Below, piece after piece: positions 1 through 62,814 of a stretch of DNA of 62,814 nucleotides. Made by a program: the position numbers and the translations under genes. Position 1 is the first letter of the stretch, and the number at the start of each line of letters is the position of its first letter. The stretch comes from an uncultured Pelagibacteraceae bacterium (GTDB lineage Bacteria; Pseudomonadota; Alphaproteobacteria; Pelagibacterales; Pelagibacteraceae): positions 1-62,814 of the forward strand of contig CACKBU010000007.1 in assembly GCA_902598485.1 (NCBI GenBank). The letters are read 5' to 3'. Below the pieces are notes generated by a model. It was not told where the DNA came from. It ran no database searches and worked only from the letters and a program-made list of their open reading frames with translations.

Positions 1-1354
1 CCATTCCAAAATCAATCATATTATTTAAAACATGAACTTGTCCCACGGGTTGATATTGGCCTCCCATAACGCCATAACTTAATGTTGCTTTGTTGTTTTT
101 ATCAATAAGCATACCAGGAATAATAGTATGTAACGGTCTTTTTAAGCCTGCTATACAGTTTGGATGTCCATTTTCTACTCTGAAATTTGTACCCCTATTA
201 TGTAAAAGTATTCCACTTTTATTTGTAGTAATACCTGATCCGAATACATAACAAACAGAATTGATTATTGATACACTATTTAAATCCTTATCTACTACTG
301 TTAAATATATTGTTTCTGGATGAGCTGGAATATTTAAGTCACCAACGTCACTGCATGAATTTAAGTTAACTTTATTAAAAATTTCCTCAATATTTTCATC
401 ACTTAAAATTTCTTCTAAATTAAAGTTAACAAAATTTGGATCGCCTAAAATAGTTTCTTTAACTTTATAAGCTTGTTTTGTAACTTCTGCCTCAAGATGG
501 AATCTTTCTGTGCTATTAAATTTATAATTTTGAATATTTAGTTTTTCTAATAATTTCATCATAATCAATACTGTAACACCAGGACCATTGGGAGGGCATT
601 GATGAATAAAATCACCCTTATAATTAGATTTGATTGTATCTGATCTTATTGTACTCTGTTTTGAAAAATCCTCAAAAGTATGTACACCACCTAATTCATT
701 TAAAGTTTCAATTATATCTTTTGCAATTTCTCCTTCATAAAATTCTTTACTCCCTTTTTTGCTAATTGCTTCAAGTGTTTCTCCTAAAGCAATATTTTTC
801 ATTAATTCATTTTCTTGATAAGTACGACCATTTTTCAAAAAAATTTTTTTTGAATTTTCATTACCATTGATTTTATTCAAACTATTTTTCCAAGCATTTG
901 ATACGACTTTTGTAACTCTATGGCCATTCTTTGCTATATCAATTGCACCTAAAAATAATCTTTCAAAATCTAGCTTACCAAATTCCTTATGAATTTTTTC
1001 CCAAGCATTAAGTGCACCAGGAATTGTGACTGAATGTGGACTAGTTAATCCAATTTTATCAATATGCTTATCCTTAAAAAAATCATAGTTTAATTTTTCA
1101 GGTGCTAAACCTGATCCATTAAAAGATACAGGATCCTTGTTATCCATTTTAACTATTGCAAAACAGTCGCCACCAATACTCGTTGCATTAGGCTCTACTA
1201 CAGATAAAACAATCGAGGCAGCAATTGAAGCATCTACTGCATTTCCACCTATTTTGAGTATTTTTAATGCTTCCTCTGTAGCTAAAGGATGTGAAGTTGC
1301 AGCCATTGCATTTGAAGAGCGTGCATCTTTATCTTTTGTTGACTGATTATTCAT
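1..1354 (-). CDS. ggt: Gamma-glutamyltransferase family protein (C-terminus cut by window edge)
   Basis: I translated this by hand from the reverse complement: an open frame runs from ATG at 1352-1354 to the window edge, about 451 residues. The N-terminal part has the family pattern (NAMAATSHPLATEEALKI, then GGNAVDASIAASIVLSVVEP and GGDCFAIV). The autocleavage and nucleophile site aligns as T-I-Y-L-T-V-V-D-K-D, so the catalytic Thr that becomes the N-terminus of the small subunit is kept, although the usual following T-H is replaced by I-Y. The family is known to hydrolyse or transfer gamma-glutamyl groups after self-cleavage. There is no signal peptide at this start, which is unusual for a periplasmic GGT, so a cytoplasmic Ntn-hydrolase acting on another amide is possible. 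It is divergent from the MFS gene, with a 29-bp gap. Confidence 0.85.
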   Translation of the reverse strand, partial: MNNQSTKDKDARSSNAMAATSHPLATEEALKILKIGGNAVDASIAASIVLSVVEPNATSIGGDCFAIVKMDNKDPVSFNGSGLAPEKLNYDFFKDKHIDKIGLTSPHSVTIPGALNAWEKIHKEFGKLDFERLFLGAIDIAKNGHRVTKVVSNAWKNSLNKINGNENSKKIFLKNGRTYQENELMKNIALGETLEAISKKGSKEFYEGEIAKDIIETLNELGGVHTFEDFSKQSTIRSDTIKSNYKGDFIHQCPPNGPGVTVLIMMKLLEKLNIQNYKFNSTERFHLEAEVTKQAYKVKETILGDPNFVNFNLEEILSDENIEEIFNKVNLNSCSDVGDLNIPAHPETIYLTVVDKDLNSVSIINSVCYVFGSGITTNKSGILLHNRGTNFRVENGHPNCIAGLKRPLHTIIPGMLIDKNNKATLSYGVMGGQYQPVGQVHVLNNMIDFGM

Positions 1355-1383
1355 AGTACAGATTAATTCTCAAAAATTTATAA

Positions 1384-2595
1384 ATGATTACTAAAGTAAA
1401 TAAAAGCATTATCATATTTTGTGTTTTCGCTTTTGGATTTTTACTATCCAATCTGGTTAGATCTATAACTGCAACTTTAACTCCCGTTCTAACCTCTGAG
1501 TTTGATCTAACTGCAGGAAATCTGGGATTATTGGCAGGGGGCTATTTTATTGGTTTTTCGATAATGCAAATTCCTGTAGGGCTTTTATTGGATAAAATTG
1601 GTCCAAAAAAGGTAATCGGTTGTTTTTTGATGATAGCATTCATTGGAACAATATCATTTGCACTCGCAAAAAGTTTTTCTGGATTATTTATATCCAGAAT
1701 ATTTATTGGTGTAGGGGTTAGTGCTTGCATGATGGGACCCCTTACTGGATATAGAGTATGGTTTGCAGAAAAATACCAACAGAGAGCAAATTCTTGGATG
1801 TTGATGGTAGCAAATATTGGATTTGTATCATCAACTTTACCCGTTCAAATACTACTTCCATATATTGGATGGAGATGGATCTTTATTTTAATAGCTATAC
1901 TCATTTTATTAAGCATAATATTAATTTTTTTGTTTATTCCTAATTGGGACCAAAAAGAAAATACCTCAATAAAATCTGAGAAAGAGTCATTAAGTCAAAT
2001 TTGGAAAAATAAATTTTTTATAAGCATGATTCCTCTGGCATTTATTAATTATGGAGGTATTCAAGCAATTCAAACTTTATGGGCTGGTCCATGGATGTTA
2101 AATATTTCAGGTTACACACCCCTTCAAAGTGCTACTGGTTTATTTTGGATAAATATCACTATGTTAATTTCATATTTTATTTGGGGGTATATTTTACCAA
2201 AAATTTCAGATTATGGCATAAATAGTATTAAATTAATTAAGCTAGGTTTACCAATCAGTTACTTTTCATTATTTTTGATAATTTATTTTGGTAATAATGC
2301 AGGAGCATTCTTATTTACCATATATATCATGACATCAATTGTTATTTCTTTAACTCAGCCAGCAATTGCGCTAAATTTTTCAAAAAATCTAGCTGGCAAA
2401 TCTCTTACTTCATTCAATGTATTTCTTTTTTCTGGAACTTTTTTTGTTCAGTGGGGTATAGGATTAATTATTGATTTATGTAATAATAAAGGATTTGATA
2501 TTTTAAGTAGTTATAGAATTTCATTTTCACTTTTTTTAATTCTATGTGTATTAAGTTATACTTTCTTTATTTATTTAAATAAAAATGAAAATTAA
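1384..2595 (+). CDS. MFS transporter
   Basis: A 403-residue, very hydrophobic protein with about 12 predicted membrane segments in two halves joined by a charged loop (around residues 185-205). The loop after TM2 carries the major facilitator signature G-L-L-L-D-K-I-G-P-K-K. Substrate cannot be read from the sequence. The start ATG is preceded by an A-rich stretch without a clear Shine-Dalgarno sequence. The next gene (alpha/beta hydrolase) begins 11 nt before this one ends, so the two are probably cotranscribed and translationally coupled. The family call is firm; the specific function is unknown. Confidence 0.85.
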   Translation: MITKVNKSIIIFCVFAFGFLLSNLVRSITATLTPVLTSEFDLTAGNLGLLAGGYFIGFSIMQIPVGLLLDKIGPKKVIGCFLMIAFIGTISFALAKSFSGLFISRIFIGVGVSACMMGPLTGYRVWFAEKYQQRANSWMLMVANIGFVSSTLPVQILLPYIGWRWIFILIAILILLSIILIFLFIPNWDQKENTSIKSEKESLSQIWKNKFFISMIPLAFINYGGIQAIQTLWAGPWMLNISGYTPLQSATGLFWINITMLISYFIWGYILPKISDYGINSIKLIKLGLPISYFSLFLIIYFGNNAGAFLFTIYIMTSIVISLTQPAIALNFSKNLAGKSLTSFNVFLFSGTFFVQWGIGLIIDLCNNKGFDILSSYRISFSLFLILCVLSYTFFIYLNKNEN

Positions 2596-3403
2596 TACAA
2601 AAATGACATTAACCAATATATTTTTATTTATATTTGTAATATATACTTTAATTTGTGTTTTTCTTTTCTTTTATCAAAGAAATTTAATGTATCATCCTGA
2701 TGAGAATAATTATTCTGGAGATAATTTAGAAGTTAACATTGAAAAAGTTAATATTAAAACAACAGATAATATTAATCTTTTAGGCTGGTTTCATAAAAAA
2801 AATTTAAAAAGTTATAAAACAATAGTTTATTTTCATGGAAATGCAGGGACACTTGAAAACAGAATCCATAAGTTAAATCATTTTAAAGACATGGATGTAA
2901 ATTTTTTAATTATTGCATGGAGAGGGTTTAGCGGCAATAAAGGAAAACCAAGTGAGGAGGGTCTTTATACAGATGGTGCTAGTGCAATAAACTGGATTAA
3001 AGAAAAAGGTCTAAAAGAAGAAGATATAATTATTTATGGAGAGTCATTAGGAACCGGCATTGCTACTGAAATTACTCAGAATAAAAATTTTGCAGGATTA
3101 ATCTTAGAAACGCCCTTCACATCAATGATTGAGGCTGCAAAAAATTTTTATCCATATATTCCAGTAGGTTTAATTTTAAAAGATAAGTATGAAAATAATG
3201 AAAAAATTAAAAATATTAATATTCCAGTATTAGTAATGCATGGTGAGGCTGACCAAATAGTTCCATTTTGGATGGGTAAAAAAATTTTTAATTTAGCAAG
3301 TGAACCTAAATATTCATATTTTACAAAATATGACGATCATATGATGGAATATGATGATAAACTTGTATTAGCTCTCAAATCGTTTATTGATAGTTTAAAT
3401 TAA
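2585..3403 (+). CDS. Membrane-anchored alpha/beta hydrolase (BEM46/ABHD13-like)
   Basis: 272 residues. A single hydrophobic segment at about residues 9-30 should anchor the protein in the inner membrane, followed by an alpha/beta hydrolase fold. The oxyanion region is Y-F-H-G-N-A-G (82-88), the nucleophile elbow G-E-S-L-G (Ser154), the acid is in G-E-A-D (Asp223) and the histidine is His252 in the Y-D-D-H segment. This layout is typical of the BEM46/YfhR-like family, whose natural substrates are mostly unknown. The start overlaps the upstream MFS gene by 11 nt; an alternative ATG lies six codons downstream. The catalytic triad looks intact, so an active esterase or peptidase-like enzyme is likely, but I cannot name a substrate. 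Confidence 0.8.
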   Translation: MKINTKMTLTNIFLFIFVIYTLICVFLFFYQRNLMYHPDENNYSGDNLEVNIEKVNIKTTDNINLLGWFHKKNLKSYKTIVYFHGNAGTLENRIHKLNHFKDMDVNFLIIAWRGFSGNKGKPSEEGLYTDGASAINWIKEKGLKEEDIIIYGESLGTGIATEITQNKNFAGLILETPFTSMIEAAKNFYPYIPVGLILKDKYENNEKIKNINIPVLVMHGEADQIVPFWMGKKIFNLASEPKYSYFTKYDDHMMEYDDKLVLALKSFIDSLN

Positions 3404-3451
3404 GCCATAATCTAAACAAAGATAATTCAAATTTTTTTTTTAAGTTAATTT

Positions 3452-4015
3452 ATGAAAAATTTTTTCTTATTTTTTATTGTTCTTTTTTCTTTAAATAATT
3501 TATCAAATGCCAAAGAAAATTTAGCATCTGTAGACAGCCTTTTTCATATTGATCAAATGAATTCACACGATGAAAATTTTGCATTATATTTTAAAACCCG
3601 TGAAAAAGCTGTATTAGCTCGAGGAGAAAATTCAAATTATATTAATGATTTTCCAAAAGATCTTTATATTTATAACTATAAAACGAAAGAGTCCTTGCCA
3701 TTGATTTCTTATGAATGGTTTCCCAAAACTGCAAAATATTATTTACAGGAATATGATTTTCCAGTTTTTCCAGATGACTTTGCATATTATCTTTTAAAAG
3801 ATAATAAAACTTTAGTGATGATTAGTGCTGTAAAAAGTTTAAGAGCTAATTTTAAATTTGATATAATTGAGAAAAAACTAGAGCTTTATCCTTTAAATGG
3901 AAAATTTGATTTTATTATTTCTTCGATAGCAAAAAATTGTGGATATTATGAATTTAAAGAACACTACAAATGTAGTTTTTATAAACCTTTAATTTCAAGT
4001 ACCTTAATTAATTAA
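3452..4015 (+). CDS. Secreted hypothetical protein
   Basis: 187 residues that I do not recognise. The N-terminus (M-K-N then a run of F and L, ending S-N-A at residues 18-20) is a good Sec signal peptide with likely cleavage after Ala20, so the mature protein should be periplasmic. The mature part is rich in Phe, Tyr and Lys and has two Cys near the C-terminus (in K-N-C-G-Y and Y-K-C-S-F), spaced so that they could form a disulfide. No catalytic motif was seen. It follows the alpha/beta hydrolase by 48 nt in the same direction. Its last 8 nt overlap the 3' end of ftsY on the other strand, sharing the palindrome TTAATTAA. Confidence 0.7.
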   Translation: MKNFFLFFIVLFSLNNLSNAKENLASVDSLFHIDQMNSHDENFALYFKTREKAVLARGENSNYINDFPKDLYIYNYKTKESLPLISYEWFPKTAKYYLQEYDFPVFPDDFAYYLLKDNKTLVMISAVKSLRANFKFDIIEKKLELYPLNGKFDFIISSIAKNCGYYEFKEHYKCSFYKPLISSTLIN

Positions 4016-4925
4016 TTTGAGTAAATGCCTCTGCGAATTTTTCGGCCTCAAAAATTTGTAAATCATCTTCTTTTTCACCTAATCCAAGTGCAATAATTGG
4101 TAGTTTATATTTTTTAGCAACAGCTAAAAGAATACCTCCTTTTGCTGTGCCATCTAATTTTGTCATAATAAGACCAGTTATCGGAATAATTTTGTTAAAT
4201 TCTTCAACTTGATTAATTACATTTTGGCCAGAAGTTGCATCCAAAACTAAAATAACATCATGTGGAGCATCAGGATCAATTTTTTTAGTAACGTTTGCAA
4301 TTTTTTTATATTCTTCCATCAAATTTTTTTTATTTTGTAGTCTTCCAGCTGTATCAATTAAAACTTGGTTAAAATTATTTTTTAATGCTTCTTCAACAGC
4401 CTTATAAGCGACTGATGCAGGATCAGAACCTTGAGACGATTTTGTAATTTGAACATCAACTTTGTTTGCCCAATTTTCTAGTTGTTCTATAGCTGCTGCT
4501 CTAAAAGTATCTGATGCAGCTAGCATTACCTTGTTTCCATTACCCTTTAATATTTTGCTTATTTTTCCAATAGTAGTTGTCTTTCCAACACCATTGACAC
4601 CTGAAATTAATGTTGCATTTAATTTTTCTTTTTTTTTGAAGAATTTAATATTTTCTAAAGGTTTCATAATTGAAATAATATAATTTTTTAAAATATTATT
4701 TATTTCGTCAGTTAAATCTTTATTGGGATCAATTTTTGTTTGAGAAATTATTTCTCTTATTTCTGAAGCCGAAACAATACCAACATCTGATTGAATTAAG
4801 TAATCTTCAATTTTGTCTAGTGTTTTGTCATCAATCTCTTTTTTTACAACTATATCTCTTAAACCTGTTGTAAAAGCTGAGGCACTTTTTTTAAAACCTG
4901 ATTTAAATTTTTCAAAAATTCCCAT
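4008..4925 (-). CDS. ftsY: Signal recognition particle receptor FtsY
   Basis: 305-residue SRP-type GTPase that docks Ffh-ribosome complexes at the inner membrane for cotranslational insertion. The NG domain is complete: Walker A G-V-N-G-V-G-K-T (109-116), D-T-F-R-A-A-A-I-E-Q-L, D-T-A-G-R, and T-K-L-D-G-T-A-K-G-G near the C-terminus. The acidic N-terminal A domain of the E. coli protein is missing. Only a short amphipathic and basic N-terminus (roughly residues 1-30) remains, which is common in small-genome bacteria. The start ATG overlaps the dapF stop by 1 nt, so dapF-ftsY is an operon. ffh, its partner, lies divergently just upstream of dapF. Confidence 0.97.
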   Translation of the reverse strand: MGIFEKFKSGFKKSASAFTTGLRDIVVKKEIDDKTLDKIEDYLIQSDVGIVSASEIREIISQTKIDPNKDLTDEINNILKNYIISIMKPLENIKFFKKKEKLNATLISGVNGVGKTTTIGKISKILKGNGNKVMLAASDTFRAAAIEQLENWANKVDVQITKSSQGSDPASVAYKAVEEALKNNFNQVLIDTAGRLQNKKNLMEEYKKIANVTKKIDPDAPHDVILVLDATSGQNVINQVEEFNKIIPITGLIMTKLDGTAKGGILLAVAKKYKLPIIALGLGEKEDDLQIFEAEKFAEAFTQIN

Positions 4926-5749
4926 TAAATTTTAAAATTTATCTCCTCAATATCTGAAACTGGTCCTTTCATATGAATACTATTGTTTTCATCAATTGAA
5001 ATTGTCAATCTACCTGTAGAAAATTCAATATCCACTTTATCATTTACCAGTCCGTTTTGTTTTGCGGCAAAAGCTGTTGCGCAAGCTGCAGTTCCACAAG
5101 CTTTGGTAAGTCCAGCTCCTCTTTCCCACACTCTAACTTTTATCAATTCTTTATTAACAACAGTTGCTAAAGTAACATTACATTTTTCTGGAAATAGTGA
5201 GTGGGTTTCAATCTTTGGTCCAATTTTTTCAATTTCAAAATTTTCGTTACTATCAACAAAAAAAACTACATGTGGGTTTCCAACATTTACAGCAGTTCCA
5301 CCAGAAAATTCGTTATTATTTTTGTCATTAATTTTAATTCCTAAATTATTCGTATTTAATTCTTTAGACAACGGAATCTCATCCCATTTTGTTTTTGCAA
5401 CACCTATTTCTGTAGAAACCATTTTTTCTCCAACAATATTTGATTTTAATTTGCCAGATAAAGTTGTTAGGACAATTTCTTTTTTGTTATTTTCTTTGCC
5501 TAATAAATCAGCAATACATCTTGTACCATTTCCGCACGCACCAGACATTCCTCCATCTGAATTATAAAATTCTAGTGAAGCATCTGAAATATCATTTTTT
5601 TTAATCAATATTAGTTGGTCACAACCAATAAATTTTCTGTCACAAATCTTTATTATTTGCTCTTTCGTCAGATTTGTAATTGTTTGTCTATTATCTATGA
5701 TGACAAAATCATTACCTAAACCGTCCATTTTAAAAGCTTTAATATCCAT
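4925..5749 (-). CDS. dapF: Diaminopimelate epimerase
   Basis: 274 residues. Interconverts LL- and meso-diaminopimelate for lysine and peptidoglycan synthesis in the cytoplasm. Both catalytic cysteines are present in their signatures: G-A-C-G-N-G-T-R-C (Cys72) and K-A-C-G-T-A-A-C (Cys218). The N-terminal M-D-G-L-G-N-D-F motif and full family length are seen. The first ATG is used; a second in-frame ATG lies seven codons in, at M-D-G-L-G. The upstream gap of 160 bp is shared with the divergent ffh leader. The stop overlaps the ftsY start. Confidence 0.97.
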   Translation of the reverse strand: MDIKAFKMDGLGNDFVIIDNRQTITNLTKEQIIKICDRKFIGCDQLILIKKNDISDASLEFYNSDGGMSGACGNGTRCIADLLGKENNKKEIVLTTLSGKLKSNIVGEKMVSTEIGVAKTKWDEIPLSKELNTNNLGIKINDKNNNEFSGGTAVNVGNPHVVFFVDSNENFEIEKIGPKIETHSLFPEKCNVTLATVVNKELIKVRVWERGAGLTKACGTAACATAFAAKQNGLVNDKVDIEFSTGRLTISIDENNSIHMKGPVSDIEEINFKI

Positions 5750-5771
5750 ATATAGATATTTAACTTATTTA

Positions 5772-5797
5772 TTGACTTTTTGAACCTCTATTATAGG
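5772..5797 (+). promoter_or_regulatory. Possible ffh promoter (weak spacing)
   Basis: A good -35 hexamer TTGACT (5772-5777) lies just upstream of the ffh leader. A -10-like TATAGG at 5792-5797 gives only a 14-bp spacer, and TATTAT at 5789 gives 11 bp, both too short. Alternatively the -35 is the poorer TTATTG at 5769-5774, which gives 17 bp to TATAGG. A start near 5803-5805 would put the whole hairpin array in the transcript. The placement is inference. Confidence 0.35.
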
Positions 5798-5803
5798 TTG
5801 TTG

Positions 5804-5909
5804 CCGTTTCCGCAAAAACATTAACTTTGCGGTGTCTTTGGAAACAAAGAGATCGACACTAGTCAGCGAGGGTTCGCCCACTAGTGCGTTACTGCTATGC
5901 GTAATAAAT
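5804..5909 (+). ncRNA. Structured 5' leader of ffh (candidate cis-regulatory RNA)
   Basis: Four local hairpins can be drawn directly: (A) CCGCAAA 5810-5816 with TTTGCGG 5826-5832; (B) TCTTTG 5835-5840 closed by a GAAA tetraloop on CAAAGA 5845-5850, optionally extended by GTGTC 5832-5836 with GACAC 5855-5859; (C) CACTAGT 5857-5863 with ACTAGTG 5880-5886, enclosing either GCGA/TCGC or GGG-TTCG-CCC; (D) TTAC 5889-5892 with GTAA 5901-5904, five bases before the ffh ATG. The long form of B and stem C compete for bases 5857-5859, a switch-like arrangement. The stretch is far more GC-rich and paired than the surrounding intergenic DNA. I recall a published SAR11 candidate RNA called the ffh motif; this is probably it. 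It lacks the conserved tetraloop-receptor core of 4.5S RNA. Confidence 0.7.
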
Positions 5910-7268
5910 ATGTTTGAAAATTTAACAAATAAATTTGAAGAAATTTTTTCTTCTCTGAAAAAGGCACCTTCGCTTGATGAAGCTCAAGTAGATGAAGGTT
6001 TAAGAGGCATTAGGCAAGCCCTACTTGAAGCAGATGTCTCTTTGGATGTTGCAAAAGATTTTATTGAAAAAGTTAAGCCAAAAGCATTAGGCCAAGAGAT
6101 AATAAGGTCTACCTCTCCTGGGGATATGGTTGTTAAAATTGTTTATGATGAGCTTGTAGACTTACTAGGTGCAACAAATAATGAGATAAACTTAAACGCA
6201 GTACCGCCTGTGCCAATGATGTTAGTTGGGTTACAAGGTTCTGGAAAAACAACAACAACAGCAAAATTAGCAAAATTTTTAGAAAATAATAAAAAGAAAA
6301 AAGTAATGATGGTCAGTCTAGATATCTACAGACCAGCTGCACAAGAACAACTTAGATCTTTAGGAGAACAAAATAATATTTTAACTTTACCTATTATAGA
6401 AGGTCAGCAACCTGCTGATATTTGTAGAAGAGCAATAAGTGCCGCTAATTTAAATGGAGCTGAAATAATCTTGTTTGATACAGCTGGTAGAACCCAAATC
6501 GATTTACAAATGATGAGTGAGATTAAGCAAATTGAAGCTGTCATTAATCCAACAGAAACTTTCTTAGTTGCAGACTCTTTAACAGGTCAAGTTGCAGCCT
6601 CAGTGGCAAAAGAATTTAAAAATACAGTTAATTTATCTGGAATTATTTTAACTAGGGCTGATGGTGATGCAAGAGGTGGTGCCGCAGTGAGTATGAAATA
6701 TGTTTCAAACGTTCCAATTAAATTTTTAGGGATAGGAGAAAAAATAGATAATCTTGAAGTATTCCATCCAGATAGAATCGCAAACAGAATACTAGGTATG
6801 GGGGATATTGTATCCCTTGTAGAAAAGGCGGCTCAAGATTTAGGAGAAGAAAATCTTAAAAAAGCAGAGGAAAATTTAAAAAAAGGTCAATTCTCTATGG
6901 AAGATTATTTATCTCAATTAAGACAAATGAAAAAAATGGGCGGCATTGAGGGAATTATGTCTTTTATGCCTGGAGTTTCTAAAATTAAATCTCAAATGGA
7001 CTCAGCGGGAATTGATGAAAGTATAATTACTAAAAATGAAGCTGTTATTTTATCAATGACAAAAAAAGAAAGAGAGAACCCAAAAATAATAGATGGTTCT
7101 AGAAAAAAAAGAATTGCTAATGGCTCTGGCACAGATCCGGCCACTATCAATAAATTGCTTAAGCAATTTAAAATGATGTCTGAAATGATGAAAAAGATGT
7201 CAAAAGGAAATCTGAAAGGTATGTCTGATAAAGGTATACCGCCAGAGCTATTTAACCAATTAAAGTAA
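5910..7268 (+). CDS. ffh: Signal recognition particle protein Ffh
   Basis: 452 residues from the ATG at 5910. GTPase that binds 4.5S RNA and signal sequences of nascent inner-membrane proteins. NG domain: Walker A G-L-Q-G-S-G-K-T (107-114), D-T-A-G-R, and T-R-A-D-G-D-A-R-G-G. The C-terminal M domain is Met-rich and has the RNA-binding stretch S-M-T-K-K-E-R and S-R-K-K-R-I-A-N-G-S-G-T. An in-frame ATG at 5832 would add 26 residues, but they are not Ffh-like and are encoded by the structured leader, so I rejected it. There is no clear Shine-Dalgarno sequence; hairpin D sits where one would be, which suggests control of translation. ffh starts a long plus-strand run with rpsP 12 nt downstream. 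Confidence 0.96.
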   Translation: MFENLTNKFEEIFSSLKKAPSLDEAQVDEGLRGIRQALLEADVSLDVAKDFIEKVKPKALGQEIIRSTSPGDMVVKIVYDELVDLLGATNNEINLNAVPPVPMMLVGLQGSGKTTTTAKLAKFLENNKKKKVMMVSLDIYRPAAQEQLRSLGEQNNILTLPIIEGQQPADICRRAISAANLNGAEIILFDTAGRTQIDLQMMSEIKQIEAVINPTETFLVADSLTGQVAASVAKEFKNTVNLSGIILTRADGDARGGAAVSMKYVSNVPIKFLGIGEKIDNLEVFHPDRIANRILGMGDIVSLVEKAAQDLGEENLKKAEENLKKGQFSMEDYLSQLRQMKKMGGIEGIMSFMPGVSKIKSQMDSAGIDESIITKNEAVILSMTKKERENPKIIDGSRKKRIANGSGTDPATINKLLKQFKMMSEMMKKMSKGNLKGMSDKGIPPELFNQLK

Positions 7269-7280
7269 AAAGGAGAAGAA

Positions 7281-7772
7281 ATGTTAAAATTAAGATTATC
7301 AAGAGGTGGAACAAAAAAACGTCCTGTTTATAAAGTTGTTGTTGCCGACAGTCGTTTTGCAAGAGATGGAAGATTTATAGAAAAAGTTGGTTTTTTTAAT
7401 CCTCTATTACCAAAAGAGAAAAAAGAAAGAGTGGGCCTAGAAGCTGAGAGAATTAAATATTGGCTTGGTCAAGGAGCTCAACCAACAACTAGAGTAGCAA
7501 GAATTTTAGGTGAGAACGAACTAATGCCTATGCCTGCAAACGGAAATAATCCAAATAAAGCAGTGCCAAAAAAAGAGAGAAATAAAAAAGAAGAGGATAA
7601 TAAAGAAGCTCCTAAAGAAGAAGCTCCAAAAGTAGAAGCAGCTCCAGCAGCAGAAGCTCCTAAAGAAGAAGCTCCAAAAGCAGAAGCAGCTCCAGCAGCA
7701 GAAGCTCCTAAAGAAGAAGCTCCAAAAGCAGAAGCTCCTAAAGAAGAAGCTCCAGCAGAGGAAAAAAAATAA
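7281..7772 (+). CDS. rpsP: 30S ribosomal protein S16 with long acidic/Ala-Pro-rich tail
   Basis: 163 residues, about twice the usual S16 length. Residues 1 to about 83 are a normal S16 core (start [10 protein letters not shown], then [10 protein letters not shown] and [10 protein letters not shown]). From about residue 100 on the protein is a low-complexity tail of Lys, Glu, Ala and Pro built from a 16-residue repeat. S16 is an assembly protein of the small subunit body. A strong Shine-Dalgarno AGGAG at 7271-7275 supports the start. Order here is rpsP-trmD-rplS; rimM, normally between rpsP and trmD, is absent. Confidence 0.96.
7605..7752 (+). repeat. 48-bp tandem repeat inside rpsP
   Basis: Two full 48-bp units (7605-7652 and 7653-7700) differ at one base, followed by a partial third unit (7701-7730) and a further shortened copy from 7731. 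Each unit encodes 16 residues of the form E-A-P-K-E-E-A-P-K-(V/A)-E-A-A-P-A-A. The near identity of units at the DNA level points to recent expansion by slippage or recombination. Confidence 0.9.
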
Positions 7773-7786
7773 TTTAAAGATTATTT

Positions 7787-8473
7787 ATGTGGCAAGCTCA
7801 AGTGTTTACACTTTATCCAGAGGTTTTTCCTGGTCCTTTATCTAAAGGACTTTATGGAAAAGCTTTATCAAATAATTTATGGAAACTTAAAGTTGTAAAT
7901 ATAAGAGATGCAGCTGATGATAAACACAAAACAGTAGATGACACACCTTATGGGGGTGGGTCAGGGATGTTGTTAAAAGCAGATGTTCTTGCAAAGTCTT
8001 TAGATGAAAACAAAAATGAGAGTGAGAGAATTTTATACTTATCACCAAAAGGAAAAAAATTTGATCAAAATTTAGCAAAAGAGCTAGCTAGTGAAAAATC
8101 TCTGTCTTTAATTTGTGGTCATTTTGAAGGTGTAGACGAAAGAATACTTTCAACAAGAAATATTGAGGAAATTAGTATTGGAGATTATGTTTTGTCAGGC
8201 GGGGAGTCAGCTGCATATGTAGTTATAGATAGTATTTTAAGATTACTGCCAGGTGTATTAGGAAATGAAAACTCTAAATTAGATGAAACCTTTGAAAATG
8301 GTCTTCTAGAGTATCCTCAGTATACAAAACCTCAAATTTGGGAGGAAAAAGCTGTGCCAGACGTGCTATTATCAGGTGATCATAATAAAATTAAACACTG
8401 GCGTTTATCTCAATCTGAGGCTATAACACGCGACCGAAGACCAGATTTATGGGAAAAATATAAGAAGAATTAA
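7787..8473 (+). CDS. trmD: tRNA (guanine-37-N1)-methyltransferase
   Basis: 228 residues. SPOUT-class enzyme that methylates G37 next to the anticodon using SAM, which prevents +1 frameshifting. Family motifs are present: Y-G-G-G-S-G-M (with the upstream D-D-T-P), [12 protein letters not shown] and [10 protein letters not shown], which form the trefoil-knot SAM site. C-terminal domain is complete (Y-T-K-P and L-S-G-D-H). It starts 14 nt after rpsP and is followed at once by rplS. Confidence 0.97.
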
Positions 8474-8489
8474 CTTGATAAATATTAAC

Positions 8490-9065
8490 ATGAAAACAAT
8501 TGAAGAAATTAACCAGCATAACGTTAACAAAATTCTTTCAGAGAAAAAAATTCCAGAATTTTATCCTGGAGACGTTGTTAAAGTTGGTGTGAGAATTACC
8601 GAGGGTAAAAAAGAAAGAATTCAATATTTTGAGGGAGTGTGTATTGCTAAAAAAAGCAGAGACTTAAACTCATCTTTTACGGTTAGAAAGATTTCATTTG
8701 GAGAGGGTGTTGAGAGAACTTTTCCTTTATTTGGAACTTTAATTGACTCAATTAAAGTTATTAGATCAGGTAAAGTAAGAAGAGCAAAACTTTATTATTT
8801 AAGAGACAGAACTGGTAAATCAGCAAGGATTGCAGAAAAAATTAGAAAAAAAATTGGTATTGATATCGAGGCAAAACCAGAGACAGTTACAGAAGAAAAT
8901 GTAGCTCCTGCAGTAGAAGCACCAAAAGAAGAAGCTCCTAAAGCAGAAGCAGCAACAGTACCAGAGGCTCCTAAAGCAGAAGCAGCACCTAAAGAAGAGG
9001 CGACTCCAGCAGCAAAGGCTCCTAAAGAAGAACAAAAATCAGAAAGCTCTACAGAAAAAAAATAA
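8490..9065 (+). CDS. rplS: 50S ribosomal protein L19 with Ala/Glu/Pro/Lys tail
   Basis: 191 residues from the ATG at 8490; a TTG five codons upstream (8475) is possible but adds only M-I-N-I-N and is less likely. Residues 1 to about 120 are a standard L19 core ([29 protein letters not shown]). L19 lies at the 30S-50S interface. The remaining 65-70 residues form a low-complexity tail ([11 protein letters not shown] type) closely resembling the tail of S16 encoded two genes upstream; the usual protein ends near residue 115-120. Confidence 0.96.
8902..9062 (+). repeat. Degenerate repeat region encoding the L19 tail
   Basis: Imperfect copies of a GAAGCTCCTAAAG-like unit encode [13 protein letters not shown] style residues. 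It is less regular than the rpsP array, but codon and unit choice are the same, so the two tails may have exchanged sequence or may be under the same selection. Confidence 0.7.
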
Positions 9066-9076
9066 TTTTTTTTTCA

Positions 9077-10480
9077 ATGTCTACAACATTATACGATAAA
9101 ATTTGGAACGATCATCTAGTTGACCAACAAGATGATGGCACATCTTTACTTTTTGTAGATAGACATTTAATTCATGAGGTGACAAGCCCCCAAGCTTTTG
9201 AAGGATTAAGAAATTCTAACAGAAAAGTTAGACATCCAAATTTAACTTTAGCAGTTGCAGATCATAATGTCCCAACAACTGACAGATCAAAAGGTATTTC
9301 AGATGAAGAGTCAAAAATTCAAGTAGATACTTTAGAGGCAAATTGTGAAGAATTCGGTGTTCAGTTATTTGGTATGGATGATAAGAGGCAAGGTATCGTT
9401 CATATTATAGGACCTGAACAAGGTTTTACTCAACCAGGAACAGTTATTGTTTGTGGAGATAGTCATACTGCAACGCATGGAGCATTTGGTGCTTTAGCAT
9501 TTGGAATAGGAACTTCAGAAGTTGAACATGTTTTAGCAACTCAAACACTAGTTCAGAAGAAAGCTAAAAATTTTAGAATTAATGTTAACGGTGAACTTCC
9601 TATAGGAGTTACTTCTAAAGATGTAATACTTCAAATAATTGGAAAAATAGGTACAGCAGGTGGAACAGGATCTGTTGTGGAATATGCTGGAGATTTAATA
9701 AGATCTTTAAGTGTTGAGCAAAGAATGACTATTTGCAATATGACAATTGAAGGTGGTGCAAGAGCAGGATTAATTGCACCAGATGAAAAAATTTTTGAAT
9801 ATTTAAAAGGAAAACCAATGTCACCAAAAAGTGAAAATTGGGATAAAGCTTTGAACTATTGGGAAACTTTAAAAACAGACTCTGATGCTAGTTTTGATAA
9901 AGAAATTAGCCTTAATGCAAATGAAATTTTACCTATGATTACATGGGGTACGTCACCACAAGATGTAATAACAATTGATGGAAAAGTTCCAAATCCAAAT
10001 AATGAGACTGATGAAGATAAAAAAAATTCAATTGAAAGAGCTTTAAAGTATATGGGTTTAAAACCTGACATGGCAGCCACAGATATAAAAATAGATAAAG
10101 TATTTATTGGTAGTTGTACTAATGGTAGAATAGAAGATTTGAGAGAAGCAGCAAAAATCGTAAAAGATAAAAAAGTATCATCGCATGTTAATGCTATAGT
10201 AGTTCCAGGCTCAGGCTTAGTTAAAGAACAAGCAGAGCAAGAAGGACTAGATAAAATTTTTGTTAGCTCAGGGTTTGAATGGAGAGAACCAGGTTGCTCT
10301 ATGTGTTTAGCGATGAATGCCGATAAATTAAAACCAGAAGAAAGATGCGCCTCTACATCAAATAGAAATTTTGAGGGAAGACAAGGTAGAGGTGGTAGAA
10401 CCCATCTAGTTAGTCCAGGAATGGCTGCAGCAGCTGCAATTTCAGGTAATTTAGATGATGTCAGAAAGTATCAGAATTAA
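9077..10480 (+). CDS. leuC: 3-isopropylmalate dehydratase large subunit
   Basis: 467 residues, full family length. Aconitase-fold subunit that carries the 4Fe-4S cluster and isomerises 2- to 3-isopropylmalate in leucine synthesis. Seen: [26 protein letters not shown], and the cluster ligands in G-S-C-T-N-G-R and P-G-C-S-M-C-L-A-M. It begins 11 nt after rplS without an obvious Shine-Dalgarno sequence, and its stop abuts the leuD start. Confidence 0.98.
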
Positions 10481-11086
10481 ATGCAAAAATTTAATAAATT
10501 AAAAAGTATCCCAGCTTATTTACCAATTGTAAATATTGATACAGATATGATAATTCCAAAGCAATTTTTAAAAACTATCAAAAGAACTGGTCTAGGAAAA
10601 AATTTATTTTTTGAAATGAGATATGATGATCAAGGCAAAGAAATAAATGATTTTGTGTTAAACAAAGATCCATTTAATCGATCTAAAATTTTAATTGCTG
10701 GGAAAAACTTTGGATGTGGTTCATCAAGAGAACATGCTCCTTGGGCTTTATTAGATTTTGGAATTACTTGTGTGATAAGTTCAAGTTATGCAGATATTTT
10801 TTTTAGTAATTGTTTTAAAAATGGAATTTTGCCTATAATCCTTGAAGAAGAAAAAATAAAAGAGCTATCTGAATACGCAAATAGAGAAGAAGAAATTTCT
10901 ATTGATTTGCAAGAGGAAAAAATAGTTTACGGAAATAATGAGCTAAAATTTGAAGTTGATCCATTTAAGAAAAAATGTTTGTTAGAAGGGCTTGATGATA
11001 TCGCTTTATCACTAAAAAAATCAGAAAAAATAGAAAAGTTTGAAACAAATTTAAAAAACGAAAAGCCTTGGGTATTTAATGATTAA
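10481..11086 (+). CDS. leuD: 3-isopropylmalate dehydratase small subunit
   Basis: 201 residues. Partner swivel domain of LeuC. Characteristic stretches are [13 protein letters not shown] and [14 protein letters not shown], followed by [12 protein letters not shown]. It starts directly at the leuC stop and overlaps leuB by 8 nt, so leuCDB should be translated as a coupled set. Confidence 0.98.
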
Positions 11087-12185
11087 AGTAAAAAAAAGAA
11101 AAATACTTTTACTTCCTGGTGATGGTATTGGTCCGGAGGTAATAACCGAGGTAAAAAAAATCATTAACTGGTTTAATGATAAAAAATCTTTAGATTTTGA
11201 AATTGATCAGGAGCTAGTTGGTGGTTGTTCTTATGATAAACATGGCACCCCAATCACTGATGAGGTTTTTTATAAAGCACTAGAAAGTGAAGTAATTATG
11301 CTTGGAGCAGTTGGTGGTCCTACATGGGATAACCTAGAATTTTCCAAAAAACCAGAAAGAGCATTATTAAAACTTAGAAAAGAATTAAAGCTTTTTGCAA
11401 ACTTAAGGCCTGCAATTTGTTTTAAACAATTAGTCGATGCTTCAACCCTTAAGCCGGAGGTAGTTTCAGGACTAGATATAATGATAGTAAGAGAGTTAAC
11501 GGGAGGAATATATTTTGGTGAACCTAGAGGAATAAAGCCAATTGAAAATGGTGAAAGAAAAGGAATTAATACTCATACATATACAACTAGTGAAATTACA
11601 AGAGTAGCTAGAGTTGCTTTTGATTTAGCAAGAAAAAGATCAAACAAAGTTACATCATGTGAAAAGTCAAATGTAATGGAAGCCGGACAATTGTGGAAAG
11701 AAGAAGTTAAAGAACTTCATGAAAAAGAATACAAAGATGTAGAGTTAAGCCATATGTTAGCAGATAACTGCGCAATGCAACTTTTAAGAAACCCAAAGCA
11801 ATTTGATGTAATTGTAACCGATAATTTATTTGGGGATATGCTGTCTGATCAAGCTTCGATGTTAACTGGATCTTTAGGTCTTTTGCCGTCAGCGTCTTTG
11901 GGTGCAAAAAATAAAGATGGTGAGATGAGAGCAATGTATGAGCCAATACATGGATCGGCTCCTGATATAGCTGGACAAGGTATTGCAAATCCAATAGCTT
12001 CTATTTTAAGTTTTGCTATGGCTTTAAGATACTCTTTAGATCTTGATAAAGAAGCAGATGTTTTAGAAAAGGCAGTTCAAGATGTTCTAAATGATGGATT
12101 AAGAACAAAAGACATAATGTCAGAAGGCATGAAAGAAACGTCTACTTCAGCAATGGGTGATGCGATAATTTCAAAATTGCAATAA
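11079..12185 (+). CDS. leuB: 3-isopropylmalate dehydrogenase
   Basis: 368 residues. NAD-dependent oxidative decarboxylation of 3-isopropylmalate, the third leucine-specific step. Motifs: [11 protein letters not shown] at the N-terminus, [10 protein letters not shown] (substrate loop), [10 protein letters not shown] and H-G-S-A-P-D-I-A-G (metal and NAD site). The gene overlaps leuD by 8 nt. The leuA synthase is not in the window. A 26-bp gap leads to the DMSP cluster. Confidence 0.98.
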
Positions 12186-12211
12186 AACTAGAATTATTTT
12201 AAGGTTTAAAT

Positions 12212-13975
12212 ATGCCAAGTTATACAGCTCCAGTAAAAGACATGATGTTTCTCTTTGAAAAATTAAGAGACAACAAAAATTATAATGAACTTGAAAAATA
12301 TAATGAAGTTAGTTCAGATCTAGTGAAAGATATTCTAGAGGAAGCAGCTAAGATAAATCAAAATTTAATTTTACCTCTTGCTAAATCAGGAGATGAAAAT
12401 CCAGCAGTTTTAGAAAATGGTGTTGTAAGAACACCCCCAGGCTACAAAGAAGCGTATCAAAAGTATATTGAGGATGGTTGGACTTCATTGTCTTGTGATC
12501 CAAAATATGGAGGTCAAGGAATGCCAAAAACAGTAAGTGCATTTTTTGATGAAATGCTATCTTCAGCAAGCTTATCATTTAAATTATATAGTGAACTAAG
12601 TATTGGTGCTTATAATTGTATCAATCATCATGCTTCTGATGAAATTAAAAATAAATATTTACCAAAGATTGTAGAAGGTAAGTGGAGTGGTACAATGTGT
12701 TTAACAGAACCAGTCTGTGGTACCGACCTTGGCTTGTTAAAAACTAAAGCAATTAAACAATCAGATAATACTTATAAAATCAGTGGTCAAAAAATATTCA
12801 TAACTTCAGGAGACCATGATTTAACCGAAAATATTATTCACTTAGTTTTGGCAAGATCACCAGACTCTCCATCTGGTACTAAGGGAATTAGTTTATTTTT
12901 AGTTCCAAAATATATTGTGAACCAGGATGGTAGTATTGGTCCAAGAAATGGAATTTCAACTGGTTCAATTGAGAGTAAGATGGGTATTAAAGGTTCAGCA
13001 ACTTGTGTTTTAAATTTTGATGATGCAACTGGTTACATGATTGGTAACAAAGATAAAGGTCTTAGTGCAATGTTCACAATGATGAATTTAGAGCGAATAG
13101 TTGTAGGCATTCAAGGTTTAGGTATTTCTGAAATTGCTTATCAAAATTCACTTTCTTACGCAAAAGAAAGAAAGCAAGGAAAAACAAATAATTCTAAATC
13201 TAATAATGGTGCAGATTTTATAATTGATCATGCAGACATTAGAAGAACTTTACTTAATATGAAATCAATAATTGAGGGTGAAAGAGCATTATGTTTTTGG
13301 CTTTCTCAACAAACAGAAGTAAGTCTTTATCATCCAGACGAAAAAATTAAACAAGCTGCTTTAGATTACGTTTCATTAATGACACCTGTGGTTAAATCAC
13401 TTTTTACAGATTTAGCTATGGAAATTACTAGCGATGCAATGCAGATACATGGAGGATACGGATATACTAAAGACCAAGGTATTGAGCAATTATATCGAGA
13501 TAATCGTATTACCCCAATTTATGAAGGAACAAATTCCGTACAGGCTGCAGATTTAGTATTTAGAAAATTATCTAATAAAAAAGGTGATGTTATAAATAAG
13601 TTTTTAGAAATGATTAAATCTGAATGTGAGAGCAAAAATGAAAAAGTAAAAACATTTTCTAAAGAATTAAACCATTATTTAGATATTTTATCCAAATTCA
13701 CAGATTGGATAAATGATAAAAATAAAATTGAAAAGGATGATGTTAGTGCTGCAGCAAATGATTATTTAAAAAGCTTAGGTTATGTTTCAATTGCTTATGC
13801 TTGGATTAAAATTTTAGAGGTTAGTTTTAATGATTTTAATACAAATAAAGAATTTTATAGTGATAAAATAAATACAGCTAAATTTTATTTTGATAAGGTA
13901 TTACCTCGGGCTGAGTATCATTACAAATCAGCAATCTCAGGAAGCTCAAATATAATGAATTTTAAGTTTAATTAA
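12212..13975 (+). CDS. dmdC: 3-methylmercaptopropionyl-CoA dehydrogenase (acyl-CoA dehydrogenase)
   Basis: 587 residues, the longer acyl-CoA dehydrogenase type with an extra C-terminal domain, as in DmdC. FAD flavoprotein signatures: M-C-L-T-E-P-V-C-G-T-D-L-G, M-G-I-K-G-S-A-T, Q-I-H-G-G-Y-G-Y-T and Y-E-G-T-N-S-V-Q-A. In the DMSP demethylation pathway it desaturates MMPA-CoA to methylthioacryloyl-CoA. The functional name rests on family type, length and position beside dmdB and dmdA. Some DmdC-like enzymes act on other acyl-CoAs, so substrate is inferred. The stop codon overlaps the start of dmdB. Confidence 0.88.
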   Translation: MPSYTAPVKDMMFLFEKLRDNKNYNELEKYNEVSSDLVKDILEEAAKINQNLILPLAKSGDENPAVLENGVVRTPPGYKEAYQKYIEDGWTSLSCDPKYGGQGMPKTVSAFFDEMLSSASLSFKLYSELSIGAYNCINHHASDEIKNKYLPKIVEGKWSGTMCLTEPVCGTDLGLLKTKAIKQSDNTYKISGQKIFITSGDHDLTENIIHLVLARSPDSPSGTKGISLFLVPKYIVNQDGSIGPRNGISTGSIESKMGIKGSATCVLNFDDATGYMIGNKDKGLSAMFTMMNLERIVVGIQGLGISEIAYQNSLSYAKERKQGKTNNSKSNNGADFIIDHADIRRTLLNMKSIIEGERALCFWLSQQTEVSLYHPDEKIKQAALDYVSLMTPVVKSLFTDLAMEITSDAMQIHGGYGYTKDQGIEQLYRDNRITPIYEGTNSVQAADLVFRKLSNKKGDVINKFLEMIKSECESKNEKVKTFSKELNHYLDILSKFTDWINDKNKIEKDDVSAAANDYLKSLGYVSIAYAWIKILEVSFNDFNTNKEFYSDKINTAKFYFDKVLPRAEYHYKSAISGSSNIMNFKFN

Positions 13976-15591
13976 TGAGCCATTACGATACAAATTTAGA
14001 TAAAAACAAAGCAAATCACGTACCCCTCACTCCCTTAACTTTTTTAAAAAGAGCAAAAGAAATTTACCCAAATTATGAGGCTATAATTTATGAAGAAAGA
14101 AATTATACCTGGGCTGAAGTTTATAAAAGAGTTGTAAAATTTGCTAGTGCATTGACAAAAATAGGTATTAAAAAAGGTGACACGGTTTCATTCTTAGCTT
14201 TCAATACGCCTGAGATTTTTGAAGCACACTACTCTGTACCTATGACTGGTGCAGTTCTTAATACTATAAATATAAGATTAGATGCCAAAACAATTTCCTA
14301 TATTTTAGATCATAGCGAAGCAAAAGTCTTAGTTGTGGATAGACAACTTCATGGAGAAGTAAAAAAAGCATTAGAAAATCTTAATAAAAAATTGGTTATC
14401 ATTGATATAAACGATAAATATGCTGACCAATCAAAATTGGAAAAAATTGGTGATTTAGAATATGAAAGTTTTTTAAATACAGGTGATGAAAATTACCAAT
14501 GGCAAATGCCCGAAGATGAGTGGCAAGCTATATCACTAAGTTATACATCAGGTACTACAGGAAATCCCAAAGGTGTTGTCTATCATCATAGGGGAGCATA
14601 TTTAATGTCTACAGGAAGCTCAGTTGCTTGGAATATGCCAAATAGATTAAATTTTTTAACAGTTGTTCCAATGTTCCATTGCAATGGCTGGTGCTATCCA
14701 TGGACTGTGCCGATGCTAAACGGAAGAACAATATGTTTAAGAAATATAGATATTAAAAAAATTTTTGAACTTATTGATAAATATGAAATCACTCATTTTG
14801 GTGGCGCTCCAATAGTATTGAATATGATTACTGGAGCCCCAGAAAGTGATAAGAAAAAATTAAAACAAAAAGTTTATGTTTTAACTGCTGGTGCTCCTCC
14901 ACCAAGTATAATTTTTAAAAAAATGAGAGCTCTCGGATTTGAAGTAATGCATGTATATGGTTTAACAGAAACCTATGGGCATGTAACTCAGTGTGCTTGG
15001 AATGATGAGTGGAATAATTTTGATGAAGAAAAACAAAACGAGATTAAAGCAAGACAAGGTGTAAAGTATCCTAATACGGAAGGTGTCGTTGTTTTAGACC
15101 CTGAGACAATGAAAGAAGTTCCTAGAGACGGAAAGACAATCGGTGAAATTATGATTAGAGGAAATGTCGTAATGAAGGGATATTTCAAAGATAAAGAGGC
15201 TACCGAAAAAGCCATGAAAGATGGTTGGTTTCACAGTGGTGATTTAGCTGTGATGCATTCTGATGGCTATATTAAAATACAAGATAGATCAAAAGATATA
15301 ATTATTTCTGGAGGAGAAAATATTTCTTCAATTGAAATTGAAAATACTTTATCCAAACACCCATCTGTTTCGATTGCTGCGGTTGTTGCAAAACCAGACG
15401 AAAAATGGGGTGAAGTGCCATGTGCATTTATCGAAGCGGTTAAAGACAAACCAGTAAGCGAAAAAGAACTAATTGATTTTTGTAAAGAAACTTTAGCAGG
15501 CTTTAAAGTTCCAAAAAAGGTTGTTTTTTGTGAGTTACCAAAAACCTCAACAGGTAAAATACAAAAATTTGAACTGAGAAAACAAGTTTAG
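13975..15591 (+). CDS. dmdB: 3-methylmercaptopropionate-CoA ligase (AMP-forming)
   Basis: 538 residues, ANL-superfamily acyl-CoA synthetase that activates MMPA produced by DmdA. Motifs in order: the P-loop Y-T-S-G-T-T-G-N-P-K-G, G-L-T-E-T-Y-G-H, the hinge G-W-F-H-S-G-D and D-R-S-K-D-I-I-I-S-G-G-E-N-I-S, and the catalytic lysine in P-K-T-S-T-G-K-I-Q-K. The fold also covers medium-chain fatty acid ligases, so the substrate is inferred from the dmd neighbourhood. It shares one base with the dmdC stop, so the two are translationally coupled. Confidence 0.88.
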   Translation: MSHYDTNLDKNKANHVPLTPLTFLKRAKEIYPNYEAIIYEERNYTWAEVYKRVVKFASALTKIGIKKGDTVSFLAFNTPEIFEAHYSVPMTGAVLNTINIRLDAKTISYILDHSEAKVLVVDRQLHGEVKKALENLNKKLVIIDINDKYADQSKLEKIGDLEYESFLNTGDENYQWQMPEDEWQAISLSYTSGTTGNPKGVVYHHRGAYLMSTGSSVAWNMPNRLNFLTVVPMFHCNGWCYPWTVPMLNGRTICLRNIDIKKIFELIDKYEITHFGGAPIVLNMITGAPESDKKKLKQKVYVLTAGAPPPSIIFKKMRALGFEVMHVYGLTETYGHVTQCAWNDEWNNFDEEKQNEIKARQGVKYPNTEGVVVLDPETMKEVPRDGKTIGEIMIRGNVVMKGYFKDKEATEKAMKDGWFHSGDLAVMHSDGYIKIQDRSKDIIISGGENISSIEIENTLSKHPSVSIAAVVAKPDEKWGEVPCAFIEAVKDKPVSEKELIDFCKETLAGFKVPKKVVFCELPKTSTGKIQKFELRKQV

Positions 15592-15598
15592 GTAATTT

Positions 15599-16375
15599 TT
15601 GATTTTTCAAATAGAAAATAAAAATATTCATGTATCAGATGCTGGACAGGGAATAGATTTAAATAAAGAAACAATTGTATTTCTTCATGGAAGTGGTCTT
15701 TCACATATAGTTTGGTCATTAACTGAACAATTTTTTTCTAACAAAAATTTTAATGTATTATCTATTGATTTACCTGGGCATGGTAATTCAGATGGACCCT
15801 GCTTAGATAGTATTGAAAAAATTGCTGATTGGTTAGAGCAAGTATTTTTAAAATTAAATTTAAAACAACTATTTATTGTTGGGCACTCTCAAGGATGTTT
15901 AGAGATACTTGAATATGCATCTAAATATAAAAAAAGATTAAAAAAATTAGTTTTTATTGGTGGTTCAAATAGAATGCCAGTTCATCCAGATCTAATCGAT
16001 TTAGCAAAAAATGGAGATACTGATGCTGTTAAATTGATGATGAAGTGGGGTTATGAAGGTTCAAAAAAATTTATAGGAGGTAATCCAGTGGAAAGAATAA
16101 TACAGTCACCAAGAGATATTAGAGAAATATTAGCAGTCGATTTAATTGCATGTAATAATTATACCAATGGTTCTGATGCTGCTAGATTAATAGACTGTCC
16201 CTCTTTGTTGATATTTGGATCATTAGACAAAATGGTAAATCTAGAGTCAGGAAAAAAGTTTTCTAGTTTCATTAAAAATTCAACAACACATATAATTGAG
16301 GGTTGTGGTCATATGATTATGATTGAAAAAGCGTTCGAAATGAGGGACAAGGTTTTAGAATTTTTAAAAAAATGA
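15599..16375 (+). CDS. Alpha/beta hydrolase within the DMSP demethylation cluster
   Basis: 258 residues. Complete alpha/beta hydrolase triad: nucleophile in G-H-S-Q-G (Ser97), acid in G-S-L-D (Asp210) and histidine in G-C-G-H-M-I (His238), with the oxyanion strand L-H-G-S-G. No signal peptide, so cytoplasmic. The start is a TTG at 15599, eight bases after the dmdB stop; the last 4 nt overlap dmdA. It is not one of the named Dmd enzymes; the known DmdD is a crotonase, not this fold. Its place inside the operon suggests a thioesterase or hydrolase acting on a DMSP intermediate, which is inference only. Confidence 0.8.
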
Positions 16376-17481
16376 AAAGTTTTTCAATTGCAAAATCAAG
16401 AAGACTGAGAGGAACTCCTTATACCTCTAGAATAGAAAAACAAGGGGTTACGGCTTATACAATATATAATCATATGTTACTTCCCGCAGCGTTTGGTTCA
16501 ATTGAGGACTCATACCATCACTTAAAACAGTATGTTCAAATTTGGGATGTAGCTGCTGAAAGACAGGTGGAAATTTCTGGTAAAGACTCAGCGAAATTAG
16601 TTCAGTTGATGACTTGTAGAGATTTATCTAAATCGAAAGATGGAAGATGTTATTATTGTCCAATAATTGATGATAACGCAGGCCTGATTAATGATCCAGT
16701 TGTACTTAGATTGAATGAAAATAAATGGTGGGTTTCTCTTGCTGACTCAGATGTAATATTATTTGCAAAAGGGTTAGCTATTGGAAATAAATTTGACGTA
16801 AAGATTTTTGAACCTGATGTTGATATAATGGCTATACAAGGTCCAAAGTCATTTGAATTAATGGAAAAAGTTTTTGGAGATAAGATAGTTAATTTAAAAT
16901 TCTTTGGTTTTGATTATTTCGAATTTGGTGGTGATAAACATTTAATTGCAAGATCTGGTTGGTCTAAACAAGGTGGTTACGAAATTTATGTTGAGCATAC
17001 TGTTTCTGGATTAAAATTATATGATCATCTTTTTGAAATTGGAAAAGAATTTAATATCAAACCAGGTTGTCCAAATTTAATAGAACGTATTGAAAGTGGA
17101 TTATTATCGTATGGAAATGATATCGATAATGGAGACAATCCATATGAATGTGGATTTGATAAATATATTAATATAGACAGCGAAGTTGATTTTTTAGGCA
17201 AAGAGAAATTAAAAAAAATTAAATCTGAAGGAATTGAAAAAAAATTAATGGGAGTAATGCTTGATATAGATAAAATAAGTATTACAGGATCATTAGACTT
17301 AAGTGATCAAGACAATAATATAATTGGAGAATTGAGATCAGCTTGCTATTCACCACATTTTAAAAAAGTAATCGGTATTGCTATGATGAAAAAATCTCAT
17401 TGGAATATAGACCAGAACGTAAAAGCAAGCATAAATGGTGATATTTGCAGTGGTAAAGTTTGCGATTTACCTTTTATTTAG
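16372..17481 (+). CDS. dmdA: Dimethylsulfoniopropionate demethylase DmdA
   Basis: 369 residues, the length I know for SAR11 DmdA, a tetrahydrofolate-dependent GcvT-like enzyme that removes one methyl from DMSP to give methylmercaptopropionate and 5-methyl-THF. The N-terminal stretch [19 protein letters not shown] and the segment [13 protein letters not shown] match the protein from memory closely, as do [11 protein letters not shown] and the C-terminal V-C-D-L-P-F-I. It differs from glycine-cleavage T protein, which would begin with a T-P-L-H type motif and sit with gcvH and gcvP. It overlaps the hydrolase by 4 nt. Confidence 0.96.
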
Positions 17482-17496
17482 TATAACAACTTTAAA

Positions 17497-18492
17497 ATGA
17501 ACATAGCTATAGTAGGTGCAACAGGAAATGTTGGGAGGAAAACTCTTGAAGTATTTGATAAAAAAAACTTCAAGTTTGATAATCTATATTTAGTTGCCTC
17601 AGAAAAAAGTGCAGGAAAAAAAATCTCTTTTAGAGATAAAGAGTATGTTATTGAAAATTTAGAGACATATGATTTTTCAAAAGCAGATATAACTTTTTTT
17701 GCAGCAGGAGGAACAATTGCTGAAAAATTTGCAGAAAAGGCTGCCAAGCACACAATTGTAATAGATAATTCAAGTTTTTTTAGGATGGATCCAGATGTTC
17801 CATTGATCGTTCCACAAGTGAATGCATCCGAAATTAAAAATATGAAAAAAAATATTATTGCCAATCCAAATTGTTCTACAGCACAACTTGTTATAGCACT
17901 TAAACCACTACATAATTTATTTAAAATTAAAAGAGTTGTAGTTTCAACTTACCAATCTGTTTCAGGTGGTGGCAAAAGTCCAATGGACGAATTAATTGAT
18001 CAAACTAAACAATATTTAGATGGAAAAAAAATAGAGTCAAAAAATTTTACTAAACAAATCGCTTTTAATGTTATTCCACATATCGATGTTTTTGCTGATG
18101 ATGGATATACAAAAGAAGAATTAAAAATGACAAATGAAACAAAAAAAATCTTAGATGATTCAATTGAACTTACAGCTACATGTGTGAGAATTCCTGTTTT
18201 AGTATCTCATTCGGAGTCTGTAAATATAGAATTTGAAAAACCATATACTTTAGAAAAAGTGAGAGATGTTTTAAGTAAAGCAGATGGTTGTGAGGTTATC
18301 GATAGAAGAGAAAATGGAGGTTATAGCACACCATTTGAAGCAGCAGGAAGTGATGAGACATTTATATCTAGAATTAGGGAAGACAAAACAAAAAAAAATT
18401 CATTAAATTTGTGGATTGTATCAGACAACCTATTGAGAGGTGCTGCACTTAATTCAGTTGAAATTGCTGAAACAGTTATTAATTCAAAATAA
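17497..18492 (+). CDS. asd: Aspartate-semialdehyde dehydrogenase
   Basis: 331 residues. Reduces aspartyl phosphate to aspartate semialdehyde, the branch point to lysine/DAP, threonine and methionine. Seen: NADP site G-A-T-G-N-V-G, the catalytic cysteine in N-P-N-C-S-T (Cys126), and the Y-Q-S-V-S-G-G-G segment. Full length. It lies between dmdA and sdhC with gaps of 15 and 3 nt. It supplies homoserine for the metX branch encoded later in the window. Confidence 0.97.
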   Translation: MNIAIVGATGNVGRKTLEVFDKKNFKFDNLYLVASEKSAGKKISFRDKEYVIENLETYDFSKADITFFAAGGTIAEKFAEKAAKHTIVIDNSSFFRMDPDVPLIVPQVNASEIKNMKKNIIANPNCSTAQLVIALKPLHNLFKIKRVVVSTYQSVSGGGKSPMDELIDQTKQYLDGKKIESKNFTKQIAFNVIPHIDVFADDGYTKEELKMTNETKKILDDSIELTATCVRIPVLVSHSESVNIEFEKPYTLEKVRDVLSKADGCEVIDRRENGGYSTPFEAAGSDETFISRIREDKTKKNSLNLWIVSDNLLRGAALNSVEIAETVINSK

Positions 18493-18495
18493 TAT

Positions 18496-18876
18496 ATGGA
18501 AAACAGACCTTTATCACCACACATACAGATATATAAATGGCATATTTCTTCATTAGTATCTATTTCACACAGAATTACAGGAATAATTAATTTTTTTGCA
18601 ATTACATTAATTTGTATTTGGTTTGCATTAATGCTTCTAGGAGAAAGTAATTATCAAATTATAAAAATTTTTTTAGAAACTTTTTTAGGTAAATTTATTT
18701 TAATTGGAATAACCTGGTCATTTAGTTTTCAAATGTTAAGTGAAATAAGACACTTAATTATGGATTTGGGCTATGGATTTGAATTACAAACAACAAGAAT
18801 TACAGGTTTGCTAGTTATTTTTGGCTCGATTATTTTAACTATCCTAATTTATATAATTGGCAGAGGATTAATATAA
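18496..18876 (+). CDS. sdhC: Succinate dehydrogenase cytochrome b556 subunit
   Basis: 126 residues, three predicted membrane helices. The family signature S-H-R-I-T-G (residues about 26-31, quinone site) and the haem-ligand region R-H-L-I-M-D-L-G-Y-G are present, preceded by R-P-L-S-P-H-I-Q-I-Y. Anchors the SdhAB head and binds haem b and quinone with SdhD. It starts 3 nt after asd and shares one base with sdhD. Confidence 0.96.
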   Translation: MENRPLSPHIQIYKWHISSLVSISHRITGIINFFAITLICIWFALMLLGESNYQIIKIFLETFLGKFILIGITWSFSFQMLSEIRHLIMDLGYGFELQTTRITGLLVIFGSIILTILIYIIGRGLI

Positions 18877-19205
18877 TGCTGCCAGTAACAAAAAAATGGT
18901 TATTCTTAAAAATTAGTTCTGCAATCTTATTACCTTTAATGCTTTGGTTTATTATAAACTTAGTGAATATTTATGATAAAAGTTATTTGGAAATAGTGAA
19001 TTTTTTAACAACACAACCATCTAAATTCTTAATTGGGTTATTTTTAGTTATTGCTTATTTTTTTTCAGCTTTAACTATAAGTGAGGTTTTTGAAGACTAT
19101 ATTAACGATAAAAAAATCAAAAATGCCGCAAACAAAGTCCTAAATTTTTTTGCTATAACAATCCCATTAATTACAATAATTGTAATTTTAAACTTAAATA
19201 CATGA
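18876..19205 (+). CDS. sdhD: Succinate dehydrogenase membrane anchor subunit
   Basis: 109 residues with three hydrophobic segments. Sequence similarity to named SdhD proteins is weak by eye, as is normal for this fast-evolving subunit; identity comes from size, topology and place between sdhC and sdhA. It overlaps sdhC by 1 nt and sdhA by 4 nt. A Y-I-N-D motif near residue 73 could correspond to the conserved Asp-Tyr quinone region of the family. Confidence 0.88.
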
Positions 19206-20977
19206 AAGCATATAATATTATAGACCATGAGTACGATGTTGTTGTACTTGGTGCAGGTGGATCAGGTTTGAGAGCGGCAGTAGGGCTTAGTGAGGCTGGC
19301 TTAAAAACAGCATGTATCTCAAAAGTATTTCCTACCAGAAGTCATACATCAGCTGCACAAGGTGGAATATCAGCAGCACTAGGAAACATGGGGGAAGATG
19401 ATTGGAGATGGCACATGTATGACACTGTCAAAGGTGCAGATTGGTTAGGTGATCAAGATAGTATTGAATATCTGTGTAAAGAAGCACCTAAAGCAGTTTT
19501 AGAATTGGAGAAATATGGAGTTCCATTTAGTAGAACTGAAGAGGGAAAAATTTATCAAAGGCCATTTGGTGGAATGACGAAAAATTATGGGAACGGAATA
19601 GTTCAAAGAACTTGTGCAGCAGCCGATAGAACAGGACATGCTATTTTACACACATTATATGGACAAGCGTTAAAGCATAATACAGAATTTTTTATAGAAT
19701 ATTTTGCATTAGATTTGTTGATGAAGAATGGAGAATGCAAAGGTCTAATTGCTTGGAATTTGAATGATGGAACAATTCATAGATTTAGAGCACATTCAGT
19801 AATTATTGCTACAGGTGGTTATGGAAAAGTTTATTATTCAGCAACATCAGCACACACTTGCACTGGTGATGGTAATGCAATGGTTTTAAGAGCTGGATTG
19901 CCGCTTCAGGATATGGAGTTTGTTCAATTTCACCCAACAGGAATTTATGGCCACGGTACCTTAATAACAGAAGGTGCGCGAGGAGAAGGGGGTTATCTTA
20001 CAAATTCTAAAGGTGAAAGATTTATGGAAAGGTATGCTCCAAATGCAAAAGATTTAGCATCAAGAGATGTTGTTAGCAGATCAATGTCTATAGAGATTAA
20101 TGAGGGAAGAGGTGTTGGAAAAGATCAAGATCATGTCCATTTGAACCTAAGTCACTTAGATAAAGATATTATTGAAAGCAGGCTTCCAGGAATTACCGAT
20201 GCAGCAAGATTATTTGCAAATGTAGATGTAACTAAAGAACCAATCCCTGTTGTACCAACAGTTCATTATAATATGGGCGGCATTCCAACAAACTATAAAG
20301 CAGAAGTATTAACTGTAAATGGCTCAGAAAAAACTGTTCCAGGTCTAATGGCTATAGGAGAAGCGGCATGTGTCTCTGTTCACGGAGCAAATAGACTTGG
20401 TTCTAATTCTTTAATTGATTTAGTGGTATTTGGAAGAGCAGCAGCAAAAAGAGCAGCTGAATTAGTTAAGCCAGGAACACCTCATGAGGAAATTCCTGAG
20501 TCAGAAACACAAAAATGTTTAGATAGATTTGATAAACTTAGAAATGCACAAGGAAATAATAGTACTGCTGAACTTAGACTTTCAATGCAAAAAACGATGC
20601 AGTCGAAATGTGCAGTTTTCAGAACAGAAAAAAATCTTAAAGAAGGTGTTGATGAGATTAAAAAAACTTATGATGGCATGGACTCAATTTCAGTTAAAGA
20701 TAGATCTTTAGTATTTAATACTGATTTAGTTGAAACATTAGAATTTGATAATTTAATAAGACAAGCAGTAACTACTGTAGAGTCCGCATATCATAGAAAA
20801 GAGAGCAGAGGTGCTCACGCAAGAGATGACTATCCAAAAAGAGATGACGAAAACTTTATGCAACATACTCTTGCTTGGTGTGATGGGAAAAATACAAAGA
20901 TAAGTTACAGAGAAGTACACAAATCAACTTTAACAAACGAAGTTCAATATTTTCCACCACAAGAGCGAGTATATTAA
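19202..20977 (+). CDS. sdhA: Succinate dehydrogenase flavoprotein subunit
   Basis: 591 residues. Covalent-FAD subunit that oxidises succinate to fumarate in complex II. Seen: dinucleotide fold G-A-G-G-S-G-L-R-A, the FAD-linking histidine in [10 protein letters not shown], active-site Q-F-H-P-T-G and E-G-A-R-G-E-G-G-Y, and the C-terminal [10 protein letters not shown]. Full length. Its stop overlaps the sdhB start by 1 nt. Confidence 0.98.
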
Positions 20978-21756
20978 TGGCTCAGCTAAGCTTACCTAAA
21001 AATTCAGAGGTTAAAAAAGGCAAATATTTTAAAGACAAAACTGGATCTAAAAATTTAAGAAAGATCAATATTTATAGATGGGATCCATCGACAGAAGAAA
21101 ATCCTAGAATTGATACATACGAAGTTGATATGGATAATTGTCCATCTAAGGTGCTGGATATTCTAAATAAAATTAAAAACGAAATTGATCCTACATTGGC
21201 TTATAGAAGATCCTGTGCTCATGGTGTTTGTGGTTCTTGTGCTATGAATATGGGAGGAAAAAACGGACTTGCTTGTACAACTCCTCATGCAGAGATAGAC
21301 GGTGACATCGATATTTATCCTCTACCTCATTTAAAAGTTAAAAGAGATTTGATTGGTGATTTAGATGGCTTATATAAACAATATCAATCTATTGAACCTT
21401 GGTTAAAAAATAACTCAACAAAACAGACAACAGAAATTTATCAGTCTAAAGAAGATAGAGCAAAACTTGATGGTGCTTACGAATGCATTATGTGTGCTTG
21501 CTGCTCTACATCTTGCCCAAGTTATTGGTGGAATGGAGATAAATATTTAGGTCCAGCAGTTCTGCTACAGGCTTATAGATGGATTATCGATAGTAGAGAT
21601 GAAGAGAGAAAAGCTAGATTAAAAAAAGTTTCAGATGAATTAAAATTATATAGATGTCATACAATATTAAATTGTACAAATGCATGTCCTAAGGGCTTGA
21701 ATCCAGCAAAAGCTATAGCTGAAATAAAAAAAATGTTAGCAACAGCTAATGTTTAA
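20977..21756 (+). CDS. sdhB: Succinate dehydrogenase iron-sulfur subunit
   Basis: 259 residues. Carries electrons from FAD to quinone through three clusters. Ligand sets are visible: C-A-H-G-V-C-G-S-C (2Fe-2S), [12 protein letters not shown] (4Fe-4S plus a ligand of the next), and [13 protein letters not shown] (3Fe-4S). The conserved Trp pair in S-Y-W-W-N near the quinone site is kept. It is the last gene of sdhCDAB; a 39-bp gap follows. Confidence 0.98.
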
Positions 21757-21795
21757 ATAGACTATTCGATATTTTTGATCTAAAACACCGTATTC

Positions 21796-23289
21796 ATGAA
21801 ATTAATAGAACACTTCGTAAACGGTAAAATAATTCCGGGATCTTCAGATAAAAAAGGAAAAGTTTTTAATCCAGCAACTGGCGAACAAGAGTCAGAGGTA
21901 AGACTTGCTTCAAAATCTGATCTAGACAGTACTGTTGAGGTAGCAAAAAAAGCATTTGAAAGTTGGTCTTTAAAACCTGCTCTACAAAGAGCTAGAATAA
22001 TATTTAAATTTAAAGAATTAATTGAAAAAAATTCTGATGAATTAACGAAGTTAATAGTTTCAGAACATGGAAAAGTTTATGAAGATGCAAGAGGCTCTTT
22101 AACTAGAGGACTTGAGGTGGTAGAATTTGCTTGTGGAATACCACATTTATTAAAAGGTGAGTTTTCAGAAAATGTTGGAACCAATGTTGACAGTTGGTCA
22201 ATCAGACAACCATTAGGAGTTGTTGCAGGTATTACACCTTTTAATTTTCCTGCTATGGTACCTATGTGGATGTTTCCAATAGCAATAGCTTGTGGAAACA
22301 CTTTTATTCTTAAACCATCAGAAAAAGACCCTTCTTGCGCAATAAGATTAGCAGAATTACTTTCTGAGGCGGGTCTTCCAGAGGGAGTATTTAACGTAAT
22401 AAATGGAGATAAAGAAGCTGTTGATGCAATTTTGGAGAACAAAGATATCAAAGCTGTTAGTTTCGTAGGATCTACTCCTATTGCAAAATATATTTATGAA
22501 AATTCAGCTAAAAATGAAAAAAGAGTTCAAGCTTTGGGTGGAGCAAAAAACCATTTAGTTGTTATGCCAGATTGCGATTTAGATGGTGCAGTAAATGGTT
22601 TAATGGGTGCTGCTTATGGTTCAGCTGGAGAAAGATGTATGGCTCAATCAGTTGCGGTTGCGGTTGGAGATATTGGTGATGAACTTGTATCAAGATTATC
22701 AAAAAAAGCTGAAGCTTTAAAAGTTGGTCCTGGAATGGATAAAGCATCAGAAATGGGACCTTTAGTTACAAAAGAACATTTAGAAAAAGTTACAAGTTAC
22801 GTTGATTTAGGTGTCAAGGAAGGCGCGAAGCTAGTGGTTGATGGAAGAGGTTTAAAACTTCAAGGTTATGAAAATGGTTTCTATATAGGTGGATGCTTGT
22901 TTGATCATGTAGATAAAGATATGAGAATTTACAAAGAGGAAATATTCGGTCCAGTCTTATCAGTTGTTCGAGTAAAAACTTTTGAAGAAGCTGCAAAATT
23001 AATTAACGACCATGAGTACGGAAATGGAGTTAGTATTTATACAAGAGACGGTGATGCAGGTAGAACTTTTGCAAGTAAAATTCAAGTAGGTATGGTTGGT
23101 ATTAATGTGCCGATCCCAGTTCCAATGGCATTTCATAGTTTTGGTGGTTGGAAAAGATCATTATTTGGAGATAGTGGAATGCATGGTATGGAAGGAATAA
23201 AATTTTATACCAAACTTAAAACAGTAACATCCAGATGGCCTTCAGGTGTCCGATCAAATGCGGAATTTGTTATGCCAACAATGAAATAA
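21796..23289 (+). CDS. mmsA: CoA-acylating methylmalonate-semialdehyde dehydrogenase
   Basis: 497 residues, aldehyde dehydrogenase superfamily, MmsA branch. Catalytic cysteine in G-S-A-G-E-R-C-M (Cys281), the T-P-F-N-F-P-A-M-V-P-M-W-M-F segment typical of the branch, and the NAD loop F-V-G-S-T-P. Known to convert methylmalonate or malonate semialdehyde to propionyl-CoA or acetyl-CoA. It stands between sdhB and mdh rather than with valine or inositol catabolic genes, so it may handle malonate semialdehyde from the C3 carbon of DMSP or of other marine substrates; that role is inference. Confidence 0.94.
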   Translation: MKLIEHFVNGKIIPGSSDKKGKVFNPATGEQESEVRLASKSDLDSTVEVAKKAFESWSLKPALQRARIIFKFKELIEKNSDELTKLIVSEHGKVYEDARGSLTRGLEVVEFACGIPHLLKGEFSENVGTNVDSWSIRQPLGVVAGITPFNFPAMVPMWMFPIAIACGNTFILKPSEKDPSCAIRLAELLSEAGLPEGVFNVINGDKEAVDAILENKDIKAVSFVGSTPIAKYIYENSAKNEKRVQALGGAKNHLVVMPDCDLDGAVNGLMGAAYGSAGERCMAQSVAVAVGDIGDELVSRLSKKAEALKVGPGMDKASEMGPLVTKEHLEKVTSYVDLGVKEGAKLVVDGRGLKLQGYENGFYIGGCLFDHVDKDMRIYKEEIFGPVLSVVRVKTFEEAAKLINDHEYGNGVSIYTRDGDAGRTFASKIQVGMVGINVPIPVPMAFHSFGGWKRSLFGDSGMHGMEGIKFYTKLKTVTSRWPSGVRSNAEFVMPTMK

Positions 23290-23298
23290 AGGAAATAA

Positions 23299-24261
23299 AT
23301 GACAAAAATATCTTTAATTGGTGCAGGCCAAATAGGCGGAACTCTTGCACATTTAATAGGAACAAAAGAATTAGTAAATGAAGTGGTTTTATTTGATGTA
23401 GCTAGTGGTATTGCAAAAGGAAAAGCATTAGATATTGCACAATCTTCATCTGTAGATGGTTTCAATGTTAGGTTTTCAGGAACTGATAACTATGAGGATA
23501 TAAAAGATTCAGATGTAATTATAATTACAGCAGGTGTTCCAAGAAAACCTGGAATGAGCCGAGACGATCTTCTTGGAATTAATTTAAAAATTATTAAACA
23601 AGTTGCTGAGGGGGTAAAGAAAAATGCTCCTAACGCTTTTGTGATCTGTATCACCAATCCTTTAGACGTTATGGTTATGGCATTTCAAAAATTTTCAGGT
23701 TTGTCATCAAATAAAGTTGTTGGTATGGCAGGTATTTTAGATAGTTCGAGATTTAAATTATTTTTATCATTAGAACTTAATGTGCCAGTAAGAGAAATTG
23801 AGGCAATGGTTATGGGTGGTCATGGTGACACCATGGTTCCTATGCCAAGATTTACAAAAATTTCAGGTAAACCATTGTTGGATCTTGTAAAGGATGGAAA
23901 GATTTCTTTAGAAAGAGTTGAGGAAATTAATCAAAGAACACGAGATGGCGGTGCAGAAATAGTTAAATATTTAGAAAAAGGATCAGCCTTTTATGCGCCT
24001 GCAGCTTCAGGTGTTCAAATGGCAGAAGCATATTTAAATGATCAGAAAAAATTATTACCCTGCGCTGTACAATTAAATGGAGAATATGGTGTGAAAAATG
24101 TTTATGCAGGTGTTCCTGTTGTCATTGGAAAAGATGGTGTAGAAAAAATTGAAGAGATTGATTTAGATGAAAAAGAAAAAAAAGAATTTATGCATTCAAT
24201 AGATGCTGTAAAAGCTTTATGGGAAGCTGCATCTAAAATAGATCCTGATTTATCTAAATAA
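23299..24261 (+). CDS. mdh: Malate dehydrogenase
   Basis: 320 residues, LDH-like MDH type common in alphaproteobacteria. NAD-binding G-A-G-Q-I-G-G, substrate arginines in [11 protein letters not shown], and the proton-relay histidine in G-G-H-G-D-T-M-V-P. Oxidises malate to oxaloacetate. AAGGAAA lies just before the ATG as a Shine-Dalgarno sequence. Two bases separate it from sucC. Confidence 0.97.
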
Positions 24262-24263
24262 TA

Positions 24264-25424
24264 ATGAATATTCACGAGCATCAAGCTAAACAAATATTAA
24301 AAAAATATGGAGCTGTAGTTCCAGAAGGAGTATTTGCGCTTAATGTTGATGAACTTATTCAAAAAGCAAAAGCACTCAAAACTGAGAAATATGTGCTTAA
24401 AGCACAAATCCATGCTGGAGGTAGAGGAAAAGCTGGTGGTGTAAAAATTTTAAACTCTATTGAGGAACTAACAGTAGCAGCTAAAGAATTACTTGGAAAA
24501 ACACTAGTTACTCATCAAACTGGCCCTGAAGGTAGAGAGGTAAAAAGATTATACGTAGAAGAATCATCAAATATAGATAAAGAATTTTACTTATCCTGCC
24601 TGGTTGATAGGGCAAGTTCTAAAATTGCATTTATATCAAGTGACCAAGGAGGGATGGACATTGAAGAAGTTGCAAGCAGTTCACCTGAAAAAATTATAAC
24701 TACAAAAGTTAATATGGGTGATGAAATTTCTGAGTCAGATTGTGAAAAAATAATTAATATTTTTAATTTAAATGAAGACACGAAAAAACAAGCAATAACA
24801 TTAATTAAATCAATATATAAAATGTTTGTAGGTACTGACGCAAACATGGTTGAAGTAAATCCATTAATTTTGACAAAAGAGGAAAAAGTTGTTTGTTTAG
24901 ATGCAAAAGTTAATTTCGACTCTAACGCTTTATTCAGGCATCCAGAAATTGTTGAATTAAGAGATTTAAATGAGGAAGATCCTACCGAGATAGAAGCTAG
25001 CAAGCATGATCTTGCATATATTAAGCTAGATGGAAGTATTGGCTGTATGGTAAATGGAGCAGGATTAGCAATGGCAACTATGGATATAATTAAATTGTAT
25101 GGTAAAGAGCCAGCAAATTTTCTAGATGTAGGTGGTGGCGCATCCAAAGAAAAAGTATCTGCCGCATTAAAAATAATTCTCTCAGATAAAAATGTTAAAG
25201 GTATTTTAATTAATATTTTTGGAGGAATAATGAGATGTGATGTCCTTGCTCAAGGAGTAGTTGATGCAGCTAAAGAAATTAATATTTCTGTACCTTTAGT
25301 TGTGAGATTAGCAGGCACAAATTTCAAGGAAGGAAAAGAAATTCTTGATAATTCTAAATTAAAATTAATTTCTGCAGAAAATTTAGATGATGCTGCTAAG
25401 AAAATTGTTGAGGCGATAAAATAA
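24264..25424 (+). CDS. sucC: Succinyl-CoA ligase beta subunit
   Basis: 386 residues. ATP-grasp N-terminal domain (N-I-H-E-H-Q-A-K at the start, [14 protein letters not shown]) and C-terminal CoA-ligase domain with F-L-D-V-G-G-G-A and [11 protein letters not shown]. Makes succinate and ATP from succinyl-CoA together with SucD. Spacing to sucD is 1 nt. Confidence 0.98.
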
Positions 25425-25425
25425 A

Positions 25426-26301
25426 ATGTCGGTTTTGGTAAATAAAAATACTAAAGTTATTTGTCAGGGATTTACTGGCTCACACGGAACATTTCATTCA
25501 GAGCAGGCTATAAAATATGGAACCAATCTTGTTGGTGGAGTTACGCCAAAAAAAGGTGGACAAAAACATTTAGACAGACCAGTTTTTAATAGCGTTTTAG
25601 AGGCAAAAAATGAAGTAGGAGCAGATGCAACTATGATTTATGTACCTGCTAAATTTGCTGCAGCAGCAATCATTGAAGCTATTGATGCATCAATTGAACT
25701 TATTGTTTGTATAACAGAGGGTATTCCAATCCAGGATATGCTTAAGGTAAGACAAAAATTAACTGGCTCTAATAGCAGATTAATTGGACCCAATTGTCCA
25801 GGAATAATCACACCAGATGAATGTAAAATTGGGATTATGCCGGGAAGTATTCACAAAAGAGGAAGTGTTGGAATTGTATCAAGGTCAGGAACATTGACAT
25901 ATGAAGCAGTAGCCCAAACAACTGAAAATGGACTTGGTCAATCAACTTGTATTGGTATTGGTGGTGATCCTATTAATGGAACAAATTTTATAGATTGTTT
26001 AGATTTATTTTTAAATGACTCTGAAACAGAATCTATTTTAATGATAGGTGAAATTGGTGGAACAGCTGAAGAAGAAGCGGCTGACTTTATAAAAAATCAT
26101 AAGATTAAAAAACCGATAGTTGGATTTATTGCTGGAATTACCGCTCCTCCAGGAAGGAGAATGGGGCATGCTGGTGCCATTATATCAGGTGGTAAGGGTG
26201 GAGCTGAAGATAAAATTAAAAAAATGGAAGAATGTGGTATTACAGTTGCCAAATCACCATCAATTATTGGAAAAACTTTATTTGATAAACTGTCTAATTG
26301 A
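25426..26301 (+). CDS. sucD: Succinyl-CoA ligase alpha subunit
   Basis: 291 residues. CoA-binding Rossmann domain with [10 protein letters not shown] and [10 protein letters not shown], and the phosphohistidine in G-R-R-M-G-H-A-G (His248). Full length. The next gene, sucA, starts 34 nt later after a GAGGGAT Shine-Dalgarno-like run. Confidence 0.98.
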
Positions 26302-26335
26302 AAAAAAATATTAGAGGGATATATTAAATAAAAAG

Positions 26336-29254
26336 ATGTCTTCATCAAAAAATCTTGATTTCGAAAAAACTTCATTTTTAAATAAATCTAATAGTGCATT
26401 TATAGAAGAAATGTATTTAAAGTTTGTAAATAAAGATGCTGATCTTCCAGAAAGTTGGGCAAATTATTTTGAGGGAATTGGTGAAGAACTAAATGTTATA
26501 GCAAAAGAAATTAATGGTCCATCATGGGGACCTACTAAAAAAAAGATTGATATTGATGAATTACAAAAAAAAATAGAAGAACAAGATAAAAATGATTTTG
26601 ATAATGTCAAATTAGACACTTCAGAAAAATTTAATTTTCAATTACTTGCTGACTCAAATAAAGATTCTATTAGTGCTGTAGCATTAATTAGAGCATATAG
26701 ACTAAGAGGACATTTATTAGCAGATCTTGATCCTTTAGAAATGAGAGAGTCAGAATATCTAGATGAGCTTCATCCAGATTTTTACGGTTTTAAAAAAGAA
26801 AATTACGATAAGAAAATTTTTCTAAACGGAGTAATCAATCGTAAATATGCAAATATAAAAGAAATACTTAAGTTTATGAAGAAAACCTACTGTGGAAAAA
26901 TAGGTTATGAGTTCATGCATATTTCAAACCCAGATGAAAGAAAGTGGTTTAGGGACAGGATAGAGCAAGATAAAAATGCACTTCAATTTACAAAAAATGG
27001 TAAAGAGGCAATTTTAAATAAATTGGTACAGGCAGAAGGATTTGAAAAATTTTTAGCTACAAAGTATGTGGGAACAAAAAGATTTGGCTTAGATGGTGGC
27101 GAAAGTTTAATACCTGCTCTTGAACAAATAATAAAAATTGGTGGTCAAAATAATATAAAAGAAGTTAAAATAGGTATGTCTCATAGAGGTAGACTTAATG
27201 TTTTGGCAAACGTTTTACAAAAATCTTACAAAAAAATTTTTAATGAGTTTGCTGGTGAGTTTAGTACTGATTCTGAAGATAGTGCTGGAGATGTAAAATA
27301 TCATCTTGGAGCGTCGTCTGATAGAGAATTTGATGGAAATTCAGTACATGTCAGTTTAACAGATAATCCTTCTCATTTAGAGGCTGTTAACCCAGTTGTT
27401 TTAGGTCAAACAAGAGCCAAACAATTTTTTCATAAAGACCGTCAAAGAAATAAAGTTATACCTATTCTCATTCATGGGGATGCAGCCTTTGCTGGTCAAG
27501 GAGTTGTAGCAGAATGTTTTGCAATGTCTGGATTACCAGGACATAATACTGGAGGAACAATTCATATTATTGTTAATAACCAGATAGGATTTACTACTAG
27601 TCCAAGATTTGCGAGGTCTTCACCTTATCCATCTGATGTTGCAAAAATGGTAGAGGCTCCAATTCTTCATGTTAATGGTGATGATCCAGAAGCAGTTGTT
27701 TATGCAACTAGAATAGCAACTGAATTTCGATTAAAATTTAATAGAGACGTTGTAGTAGATTTAATTTGTTATAGAAGATTTGGACATAATGAGGGAGATG
27801 AGCCTTCATTTACTCAACCTTTAATGTATAAAAAAATTAGATCTCATCCCAGTGTTTACAAAATTTATGGAAATAAATTAGTAAACGAAAAATCTATAAC
27901 TGAAGAATTATTAAATCAAAATGTTAAATCATTTAAAGATTTACTTGATGAACAATACAAAAGTGCAAAAGATTATAAACCTAAAATAGAATGGTTTGAG
28001 GGAACATGGTCAAGATATAAACCTGAAAGAGGTAAAGATAAGAGGGGTATAACAGGTTTCGATGAAAATAAATTAAAAATAATCTCAGGTAAAATAAATG
28101 GTATTCCTGAGGAAAAAAATATTCACAAGACTATCTTTAAAATATTTAATGCTAGAAAAGAAAGTGTTGAAAAAGGTACTGGAATTGATTGGTCTTCAGC
28201 TGAATCTTTAGCTTTTGGATCTTTGCTAGAGGAGGGATATCCAGTTAGGCTTGTAGGACAAGACTCTGGAAGAGGAACATTCAGTCAACGACATTCTGTT
28301 TTGAGAAATCAAATAGACAATTCTAGGTACATTCCACTGAATAATATTTCTAAAAATCAAAAGCAATTTGAAGTAGTAGATAGTTTTTTATCTGAACTTG
28401 CGGTTTTAGGTTTTGAATATGGTTATAGTCTCGTAGAGCCAAATACACTTACACTTTGGGAAGCACAATTCGGTGACTTTGCTAATGGAGCTCAAGTAGT
28501 AATTGATCAATTTATTGCATCTGGTGAGAGAAAATGGAATAGAGCATCTGGTATAGTAATGTTGTTACCTCACGGATATGAAGGACAAGGACCAGAACAT
28601 TCTTCAGCAAGATTAGAAAGATTTTTACAACTATGCTCAAACGATAATATGCAAGTAATGAACTGCACAACCCCAGCAAATTATTTTCATGCTTTAAGAA
28701 GACAAATGCATAGGAGTTTCAGAAAGCCACTAATCATAATGACACCAAAATCATTATTAAGAAATAAGTATTGTGTTTCAAATTTAGAAGATTTTAACAA
28801 AAAAAATACTTTCCATAGAGTATTGTGGGATCATGCTATAGATCCTAAGTCTAAAGGATTTATTAAACTAAAAGAAAGTTCTAAAATAAGAAAAGTAATT
28901 CTTTGTTCTGGAAAAGTATATTTTGATTTGTTAGACGCCAGAGAAAAGCTTAAAAGAGATGATGTAGTGATGTATAGAATTGAACAATTGTATCCATTTC
29001 CAGCAAAAGCTTTGGTTAAGGAGTTAAAACCATATGCTGAAAATGCCGAATTCTTTTGGTGTCAAGAAGAACCAAAAAATATGGGTGCTTGGTTTTCAGT
29101 TAGAGATTATATCCAATGGACATTAGACACTTTAAAGGCTAATAATAATAAAATTTCTTATATAGGAAGAAGCCCAGACGCAACTCCTGCAACAGGATAT
29201 GCCAAAAGGCATAATTCTCAACAACAAGAAATAATTAACAAGGTATTTGATTAA
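26336..29254 (+). CDS. sucA: 2-oxoglutarate dehydrogenase E1 component
   Basis: 972 residues. Thiamine-diphosphate-dependent decarboxylase of the 2-oxoglutarate dehydrogenase complex. Seen: the N-terminal [12 protein letters not shown] lead, [25 protein letters not shown] and N-N-Q-I-G-F-T-T (ThDP site), and C-terminal [16 protein letters not shown]. Full length. Five bases separate it from sucB. Confidence 0.98.
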
Positions 29255-29259
29255 TTTTA

Positions 29260-30558
29260 ATGAGTGAAAAAATAGTAGTCCCTGTTCTTGGCGAAAGTAT
29301 AACAGAAGCGACTGTTGCAAAATGGTTAAAAAACGCAGGTGATACAGTCGAAGCAGATGAGCCAATTGTTGAACTTGAGACAGACAAAGTAAACTTAGAA
29401 GTGCCATCTCCAATTTCTGGTGTGTTAACAGAGATAAATTCACAAGATGGATCAGTCGTTGAAGTAGGAGCGTTATTAGGTTCTGTATCAGCAGAAGGTG
29501 GAGCGGTTAAATCTGCGCCAAAAACGCAAAAAGTAATCAAGCAAGAGGAAATAGTTCCTTTAGAGAGCAATGTAATAAAATTAGATGCAAATAAAAAAGA
29601 ACCAAAAGTATTTGAAGAAAAAGATATGGAAGAACCCAAAGAGAAACCATTGGTTTTAACTGAGGAAGTTAAACCAGATGTTGCTCCTAAAAGAAATTTT
29701 AATCCAACCTTGTCTCCAGCAGTGAGAAAAATAGTAACTGAAAATAATATCGATATTAATTCAATTCAAGGTTCAGGAAAAGATGGGAGAGTTTTAAAAG
29801 GAGATTTAATAAGTTTGATGGGTGCAAATCCAAAACCATCTGAAAGAAAAATTCAATATGGTGAAGAAGAACGAATTAAGATGACTAGGTTGAGACAGAC
29901 TATTGCAAAAAGATTAAAACAAGCCCAAGAGAATGCTGCTCTTTTAACAACATTTAACGAAGTTGATATGAGCAGTGTGATGGAAATGAGGAAAGAAAAT
30001 CAAGAGGATTTCCAAACTCGTTATGGAATAAAATTAGGATTTATGTCTTTCTTTGTAAAAGCATGTGTGGTTGCTTTAAAAAATTTCCCTGCTGTGAATG
30101 CTGAAATAGACGGAGATGAGATTATCTATAAAAACTATTACAATATTAGCTTTGCTGTTGGAACAGATAAGGGTTTGGTTGTTCCAGTTTTGAGAAATGC
30201 AGATGAATTATCTTTTGCAGATATTGAAAAAAATATTAAAGAAATTTCAGAAAAAGCACGAGATGGAAAGCTAACGATTGAAGATCTCCAGGGAGGAACA
30301 TTTACAATAAGTAATGGAGGTGTGTATGGGTCCATGCTTTCAACTCCGATACTAAATTTACCTCAATCTGGAGTGTTAGGTATGCATAATATAGTTGAAA
30401 GACCTGTTGTTATAGATGGTGAAATTAAAATAAGACCAATTATGTATTTAGCATTATCCTATGATCATAGAATTATTGATGGAAAAGAGTCTGTATCTTT
30501 CCTTAAAATGATAAAAGAAAACTTAGAAGACCCTAGAAGGTTGTTTTTAGATATTTAA
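29260..30558 (+). CDS. sucB: Dihydrolipoamide succinyltransferase E2 component
   Basis: 432 residues. N-terminal lipoyl domain with the lipoylated lysine in E-T-D-K-V-N (Lys43), a charged Lys/Glu/Pro linker (about 85-145), a peripheral-subunit-binding domain (S-P-A-V-R-K-I-V and [12 protein letters not shown]), and the catalytic domain ending in [10 protein letters not shown]. The lipoyl sequence and its position after sucA indicate the 2-oxoglutarate rather than the pyruvate complex. Confidence 0.97.
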
Positions 30559-31959
30559 ATGTCAGAAGAATTTCAAGCTGTAGTTATTGGAGGTGGACCG
30601 GGTGGTTATGTGTGTGCAATCAGACTTGCTCAATTAGGATTAAAAACTGCATGTATAGAGTCTAGAGGGTCTTTGGGAGGTACTTGTTTAAATGTTGGTT
30701 GCATCCCATCAAAAAGCCTACTTAATCTGTCTGAAGAATTTCATAAAGTAAAAAGTTTAGCAAACAAAGGTATTGAAGTTGGTGATGTAAAATTAAATTT
30801 AGACAAAATGATGAAAAGCAAAGATAAAGCTGTAACCGTTCTTACAAAAGGTGTTGAGTTTCTTTTGAAAAAAAACAAAGTTACTTATTTTAAAGGACAC
30901 GGAAGTTTTAAATCTAAAAATGAAATTTTAATAAAGGATGATAAAAATAAAGAAACCATCATCCAAACAGAAAAAACAGTTATTGCAACAGGATCAGTTC
31001 CAGTTTCATTACCAGGAATAGAAATAGATGAGAAAACAATTGTCTCATCAACAGGTGCTTTAAAGTTAGAAAAGGTACCTAAGAAAATGGTTGTAGTAGG
31101 AGGAGGCTATATAGGATTAGAGATGGGATCTGTATGGTCAAGACTTGGGGCAGAGGTACAAGTTGTTGAATTTTTAGATCATATTACACCTGGAATGGAT
31201 AAAGAAATCTCTTCAGAATTTATGAAAATTTTAAAAAAACAGGGAATGAAATTTAATATGCAAAATAAAGTTGAAACAATCAAAAAAAATGCAGCAGGTG
31301 CAGTGGTTTCAACAGTAGATAAAGATGGTAATAAAAATAATTTTGAGTGTGATGTTGTTTTAATCTCTGTTGGCAGAAAACCCAATACAGATGGTTTAAA
31401 TTTAGAAACTGTAGGAGTAGATCTTGATGAAAGAAATAGAATTAAAACTGATAAAATTTTTAAGACTAACGTTGAAAACATTTATGCAATAGGCGATGTA
31501 ATTGTTGGTCCAATGCTTGCACACAAAGCGGAGGACGAAGGTATAGCAGTTGCAGAAAACATAGTTGGTCAATCTGGACATGTAAATTATGATACAATTC
31601 CAGGAGTAGTTTATACAACACCAGAAGTAGCATCAATCGGTAAAACTGAGGAACAATTAAAAGAATTAAATAAAAAATATAAAGTAGGGAAATTTTCGTT
31701 TATGGCCAATTCAAGAGCCAAGGCCATAGATGATGCGGAAGGTTTTGTTAAGATTTTAGCTGATGAGCAAACAGATAAAGTATTAGGTGCACATATAATT
31801 GGACCTCATGCAGGAGAATTAATTGCAGAGATTGGTGTTGCAATGGAATTTGGTGCAAGTGCAGAAGATATCGCCCGAACTTGTCATGCTCATCCAACAT
31901 TTTCTGAAGCAGTTAAAGAAGCTGCTTTATCAGTAGATAAAAGAGCAATACACTCTTAA
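30559..31959 (+). CDS. lpd: Dihydrolipoyl dehydrogenase E3 component
   Basis: 466 residues, pyridine nucleotide-disulfide oxidoreductase. Redox-active pair in [16 protein letters not shown] and NAD folds ([15 protein letters not shown]), and the C-terminal H-A-H-P-T-F-S-E catalytic histidine. Reoxidises the lipoyl arm of SucB. It starts on the base after the sucB stop, and closes the sucCDAB-lpd block. Confidence 0.97.
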
Positions 31960-31981
31960 TTTTTTTTCATATTATAAAAAT

Positions 31982-33937
31982 ATGAAATATCCGATTCTTG
32001 TACCAAATATTTTTAATCATCCGTTCACTTATGAAAGTAGTTTAAAACTTAAAGTTGGTGATTATGTAATGGTACCTTTTGGAAAATCAAAAATTACCGG
32101 TGTTGTTTGGGACGAATTTGAAAAAAATAATAATAAAAATTTTAAGACTAAAAATATAATCAAGAAATTAGACGTTACTCCATTAAAAAAAAATACAATT
32201 AATTTTTTAAATTGGTTTGCAGAATATAATCTTATCCCAAAGGGTATGGCTTTAAAGTTAGTACTCTTAACTAGTAATGCGGTAGAGAATAAAGAAAATC
32301 AACTTTATCAAATATTTGATAGTAAAATTAAACAAACCTTAATCAAGCTATCTAGTGATCAAAATAAATCTCTAAAAAAAATGAATGCTTCAAATAAAAA
32401 ATTTAGAGTTCATGTTTTACAAGGCACAACTGGATCAGGAAAAACATTAGTTTATTTTGAAGCATTAAAACCACTGATAGAGAAGGGTTTTCAAGGATTA
32501 ATTTTATTACCAGAAATAGGTTTAACTAGTCAGTTTGAACAAAAATTTTTAGAATATTTTGGTTTTAAGCCCGCAGTTTGGCACTCAGGTATTTCAAAAA
32601 AAAAGAAAGAATTAATTTGGAGCGGCGTTTCTAATGGTAAAATAAAAATAATTATTGGTGCAAGGTCTTCATTATTTTTACCATTTAAAAAATTAGGAAT
32701 GATAATTGTTGATGAGGAACATGATCAATCATTTAAACAAGATAAAGGCATAACCTACAATGCTCGTGATATGGCAATTTCTAGAGCATCTTTTGAAAAC
32801 ATTCCAATAAATTTGATTACTGCTGTTCCTTCAATAGAAACTTTTGAAAATATTAAAAAGGGTAAATACGAGGTTTCTAGAATAAATGAAAGATATCGAA
32901 ACGCAGCTTTACCTAATTATGAAATTATTAATTTAAATAATACCAAACTTGAAAAACAATCATGGCTATCAAATAAAATTATTGAAAAAGTTAATTTACA
33001 TTTAGAAAAAAAAGATCAAGTTTTGTTTTTTTTAAACAGAAGAGGTTTTTCTCCAAATGCTTTATGTAATAAGTGTTTTACAAGTTTCACATGTCCAAAT
33101 TGTAGTATCAATTTAGTTTATCATAAAAATAAAAATAACTTATTATGTCATTATTGTGGATACAAATCTGATCTTAAAAGGGACTGTACAAAAGAAGGCA
33201 ATTGTGAATTTATTTTTAGCGGTCCTGGTGTTGAGAGAATTTCAGAAGAGGTAAAAAGAAAATTCCCTGGAAAAAAAATAGAGATTTTTTCAAGTGACAC
33301 AATGAATAAAAAAGATTCTAAAGAAAAAATAGATAAAATTATAAATAATGAAACGCATATTTTAGTTGGAACTCAATTAATTTCGAAAGGTTTTCATTTT
33401 CCAAGCTTAAATTGCATTGTAGTTGTTGATATCGATCTTTCATCTCAAGGACATGATTTAAGAGGTGCAGAAAAAAATTTGCAGCTCTATCATCAACTTT
33501 CAGGACGTGCAGGAAGAGCAGGAAAACCAGCTACGGTATATTTTCAAACTTATGAAAATAATACTAAGATGATTTCAGAAATTACAAGTAAAAATCCAGA
33601 TATTTTTTTAGAAAGAGAACTAGAGATAAGAAAAAAAAATAAACTACCTCCATTTCAAAGGTTTATTTCTTTAATCCTAACGGGAGATAATGAAATTAAA
33701 TTAGAAAAAGAAGCTATTAATTTTAAAAATTTCATTGAAAATAAAATTGAAGGAAAAATATTAGGGCCTGTGAATGCCCCATTATTTAGATTAAAGAGAA
33801 AATTTAGAATTAGATTTTTAATCAGAGGCTTAAAATCCATGAAACTACAAAGCTCTCTTGCAAAAATTATTCCAAAATATAAATTTTCTTCTGGAATAAA
33901 ACTTTCAGTTGATGTTGATCCAATTAACTTCAATTAA
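31982..33937 (+). CDS. priA: Primosomal replication protein / helicase PriA
   Basis: 651 residues, shorter than the usual 700-730. Loads the replisome at stalled forks. Walker A in Q-G-T-T-G-S-G-K-T, DEAH-type V-D-E-E-H-D, and helicase motif S-G-R-A-G-R-A-G. The zinc region has C-N-K-C, C-P-N-C and C-H-Y-C pairs, but the fourth pair reads C-T-K-E-G-N-C, five residues apart instead of two, and the common G-S-A-T-P-S motif reads T-A-V-P-S. It lies directly upstream of the atp genes, as in many alphaproteobacteria. The next 108 bp hold the atp leader. Confidence 0.95.
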   Translation: MKYPILVPNIFNHPFTYESSLKLKVGDYVMVPFGKSKITGVVWDEFEKNNNKNFKTKNIIKKLDVTPLKKNTINFLNWFAEYNLIPKGMALKLVLLTSNAVENKENQLYQIFDSKIKQTLIKLSSDQNKSLKKMNASNKKFRVHVLQGTTGSGKTLVYFEALKPLIEKGFQGLILLPEIGLTSQFEQKFLEYFGFKPAVWHSGISKKKKELIWSGVSNGKIKIIIGARSSLFLPFKKLGMIIVDEEHDQSFKQDKGITYNARDMAISRASFENIPINLITAVPSIETFENIKKGKYEVSRINERYRNAALPNYEIINLNNTKLEKQSWLSNKIIEKVNLHLEKKDQVLFFLNRRGFSPNALCNKCFTSFTCPNCSINLVYHKNKNNLLCHYCGYKSDLKRDCTKEGNCEFIFSGPGVERISEEVKRKFPGKKIEIFSSDTMNKKDSKEKIDKIINNETHILVGTQLISKGFHFPSLNCIVVVDIDLSSQGHDLRGAEKNLQLYHQLSGRAGRAGKPATVYFQTYENNTKMISEITSKNPDIFLERELEIRKKNKLPPFQRFISLILTGDNEIKLEKEAINFKNFIENKIEGKILGPVNAPLFRLKRKFRIRFLIRGLKSMKLQSSLAKIIPKYKFSSGIKLSVDVDPINFN

Positions 33938-33943
33938 CCGCAA

Positions 33944-33959
33944 AAAAAAGGCCTTTTTT
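33944..33959. terminator. 16-bp perfect palindrome after priA, possible weak terminator
   Basis: AAAAAAGGCCTTTTTT is a perfect palindrome starting 6 bp after the priA stop. As RNA it could fold into an A-U stem with a GGCC loop followed by one A, which would be a weak intrinsic terminator; as DNA it could also be a protein site. It separates priA from the presumed atp promoter. Confidence 0.3.
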
Positions 33960-33972
33960 ACGAATCCGCTAC

Positions 33973-34001
33973 TTGAAGACATAAGGGTCATATGTTATTT
34001 A
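33973..34001 (+). promoter_or_regulatory. Probable promoter of the atpHAGDC operon
   Basis: TTGAAG (33973-33978), a 17-bp spacer, then TATTTA (33996-34001). Transcription would start near 34008, about 38 nt before the atpH start, with GAGGAA at 34035-34040 as the Shine-Dalgarno sequence. An imperfect hairpin ACATA/TATGT lies within the spacer. The rest of the 108-bp gap shows nothing else. Confidence 0.45.
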
Positions 34002-34045
34002 GGGCGTGATTTTTAAATAATCTTCAACATTATAGAGGAACCAAG

Positions 34046-34603
34046 TTGAGTAAAGACACCGGATTTTCAATAACTTCAGCTGAAAGGTATTCTCTTGCGC
34101 TTTTTGAACTTTCAGAGGAAAACAATCTTTTAAGTCAGATCGAAGATCAGTCTTCATCTATTCTTAATTTAATTGAGCAAAGTGAAGATTTTTCTAATTT
34201 GATTAAAGATCCAACTACAAGCCAAGAAAATTTATTAAAAGTAATCAATACAATCTCTGAAAATAATAAATTTCAGCCTTTATTTAAAAATTTTTTAAGT
34301 TTCTTAATTCAAAAAAGACGTTTCTTTTTTATTGAGCGTATCCTTAAAAGCTTTATTGAGATTTGTTCAAGAAAAAGAGGTGAACTTAAAGCAGAATTAA
34401 AATCAGCAAAAGAATTATCTAATGAAGAAATTGCAAAAATTACAGAGGAGTTAACAAAAAATTTTAGCTCAAAAATAAAATTAAACTACAAACATGACGA
34501 AAGTTTAATAGGAGGTTTGGTAGTACAAGTAGGAAGTACTATGGTCGATACCTCAATTAAAAATAAATTACAACAAATCGAAAATAGAATGATAGAGGCA
34601 TAA
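34046..34603 (+). CDS. atpH: ATP synthase F1 subunit delta
   Basis: 185 residues, all-helical stator subunit linking F1 to the b subunits. Family features: A-E-R-Y-S-L-A-L-F-E-L at the N-terminus and the C-terminal D-E-S-L-I-G-G-L-V-V-Q-V-G-S-T-M-V-D-T-S. The start is TTG at 34046, supported by AGAGGAA 5-6 nt upstream. Directly followed by atpA. Confidence 0.97.
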   Translation: MSKDTGFSITSAERYSLALFELSEENNLLSQIEDQSSSILNLIEQSEDFSNLIKDPTTSQENLLKVINTISENNKFQPLFKNFLSFLIQKRRFFFIERILKSFIEICSRKRGELKAELKSAKELSNEEIAKITEELTKNFSSKIKLNYKHDESLIGGLVVQVGSTMVDTSIKNKLQQIENRMIEA

Positions 34604-36139
34604 ATGGAAATAAATCCTTCAGAAGTTACAAAAATATTAAAAGAACAAATTAAAAATTTTGGTGATAAAGTAGAAGTCACAGAAGTTGGTCAAGTTTTAT
34701 CAGTTGGAGACGGTATTGCTAGGATTTATGGTTTGGATAATGTTCAAGCTGGTGAAATGGTAGAGTTTGCAGATGGTTCAAAAGGTATGGCTCTAAACTT
34801 AGAAAGTGAAAACGTTGGTGTCGTAATTTTTGGTGATGACAGAAATGTTAAAGAAGGGGATGTAGTAAAAAGAACGGGTAATATTGTTGATACTCCAGTT
34901 GGAAAAGAATTATTAGGAAGAGTAGTGGATGGTTTAGGAAATCCTATTGATGGAAAAGGACCATTAGATAAAGGAATTAAAAAAAGCAGGGTTGAAGTAA
35001 AAGCTCCTGGTATTATTCCACGACAATCAGTAAGTGAACCAATGCAAACTGGTCTTAAATCAATTGACAGTCTAGTTCCGATTGGAAGAGGGCAAAGGGA
35101 ATTAATTATCGGTGATAGACAAACTGGTAAAACAGCAGTTGCAGTAGATGCAATTATTAATCAAAAAAAAATCAATGAATCTGGTGATGAAAAACAAAAA
35201 CTGTATTGTATATACGTTGCAGTTGGACAAAAAAGATCAACAGTAAGACAAATTCAAAAAACATTAGAAGAAGCTGGAGCTATGGAGTACACAACAATCG
35301 TTGCTGCTACTGCATCGGACTCTGCTCCTTTACAATTTTTAGCACCATACACAGGTTGTGCTATGGGAGAGTATTTTAGAGATAATGGAATGCATGCCTT
35401 AATAATTTATGATGATTTGTCTAAACAAGCAGTTGCTTATAGACAAATGTCATTGCTATTAAGAAGACCTCCAGGACGTGAGGCTTATCCTGGAGATGTA
35501 TTTTATCTTCATAGTAGATTGCTTGAAAGAGCAGCAAAATTAAGCGATGAACATGGTGGAGGGTCACTTACTGCACTGCCAATTATTGAAACACAAGGTG
35601 GAGACGTATCCGCGTTTATTCCAACTAACGTTATTTCAATTACAGATGGACAAATTTTCCTTGAAACAGAACTATTTAATCAAGGTATAAGACCTGCAAT
35701 TAACGTAGGATTATCAGTATCTAGGGTTGGTTCATCAGCTCAAACTAAAGCGATGAAAAAAGTTTCTGGTTCAATGAAACTAGAGTTAGCACAATACAGA
35801 GAAATGGCAGCTTTTGCTCAATTTGGATCTGATTTAGATGCATCTACCCAGCAACTTTTGAATAGAGGCTCTAAGTTAACTGAACTTTTAAAACAAAAAC
35901 AATACTCACCCATGACTGTTGCAGAACAAGTTATTTCAGTATTTTGTGGAGTAAAAGGTTATCTGGATGATATTGATTTAAAAGATGTTGCTGAATTTGA
36001 GAGCAAGATTATTGAAAAATGTAAATCAGATAAGCCTGAAATTATCGAGTCAATTTTAACTTCAGGAAAACTTGAGGAAGATAAAGAAAAATTACTTGTT
36101 GAGGTAATCACTCAATTAAAAGGAAATTTTAAATCTTAA
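34604..36139 (+). CDS. atpA: ATP synthase F1 subunit alpha
   Basis: 511 residues. Non-catalytic nucleotide-binding subunit with Walker [19 protein letters not shown], and the signature [14 protein letters not shown] near the C-terminal third. Full length. Begins right at the atpH stop; 6 nt to atpG. Confidence 0.98.
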
Positions 36140-36145
36140 TAATTT

Positions 36146-38438
<2,293 letters not shown>

Positions 38439-38439
<1 letters not shown>

Positions 38440-38831
38440 TGAGCGAAGAGTTTAAAGTTGAAATAGTAAATCCTGAAAAATCTTTTTTAGTAAAAGATGA
38501 TGTTTCAGAAGTTGTGGTCCCTGCTTTTGAAGGAGAGATGGGAATATTGAAGGATCATATTTCTATTATTTCCTTTTTGAAACCTGGGATAATTAAGATT
38601 TTATCAAAATCAGGTGATGAAAATTACTATGTTGAAGATGGGATTGTTGAGTTTAAAAATAACAATCTATCTATTTTAACAAGTACAATTTTTAATCTTG
38701 CTGATATGGATAAATCAAAGCAACAAGATTTACTTAAACAGGCAGAAGAAGAGGCTAATAAAACAGATATTAACGATCAATCTAAGTATTTGGCAGATCA
38801 AAAAGTTGAAGTTTTAAAAACTCTAAATTAA
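38439..38831 (+). CDS. atpC: ATP synthase F1 subunit epsilon
   Basis: 130 residues. N-terminal beta-sandwich (F-K-V-E-I-V-N-P-E-K, F-E-G-E-M-G-I-L-K-D-H) and a two-helix C-terminus that can inhibit rotation. It overlaps atpD by 1 nt and converges on rppH with a 9-nt overlap of the coding ends. Confidence 0.96.
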
Positions 38832-39296
38832 TTTTTTTACTTTTTCTTTAAGTTCTTTGTAAACATGATGTTTAAAATCAACCACAACATCAGTAATTAA
38901 ATCCAAGTCAATCCACTTCCAATCTAAAAATTCTGGATTAGATGTATTAATATTTATTTCATTATCATTTCCAACAAATCGCATTAAAAACCATTTTTGC
39001 TTCTGACCTTTGTACTTACCTTTCCAAATAATACCTAATAATCTATCAGGCAAATCATAGGTTAATGTACCATCTAATTCTTTTATAAGTTCTACGCTTT
39101 TGATACTTGTTTCTTCCTCTAGTTCTCTAAATGCAGCTTTTAAATTATCCTCTCCCTCATCAACACCACCCTGAGGCATTTGCCAAAAATTTTTAGGATT
39201 ATCTATTCTTTTTGCTACGAATACTTTATTTTCTTTATTTAATAACACAATTCCGACCCCACTTCTCAGTGGTAAATCTTTTAAATTTTTATTCAT
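38823..39296 (-). CDS. rppH: RNA pyrophosphohydrolase (Nudix)
   Basis: 157 residues. The Nudix box is complete: G-G-V-D-E-G-E-D then R-E-L-E-E-E-T. The N-terminal L-P-L-R-S-G-V-G-I-V-L-L-N and the W-Q-M-P-Q-G-G segment identify the RppH/NudH branch, which removes pyrophosphate from 5' triphosphate mRNA ends (or cleaves diadenosine polyphosphates) and so triggers decay. Last gene of the nine-gene minus-strand operon, one base after ctpA. Confidence 0.95.
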   Translation of the reverse strand: MNKNLKDLPLRSGVGIVLLNKENKVFVAKRIDNPKNFWQMPQGGVDEGEDNLKAAFRELEEETSIKSVELIKELDGTLTYDLPDRLLGIIWKGKYKGQKQKWFLMRFVGNDNEININTSNPEFLDWKWIDLDLITDVVVDFKHHVYKELKEKVKKLI

Positions 39297-39297
39297 A

Positions 39298-40437
39298 TTA
39301 TCCGTTAAGTAACTTAATAGCGTAGTTTAATTGATTATCAGTATCAGTTTTTATTCTAAAATCATCACCTTCTTCATTTACTTCAATATCTGGTCTAACA
39401 CCTACTTCAGAAATAGATTTTCCAGAAGGAAGATAATATTTTGCGACGGTTAATCTGATAGCACCACGATTTTTTAAAGGAATAATGGATTGGACAGAAC
39501 CTTTACCAAAGCTATTTTCACCAACGATGATTGCTCTTTTGTGATCCTTTAAAGCTCCAGCAACAATTTCAGATGCAGATGCTGAACCATAGTTAATTAA
39601 AACCAATAGTGTTTTTCCATCGGTAATATCTCCTTTTTTTGCAAACCATTTTCTATTTTCAGATTTTTTTCTGCTTTTTGTTGAAACTATCTCTCCATTT
39701 TCCAGAAAAAAATCTGATATCTTTATTGCTTGAGATAAAAGACCCCCAGGATTATTCCTTAAATCTAAAATAAATGAATTTAAGTTTTTATCTTTTTTAA
39801 GTTTTTTAATTTGTTTTTCTATTTGATCACTACTGTTATCATTAAATGAAGTTAGCCTGATGTATCCAATATTTTCATCTATAATTTCAGATTTTACAGA
39901 TTGAACCTGAATGACTTCTCTTATGATATTAAATGTTAACGCTTTTCTTTCACCTCTTCGTCTTACTGTTAACTCTATTCCAGAACCTACAGGTCCTCTC
40001 ATTAAATCAACAGCTTCACTTAATGATTTTCCTTGAACCTGAACATCATTTATTTTTACTATGTAGTCACCAGCTTTTAATCCAGCTCTAGATGCAGGTG
40101 TATCATCTATTGGTGAAATTACTTTTACCACACCAGCCTCCATGCTAACTTCAATTCCTAGTCCACCAAACTCACCACTGGTTTCTGTTTGCATTTCATC
40201 AAAAATTTTAGGAGACATGTAGGATGAATAAGGATCTAAGGATTGTAAAAGTCCATTGATAGCAGAGTCCATACTCTCAGATTGATTGAACTCATCAACA
40301 TATTCTTTATTAATTTTTTCTAGAACCTCACCGAAGAGATCAATTTTTTTATAAATATCAATTTCAGCTGAAATAACTGTTTTATTTAAATAAAAAACGG
40401 AAAAAAAAATTAATAATAAAAATTTAATTTTTTTCAT
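39298..40437 (-). CDS. ctpA: C-terminal processing protease (S41 family)
   Basis: 379 residues from the ATG at 40437. This start gives a proper signal peptide (M-K-K-I-K then a hydrophobic run, cleavage near residue 24) and overlaps the rsfS stop as ATGA; a 12-residue upstream extension from 40473 lies inside rsfS and would bury the signal. A PDZ domain (about 90-170) precedes the S41 core with catalytic Ser in Y-G-S-A-S-A-S-E (about 285-289) and Lys312 in G-E-N-S-F-G-K-G-S. Periplasmic protease that trims or degrades envelope proteins. Confidence 0.95.
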   Translation of the reverse strand: MKKIKFLLLIFFSVFYLNKTVISAEIDIYKKIDLFGEVLEKINKEYVDEFNQSESMDSAINGLLQSLDPYSSYMSPKIFDEMQTETSGEFGGLGIEVSMEAGVVKVISPIDDTPASRAGLKAGDYIVKINDVQVQGKSLSEAVDLMRGPVGSGIELTVRRRGERKALTFNIIREVIQVQSVKSEIIDENIGYIRLTSFNDNSSDQIEKQIKKLKKDKNLNSFILDLRNNPGGLLSQAIKISDFFLENGEIVSTKSRKKSENRKWFAKKGDITDGKTLLVLINYGSASASEIVAGALKDHKRAIIVGENSFGKGSVQSIIPLKNRGAIRLTVAKYYLPSGKSISEVGVRPDIEVNEEGDDFRIKTDTDNQLNYAIKLLNG

Positions 40438-40784
40438 ATCATCACTTTTTCTTTTGGAATTAGCTCTGACCAAATTTTTTCTAATTCATAAAATTTTCTT
40501 TTTTCTGGGTGAAAAATATGAACAATCAAATCAATCCCATCAACAAGTTTCCATTCTCCACTTTCTTTACCCTCAATTTTTGAGTCTTTTACACCGTTAT
40601 TTTTAAGTTTTTCTAAAACTTGTTCCGATAAAGATTGAATATGTCTAGATGAAGTTCCACTCGCTATGATCATGTAATCAGCCATAGAACTTTTGTCTTT
40701 AAGATCAATAGTTACAATGTCTTGAGCTTTATTGAGATCTAGTGTGTTAATTACAATTTCTTTTAAGTCTGAAATTTTGTCCAT
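40434..40784 (-). CDS. rsfS: Ribosomal silencing factor RsfS
   Basis: 116 residues, Iojap/YbeB family. Seen: D-L-N-K-A-Q-D-I-V-T-I-D-L, S-S-M-A-D-Y-M-I-I-A-S-G-T-S-S-R-H, and the C-terminal G-E-W-K-L-V-D and I-V-H-I-F-H-P-E-K-R. Known to bind L14 and block subunit joining when nutrients are low. It follows nadD by 17 nt; rlmH, often the next gene, is missing here. Confidence 0.95.
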   Translation of the reverse strand: MDKISDLKEIVINTLDLNKAQDIVTIDLKDKSSMADYMIIASGTSSRHIQSLSEQVLEKLKNNGVKDSKIEGKESGEWKLVDGIDLIVHIFHPEKRKFYELEKIWSELIPKEKVMI

Positions 40785-40801
40785 TAATTGATTTTAGATT
40801 A

Positions 40802-41323
40802 TCAAATTTTTCTTAATTGAGAAGATGAAATGTTGACTTTATTAAACTCAATAAACTCTAGATTGGCCTTACTAAGTTGCTTAAATGTCTTTGATTTTAA
40901 AGAAGTTTTTTTATACCCATGTCGGTCAAAAACTAGAATATTACATTTTTGTGAAATTAATTTAGATTTATGCCATTTATGAAAATTAATAAGGTTGTCG
41001 GCACCCATTAAAAAATAAATTTCAATGCTTTTATCTTTTTTTAAATGATTAATTAAATTTATAGTTTTATTTGATTTAATAATTTTTTCATAAAATTTAA
41101 CCTTAATAAATGAATTTGTACCAATTATTTTTTTACAAAATTTAATTCTGTCAGCAACAGATGTCTTACTATCTATTTTAAATGGATTTTTTTTTGTAAT
41201 TGCCCAAATAACTTTTTTGAGTTTAAATCTTTTTTTTGCTTCCTTAGAAATTGCCAAATGTCCTTTATGAGCAGGATCAAACGATCCACCCAATACACCA
41301 ATTTTTATTTTTGTGTTATTCAA
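40802..41323 (-). CDS. nadD: Nicotinate-nucleotide adenylyltransferase
   Basis: 173 residues, on the short side. Nucleotidyltransferase with G-G-S-F-D-P-A-H-K-G-H at the N-terminus, F-L-M-G-A-D-N-L in the middle and the C-terminal I-S-S-S-Q-L-R-K, all family signatures. Adenylates nicotinate mononucleotide in NAD synthesis. Cotranscribed between proA and rsfS (1-nt and 17-nt gaps). Confidence 0.94.
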   Translation of the reverse strand: MNNTKIKIGVLGGSFDPAHKGHLAISKEAKKRFKLKKVIWAITKKNPFKIDSKTSVADRIKFCKKIIGTNSFIKVKFYEKIIKSNKTINLINHLKKDKSIEIYFLMGADNLINFHKWHKSKLISQKCNILVFDRHGYKKTSLKSKTFKQLSKANLEFIEFNKVNISSSQLRKI

Positions 41324-41324
41324 T

Positions 41325-42575
41325 TTAATTTCTTATTTTACCATTACTAGTGATTTCATATTTATATGAAATCAATTGATTTAAACCTACAGGACCTCTT
41401 GGTGGCAGTGTATTAGTAGAAATTCCAACTTCTCCACCAAATCCAAATTCACCACCATCAGCAAATTGAGTTGAGGTATTATGCATTGCAATTGAGCTTT
41501 TAACATTTTTTAGGAAATATTTTGCTGTTTTTTTATTTTTTGTAATTATGGAGTCAGTGTGCATAGTTCCGTATTTGTTAATATGCTTAATTGCCTCTTC
41601 AGAATTTTTAACAATTTTAACAGATACAATTGATGACAAATATTCAGTTGACCAATCTTTTTCTTTTGCAGGATATACTTGACCATTGTAATAACTTTTC
41701 AAAATCTTATCGCCAATTATTTTACAACCACTATTTTCAAGTTCCTGCAAAATAGGATTACTAAATTTTTTGACTATATTTTTATGAATAAGAATAGTTT
41801 CAGTCGCACCACAAATACTTGTATTTCTTAATTTAGCGTTATAGACAACTTCTTTAGCCATTTTTAATTCTGCATCTTTATCTATATAAGTATGACAAAG
41901 TCCCTCTAAGTGCCCAATTATTGGTACTTTGGATAATTCTAAAATTTTTTTAACTAAATTTTTTCCACCACGAGGTATGATCACATCGATATATTTTTTC
42001 ATCTTAGAAAGCATAATATCCACAAGCTTCCTTTGTTTTGAATCGATAAATTGTATAAAGTTTTCATCAACTTTATTTTTTTTAAGTGCTTTTCTAAACA
42101 ACTTAGCTAAAGCTTTATTTGAATTTATGGCTTCAGAGCCTCCTTTCAAAATCACTACATTCCCAGATTTAAAACAAAGACTAGCAACATCTGAAGTTAC
42201 ATTTGGTCTACTTTCATAAATAACCCCAATAACTCCAATTGGTATTGACACTCTTTTAATATTCAAACCATTTGGTCTTTTCCATTTTTCTAATGTGTTA
42301 TCTATAGGGTCCTTTAATTTAGCTATTTTTAAAATAGAATTTATAATTCCATCTAATTTATTTTCATTTAAATGAAGTCTTTTGATTAAGTTCTCTTTTA
42401 ACCCTTTTTTTCTTGCGTAATTAATATCTTTTGAATTTTGATTAATAATAAATTTTTTTTCATTCTTAATTAATTTTGCGTAATCATTTAAGACTTTATT
42501 TTTTACTTCAGTTGTAACTTTATACTCACTAGCTTTTCGAGCTCTTATTCCAATTAAATTCATATATTTAATCAT
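41325..42575 (-). CDS. proA: Gamma-glutamyl phosphate reductase
   Basis: 416 residues. Second step of proline synthesis; aldehyde-dehydrogenase fold. Motifs: P-I-G-V-I-G-V-I-Y-E-S-R-P-N-V-T, L-K-G-G-S-E-A, catalytic cysteine in T-S-I-C-G-A-T-E, and G-P-V-G-L-N-Q-L near the C-terminus. The first ATG sits directly against the proB stop; a second ATG lies four codons in. Confidence 0.97.
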   Translation of the reverse strand: MIKYMNLIGIRARKASEYKVTTEVKNKVLNDYAKLIKNEKKFIINQNSKDINYARKKGLKENLIKRLHLNENKLDGIINSILKIAKLKDPIDNTLEKWKRPNGLNIKRVSIPIGVIGVIYESRPNVTSDVASLCFKSGNVVILKGGSEAINSNKALAKLFRKALKKNKVDENFIQFIDSKQRKLVDIMLSKMKKYIDVIIPRGGKNLVKKILELSKVPIIGHLEGLCHTYIDKDAELKMAKEVVYNAKLRNTSICGATETILIHKNIVKKFSNPILQELENSGCKIIGDKILKSYYNGQVYPAKEKDWSTEYLSSIVSVKIVKNSEEAIKHINKYGTMHTDSIITKNKKTAKYFLKNVKSSIAMHNTSTQFADGGEFGFGGEVGISTNTLPPRGPVGLNQLISYKYEITSNGKIRN

Positions 42576-44670
<2,095 letters not shown>

Positions 44671-44686
44671 TTAATTGGTTGTACTA

Positions 44687-44941
44687 TTAATTGGGCTTTA
44701 CAGAAACGAAAGTTCTATCTGATTTTGATTTTTTGAAGACAACTTTTCCCTTAACAACTGAAAATATTGAATGATCTTTGCCCATACCAACATTTTCACC
44801 TGGAAAAATCTTAGTTCCTCTTTGTCTAACAATTATGTTTCCAGGAATTACTGTTTCACCACCATACTTTTTTACACCAAGTCTTCTGCCGGCACTATCT
44901 CGTCCGTTTCGTGATGATCCACCTGCTTTTTTTGTTGCCAT
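44687..44941 (-). CDS. rpmA: 50S ribosomal protein L27
   Basis: 84 residues. The N-terminus is the classical [15 protein letters not shown] that reaches the peptidyl-transferase centre, followed by [10 protein letters not shown] and I-V-R-Q-R-G-T-K. No N-terminal cleavable extension as in Firmicutes. It is 14 nt after rplU. Confidence 0.98.
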
Positions 44942-44955
44942 AACTTACCTAATAA

Positions 44956-45354
44956 CTATTTGCTTACTGCTTCCTTAACTTCTTCTTTTTTTGAAGTTTT
45001 AGAAATTTTTTCAGCTTCTGATAACACTTTACCATCTTTTGAAAAAATTTTGTTAATTCTTATCATAGAATATTCTTGTCTATGCCCATTTTTTCTTCTT
45101 GAATTTTGTCTTCTTCTTTTTTTAAAAATTAAAATAGTTCTATTTTTACTATTTTTAATTAAATTAGCTTCTACTTTTGCACCCTCAACATTTGGAGTTC
45201 CAATTTCAATTGATTTGTCATCACCGTATGCCAAAATTTCATTAAACTCTATCTTAGTCTCAGGTTTAGAGTCTGGTAGTTTTTCAATCTTTAGAATTTC
45301 TCCAGATTTTACTTTATACTGTTTTCCACCTGTTTTTATTACTGCGTATGACAT
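44956..45354 (-). CDS. rplU: 50S ribosomal protein L21
   Basis: 132 residues. Core Y-A-V-I-K-T-G-G-K-Q-Y-K-V, K-K-R-R-R-Q-N-S-R-R-K-N-G-H-R-Q and I-R-I-N-K-I; residues after about 104 form a Lys/Glu-rich tail not needed for the fold. First gene of the rplU-rpmA-obgE-proBA-nadD-rsfS-ctpA-rppH operon. Confidence 0.97.
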   Translation of the reverse strand: MSYAVIKTGGKQYKVKSGEILKIEKLPDSKPETKIEFNEILAYGDDKSIEIGTPNVEGAKVEANLIKNSKNRTILIFKKRRRQNSRRKNGHRQEYSMIRINKIFSKDGKVLSEAEKISKTSKKEEVKEAVSK

Positions 45355-45380
45355 AGTATGATTTAATTTAAAGTTACCGC

Positions 45381-45408
45381 AATATAGTTGTAGTCAGCCT
45401 TTAGTCAA
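45381..45408 (-). promoter_or_regulatory. Promoter of the rplU operon
   Basis: On the minus strand, TTGACT (45403-45408), a 16-bp spacer and TATATT (45381-45386). The start of transcription should be near 45374, leaving a leader of about 20 nt. The match is close to sigma-70 consensus and is the only such site between gloB and rplU. Confidence 0.6.
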
Positions 45409-45418
45409 GCCGAATTAA

Positions 45419-46138
45419 TTAGAAATTATCCTTAAAATCTCTTAATTTTGAAAAGGTTTTTACATCTTTTGCTCTTAAAAATATATTACAATCCAATTCC
45501 TCTTTTAAAGTTGAGGGTATGGTAGGAATTCCATTTTCTCTTAATTTTTCTATTTTTTCTATTTTTTTTTGTAAATCTTTGTTTTCTGAATCATATTTTT
45601 TACAAAATTTTGCATTGTTAAGAGTGTATTCATGACCACAATAAATTTTTGTCTCTTTTGGTAATAATTTAATTTTGTTCAAAGACTCAAACATTTCTTC
45701 ATAAGAGCCTTCAAATATTCTTCCACAGCCAAGTGAGAAAAGTGTATCTCCAGTAAAAACTAATTTTTCTTTAAAAAAATTAAAACAAATATGGCCTGAT
45801 GTGTGTCCAGGTATATGCATAATTTTAGCTTCAAAGTTTTCAGCTTTCCATATTTGATTGTCTTCTAACAATATGTCTATTCCAGGTATTCTTTTTGAGT
45901 CTCCTTTAAAACCCACAACAACTGACCCATATCTTTTTTTTAATTCTTGATTTCCTCCAATATGATCATAATGATGATGAGTATTAAGAATATATTTTAA
46001 TTTTATATTTTTATTTTTTAGGAAATTTATTATTGGTTCAGACTCACTGGGATCTACAACACATGCAAAATTGTTACTTTCATCTATTATTAAATAGCTA
46101 TAGTTGTCTTGAAGACAGGGTATAATTTCAATACGCAT
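45419..46138 (-). CDS. gloB: Hydroxyacylglutathione hydrolase (glyoxalase II)
   Basis: 239 residues, metallo-beta-lactamase fold. Metal motif T-H-H-H-Y-D-H-I-G-G, then H-I-P-G-H-T-S-G-H, F-T-G-D-T-L-F-S-L-G-C-G-R and C-G-H-E-Y-T. Hydrolyses S-lactoylglutathione in methylglyoxal detoxification. It follows metW by 1 nt, so it is probably cotranscribed with metX-metW and would share SAM-II control. Confidence 0.95.
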   Translation of the reverse strand: MRIEIIPCLQDNYSYLIIDESNNFACVVDPSESEPIINFLKNKNIKLKYILNTHHHYDHIGGNQELKKRYGSVVVGFKGDSKRIPGIDILLEDNQIWKAENFEAKIMHIPGHTSGHICFNFFKEKLVFTGDTLFSLGCGRIFEGSYEEMFESLNKIKLLPKETKIYCGHEYTLNNAKFCKKYDSENKDLQKKIEKIEKLRENGIPTIPSTLKEELDCNIFLRAKDVKTFSKLRDFKDNF

Positions 46139-46139
46139 T

Positions 46140-46736
46140 TTATTTTTCTATCAAAAATATACCTAGATCTGCAAACAAATTTTTAACCCCTAAATTGCTC
46201 TCATTTATTATTGATGAATTAAGATTATTTAAAGCGAGTGATTTAAAAATTTTAATATCTTTTGATTTTACAAAGTGAAAAAAATCTTTGATTGTACACA
46301 TATGTAAATTTGGTGTGTTATACCATTCATCTGGTAATGTTTTTGTAATTGGCATTGTACCTTTAAATAATAAATGAAATCTTACTTTCCAGTATCCAAA
46401 ATTAGGAATCGTAACTATTGCTTTTTTTCCAACTCTTAAAAGTTCATCTAAAACTAATTCAGGATTAAGAAAAGCTTGAAGAGTTTGACTTAAAACAACA
46501 TAATCAAATGATTTGTCTGGAAATTGTTTTAAATCTTTTTCAGCATTTCCTTCAATTACAGTTAAACCTTTTGCAATACATTCTTGAACTTTTTCTTTTG
46601 AAATCTCTAATCCTCTTATATTTATGTTTTTATTATCCTTTAAAAATTTCATCAAAGTTCCATCAGCACAACCTACATCTAAGACTTTCTTATCTTTTTC
46701 AATTAAATCTGCTATTACCTGAAATTCATTTTTCAT
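46140..46736 (-). CDS. metW: MetW methyltransferase-like protein
   Basis: 198 residues, class I methyltransferase fold: V-L-D-V-G-C-A-D-G-T-L (SAM site), then D-Y-V-V-L-S-Q-T-L-Q and the C-terminal W-Y-N-T-P-N-L-H-M-C-T-I motif that marks the MetW family. MetW is found with MetX in proteobacteria and is thought to be required for homoserine acetylation in some of them. Two bases separate it from metX. Confidence 0.95.
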   Translation of the reverse strand: MKNEFQVIADLIEKDKKVLDVGCADGTLMKFLKDNKNINIRGLEISKEKVQECIAKGLTVIEGNAEKDLKQFPDKSFDYVVLSQTLQAFLNPELVLDELLRVGKKAIVTIPNFGYWKVRFHLLFKGTMPITKTLPDEWYNTPNLHMCTIKDFFHFVKSKDIKIFKSLALNNLNSSIINESNLGVKNLFADLGIFLIEK

Positions 46737-46738
46737 AA

Positions 46739-47854
46739 TTAATTTTCTTCGTAAGATTTATCTAAAAAGTTTTTAAGTGCACTCAAAAAATCAGGAACGT
46801 CTAGTAAAAAGGAGTCGTGACCTTTATCTGACTCAATTTCTACAAATCCAACATCAGCTCCTATTGAGTTTAAAGCAATTACAATATCTTTGTTTTCTTG
46901 GGTTGGATAAAGCCAATCTGAAGTAAAAGAAATTATAAAAAATTTCGCGTTTGTATTTATAAATGCTTCTGAAAGATTACCATTAAATTGCTTAGCTAAA
47001 TCAAAATAATCCATAGCTCTAGTAATATAAAGATAACTATTTGCATCAAATCTATCTACGAAAACTGAGCCCTGATATCTTAAATAACTTTCTATTTGAA
47101 AATCAGCGTCAAATCCAAATTTAAGATCTTCTCTTTCTTGCAACTTTCTTCCAAATTTTTCCTGCAAACCTTTTTTAGATAAATAAGTAATATGAGCTGC
47201 CATTCTAGCTACTGCCAATCCTTTTCCAGGATTAGTATCGTTTGATGTATAATTCCCATCTTTCCAGTTACTATCAGCTGTAATAGCTTGTCTACCTAGC
47301 TCGTTAAAAGCAATATTTTGAGCTGAATGACTAGATGTGGTTGCTATCGGTATCACTGTTTTGGATTTATCAGGAAAGTTGCTAATAAACTGAAGGACTT
47401 GCATACCTCCCATTGAACCACCAGTTATAGAAAACAGTTTATCAATACCAAAATGATCAAGTAAATTATATTGAGCATTCACCATATCATTAATTGTAAT
47501 AACGGGAAAATTTGTTCCAAAAATTTTTTGATCAGGATCTTTATGACTTGGTCCGTATGATCCCATACATCCACCAATTACGTTAGAGCAAATAACAAAA
47601 TATTTATTCGTATCGATAGCCTTATCAGGACCTACTGCATAACTCCACCAACCCTCTTTGTTAGTTACAGGATTAATTCCCGTTACAAATTGATCTCCTG
47701 TTAGAGCATGAAAAACTAATATTGCATTATCTTTTTTTGAATTAAGTGAACCGTAAGTTTCATAGGCTATTGGAAAATCTTTTATGGTCTTTCCACAGTC
47801 TAATTTTAGTGGTTTTTTTACAATTAAAGTTTTTATGTTTTTCTCAGTATTCAT
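46739..47854 (-). CDS. metX: Homoserine O-acetyltransferase
   Basis: 371 residues. Alpha/beta hydrolase-fold acyltransferase with nucleophile in G-G-S-M-G-G (Ser147), H-A-L-T-G-D-Q near residue 50, and the C-terminal D-W-L-Y-P and G-H-D-S-F-L. Acetylates homoserine to give the acceptor for sulfhydrylation to homocysteine or methionine. Some MetX-like proteins use succinyl-CoA; this cannot be settled by eye. Directly upstream lies a SAM-II aptamer, and the start codon falls inside a hairpin. Confidence 0.95.
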   Translation of the reverse strand: MNTEKNIKTLIVKKPLKLDCGKTIKDFPIAYETYGSLNSKKDNAILVFHALTGDQFVTGINPVTNKEGWWSYAVGPDKAIDTNKYFVICSNVIGGCMGSYGPSHKDPDQKIFGTNFPVITINDMVNAQYNLLDHFGIDKLFSITGGSMGGMQVLQFISNFPDKSKTVIPIATTSSHSAQNIAFNELGRQAITADSNWKDGNYTSNDTNPGKGLAVARMAAHITYLSKKGLQEKFGRKLQEREDLKFGFDADFQIESYLRYQGSVFVDRFDANSYLYITRAMDYFDLAKQFNGNLSEAFINTNAKFFIISFTSDWLYPTQENKDIVIALNSIGADVGFVEIESDKGHDSFLLDVPDFLSALKNFLDKSYEEN

Positions 47855-47892
47855 AGTTTTTGACTGTTTCGAATTGTGAGAAAAAAAACTAT
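47853..47892 (-). promoter_or_regulatory. Hairpin enclosing the metX start codon (candidate SAM-II expression platform)
   Basis: On the minus strand ATAGTTTTT (47884-47892) is perfectly complementary to AAAAACTAT (47853-47861), with a 22-nt loop. The second arm includes the first two bases of the metX ATG, and the first arm begins where the aptamer's 3' strand ends. No Shine-Dalgarno sequence is visible between them. This fits control of translation initiation by start-codon occlusion; the switching logic is inference. Confidence 0.5.
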
Positions 47893-47940
47893 TTTAGCGG
47901 TTTTTTTTAAGCGCTCGCAATTCAGTTAAATCAGCGCATA
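47888..47940 (-). promoter_or_regulatory. SAM-II riboswitch aptamer upstream of metX
   Basis: The minus strand reads GCGCTGATTTAAC, then ATTGC, a base, AGCGC, an A-rich spacer and GCTAAAA. These are the invariant blocks of the SAM-II class in the right order and spacing, and agree closely with the well-studied metX-associated SAM-II aptamers. Stem P1 is GCGCT with AGCGC. I did not trace every pair of the pseudoknot P2. SAM-II is known upstream of metX in alphaproteobacteria, which fits this place. SAM binding should reduce expression of metX-metW(-gloB). Confidence 0.9.
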
Positions 47941-47943
47941 ATT

Positions 47944-47972
47944 TTTTTACTAAAACTTATTTATTATGTCAA
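47944..47972 (-). promoter_or_regulatory. Promoter of metX operon
   Basis: Minus strand: perfect -35 TTGACA (47967-47972), 17-bp spacer, -10 TAAAAA (47944-47949). Transcription would begin at about 47937, that is, at the first bases of the SAM-II P1 stem, so the mRNA starts with the aptamer itself. Confidence 0.6.
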
Positions 47973-48045
47973 TTTTTTAAAAAATCCTCTTATTCTCTAT
48001 AAAATTTTGTAATTTTATCTATAAAGAGCACATAAATTAAAAAAA

Positions 48046-49131
48046 ATGATAACTCCAAATTTCAAAAATTTTAAAATTGAGGCTTATAAGCCTGGCAAAT
48101 CAAAAGTTAATAAACTTAAGAACGTAATTAAGCTTTCTGCAAATGAGTCTGCTTTAGGTATGAGCCCTAAAGCAAAGAAAATAATATCAAACAAAAATCT
48201 GAATTTAGATAAATATCCAGATGGAAAATCTCAAAATTTAAGAAAAGCAATATCTAAAGCTTATAGATGTAATTCTGAGAAAATTATTTGTGGAGCTGGT
48301 TCAGATGAAGTTATTCAAATGCTTTGTCAGTTGTTTTTAAACCCAAAAGATGAGGTTGTAGTACCAGAGTACAGTTTTTTAATGTACAGAATTTACTCAA
48401 AAATTGTAGGTGCAAAAGTTGTATTTGCAAAAGAAATTAATTTTAAAGTTTCAGTAAATGAAATTTTAAAAAAAATAACAAAAAAAACTAAAATTGTATT
48501 TATAGCTAACCCAAACAATCCTACAGGAACTTACTTAACGAAAAAAGAAGTTTTAGAATTAAGAAAAAGATTAAATCAAAAAATTTTACTAGTTATAGAT
48601 GATGCCTATGCAGAATATATGAAAAACAAAGATTATTCATCTGGGTTAGATTTGTTTAAAAATAAAGACAATGTTTTCATCCTTAGAACTTTTTCAAAAA
48701 TGTTTGGATTAGCTTCTCTGAGAGTAGGTTGGGGATATGGCTCAAAAAAAATAGTTGATGCACTAAATGTTATAAAACCACCATTTAATGTAAATGGTAT
48801 TGCTCAATTAGCTGCCACCGAGTCATTGAAGGATAAAGCTTTCATAAATAAATCGATTAGACATAATTTATTATATTCTGAAAAAATTAAGAAATTTCTT
48901 GAGGCATATAATATTTTTTCAAATTCAGTTTCAGCAAATTTTTTGTTACTTAATTTTGAAAAATGCAGATATTCAGCAAAATTTCTGTATGAAAAACTTA
49001 AAAATAAGGGAATTATTTTAAGATCAACAGAAGATGGTTATCATATAAAGAATAAATTAAGGTTAACTATTGGATCTAAAAAAGAAAACATAAAATTTAT
49101 GAGTGTTATTAAACAAGTATTGAAAAAATGA
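48046..49131 (+). CDS. hisC: Histidinol-phosphate / aromatic aminotransferase
   Basis: 361 residues, PLP fold-type I. Features: L-S-A-N-E-S near the start, Y-P-D-G, A-N-P-N-N-P-T-G-T, D-D-A-Y-A-E-Y, and the PLP lysine in T-F-S-K-M-F-G-L-A-S-L-R-V-G-W-G. Usual role is histidinol-phosphate transamination. It overlaps tyrC by 4 nt and no his genes are nearby, so transamination of prephenate or of aromatic keto acids is at least as likely here. The 191-bp upstream gap contains the divergent metX control region; no convincing promoter was found for this gene beyond TATAAA-like boxes. Confidence 0.9.
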   Translation: MITPNFKNFKIEAYKPGKSKVNKLKNVIKLSANESALGMSPKAKKIISNKNLNLDKYPDGKSQNLRKAISKAYRCNSEKIICGAGSDEVIQMLCQLFLNPKDEVVVPEYSFLMYRIYSKIVGAKVVFAKEINFKVSVNEILKKITKKTKIVFIANPNNPTGTYLTKKEVLELRKRLNQKILLVIDDAYAEYMKNKDYSSGLDLFKNKDNVFILRTFSKMFGLASLRVGWGYGSKKIVDALNVIKPPFNVNGIAQLAATESLKDKAFINKSIRHNLLYSEKIKKFLEAYNIFSNSVSANFLLLNFEKCRYSAKFLYEKLKNKGIILRSTEDGYHIKNKLRLTIGSKKENIKFMSVIKQVLKK

Positions 49132-50024
49132 AAAATATTTTAATTATTGGCTGTGGATTATTAGGTTCATCTTTATTAAGGCGTATTAGCAAAAAAAAAA
49201 TAGCAAAAAAAATATTTATTTATGAAAAATCAAAATCAAATATTGCTAAGATAAAAAGATTAAAATTACCTGGAACAATTGTTAAATCATTAAAAGAAGG
49301 TGTAAGTAATTCCGATTTAATCATCTTTTGTACACCAATGAGTGAATACAAAAATATTATTTTAAAAATTAATAAATTTATACCATCGAAAACATTGATT
49401 ACAGATATTGGTTCTTCAAAAATTGAAACTTCTAAAATTATAAATAAATTTTTAAAGAAAGGTATTCATTGGATTCAAAGTCACCCAATAGCTGGATCAG
49501 AGGTCAGTGGACCAGAGCATGGTAAAGAAAATATGTTTACTGATAGATGGTGCATAATAATTAAAGAAAAAAATATTAAAAAAAATTATATAAATATTCT
49601 AACTAAGTTTTGGAAAAAAATTGGAGCAAAAGTAGTTGTTATGAGCGCCGAAAAACATGACAAAATTTTTTCTATTACTAGTCATTTACCTCACTTAATT
49701 GCGTATAATCTGGTGAAATCTGCACAAGATTTTGAGAAAAAACAAAATTATGAGCTAATCAAATATAGTGCTGGTGGATTACGAGATTTTTCTAGGATTG
49801 CAGCATCAAATGAAATCATGTGGAGAGATATTTTTTTTAACAATAAAAATAATATTTCAAAAGCGATTGATTTATTTATTAAAAATTTAAATCAATTTAA
49901 AAAAGATATTAATTCAAAAAATAATAAGTCTATCGTAAAGAAACTTACTCAGACTAAAAAAGTAAGGTCAAAAATCATCAAATTGAAACAAGATATTGAT
50001 AAACCTGATTTTGGAAGAAATTAA
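49128..50024 (+). CDS. tyrC: Prephenate/arogenate dehydrogenase
   Basis: 298 residues. N-terminal NAD(P) fold G-C-G-L-L-G-S-S-L, then T-D-I-G-S-S-K, H-P-I-A-G-S-E-V-S-G-P and the helical domain with S-H-L-P-H-L-I-A, all typical of TyrA/TyrC proteins. Makes the tyrosine precursor by oxidative decarboxylation. Overlaps hisC by 4 nt. Its stop TAA shares the palindrome TTAA (50021-50024) with the stop of the convergent NlpC/P60 gene. Confidence 0.94.
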   Translation: MKNILIIGCGLLGSSLLRRISKKKIAKKIFIYEKSKSNIAKIKRLKLPGTIVKSLKEGVSNSDLIIFCTPMSEYKNIILKINKFIPSKTLITDIGSSKIETSKIINKFLKKGIHWIQSHPIAGSEVSGPEHGKENMFTDRWCIIIKEKNIKKNYINILTKFWKKIGAKVVVMSAEKHDKIFSITSHLPHLIAYNLVKSAQDFEKKQNYELIKYSAGGLRDFSRIAASNEIMWRDIFFNNKNNISKAIDLFIKNLNQFKKDINSKNNKSIVKKLTQTKKVRSKIIKLKQDIDKPDFGRN

Positions 50025-50770
50025 TATTTTATTCTAGATACTTTTTTTACCTTTAGCTTGGCAGTTTTTTCAATTCTATTAATTGTTTCTATAATTGGCA
50101 TAATAATTACTTTTCTTTCTGGACCATAAGCATGAATTAGTTGTTTAGAATTTAAGCACATAGCAACATGACCTTTCCAAAAAATAATATCTCCTTTTTT
50201 AAATAGTCTTTTCTTTGAATTCTTTTTTGTATATTTGATCTGATCTTTTGTATCTCTTGGATAAAACGAATTATTATAAAAATAAAAAATTTGCAATAAA
50301 GCTGAACAATCAACACCTTTAAATGTTTTTCCACCCCAAACATATTTTACTTCGAGAAATTTTTTAAATATTTTTGTAAAATTATTTTCTTTATGGTTTA
50401 TTTTTTTAATATCAGCTTTTTTAATCCATTTATTTTTTTCAATTTTTACGTAATTCTTATTTTGCTCAAATACAGATAATTTGGATGCAAATGGAAGCCA
50501 ACTGATAGTTCCAATTCCAGGTTTTTTATAAATCTTTGCTTTTAGTGAACTGACTTTATAATTGGGGCTAAATTTTTCTATATATTTTGAATTTTTTATA
50601 AACCCCTTATAATTATCAAATAAAGTTTTAATTTTTATCCAATCTTTACTTTTTGCTAGTATTTTGAATTTTTCACCATGTATAATTTGTGAAGTTACCT
50701 CAGATCTTTTCGAAGCATTTTTGTAAATATTCGAAAAATTACCTATGAAATAAAAATTATTTTGCACCAA
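50021..50770 (-). CDS. NlpC/P60 endopeptidase with SH3-type domain
   Basis: 249 residues. An N-terminal SH3b region (about 10-125, with two copies of a G-E-K-F-K-I-L and W-I-K-I-K type pattern) precedes an NlpC/P60 domain with catalytic Cys155 in G-V-D-C-S-A-L-L-Q and His201 in W-K-G-H-V-A-M. Such enzymes cleave gamma-D-glutamyl-diaminopimelate bonds in peptidoglycan peptides. No signal peptide, so it probably acts in the cytoplasm on recycled muropeptides. That fits the AmpG-like permease it overlaps by 14 nt. Confidence 0.9.
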   Translation of the reverse strand: MVQNNFYFIGNFSNIYKNASKRSEVTSQIIHGEKFKILAKSKDWIKIKTLFDNYKGFIKNSKYIEKFSPNYKVSSLKAKIYKKPGIGTISWLPFASKLSVFEQNKNYVKIEKNKWIKKADIKKINHKENNFTKIFKKFLEVKYVWGGKTFKGVDCSALLQIFYFYNNSFYPRDTKDQIKYTKKNSKKRLFKKGDIIFWKGHVAMCLNSKQLIHAYGPERKVIIMPIIETINRIEKTAKLKVKKVSRIKY

Positions 50771-52133
50771 TTTTAATTTTGTTTTTAATTAACCACAAAC
50801 AAATTAATGATGGTATCACCATTATAGTCGTTAAAACAAAAAATGTTCCCCAATCTCCGTTTAACCAGTCAACTAGAGCGCCTGAGGATGAAGCTAAGGT
50901 AGTACGACCAGCAGTACCAATTGAAGCAAGTAATGCATATTGTGTGGCTGTATAAGTTCTGTCAACTAGTAATGATATAAATGCAACAAATGCTACAGTT
51001 GCAAAAGCTGCTGTGATATCATCGGCTATAACCGCAATTGCAAATAAAATTTCTGATTTTCCAGTCCACGCTAAAACTGCGAATAAAAGGTTGGTTATAG
51101 CCATTAATCCACCAGCAAAGAACATAGTTTTAATTGTTCCAGCTCTCATGGCCATTACTCCACCCAACAAAGTAAATACAACTGTTGTTATCCAGCCAAG
51201 TCCTTTTGAATAAATTGCAATTTGACCTTTGGAGAAACCAATTTCTTTATAAAAAACAATAGACATTCTTCCCATAAATGCCTCACCTATCTTGAACAAG
51301 AAAACAAATCCTAAAATTCCAGCTGCAATGGCAAAACCATTTTTTCTAAAAAAACTAATGATAGGTCCGCCTATAGTTCCTGTAATATATGCGATAAAGT
51401 TTGTAATAATATTGCTGGATCCAAGTTTTCCTTCAATTAATTTGTCTGTTTCTCTCTGTTTTGCTTGTCTGTTTGTCTCTATAGGTTCATGAACAAACAT
51501 TAATCCAATATTCATTAAAATTATTAAAATACCTAAAATTAAAAAAGTAGCTTGCCAATAGTCAGCCACCCCTAGGTTTTCAAAAAATTCTGCTGTGAAT
51601 AAAGCAACAACTCCACCTAATTTATAACCTGTCCACCAACCAACAACAGCCATAGCTGCACCAGCAGCCATTGATTTTCCTTCATTTTCATTTATCTGTT
51701 CAATTCTTAATGCATCTACAGTTATATCTTGGGTTGCTGACGCAATAGCAATAATTAAACCTACAGTGATTAATAAAGCCAAATTTTCAGTTGGATTAAT
51801 CACACTCCAAACAACAAGACTTAACAAAATAATTAATTGCATCAAAACTATCCATCCTCTTCTATGACCTAATTTTTTTGTTAGTATTGGAATTTGAATT
51901 CTATCTATAATGGGAGCCCACAAATAATTGAAAGCATATACTCCAAAAATTAAACCTGCCCATCCAATTGTTGATCTACTAAGACCTTCTTCTTTAAGCC
52001 AAAGACTTAAGCTGCTTGCAATTAATACCCATGGAAATCCACTTATTGCACCTAATAAAAGAATTCTTACCATTCGAATATCTTTATAAACTGCAAGAGA
52101 ATCAAGCCATGTTTGTTTTTTTGTTTCAGACAT
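50757..52133 (-). CDS. ampG: AmpG-like muropeptide permease (MFS)
   Basis: 458 residues from the ATG at 52133, which has GGAG about 9 nt upstream. An upstream TTG at 52148 would overlap trkH by 13 nt and is less likely. About 12-14 membrane segments; the N-terminal M-V-R-I-L-L-L-G-A-I-S-G-F-P-W, the W-A-P-I-I-D segment and T-Q-D-I-T-V-D-A are hallmarks of AmpG-type transporters of anhydromuropeptides. Substrate is inferred from family and from the NlpC/P60 neighbour. Confidence 0.87.
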   Translation of the reverse strand: MSETKKQTWLDSLAVYKDIRMVRILLLGAISGFPWVLIASSLSLWLKEEGLSRSTIGWAGLIFGVYAFNYLWAPIIDRIQIPILTKKLGHRRGWIVLMQLIILLSLVVWSVINPTENLALLITVGLIIAIASATQDITVDALRIEQINENEGKSMAAGAAMAVVGWWTGYKLGGVVALFTAEFFENLGVADYWQATFLILGILIILMNIGLMFVHEPIETNRQAKQRETDKLIEGKLGSSNIITNFIAYITGTIGGPIISFFRKNGFAIAAGILGFVFLFKIGEAFMGRMSIVFYKEIGFSKGQIAIYSKGLGWITTVVFTLLGGVMAMRAGTIKTMFFAGGLMAITNLLFAVLAWTGKSEILFAIAVIADDITAAFATVAFVAFISLLVDRTYTATQYALLASIGTAGRTTLASSSGALVDWLNGDWGTFFVLTTIMVIPSLICLWLIKNKIKIGAK

Positions 52134-52135
52134 AA

Positions 52136-53575
52136 TTAATTTCTCCAAAAAGATGGTAAGAACAATACTAATATTGCAAACAACTCAAGTCTACCTAAAA
52201 TCATACCTACAGTTAAGATCCATTTAGAAATATCGGGCAAAGATGAAAAATCTCCATTAGGTCCTATTATAGGACCTAAACCAGGACCAACATTTGATAT
52301 TGATGTTGCCGCTCCAGAAATGGCAGTTATAAAATCGAGACCTGTTAATGATAATAATGCAGCTAAAATAAAAAAAATAACAAAGTAAAAATAAATAAAT
52401 GAAATTATTGATGCAATAAATTTATCATCAACAGATCCTTGATCATATTTAATTACAAATATTCCCTTGGGATATATAATTTTTTTTAATTGATTTAATA
52501 TAAATAAATATAGAATTTGAATTCTAAAAATTTTGACTCCACAAGTAGTTGATCCAGCACAGCCCCCAATAAACATTAATGCAAGAAATATTGTTATAGG
52601 AAAACTTCCCCAACCGTCGAATTCAGCATTTACATAACCTGTTCCAGTCAATATTGAAATTGTATTAAAAAAAATAGATCTTAAACTAAAGTTTCCGTTA
52701 TTATTAAATAATAAATAAATTGATAATATAATAATACTTATAATTATTATTTTAATAAATGTTCTGATTTGAATATCGTTTAAAAATATTTTTTTATTAC
52801 CACTAATAAATTTAATGTATGCAATAAATGGGATACTTCCTAAAATTATAAAAATCATCGATGATATTTCTATAAGAACACTGTCAAAATATCCGATAGA
52901 TTGATTGTAATTAGAAAATCCACCTGTAGCTATAGTAGTCATAGAATGAGTTAAACTATCAAATTTTCCCATTCCAAATATCCAATATGATAATGCACAA
53001 AGACCAGTTAGGCCTGAATAAATATAAATAAGTCTTAAAGCTATTTCTTTCGATTTAGGAAGAATTTTTTCAGATGAGTCACTGCTAGAAATTTTAAATA
53101 ATTGCATACCACCAACATTCATTATAGGCATCAGGGTAATTGCCATTACAATTATACCAATACCACCTAGCCATTGTAGTATTGCTCTCCATAATAGAAT
53201 GCCTTTTGGGGTACTCTCTAAGTTGGAAATAATTGTAGATCCAGTTGTTGTAATACCAGACATGCTCTCAAAAAAAGCATCAGTAATTGAAAGCTCAATA
53301 GTCGAAAATATAAATGGTAAAGATCCAAAAATAGCAATACTTAACCAGGACAAAGCAGTTAATAAAAATGCTTGTTGTAAATTTAACTTTTTATCGTGGT
53401 CTAGATTTGAAAGAAAAAATAATGATCCAAAAATTATGGTCACAATAGATGCACCAAAAAATGATGAATCTATTTCTGAATAAATAAATTGAGCTATTAT
53501 AGGGATGAACATTGAGACCCCTAAAATTATTTGCAAAATTCCAAGTGTAAAAAAAACAGTTTTATAATTAGACAT
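52136..53575 (-). CDS. trkH: TrkH-type potassium uptake membrane protein
   Basis: 479 residues, four membrane-pore-membrane repeats. Selectivity-filter loops are visible as T-T-T-G-S-T, A-T-G-G-F-S, L-T-G-T-G-Y and I-S-N-V-G-P, and the G-G-C-A-G-S-T-T-C-G element is typical. Ion-conducting subunit of the Trk system; trkA is not in the window. First gene of this minus-strand trio. Confidence 0.93.
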   Translation of the reverse strand: MSNYKTVFFTLGILQIILGVSMFIPIIAQFIYSEIDSSFFGASIVTIIFGSLFFLSNLDHDKKLNLQQAFLLTALSWLSIAIFGSLPFIFSTIELSITDAFFESMSGITTTGSTIISNLESTPKGILLWRAILQWLGGIGIIVMAITLMPIMNVGGMQLFKISSSDSSEKILPKSKEIALRLIYIYSGLTGLCALSYWIFGMGKFDSLTHSMTTIATGGFSNYNQSIGYFDSVLIEISSMIFIILGSIPFIAYIKFISGNKKIFLNDIQIRTFIKIIIISIIILSIYLLFNNNGNFSLRSIFFNTISILTGTGYVNAEFDGWGSFPITIFLALMFIGGCAGSTTCGVKIFRIQILYLFILNQLKKIIYPKGIFVIKYDQGSVDDKFIASIISFIYFYFVIFFILAALLSLTGLDFITAISGAATSISNVGPGLGPIIGPNGDFSSLPDISKWILTVGMILGRLELFAILVLFLPSFWRN

Positions 53576-53666
53576 TTTGAAAGAACATTATTTTATGGTA
53601 AATAAATTTCAACTCTATAAGAATTAATAAAATCGCCAATTTAAGATTTTTATAAAAGATATACTC

Positions 53667-55229
53667 GTGATTAAAAAAGAAATTTTAGACAAAACAAGCG
53701 CTTGGCCTTTCGTTGAAGCAAAAAAAATGCTTCGTGAGAGAAAATCATTTATTGATAAAAAAGGGAAAATTACCCTTCAAACAGGATATGGTCCAAGTGG
53801 CCTTCCTCATATCGGAACATTTGGCGAAGTTGCAAGGACTTCAATGATGGTGAATGCCTTAAAGCAACTTACAGATTTACCAACTGAGATAATTACTTTT
53901 TCTGATGATATGGATGGTTTAAGAAAAGTTCCTGATAATGTTCCTAATCAGGAATTACTAAACCAAAACTTACATAAACCATTAACACAAGTTCCTGATC
54001 CATTTGAAAAATTTGCAAGTTTTGGAGAGCATAATAATGAAATGTTAAAAGATTTTTTAAATAGTTTTAATTTTAAATACAGTTTTAAAAGTTCAACATC
54101 TTTATACAAAGGTGGTTTTTTCAACCCAACTTTAAAAATTATTTTAGAAAATTATGATGGCATAATGAACATTATACTTCCAACTTTAGGCAAAGAACGT
54201 CAACAAACTTACTGCCCTTTTTTACCTATTTGTCCAGATACAGGTCATGTCCTCGAAATTCCAGTTATAGAAATTGATAAAAAAAATTCTAAAATAATTT
54301 TTGATAATAAAGGTAAAAAATTAGAATCTAGTATTTTGGATGGAAATTGTAAATTACAATGGAAAGTTGATTGGGCAATGAGATGGTATGCTCTAGATAT
54401 AGATTTTGAAATGTATGGAAAAGACCTTATTGAGAGTGCAATTTTATCGACCAAAATAATAAATTTAATTGGTAAAAAACATCCATCTGGATTTGCTTAT
54501 GAATTATTTCTTGATGAAAAGGGTGAAAAAATTTCAAAATCAAAAGGAAATGGTATTACTATCGACCAATGGTTAAAATATGCTTCACCCGAAAGCTTAT
54601 CTTTATATATGTATCAAAATCCAAAAAGAGCAAAAAAACTTTATAAAGAAATAGTACCTAAAGCTGTAGATGAATACCTTGATAATATTGAAAAATCAAA
54701 AACACAAACAGAACAACAATTAGTAATGAATCCTGTTTGGCATGTTCATAATGGAAACATTCCAAAAGAAGAGATGATTATGACTTTTTCTATGTTGTTG
54801 AATTTAGTTGAAACAAGTAATGCTGATAACAAAGATTTATTATGGAAGTTTGTTAAAAAATATAAAACTAACATTCATGAAAAAAACTTTCCAATTTTTG
54901 ATGGACTAGTTGGTTATGCAATCAAATATTTTAATGATGTTATTAAGGCCCAAAAAAAATATAAAAATCCATCTGAAAATGAAAAATTAGCTCTACAAGC
55001 TTTAGTTAAAACTTTAGAGCAATGTAATGATCAGATGTCTCCAGAGGATATACAAACACTAATTTATTCAACAGGTAAAGAAAATGGGTATGCAGAAAAC
55101 TTAAGAGATTGGTTTAAGTTAATTTATGAAGTGGTGTTTGGAGATGAAAATGGACCTAGAATGGGTTTTTTTATAAGTTTTTTCGGTGTTAACGAAACAA
55201 AAGAATTGATAATTAGTAAATTGAAATAA
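53667..55229 (+). CDS. lysS: Class I lysyl-tRNA synthetase
   Basis: 520 residues. Class I signatures: G-P-S-G-L-P-H-I-G-T (HIGH) and K-I-S-K-S-K-G-N (KMSKS), so this is the class I (LysK-type) enzyme of archaea, spirochaetes and alphaproteobacteria, not the class II enzyme of E. coli. It charges tRNA-Lys. Start GTG at 53667; no clear Shine-Dalgarno sequence. It shares one base with pyrD. Confidence 0.96.
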   Translation: MIKKEILDKTSAWPFVEAKKMLRERKSFIDKKGKITLQTGYGPSGLPHIGTFGEVARTSMMVNALKQLTDLPTEIITFSDDMDGLRKVPDNVPNQELLNQNLHKPLTQVPDPFEKFASFGEHNNEMLKDFLNSFNFKYSFKSSTSLYKGGFFNPTLKIILENYDGIMNIILPTLGKERQQTYCPFLPICPDTGHVLEIPVIEIDKKNSKIIFDNKGKKLESSILDGNCKLQWKVDWAMRWYALDIDFEMYGKDLIESAILSTKIINLIGKKHPSGFAYELFLDEKGEKISKSKGNGITIDQWLKYASPESLSLYMYQNPKRAKKLYKEIVPKAVDEYLDNIEKSKTQTEQQLVMNPVWHVHNGNIPKEEMIMTFSMLLNLVETSNADNKDLLWKFVKKYKTNIHEKNFPIFDGLVGYAIKYFNDVIKAQKKYKNPSENEKLALQALVKTLEQCNDQMSPEDIQTLIYSTGKENGYAENLRDWFKLIYEVVFGDENGPRMGFFISFFGVNETKELIISKLK

Positions 55230-56281
55230 TGTATTCAAATTTAAGATCTTTAATATTTAAAATAGATCCTGAAAGAGCACATTTTTTAGCAATTCAATCA
55301 CTCAAACTCAATTTAGTTTCAAATATATTTGATGAAACCAAAAATGATCCCCTTTTAAAAACTAAATTATTTAATCAAGATCTTGATAATCCTATCGGTA
55401 TTGCTGCAGGTTTTGATAAGAATGCAGAGGTATATAACCCTTTATTTAAGCTGGGTTTTGGATTTGTCGAAGTAGGTACAGTTACTCCATTAAAACAATA
55501 TGGAAATGAAAAACCAAGAGTATTTAGATTGGTAGAAGATCAAGCATTAATTAATAGGTTAGGTTTTAACAACCATGGATCAGATACAATATTAAACAGA
55601 ATAAAATCTAATAAAAAACTAGGTGTGCTTGGTGTAAATGTAGGTCCAAACAAAGATTCTAATGATAGATTGAATGATTATTTAATTGGATTAGAAAAAT
55701 TTTCTGAAGTTGCAGATTATATTACAATTAATATTTCGTCACCAAATACTGAAAATCTAAGAAACTTTCATGATGAGAATAAATTAAAAGAGTTATTAAA
55801 ATCTATATCAGAGAAAAAAAAACAATTAAAATCTGAAATTCCTGTAGCTGTAAAAATTTCACCAGATATAAATGAAAATCAAATTGACTTAATTTCAGAA
55901 ATACTTTTAGAAAATGAAATAAGCGCAATAATAATTTCAAATACTTCCGAATCTTCTCGGGAAACACTTCAAAATACACAGAGACATCAAAAAGGTGGTT
56001 TATCTGGAAAACCTATTGAGAAAAAATCAAATCTTTTAATAAGTAAATTCTATAATTTAATAAAAGGTAAAATTAAAATAATTGGAGTAGGTGGTGTTGA
56101 CTCTGGTAAAGCAGCTTATGACAAGTTTTTATTAGGAGCAGATTATGTTCAGTTGTATACCGGCATGGTATTTCAAGGACCCAATATTGCTGGGATGATT
56201 AAAAAGGACCTAAAAGAATTACTAATAAGAGATGGTGTCAAAAATTTCACAGAAATTGTGGGAAATAAAACTGTTTATTAA
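55229..56281 (+). CDS. pyrD: Dihydroorotate dehydrogenase (quinone, class 2)
   Basis: 350 residues. [19 protein letters not shown], the catalytic serine in N-I-S-S-P-N-T, and [11 protein letters not shown]. The N-terminal hydrophobic helix and serine base mark class 2, membrane-associated and linked to the quinone pool. Fourth step of pyrimidine synthesis. The stop is followed by a promoter for rpmB. Confidence 0.97.
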
Positions 56282-56292
56282 ATGTATTAAAC

Positions 56293-56321
56293 TTGACGCC
56301 TTCAATATCTCCCCTTATATA
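56293..56321 (+). promoter_or_regulatory. Promoter of rpmB
   Basis: TTGACG (56293-56298), exactly 17 bp, TATATA (56316-56321). The predicted start near 56328 leaves only about 6 nt before the ATG at 56334, so the rpmB mRNA would be almost leaderless. Confidence 0.6.
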
Positions 56322-56333
56322 AGCACTGTTATT

Positions 56334-56645
56334 ATGTCAAAAAAATGTGAACTTACCGGTAAAATTCCTATGAAAGGTCATAATGTTAGTCATGCTAACA
56401 ACAAGACTAAAAGAAGATTTTTACCGAATCTTAAAAAAGTAAAATTTACAAGTGAGCTTACTGGAAGAAGTTTAAAACTTACTGTAAGCAATTCAGGTGT
56501 AAGATCAGTTGACAAAAAAGGAAGTTTTGATGAATTTTTAAAAACTGTAAAAAATAAAAATTTATCTCCTAGATTAAAAAAGTTGAAAAAAGTAGTTTTA
56601 ATTAAATCCCCTTTTAAAAAGAAACCTGTAGCTAAATCAGCTTAA
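56334..56645 (+). CDS. rpmB: 50S ribosomal protein L28
   Basis: 103 residues from the ATG at 56334 ([10 protein letters not shown]). A longer frame from 56232 would run through the end of pyrD and the rpmB promoter and adds 34 unrelated residues, so it was rejected. L28 core features: [15 protein letters not shown] and S-V-K-K... type basic stretches. The last base is shared with the start of the VUT-family gene. Confidence 0.96.
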
Positions 56646-57199
56646 TGAACAAATTATTTATCACCCTGTCAATAATGATGGGAGTTGTTGTACTATCTTC
56701 TAATTATTTAGTTCAGTTCCCAATAAACTATTTTGGATTAAATGAGATTTTAACTTATGGAGCTTTTAGTTATCCAATAGCTTTTTTAATAACAGATTTA
56801 GCAAATAGGTCTTATGGAAAATTATTAGCAAGGCAAATTGTATATTTGGGCTTTTTAATAGGAATTATATTTACATTGTTATTCTCAACTGATTTTGCAG
56901 ATTTAATATCTGTCAGAATTGCAATAGGATCAGGGGTAGCTTTTATTACTGCTCAATTATTAGATATTCAAATTTTTGATCGATTAAGAAAAAAAGAGTG
57001 GTTTGTAGCTCCACTTACTTCATCTTTGATTGGATCAACAGTTGACACATTTTTATTTTTCTCAATATCATTTTATGCAACAGGGGTACCTTGGGTTACT
57101 TTATCTCTAGGAGATTTAGCAGTAAAAGTTTTAGTTGCTTTAATAATGTTGATACCGTTTAGAATGTTATTGAAAATTATTAAACCAATTAAAGTTTAA
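56645..57199 (+). CDS. VUT-family transporter (queuosine precursor transporter-like)
   Basis: 184 residues, about six membrane helices. The D-L-A-N-R-S-Y-G motif near residue 51 is characteristic of the YhhQ/VUT family, whose best-known member takes up preQ0/preQ1. It overlaps rpmB by 1 nt. Its stop TAA lies in the palindrome TTAA (57196-57199), which also encodes the stop of the convergent agmatinase-like gene. Substrate is inferred from family. Confidence 0.82.
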   Translation: MNKLFITLSIMMGVVVLSSNYLVQFPINYFGLNEILTYGAFSYPIAFLITDLANRSYGKLLARQIVYLGFLIGIIFTLLFSTDFADLISVRIAIGSGVAFITAQLLDIQIFDRLRKKEWFVAPLTSSLIGSTVDTFLFFSISFYATGVPWVTLSLGDLAVKVLVALIMLIPFRMLLKIIKPIKV

Positions 57200-58071
57200 T
57201 ATAAAAATTTATAAGACAAGATTTTATAAGCTAGCTTTGCAACAAGAAAATTATAAGAATTAAATCCTTTAATTGGAGACAGTTCATTAATATCTGCACC
57301 AACAATTTTCGAGTTTTTAGCTGCAATTCTTATTATATCCAATGTTTCATCCCACAAAAGTCCTCCTGGTTCAGGTGTACCGGTTGCAGGCATAATACTT
57401 GAATCTAGCCCATCTACATCAAATGTAAGATAAACAGTTTTGTTTTTAATTAGTTTTTTAAATTTAGACAAATTCCATTTTTTTTTATCTTTCGCCCAAA
57501 AAATATTTATTCTTGAAGAATTTTTTTTTAAAAATGGGATTTCACTTTCCGAGATATTTCTTATGCCAAATGAAATTAACGAAACATTTTTATAATCTAG
57601 ACACCTTCTAATAGCTGAGGCATGTGAAAATTTTTCTCCATTATAACTTTGACGTAAATCTGCATGAGCATCAAAATGTAACAGACAAATGTTTTTATAT
57701 TTTTTAGTAAAAGGAACAATACATCCAGGAGTTATTGAATGCTCTCCACCCAAAGTCATTGGAAAGAGTTTTTTATTTAAAATTTCTTTATTAATATTAG
57801 AGATTTTATTCAGTGCTTTTTTGATATTTTTATCAATTTTAAATGGTTTTAAAGTTTTAATACCTATTTTTTTATAAGGTTCGCAATTAAGCTCTTCATC
57901 ATACAGCTCAACTTGATGAGATGCTTTTATAATTTCTTTAGGTCCATTTTTTGTTCCTCCCCCATAACTGACTGTTTTTTCTAAACCAAATGGAACAATT
58001 ACAGCTTTTTCTTTAAAGCTAAATTTATTATCAATTCCTAAAAACCCGTTTTTATTTGATAGATATTTCAA
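57196..58071 (-). CDS. speB: Agmatinase/arginase family ureohydrolase
   Basis: 291 residues. The manganese ligands are all present: G-G-E-H-S, H-F-D-A-H-A-D-L and F-D-V-D-G-L-D, with G-T-P-E-P-G-G near the C-terminus. The family removes urea from agmatine, arginine or other guanidino compounds. It is the third gene of a tight operon with a fold-III decarboxylase and a deoxyhypusine-synthase-like enzyme, which favours agmatine or a guanidino-polyamine. Two bases after the DHS-like gene. Confidence 0.9.
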   Translation of the reverse strand: MKYLSNKNGFLGIDNKFSFKEKAVIVPFGLEKTVSYGGGTKNGPKEIIKASHQVELYDEELNCEPYKKIGIKTLKPFKIDKNIKKALNKISNINKEILNKKLFPMTLGGEHSITPGCIVPFTKKYKNICLLHFDAHADLRQSYNGEKFSHASAIRRCLDYKNVSLISFGIRNISESEIPFLKKNSSRINIFWAKDKKKWNLSKFKKLIKNKTVYLTFDVDGLDSSIMPATGTPEPGGLLWDETLDIIRIAAKNSKIVGADINELSPIKGFNSYNFLVAKLAYKILSYKFLY

Positions 58072-58073
58072 TT

Positions 58074-59117
58074 TTATTCAAAAATTTTAGTAAAGTTTTT
58101 TCTTGTTCTATTTTTCCACTCACCCTTATGATAAGCATCACTTGCTATCAATGGTAAAACACTAGTTGCTTCTGCAAACACCATCTGTTCTTTTGTAATA
58201 TCTACTTTTCCCCATGAACTTGCTTCTTTTAATGTGGAGCTACTACAAGCACCGTCTCTACTATCAGCAACAGTAATTTGAACAGCATATTTATGCATAT
58301 CTACATCTTTTCCTAATAGTTCAGCACAAATTACAGTGTCTTGAATAAAGTTTTTAGGCACACCACCACCAATCATAAATAATCCAGAACCTTTAGATTT
58401 GATTTTAATTTCTGTTAGTTCTCTAAATTCTCTAACCGAGTCTATCGTCATATGTTTTTTTGGATTTTGTTCTTGATGCATAACTAACCCGAATCCTGCA
58501 CTTGAGTCGGTAAAAGCAGGGCAGAAGATAGGAACATTGTTGTCAAAAGCGGTTTCAATCAAAGAGTCTTTTTTCTTTGAGTTATTTTTTAAATATTTTC
58601 CCATTTCATAAATGAACTCTCTTGAAGTATAACTTCTCGCCTCTAAGTTATTTGCGATTTCACATATGATTTTATCACACATTTGAAGCTCTTCTTCATC
58701 TATATAGGTATCGTAAATTCTATCTATATAGTTATTCCTCAGCTCAGTATCATCTTGAAATTGTGAACCTTGGTAATGTTTAAAACCAAGAGCTTCAAAA
58801 AAATCCATATCTACTATTGATGCACCTGTTGCAACGATTGCATCTACCATATTATATTTAACTAAATCTTTATAAATATTCATGCATCCAGCTGCCGAAG
58901 TAGAGCCTGCTAAGGTAAGGAAAATTGTACAATCTTTATCTTTAAGCATCTCGTTATAAATATTAGCAGCATTTGCTGTTTCTCTAGAAACAAATGACAT
59001 TTTTTCCATTGAGGATATAATTTTTCTAGAGTCGAAAGAAGTTATATCGATGTGTTCAACAGGATTTTTTAAGAAATCTCTTTTACTGTTATGACCTAGA
59101 TTTTTTTGACTCGACAT
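58074..59117 (-). CDS. Deoxyhypusine-synthase-like protein (probable homospermidine synthase)
   Basis: 347 residues, full DHS length. The catalytic lysine is kept in S-S-W-G-K-V (Lys304), the NAD region shows T-L-A-G-S-T-S-A-A-G, G-G-G-V-P-K-N-F and A-D-S-R-D-G-A. Eukaryotic and archaeal DHS modifies eIF5A with an aminobutyl group. Bacteria lack that substrate, and several bacterial relatives are known to make homospermidine from putrescine units. Its place between a decarboxylase and an agmatinase-like enzyme supports a polyamine role. Exact substrate is unproven. Shares one base with the decarboxylase stop. Confidence 0.88.
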   Translation of the reverse strand: MSSQKNLGHNSKRDFLKNPVEHIDITSFDSRKIISSMEKMSFVSRETANAANIYNEMLKDKDCTIFLTLAGSTSAAGCMNIYKDLVKYNMVDAIVATGASIVDMDFFEALGFKHYQGSQFQDDTELRNNYIDRIYDTYIDEEELQMCDKIICEIANNLEARSYTSREFIYEMGKYLKNNSKKKDSLIETAFDNNVPIFCPAFTDSSAGFGLVMHQEQNPKKHMTIDSVREFRELTEIKIKSKGSGLFMIGGGVPKNFIQDTVICAELLGKDVDMHKYAVQITVADSRDGACSSSTLKEASSWGKVDITKEQMVFAEATSVLPLIASDAYHKGEWKNRTRKNFTKIFE

Positions 59118-60301
59118 TAAGCTACCATGTTAGCTTTGTTAATGTCTTTATCATACATTGTCATTATTGGGTTATCTTCTACTTCATAAATTTCATTTGA
59201 GTAATAACCATTAAACTTAGTTCTAAACGTTAATCCGTATGCCCCAAGTTGACCAAGTTCAATATAATCATTTTCTTTAATATTATTTGGAAGCAAAAAA
59301 GGACCTTTCATATAATCCATGCTATCACATGTAGGTCCAAAGAAATCAAAAGCAGTTAATTTTTTTGAAATTATTTTATTAGAATTTTCTTTAATCATTC
59401 TAGATGGGAACACAATGTTTGGTGTACCAGCATCAAAAAGAGTACCATAGGTACCATCATTAATATAAAGCTTTTGTTTTTTTCTTAAATTAACCCTTAC
59501 AACTGTTGAACCACTTTCAGCAACTAAAGCTCTGCCAGGCTCACAAATAATTTCAGGAAGTTTTTCAAGCTTTAAATTTTCTAAACTCTTTTTTATTTCG
59601 TTAAAATAACTACTTAAAGATTGCGGAATTAAGTCAGGATAGATTGTAGGGAAACCTCCACCAACATTAATGTAATCTGGAATAATTTTTGTTTTTTTAA
59701 TTATATTTCCTATTTCACTAATTCCTTTTGAATAAGAAATTGGATGCATACATTGCGAACCAACATGAAAACTTAAACCAATCTTTTTAGCATGTTGTTT
59801 TACAAGTCTTAACAAACCTATTGCTTCTGAAGTTAAAGCACCAAATTTTTTAGATAAATCAATTTCTGCATGTTCATTTGAAACAGCAACTCTTACAAAT
59901 AATTCTAAATCTTTAGCGTTATTTGTACTTTCAATTATTTTAATTAGTTCTTCTTTGGTATCTAATGAAAAAGTTTTTACACCATAATTAAAATATGCTT
60001 CTTTTATACTTTCTCTACTTTTAACAGTATGCATATAAGAGCATCTAGCTGTATTACTAAAAGTTCTAATATTTTTAATTTCCTCTATTGATGCTACATC
60101 AAATTGTTCAACTCCACTTTCTATGATTGTTTTTATTACTTCAGGGTGCGGATTAGTTTTGACAGCATATAAAATTTTTCCTGGAAATTTGTTTAAGAAA
60201 AAATTAACAGCAGATTTTATGGAATTCTTTCTTATACAGTAAACTGGTTTTTCAGGTTTCAGCTGATTAATTAATTCTTCAACTGATTTAAATTTTTGCA
60301 T
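59117..60301 (-). CDS. Fold-type III PLP decarboxylase (ornithine/lysine decarboxylase family)
   Basis: 394 residues from the ATG at 60301, preceded by a strong Shine-Dalgarno GGAGG 8 nt upstream. A longer frame from 60409 adds 36 hydrophobic residues with no family match and is rejected. PLP lysine in Y-A-V-K-T-N (Lys48), H-V-G-S-Q, C-E-P-G-R-A-L-V-A, and the catalytic G-P-T-C-D-S-M-D near the C-terminus. The short length and motifs mean ODC-like, giving putrescine (or cadaverine); not the much longer arginine decarboxylase. First gene of the polyamine operon. Confidence 0.92.
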   Translation of the reverse strand: MQKFKSVEELINQLKPEKPVYCIRKNSIKSAVNFFLNKFPGKILYAVKTNPHPEVIKTIIESGVEQFDVASIEEIKNIRTFSNTARCSYMHTVKSRESIKEAYFNYGVKTFSLDTKEELIKIIESTNNAKDLELFVRVAVSNEHAEIDLSKKFGALTSEAIGLLRLVKQHAKKIGLSFHVGSQCMHPISYSKGISEIGNIIKKTKIIPDYINVGGGFPTIYPDLIPQSLSSYFNEIKKSLENLKLEKLPEIICEPGRALVAESGSTVVRVNLRKKQKLYINDGTYGTLFDAGTPNIVFPSRMIKENSNKIISKKLTAFDFFGPTCDSMDYMKGPFLLPNNIKENDYIELGQLGAYGLTFRTKFNGYYSNEIYEVEDNPIMTMYDKDINKANMVA

Positions 60302-60372
60302 TTTAAATGCCTCCAAAAAAAATTTAATAAAAAAAAGTCTTTTTAAAAAAAACTTTAATATTTTTTGGCATA

Positions 60373-60396
60373 TAAAGTAAACAGCACTAAAGTAAA
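60373..60396. repeat. Two direct 9-bp repeats between the polyamine operon and regA
   Basis: TAAAGTAAA occurs at 60373-60381 and again at 60388-60396, a 15-bp period. They lie 72-95 bp upstream of the decarboxylase start and 73-96 bp upstream of regA in this divergent gap of 167 bp. Such helically offset repeats can be regulator sites, but the DNA is AT-rich and chance is not excluded. Confidence 0.35.
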
Positions 60397-60434
60397 GCAA
60401 ATAATTCAAGCCAGAAATGCGTAAAATTCATATA

Positions 60435-60464
60435 TTGTAATATCCTGCAGAGACCCCATATAAG
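60435..60464 (+). promoter_or_regulatory. Possible regA promoter giving a leaderless mRNA
   Basis: TTGTAA (60435-60440), 18-bp spacer, TATAAG (60459-60464), with the regA ATG at 60469. If used, transcription would begin at or inside the start codon. There is no Shine-Dalgarno sequence before this ATG, which fits a leaderless message. Confidence 0.35.
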
Positions 60465-60468
60465 AGTC

Positions 60469-61032
60469 ATGAAAGATGAAGCAAAATTACAGAATCTTAG
60501 TGATTTTGAGAATAAGTCATTATTAATTGTGGATGATGATAATCCTTTCCGTGAGCGTTTAGCAAGAGCAATGGAAAAAAAAGGATTTGAGGTTTTTCAA
60601 GCTGAGAGTGTGCAAAAGGGAGTTGAATCTGTAAAAACTAAAAAACCTGGTTTTGCGGTTGTAGACTTAAGACTTGGAGATGGTAATGGACTTGAGGTTG
60701 TAAAAGAAATTCAGTCTTCAAACAGTGATAGCAGGATTATCATGTTAACTGGTTATGGAAATATTCCAACGGCAGTAGCTGCAATCAAAGAAGGTGCTAT
60801 AGATTATTTAGCTAAACCTGCTGATGCAGAAGATGTAGAGAAAGCATTATTGGCAGATCCTTCAAAAAAAGCAGTACCACCAGAAAATCCAATGTCGGCT
60901 GACAGAGTTAAGTGGGAACATATTCACAGAGTTTTTGAGTTATGTAATAGAAATGTTTCAGAAACAGCCAGAAGGCTTAAAATGCATAGAAGAACTCTTC
61001 AAAGAATTCTTTCTAAAAGATCACCTAGATAA
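60469..61032 (+). CDS. regA: Response regulator, ActR/RegA/PrrA family
   Basis: 187 residues. Receiver domain with the acidic pocket V-D-D-D (21-24), phospho-acceptor Asp66 in V-V-D-L-R-L, T-G-Y-G-N and Lys in A-K-P-A-D. A proline-containing linker leads to a Fis-type helix-turn-helix at the C-terminus (N-V-S-E-T-A-R-R-L and M-H-R-R-T-L-Q-R-I-L). The family is a global redox regulator paired with RegB/ActS. No kinase gene is in the window. Its end overlaps bioY by 8 nt. Confidence 0.94.
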   Translation: MKDEAKLQNLSDFENKSLLIVDDDNPFRERLARAMEKKGFEVFQAESVQKGVESVKTKKPGFAVVDLRLGDGNGLEVVKEIQSSNSDSRIIMLTGYGNIPTAVAAIKEGAIDYLAKPADAEDVEKALLADPSKKAVPPENPMSADRVKWEHIHRVFELCNRNVSETARRLKMHRRTLQRILSKRSPR

Positions 61033-61576
61033 GTTTTTTAATTTTAATTATTTGCTTAGTTAAAAGAGCTAAAAGCATAATTTTAAAAATCTCGGCTAAT
61101 AGAAATGGTTTTGCACCTAAAGCAAAAATTGGCTTATCCCATCCAATCAATGTTCCAAGCCAAATTAGACCCAAAATATAGATTGTTGAAGTTGCGATAA
61201 TTAACTTAAATAAAATAACGAAAAAATTATCATCAACCTTTATTTTAGATGCTAAGTAACAAGCAGTTAAAAAACCAATTAAGTAACCCATAGTTGGTCC
61301 TGTAAAGTAAACTAATCCAACACCTTTTTCGGGAGAATTTGAAAATACAGGAAGCCCTACAATTCCTTCAATTAGATATAGACCAATTGTAGCTAGTGCA
61401 ATTTTATGCCCTAAACTTATTCCTAAAAATAATACAACAAATGTTTGCATAGTCATAGGGACTGGATAGAAAGGAATTTTGATTTTTGCTGATATAGTTA
61501 GTGCTATTGAACCAAGAACAATAACAACCAGAGATTTTAATAGTTTGGCTTGCGTGAGACTTTTTGTTAATTCCAT
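61025..61576 (-). CDS. bioY: Biotin transporter BioY
   Basis: 183 residues, about six membrane helices, BioY family: K-I-K-I-P-F-Y-P-V-P-M-T-M-Q-T-F near residue 30 and G-P-T-M-G-Y-L-I-G-F around residue 92 are diagnostic. S component that takes up biotin alone or with an ECF module; no ecfA/ecfT here. Its presence suggests that this organism imports biotin. It is convergent with regA and divergent from polA. Confidence 0.95.
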   Translation of the reverse strand: MELTKSLTQAKLLKSLVVIVLGSIALTISAKIKIPFYPVPMTMQTFVVLFLGISLGHKIALATIGLYLIEGIVGLPVFSNSPEKGVGLVYFTGPTMGYLIGFLTACYLASKIKVDDNFFVILFKLIIATSTIYILGLIWLGTLIGWDKPIFALGAKPFLLAEIFKIMLLALLTKQIIKIKKLI

Positions 61577-61612
61577 GTTTAAATAATACTCAAAATATAA
61601 AAAATAATCTAC

Positions 61613-61627
61613 TTATAATTGTTATAA
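61613..61627. repeat. 15-bp inverted repeat in the bioY-polA gap
   Basis: TTATAA-TTG-TTATAA is a perfect inverted repeat 37-51 bp upstream of bioY and 64-78 bp upstream of polA. A biotin regulator site is one reading. It resembles but does not match the short TTAT-ATAA sites I know for BioR, and AT-rich DNA makes such repeats common. The remaining bases of this 114-bp gap show only a TATAAT at 61670-61675, a possible polA -10. Confidence 0.25.
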
Positions 61628-61690
61628 TAATTGAAAGTAAATTTTTTTATATACAGAATATGTTATCATTATAATATTTAATAATACTTC

Positions 61691-62814
61691 ATGAATAAAA
61701 TTCAAAAAACAGATCATTTTTATTTGATTGATGGCTCTGGTTATATTTTTAGAGCTTATTATGCTTTGCCTCCATTGACTAGAAAAAGTGATGGACTTCC
61801 AACAGGTGCTGTAAGTGGTTTTTGCAGTATGTTATTTAAATTATTAGAGGACTCTAAATCTGATCAAAACTTGCAAAAACCAACACATTTTGCAGTAATA
61901 TTTGATTCAGCAAGAAAAACTTTCAGAAATGAAATTTATAGTGATTACAAAGCTAATAGGTCGGAGGCACCTGATGATTTGGCCCCTCAATTTGAATATA
62001 TAAGAAAATCAGTCCTAGCATTCAATTTACCATCTGTAGATCTTCCTAATTATGAAGCAGATGATTTAATAGCCACATATGTTGATCAAATACTTAAAAA
62101 AGGTGCAAAGGTTACAATCGTCTCTTCAGATAAAGATTTAATGCAGCTGTACAAAAAAGGGGTCCGAATTTTTGACCCCATGAAAAACAAATTTATAACT
62201 GATGATGATGTTGTAAAAAAATTTGGAGTAGATGCCTCAAAAGTCATTGATGTGCAATCTTTAGCAGGAGATAGTAGTGATAATGTTCCCGGTGTTCCAG
62301 GGATAGGCGTTAAGACAGCTGCAGAGCTAATTAAAAAATATGGAACTTTAGAAAATTTATTAAAATCTGCTCATGAGATTAAGCAAAATAAAAGAAGAGA
62401 AACATTAATAGAGAACAAGGATAAAGCATTAATAAGTAAAAAACTTGTAACATTAGATCATAACTCTCCTGTTAATAGAGAGTTAAGTGAATTTAAATTG
62501 CAAAATATAGATAAAGATAAATTATATAAATTTTTAAGAGAAATGGAGTTTAACAGGTTGTTAAGTTCAGCAATTTCTGCTTATGGAGAGCCTGAACTAG
62601 AAAGTAACAAGATTGAAACTCAAAATCTAGAAAAACAACAAACGATAAATAATAAAAATTATTACTTAATTAATAGCTTAGACGAAATTGATAAATGGAT
62701 AGAGGAGGCAGAAGAAGTAGGTGAAGTTGCTGTTGATACGGAAACAACCTCATTAGATCCTCACCAAGCAGATTTAGTAGGTATTTCTCTCTGTTCTAAA
62801 ATTGGAAAAGCATG
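61691..62814 (+). CDS. polA: DNA polymerase I (N-terminal part, cut by window edge)
   Basis: Translated by hand from the ATG at 61691; about 374 residues are in the window. N-terminal 5' nuclease domain: L-I-D-G-S-G-Y-I-F-R-A-Y-Y, Y-K-A-N-R, E-A-D-D-L-I-A, V-S-S-D-K-D-L-M-Q-L and G-D-S-S-D-N-V-P-G-V-P-G-I-G. The 3'-5' exonuclease domain then begins with V-A-V-D-T-E-T-T-S-L-D, keeping the D-x-E metal pair, so proofreading looks intact. The polymerase domain lies beyond the window. No stop codon was found to the edge. Confidence 0.97.
   Translation, partial: MNKIQKTDHFYLIDGSGYIFRAYYALPPLTRKSDGLPTGAVSGFCSMLFKLLEDSKSDQNLQKPTHFAVIFDSARKTFRNEIYSDYKANRSEAPDDLAPQFEYIRKSVLAFNLPSVDLPNYEADDLIATYVDQILKKGAKVTIVSSDKDLMQLYKKGVRIFDPMKNKFITDDDVVKKFGVDASKVIDVQSLAGDSSDNVPGVPGIGVKTAAELIKKYGTLENLLKSAHEIKQNKRRETLIENKDKALISKKLVTLDHNSPVNRELSEFKLQNIDKDKLYKFLREMEFNRLLSSAISAYGEPELESNKIETQNLEKQQTINNKNYYLINSLDEIDKWIEEAEEVGEVAVDTETTSLDPHQADLVGISLCSKIGKA

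Follow-up and report, generated by a model that had tools for sequence, protein, structure and literature searches.

The leader in front of ffh in a SAR11-type genome most probably belongs to a ribosomal-protein operon and not to ffh itself. The window analysed here is a stretch of 62,814 nucleotides from an uncultured Pelagibacteraceae bacterium (contig CACKBU010000007.1). Its leader contains the hairpin known as the ffh motif (RF01793). According to our reading, the RNA is the leader of the (ffh-)rpsP-(rimM-)trmD-rplS operon, and surplus ribosomal protein S16 would bind to the helices P2 and P3 and lower expression. The probability of this reading is roughly 0.6. It builds mainly on a family of alphaproteobacteria, termed f50 in this report, in which the motif is retained directly before rpsP although no signal recognition particle (SRP) is detectable.

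Identity and position of the leader

The leader is located between the divergent gene dapF (4925..5749, minus strand; identified from its ORF, by tblastn and by annotation) and ffh, directly before the ffh ATG at position 5910. The full RF01793 model aligns to positions 5842-5894 with 56.9 bits (gathering cut-off 35 bits), which confirms the identity given in a first-pass annotation. RF01793 is the sole Rfam family above its cut-off in the whole window. When the leader (5760-5930) was compared with Rfam at E<=10, only RF01793 fell below E 1. The leader is real and its hairpin core is already known: it has the bulged hairpin, the two conserved cytosines and the covarying stem that characterize RF01793. 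Over the best segment, the Ffh of the window shares 100% identity with that of several Pelagibacteraceae loci, and the genome is thus of the SAR11 type.

In the accessible text of Meyer et al. 2009 (PMC2704228), the ffh motif is described as a single bulged hairpin before ffh, found in SAR11, Rhizobiales, Rhodobacterales and Sphingomonadales. The leader of the window has the same P3 hairpin at the same place. It differs from the published description, which ties the hairpin to ffh, by the additional helix P2 and a likely promoter, and by the occurrence of the motif before rpsP in genomes without detectable SRP. The same text assigns no function to the motif, in agreement with the first-pass annotation, and states that it does not resemble the part of 4.5S RNA that is bound by Ffh. 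The bacterial SRP RNA (RF00169) is connected to the leader only by the name of the ffh gene. Its model gave no line for 5760-5930 at E<=10, so that the match expected of an SRP RNA or of a mimic of the Ffh site is absent. The SRP RNA gene of this genome lies elsewhere (G000:C19:11366-11458, corresponding to L002:1501-1593). It scores 35.5 bits against an Rfam cut-off of 40 and would therefore be missed by annotation based on the cut-off.

The leader lies on the same strand as, and upstream of, an operon with a ribosomal-protein gene, and it has a conserved secondary structure with covariation. It is classed as a probable ribosomal-protein leader, a kind already known. In searches of the open-licence literature, no assignment of the hairpin to the rpsP operon, no description of P2 or of the promoter and no SRP-less family were found.

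Helices P1, P2 and P3

Three helices on the plus strand make up the predicted structure. P1 pairs CCGCAAA with UUUGCGG (5810-5816/5826-5832). P2 extends over 5830-5855. Its core UCUUUG/CAAAGA (5835-5840/5845-5850) is closed by a GAAA loop (5841-5844) and is separated by a G.G mismatch (5834 x 5851) from the foot CGGU/AUCG (5830-5833/5852-5855), which overlaps P1. P3 (5857-5886) is the core of RF01793 and consists of seven base pairs (5857-5863/5880-5886), a near-constant C.C mismatch (5864 x 5879), an inner stem of four base pairs (5866-5869/5874-5877) and a loop. In the window, 23 nt separate the end of P3 from the ffh start codon. P1, the P2 core with its GAAA loop and P3 coincide with three stems that had been proposed from the single sequence (5810/5826, 5835/5845 and 5857/5880).

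Taken by itself, the fold of this sequence exceeds chance only mildly (z -1.94, with 8 of 200 shuffles equally good). It is the comparison across relatives that makes the predicted structure convincing. The sets compared included a family alignment of 58 Pelagibacteraceae sequences (52 distinct rows) and, for the class, 108 representatives that are less than 80% alike, chosen from 250 anchored leaders. Anchoring by the script failed for the leaders L035, L045 and L054, which were excluded.

Standard pairs occupy 99.3% of the pair cells of the three-helix structure in the 52 rows, versus 93.0% (s.d. 0.3) after shuffling and 38–50% when the structure is slid along the alignment. Two-sided changes occur in 10 of 24 pairs, distributed as 6/6 in the P2 core, 2/7 in P1 and 2/11 in P3, where nine pairs are invariant within these rows. 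The number of further pair types is no higher than in shuffles (114/500 reach it). RNAalifold recovered P2 with its foot, as well as P3, from the 58 Pelagibacteraceae sequences; the outer pair of the foot changes from C-G to U-A in 13 of them. Across 91 non-SAR11 alphaproteobacterial rows, the same program found double changes at 10 of the 11 pairs of P3, whereas P2 was not recovered from the plain alignment of these rows. The P2 region nevertheless folds better than shuffled sequences in the 108 representatives (mean z -1.8), and 105 of these contain the C.C mismatch. The covariation is strong for P2 within SAR11, strong for P3 across the class and modest for P1. The leader thus passes the covariation check that the first-pass annotation had suggested.

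P1 is paired in 97.8% of the cells of the 52 distinct SAR11 rows. As a helix of the whole class it was rejected (mean z -0.37 in the 108 representatives compared with -0.30 for the upstream control). P1 is claimed for SAR11 and, by eye, for the loci L004, L007, L013 and L014 only.

Alternative pairings

The first-pass annotation had also proposed a fourth hairpin (5889/5901) and a competition of GTGTC-GACAC for the 5' strand of P3. Neither is borne out by the relatives. Any hairpin in the segment after P3 was counted in 80 distinct SAR11 segments, and there is no excess over shuffled sequence. The fourth pair of GTGTC-GACAC is broken in 19 and the fifth in 15 of the 52 rows.

A different overlap is present between P1 and P2. 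The CGG at 5830-5832 has two alternative partners, the other strand of P1 and AUCG (5852-5855) in the foot of P2. Columns 10, 31 and 56 of the alignment, which are concerned here, read GCG in 34 of the 52 rows and AUA in 12. By eye, the AUA rows belong mostly to a few clades, so that few events are involved. The overlap is also seen by eye in some loci outside SAR11 (L004, L007, L013 and L014) and is absent from the f50 loci. The shared CGG is a possible switch, since binding could exchange the strands between P1 and the P2 foot. Of the features expected of a metabolite riboswitch (a ligand pocket and an expression platform with alternative folds), this overlap is the only one seen.

A candidate closing stem, P0, between the 5' end of the transcript and the segment after P3 is striking in L032, L036 and L225. 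It is superior to plain permutation (0/5000), but this permutation mixes G+C classes. Relative to partners shuffled by dinucleotide, P0 reaches a mean z of only -0.25 (s.e. 0.10), with -0.08 for the reversed control.

Distribution of the motif and linkage to rpsP

In the family Pelagibacteraceae, 101 of 118 genomes match the motif, and many of the other 17 are incomplete. At the class level, matches with E<=0.001 were obtained in 106 of 385 sampled genomes, of which 81 exceed the cut-off. The remaining 279 gave no match under strict filters, by which weak matches may be lost. A plasmid search matched seven records. Two were examined, those of Sinorhizobium meliloti (L294) and Paracoccus denitrificans (L293); both have RF01793 above the cut-off, followed by ffh and then rpsP. 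In one locus (L194, genome G339), about 30 nt, among them the 3' side of the motif, are repeated directly downstream.

The first downstream gene is ffh in 98 of 105 class loci, at a distance of 8–284 nt from the motif (median 43 nt). The upper end of this range is represented by L005, L016 and L018 (180–284 nt). The seven loci without ffh comprise four of f50 and three with the motif near a contig end (L177, L196 and L202). With respect to rpsP, 99 of the 106 class motif genomes carry it downstream on the same contig and strand, 105–5129 nt away according to the listed coordinates. Among the other seven, the motif lies at a contig end and rpsP on a different contig in three, and four gave no rpsP. 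None of the 106 genomes has motif and rpsP on one contig yet apart.

The proximity of ffh and rpsP is not a consequence of the motif. In 63 of 65 motif-free genomes checked, ffh is found just before rpsP; in the other two (G020 and G089) the genes are on different contigs. The linkage is therefore independent of the motif, and in many cases the operon occurs with no motif detected. Since ffh comes first in nearly all class loci, it is inseparable from rpsP in most lineages.

The genes of the operon

In the window, all operon genes are on the plus strand. The first gene, ffh (5910..7268; SRP54 and SRP_SPB domains), encodes the signal recognition particle protein. It is followed by rpsP (7281..7772) for S16, the proposed regulator, which was identified from its ORF and a tblastn match to related loci. 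Next are trmD (7787..8473; ORF and tblastn order in related loci) and rplS (8475..9065) for ribosomal protein L19, with a PF01245 match at 8502-8840. S16 and L19 of the window have long low-complexity C-terminal tails rich in Ala, Glu, Pro and Lys, and a similar acidic tail is present in S16 of several f50 loci such as L241-L245. The neighbouring dapF also adjoins the motif in the SAR11 relative G098, in Sinorhizobium meliloti and in the f50 loci L267-L269.

Six neighbourhoods were read, and rpsP and trmD are the only operon genes common to all of them. Between rpsP and trmD, the window and the f50 locus L268 have no rimM. Furthermore, rplS is detached in at least two of the 80 motif genomes searched for L19. 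In G283 it lies about 2 Mb off. In G320 it is encoded on the other strand, about 8 kb from rpsP. Both genomes keep motif, ffh, rpsP, rimM and trmD together. G022 has rplS on the strand of the motif at a distance of about 11 kb; several other motif genomes have the two on different contigs. With rplS detached and rimM missing, rpsP and trmD are left, and S16 is the ribosomal protein among their products. Two further observations were made in these genomes. The displaced rplS of G320 (L271, about 3625-4179) adjoins a piece resembling the end of trmD, which suggests a duplicated or rearranged operon end. In G283 (L270), a serC leader (RF00517, 9790-9841) is situated about 5.6 kb downstream of the motif, near the usual place of rplS.

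These neighbourhoods bear on the question which product would be the ligand. L19 is the other ribosomal protein of the operon. Its gene is found downstream of the motif in SAR11 and many of the 80 motif genomes searched, and the ligand is often not encoded by the first gene of a ribosomal-protein operon, according to the accessible part of PMC7247131. The detachment of rplS in G283 and G320, while the motif remains with rpsP, makes L19 an unlikely ligand. Another operon product or assembly factor, TrmD or RimM, would be an improbable one. Like rpsP, trmD occurs in all six neighbourhoods, whereas RimM is disfavoured by the lack of rimM at its place in the window and in L268. We know of no precedent for TrmD or RimM as ligands of a leader.

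A family with the motif and without detectable SRP

The f50 family is represented by 18 genomes (G049, G174, G270, G347 and G498-G511; loci L241-L254 and L267-L269), the assemblies of which have sizes of 0.9–1.4 Mb and are 55–97% complete. The motif is retained in 14 of them; G498, G502, G505 and G507 gave no match. In all 14 loci, rpsP directly follows the motif, with its start codon 59–66 nt from the GTCA core, and in none is ffh found between the two. Three loci, L267, L268 and L269, were read over their full length. In each, RF01793 is above the cut-off and the motif is flanked by dapF and, on its other side, by rpsP-(rimM)-trmD-rplS-leuC. By tblastn, this gene order is that of the SAR11 relative G098 (L272) minus ffh. 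L267, L268 and L272 share, beyond dapF, a gene that by eye looks like mtaB.

The components of the SRP were searched for in these genomes. TIGR00959 (Ffh) at E<=1e-80 was found in none of the 14 f50 motif genomes but in 65 of the 66 motif-free genomes of the same search. The M domain of Ffh (PF02978) was not above the cut-off in any of the 18 f50 genomes, with two scraps containing stop codons in G498 and G500. Nor were SRP54-type GTPases (PF00448) above the cut-off in any of the 18; there were only short weak matches, the best at 2.2e-4 over 41 positions. SRP RNA (RF00169) at E<=1 was detected in none of the 18, compared with 13 of 14 control genomes. A diverged f50 SRP RNA could be missed, since even the SRP RNA of the SAR11 genome scores below the cut-off. 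Given the incomplete assemblies, the absence of the SRP from any one genome is weak evidence; the agreement of all 18 is not. To our knowledge the SRP is close to universal, so that a family without a detectable one is striking in its own right. One further genome (G112, 81% complete) has no TIGR00959 match, a very weak M-domain match and no SRP RNA, and represents either a gap or an SRP-poor lineage.

The P3 helix of f50 is preserved. In 12 distinct sequences every pair is kept, double changes occur at two pairs and the C.C mismatch is present in 12 of 12. From this pattern, P3 in f50 is judged to be under selection and not decaying. Because the motif is kept before rpsP in a family without detectable SRP, it most likely controls the ribosomal-protein operon rather than ffh.

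The first-pass annotation had suggested autoregulation, in which Ffh or free SRP RNA acts on ffh through the leader. The position of ffh as the first downstream gene agrees with this proposal, as does the general tendency of RNA-binding proteins to control their own mRNA (general knowledge; see also PMC2704228, in its accessible part). Such an element is expected only where Ffh and SRP RNA exist. In f50, the covarying motif stands before rpsP with no Ffh, FtsY or SRP RNA found, and the leader is without a match to the SRP RNA model even at E<=10. Meyer et al. 2009 (PMC2704228) likewise noted no resemblance to the part bound by Ffh. Autoregulation by Ffh or SRP RNA is accordingly very unlikely.

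Proposed promoter and 3' tail

A conserved TTGAC is located 60–115 nt upstream of P3 in 105 of the 108 representatives, compared with 6 of 108 in the reverse-strand control. In the window it is part of TTGACT (5772..5777, plus strand), the -35 box of the proposed promoter of the leader. A possible -10 box, TAGGTT (5794..5799, plus strand), was assigned by eye after lining up the relatives, and transcription may start near position 5805 if this assignment by eye is right. A sigma-70 consensus scan of 5600-6100 returned four promoter-like sites, and neither box is among them. On the basis of the conserved TTGAC box, the leader is taken to form the beginning of a transcript of its own. A start upstream of the hairpins, as implied by the first-pass annotation, thus fits the conservation, though the consensus scan omits this promoter.

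The 3' tail between P3 and the first start codon (5887..5902 in the window, plus strand) was characterized by base counts in the 108 representatives. The class consensus is U-rich, followed by UU(G/U)G 10–13 nt after P3, and is degenerate in the window. No terminator-like site was detected in 5600-6100.

A leader at the predicted 5' end of a long operon might also be a passive structure that stabilizes or enhances the mRNA with no specific ligand. This is rendered highly improbable by the near-constant C.C mismatch and the sequence-conserved flanks, which suggest specific recognition. The least likely of the alternatives is a small RNA derived from the leader and acting in trans, with an incidental mRNA context: Rfam types RF01793 as sRNA, a Mesorhizobium RNA is annotated as RF01793 and detection in metatranscriptomic small-RNA studies is reported in the accessible text of PMC2704228, but on every contig that could be checked, the motif adjoins this operon on the strand of its genes; in f50, where ffh is lacking, it remains with rpsP, and in the window no terminator-like site follows P3.

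Proposed function of the leader

The preferred reading, control of the rpsP operon by S16, would proceed as follows. The transcript would start at the promoter just upstream and fold into P1, P2 and P3. Surplus S16 that is not bound to 16S rRNA would then bind to P2 and P3 with the near-constant C.C mismatch. Binding would lower expression of the first gene and, via coupling or polarity, of the whole operon. In SAR11, it may additionally switch strands between P1 and the P2 foot via the CGG. What the computation shows is the conserved structure, its gene context and its independence of the SRP; promoter, ligand, repression and switch are proposals.

As the step controlled, a simple block of the start codon does not suit every locus, given a motif-to-start distance of 8–284 nt. 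It fits the window and f50, and does not fit the loci with a spacing of 180–284 nt.

Likeness to the rRNA binding site is frequent but not obligatory in ribosomal-protein leaders. Mimicry of the S16 site of 16S rRNA (h15/h17) by this leader is not convincing. The best core match is in h17 of E. coli and scores 13, compared with 16 for the reverse-complement control. The likeness to E. coli h17 is a weak UCAGCG match, which is absent from h17 of the SAR11 relative G406.

Comparison with known leaders

A predicted S16 leader before rpsP in Flavobacteria, with S16 as the likely ligand, was reported by Eckert and Weinberg 2020 (PMC7247131, accessible part). It resembles the leader of the window in being a predicted leader with rpsP downstream and S16 proposed as ligand. 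It belongs to another phylum, however, and no common structure with the window leader is shown. The Pelagibacter rpsB and rpsL leader motifs are candidate ribosomal-protein leaders from the same study as the ffh motif (PMC2704228, accessible text). They differ from the present leader in operon and structure, and the ffh motif is tied to ffh in that text. For the E. coli rpsP operon, a 2023 update states that information on regulation does not exist.

Taken together, a wider reading may be offered tentatively, and it is more doubtful than control of this operon by S16 itself. RF01793 would be a bS16 autoregulatory leader across much of Alphaproteobacteria, with a strand exchange between P1 and P2 over the CGG in SAR11. 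The ffh gene would be a passenger, and the leader would have stayed with rpsP in the SRP-less family.

Biological implications

The assignment gives a testable answer for an RNA to which the describing paper, in its accessible text (PMC2704228), assigned no function. It also proposes a candidate regulator for the rpsP operon; how this operon is regulated in E. coli is unknown according to the 2023 update. If the wider reading is true, RF01793 would be the first element known to control rpsP-trmD in Proteobacteria. Control of an operon headed by ffh through S16, if it occurs, would tie the protein-targeting (SRP) capacity of the cell to its ribosome supply via one RNA.
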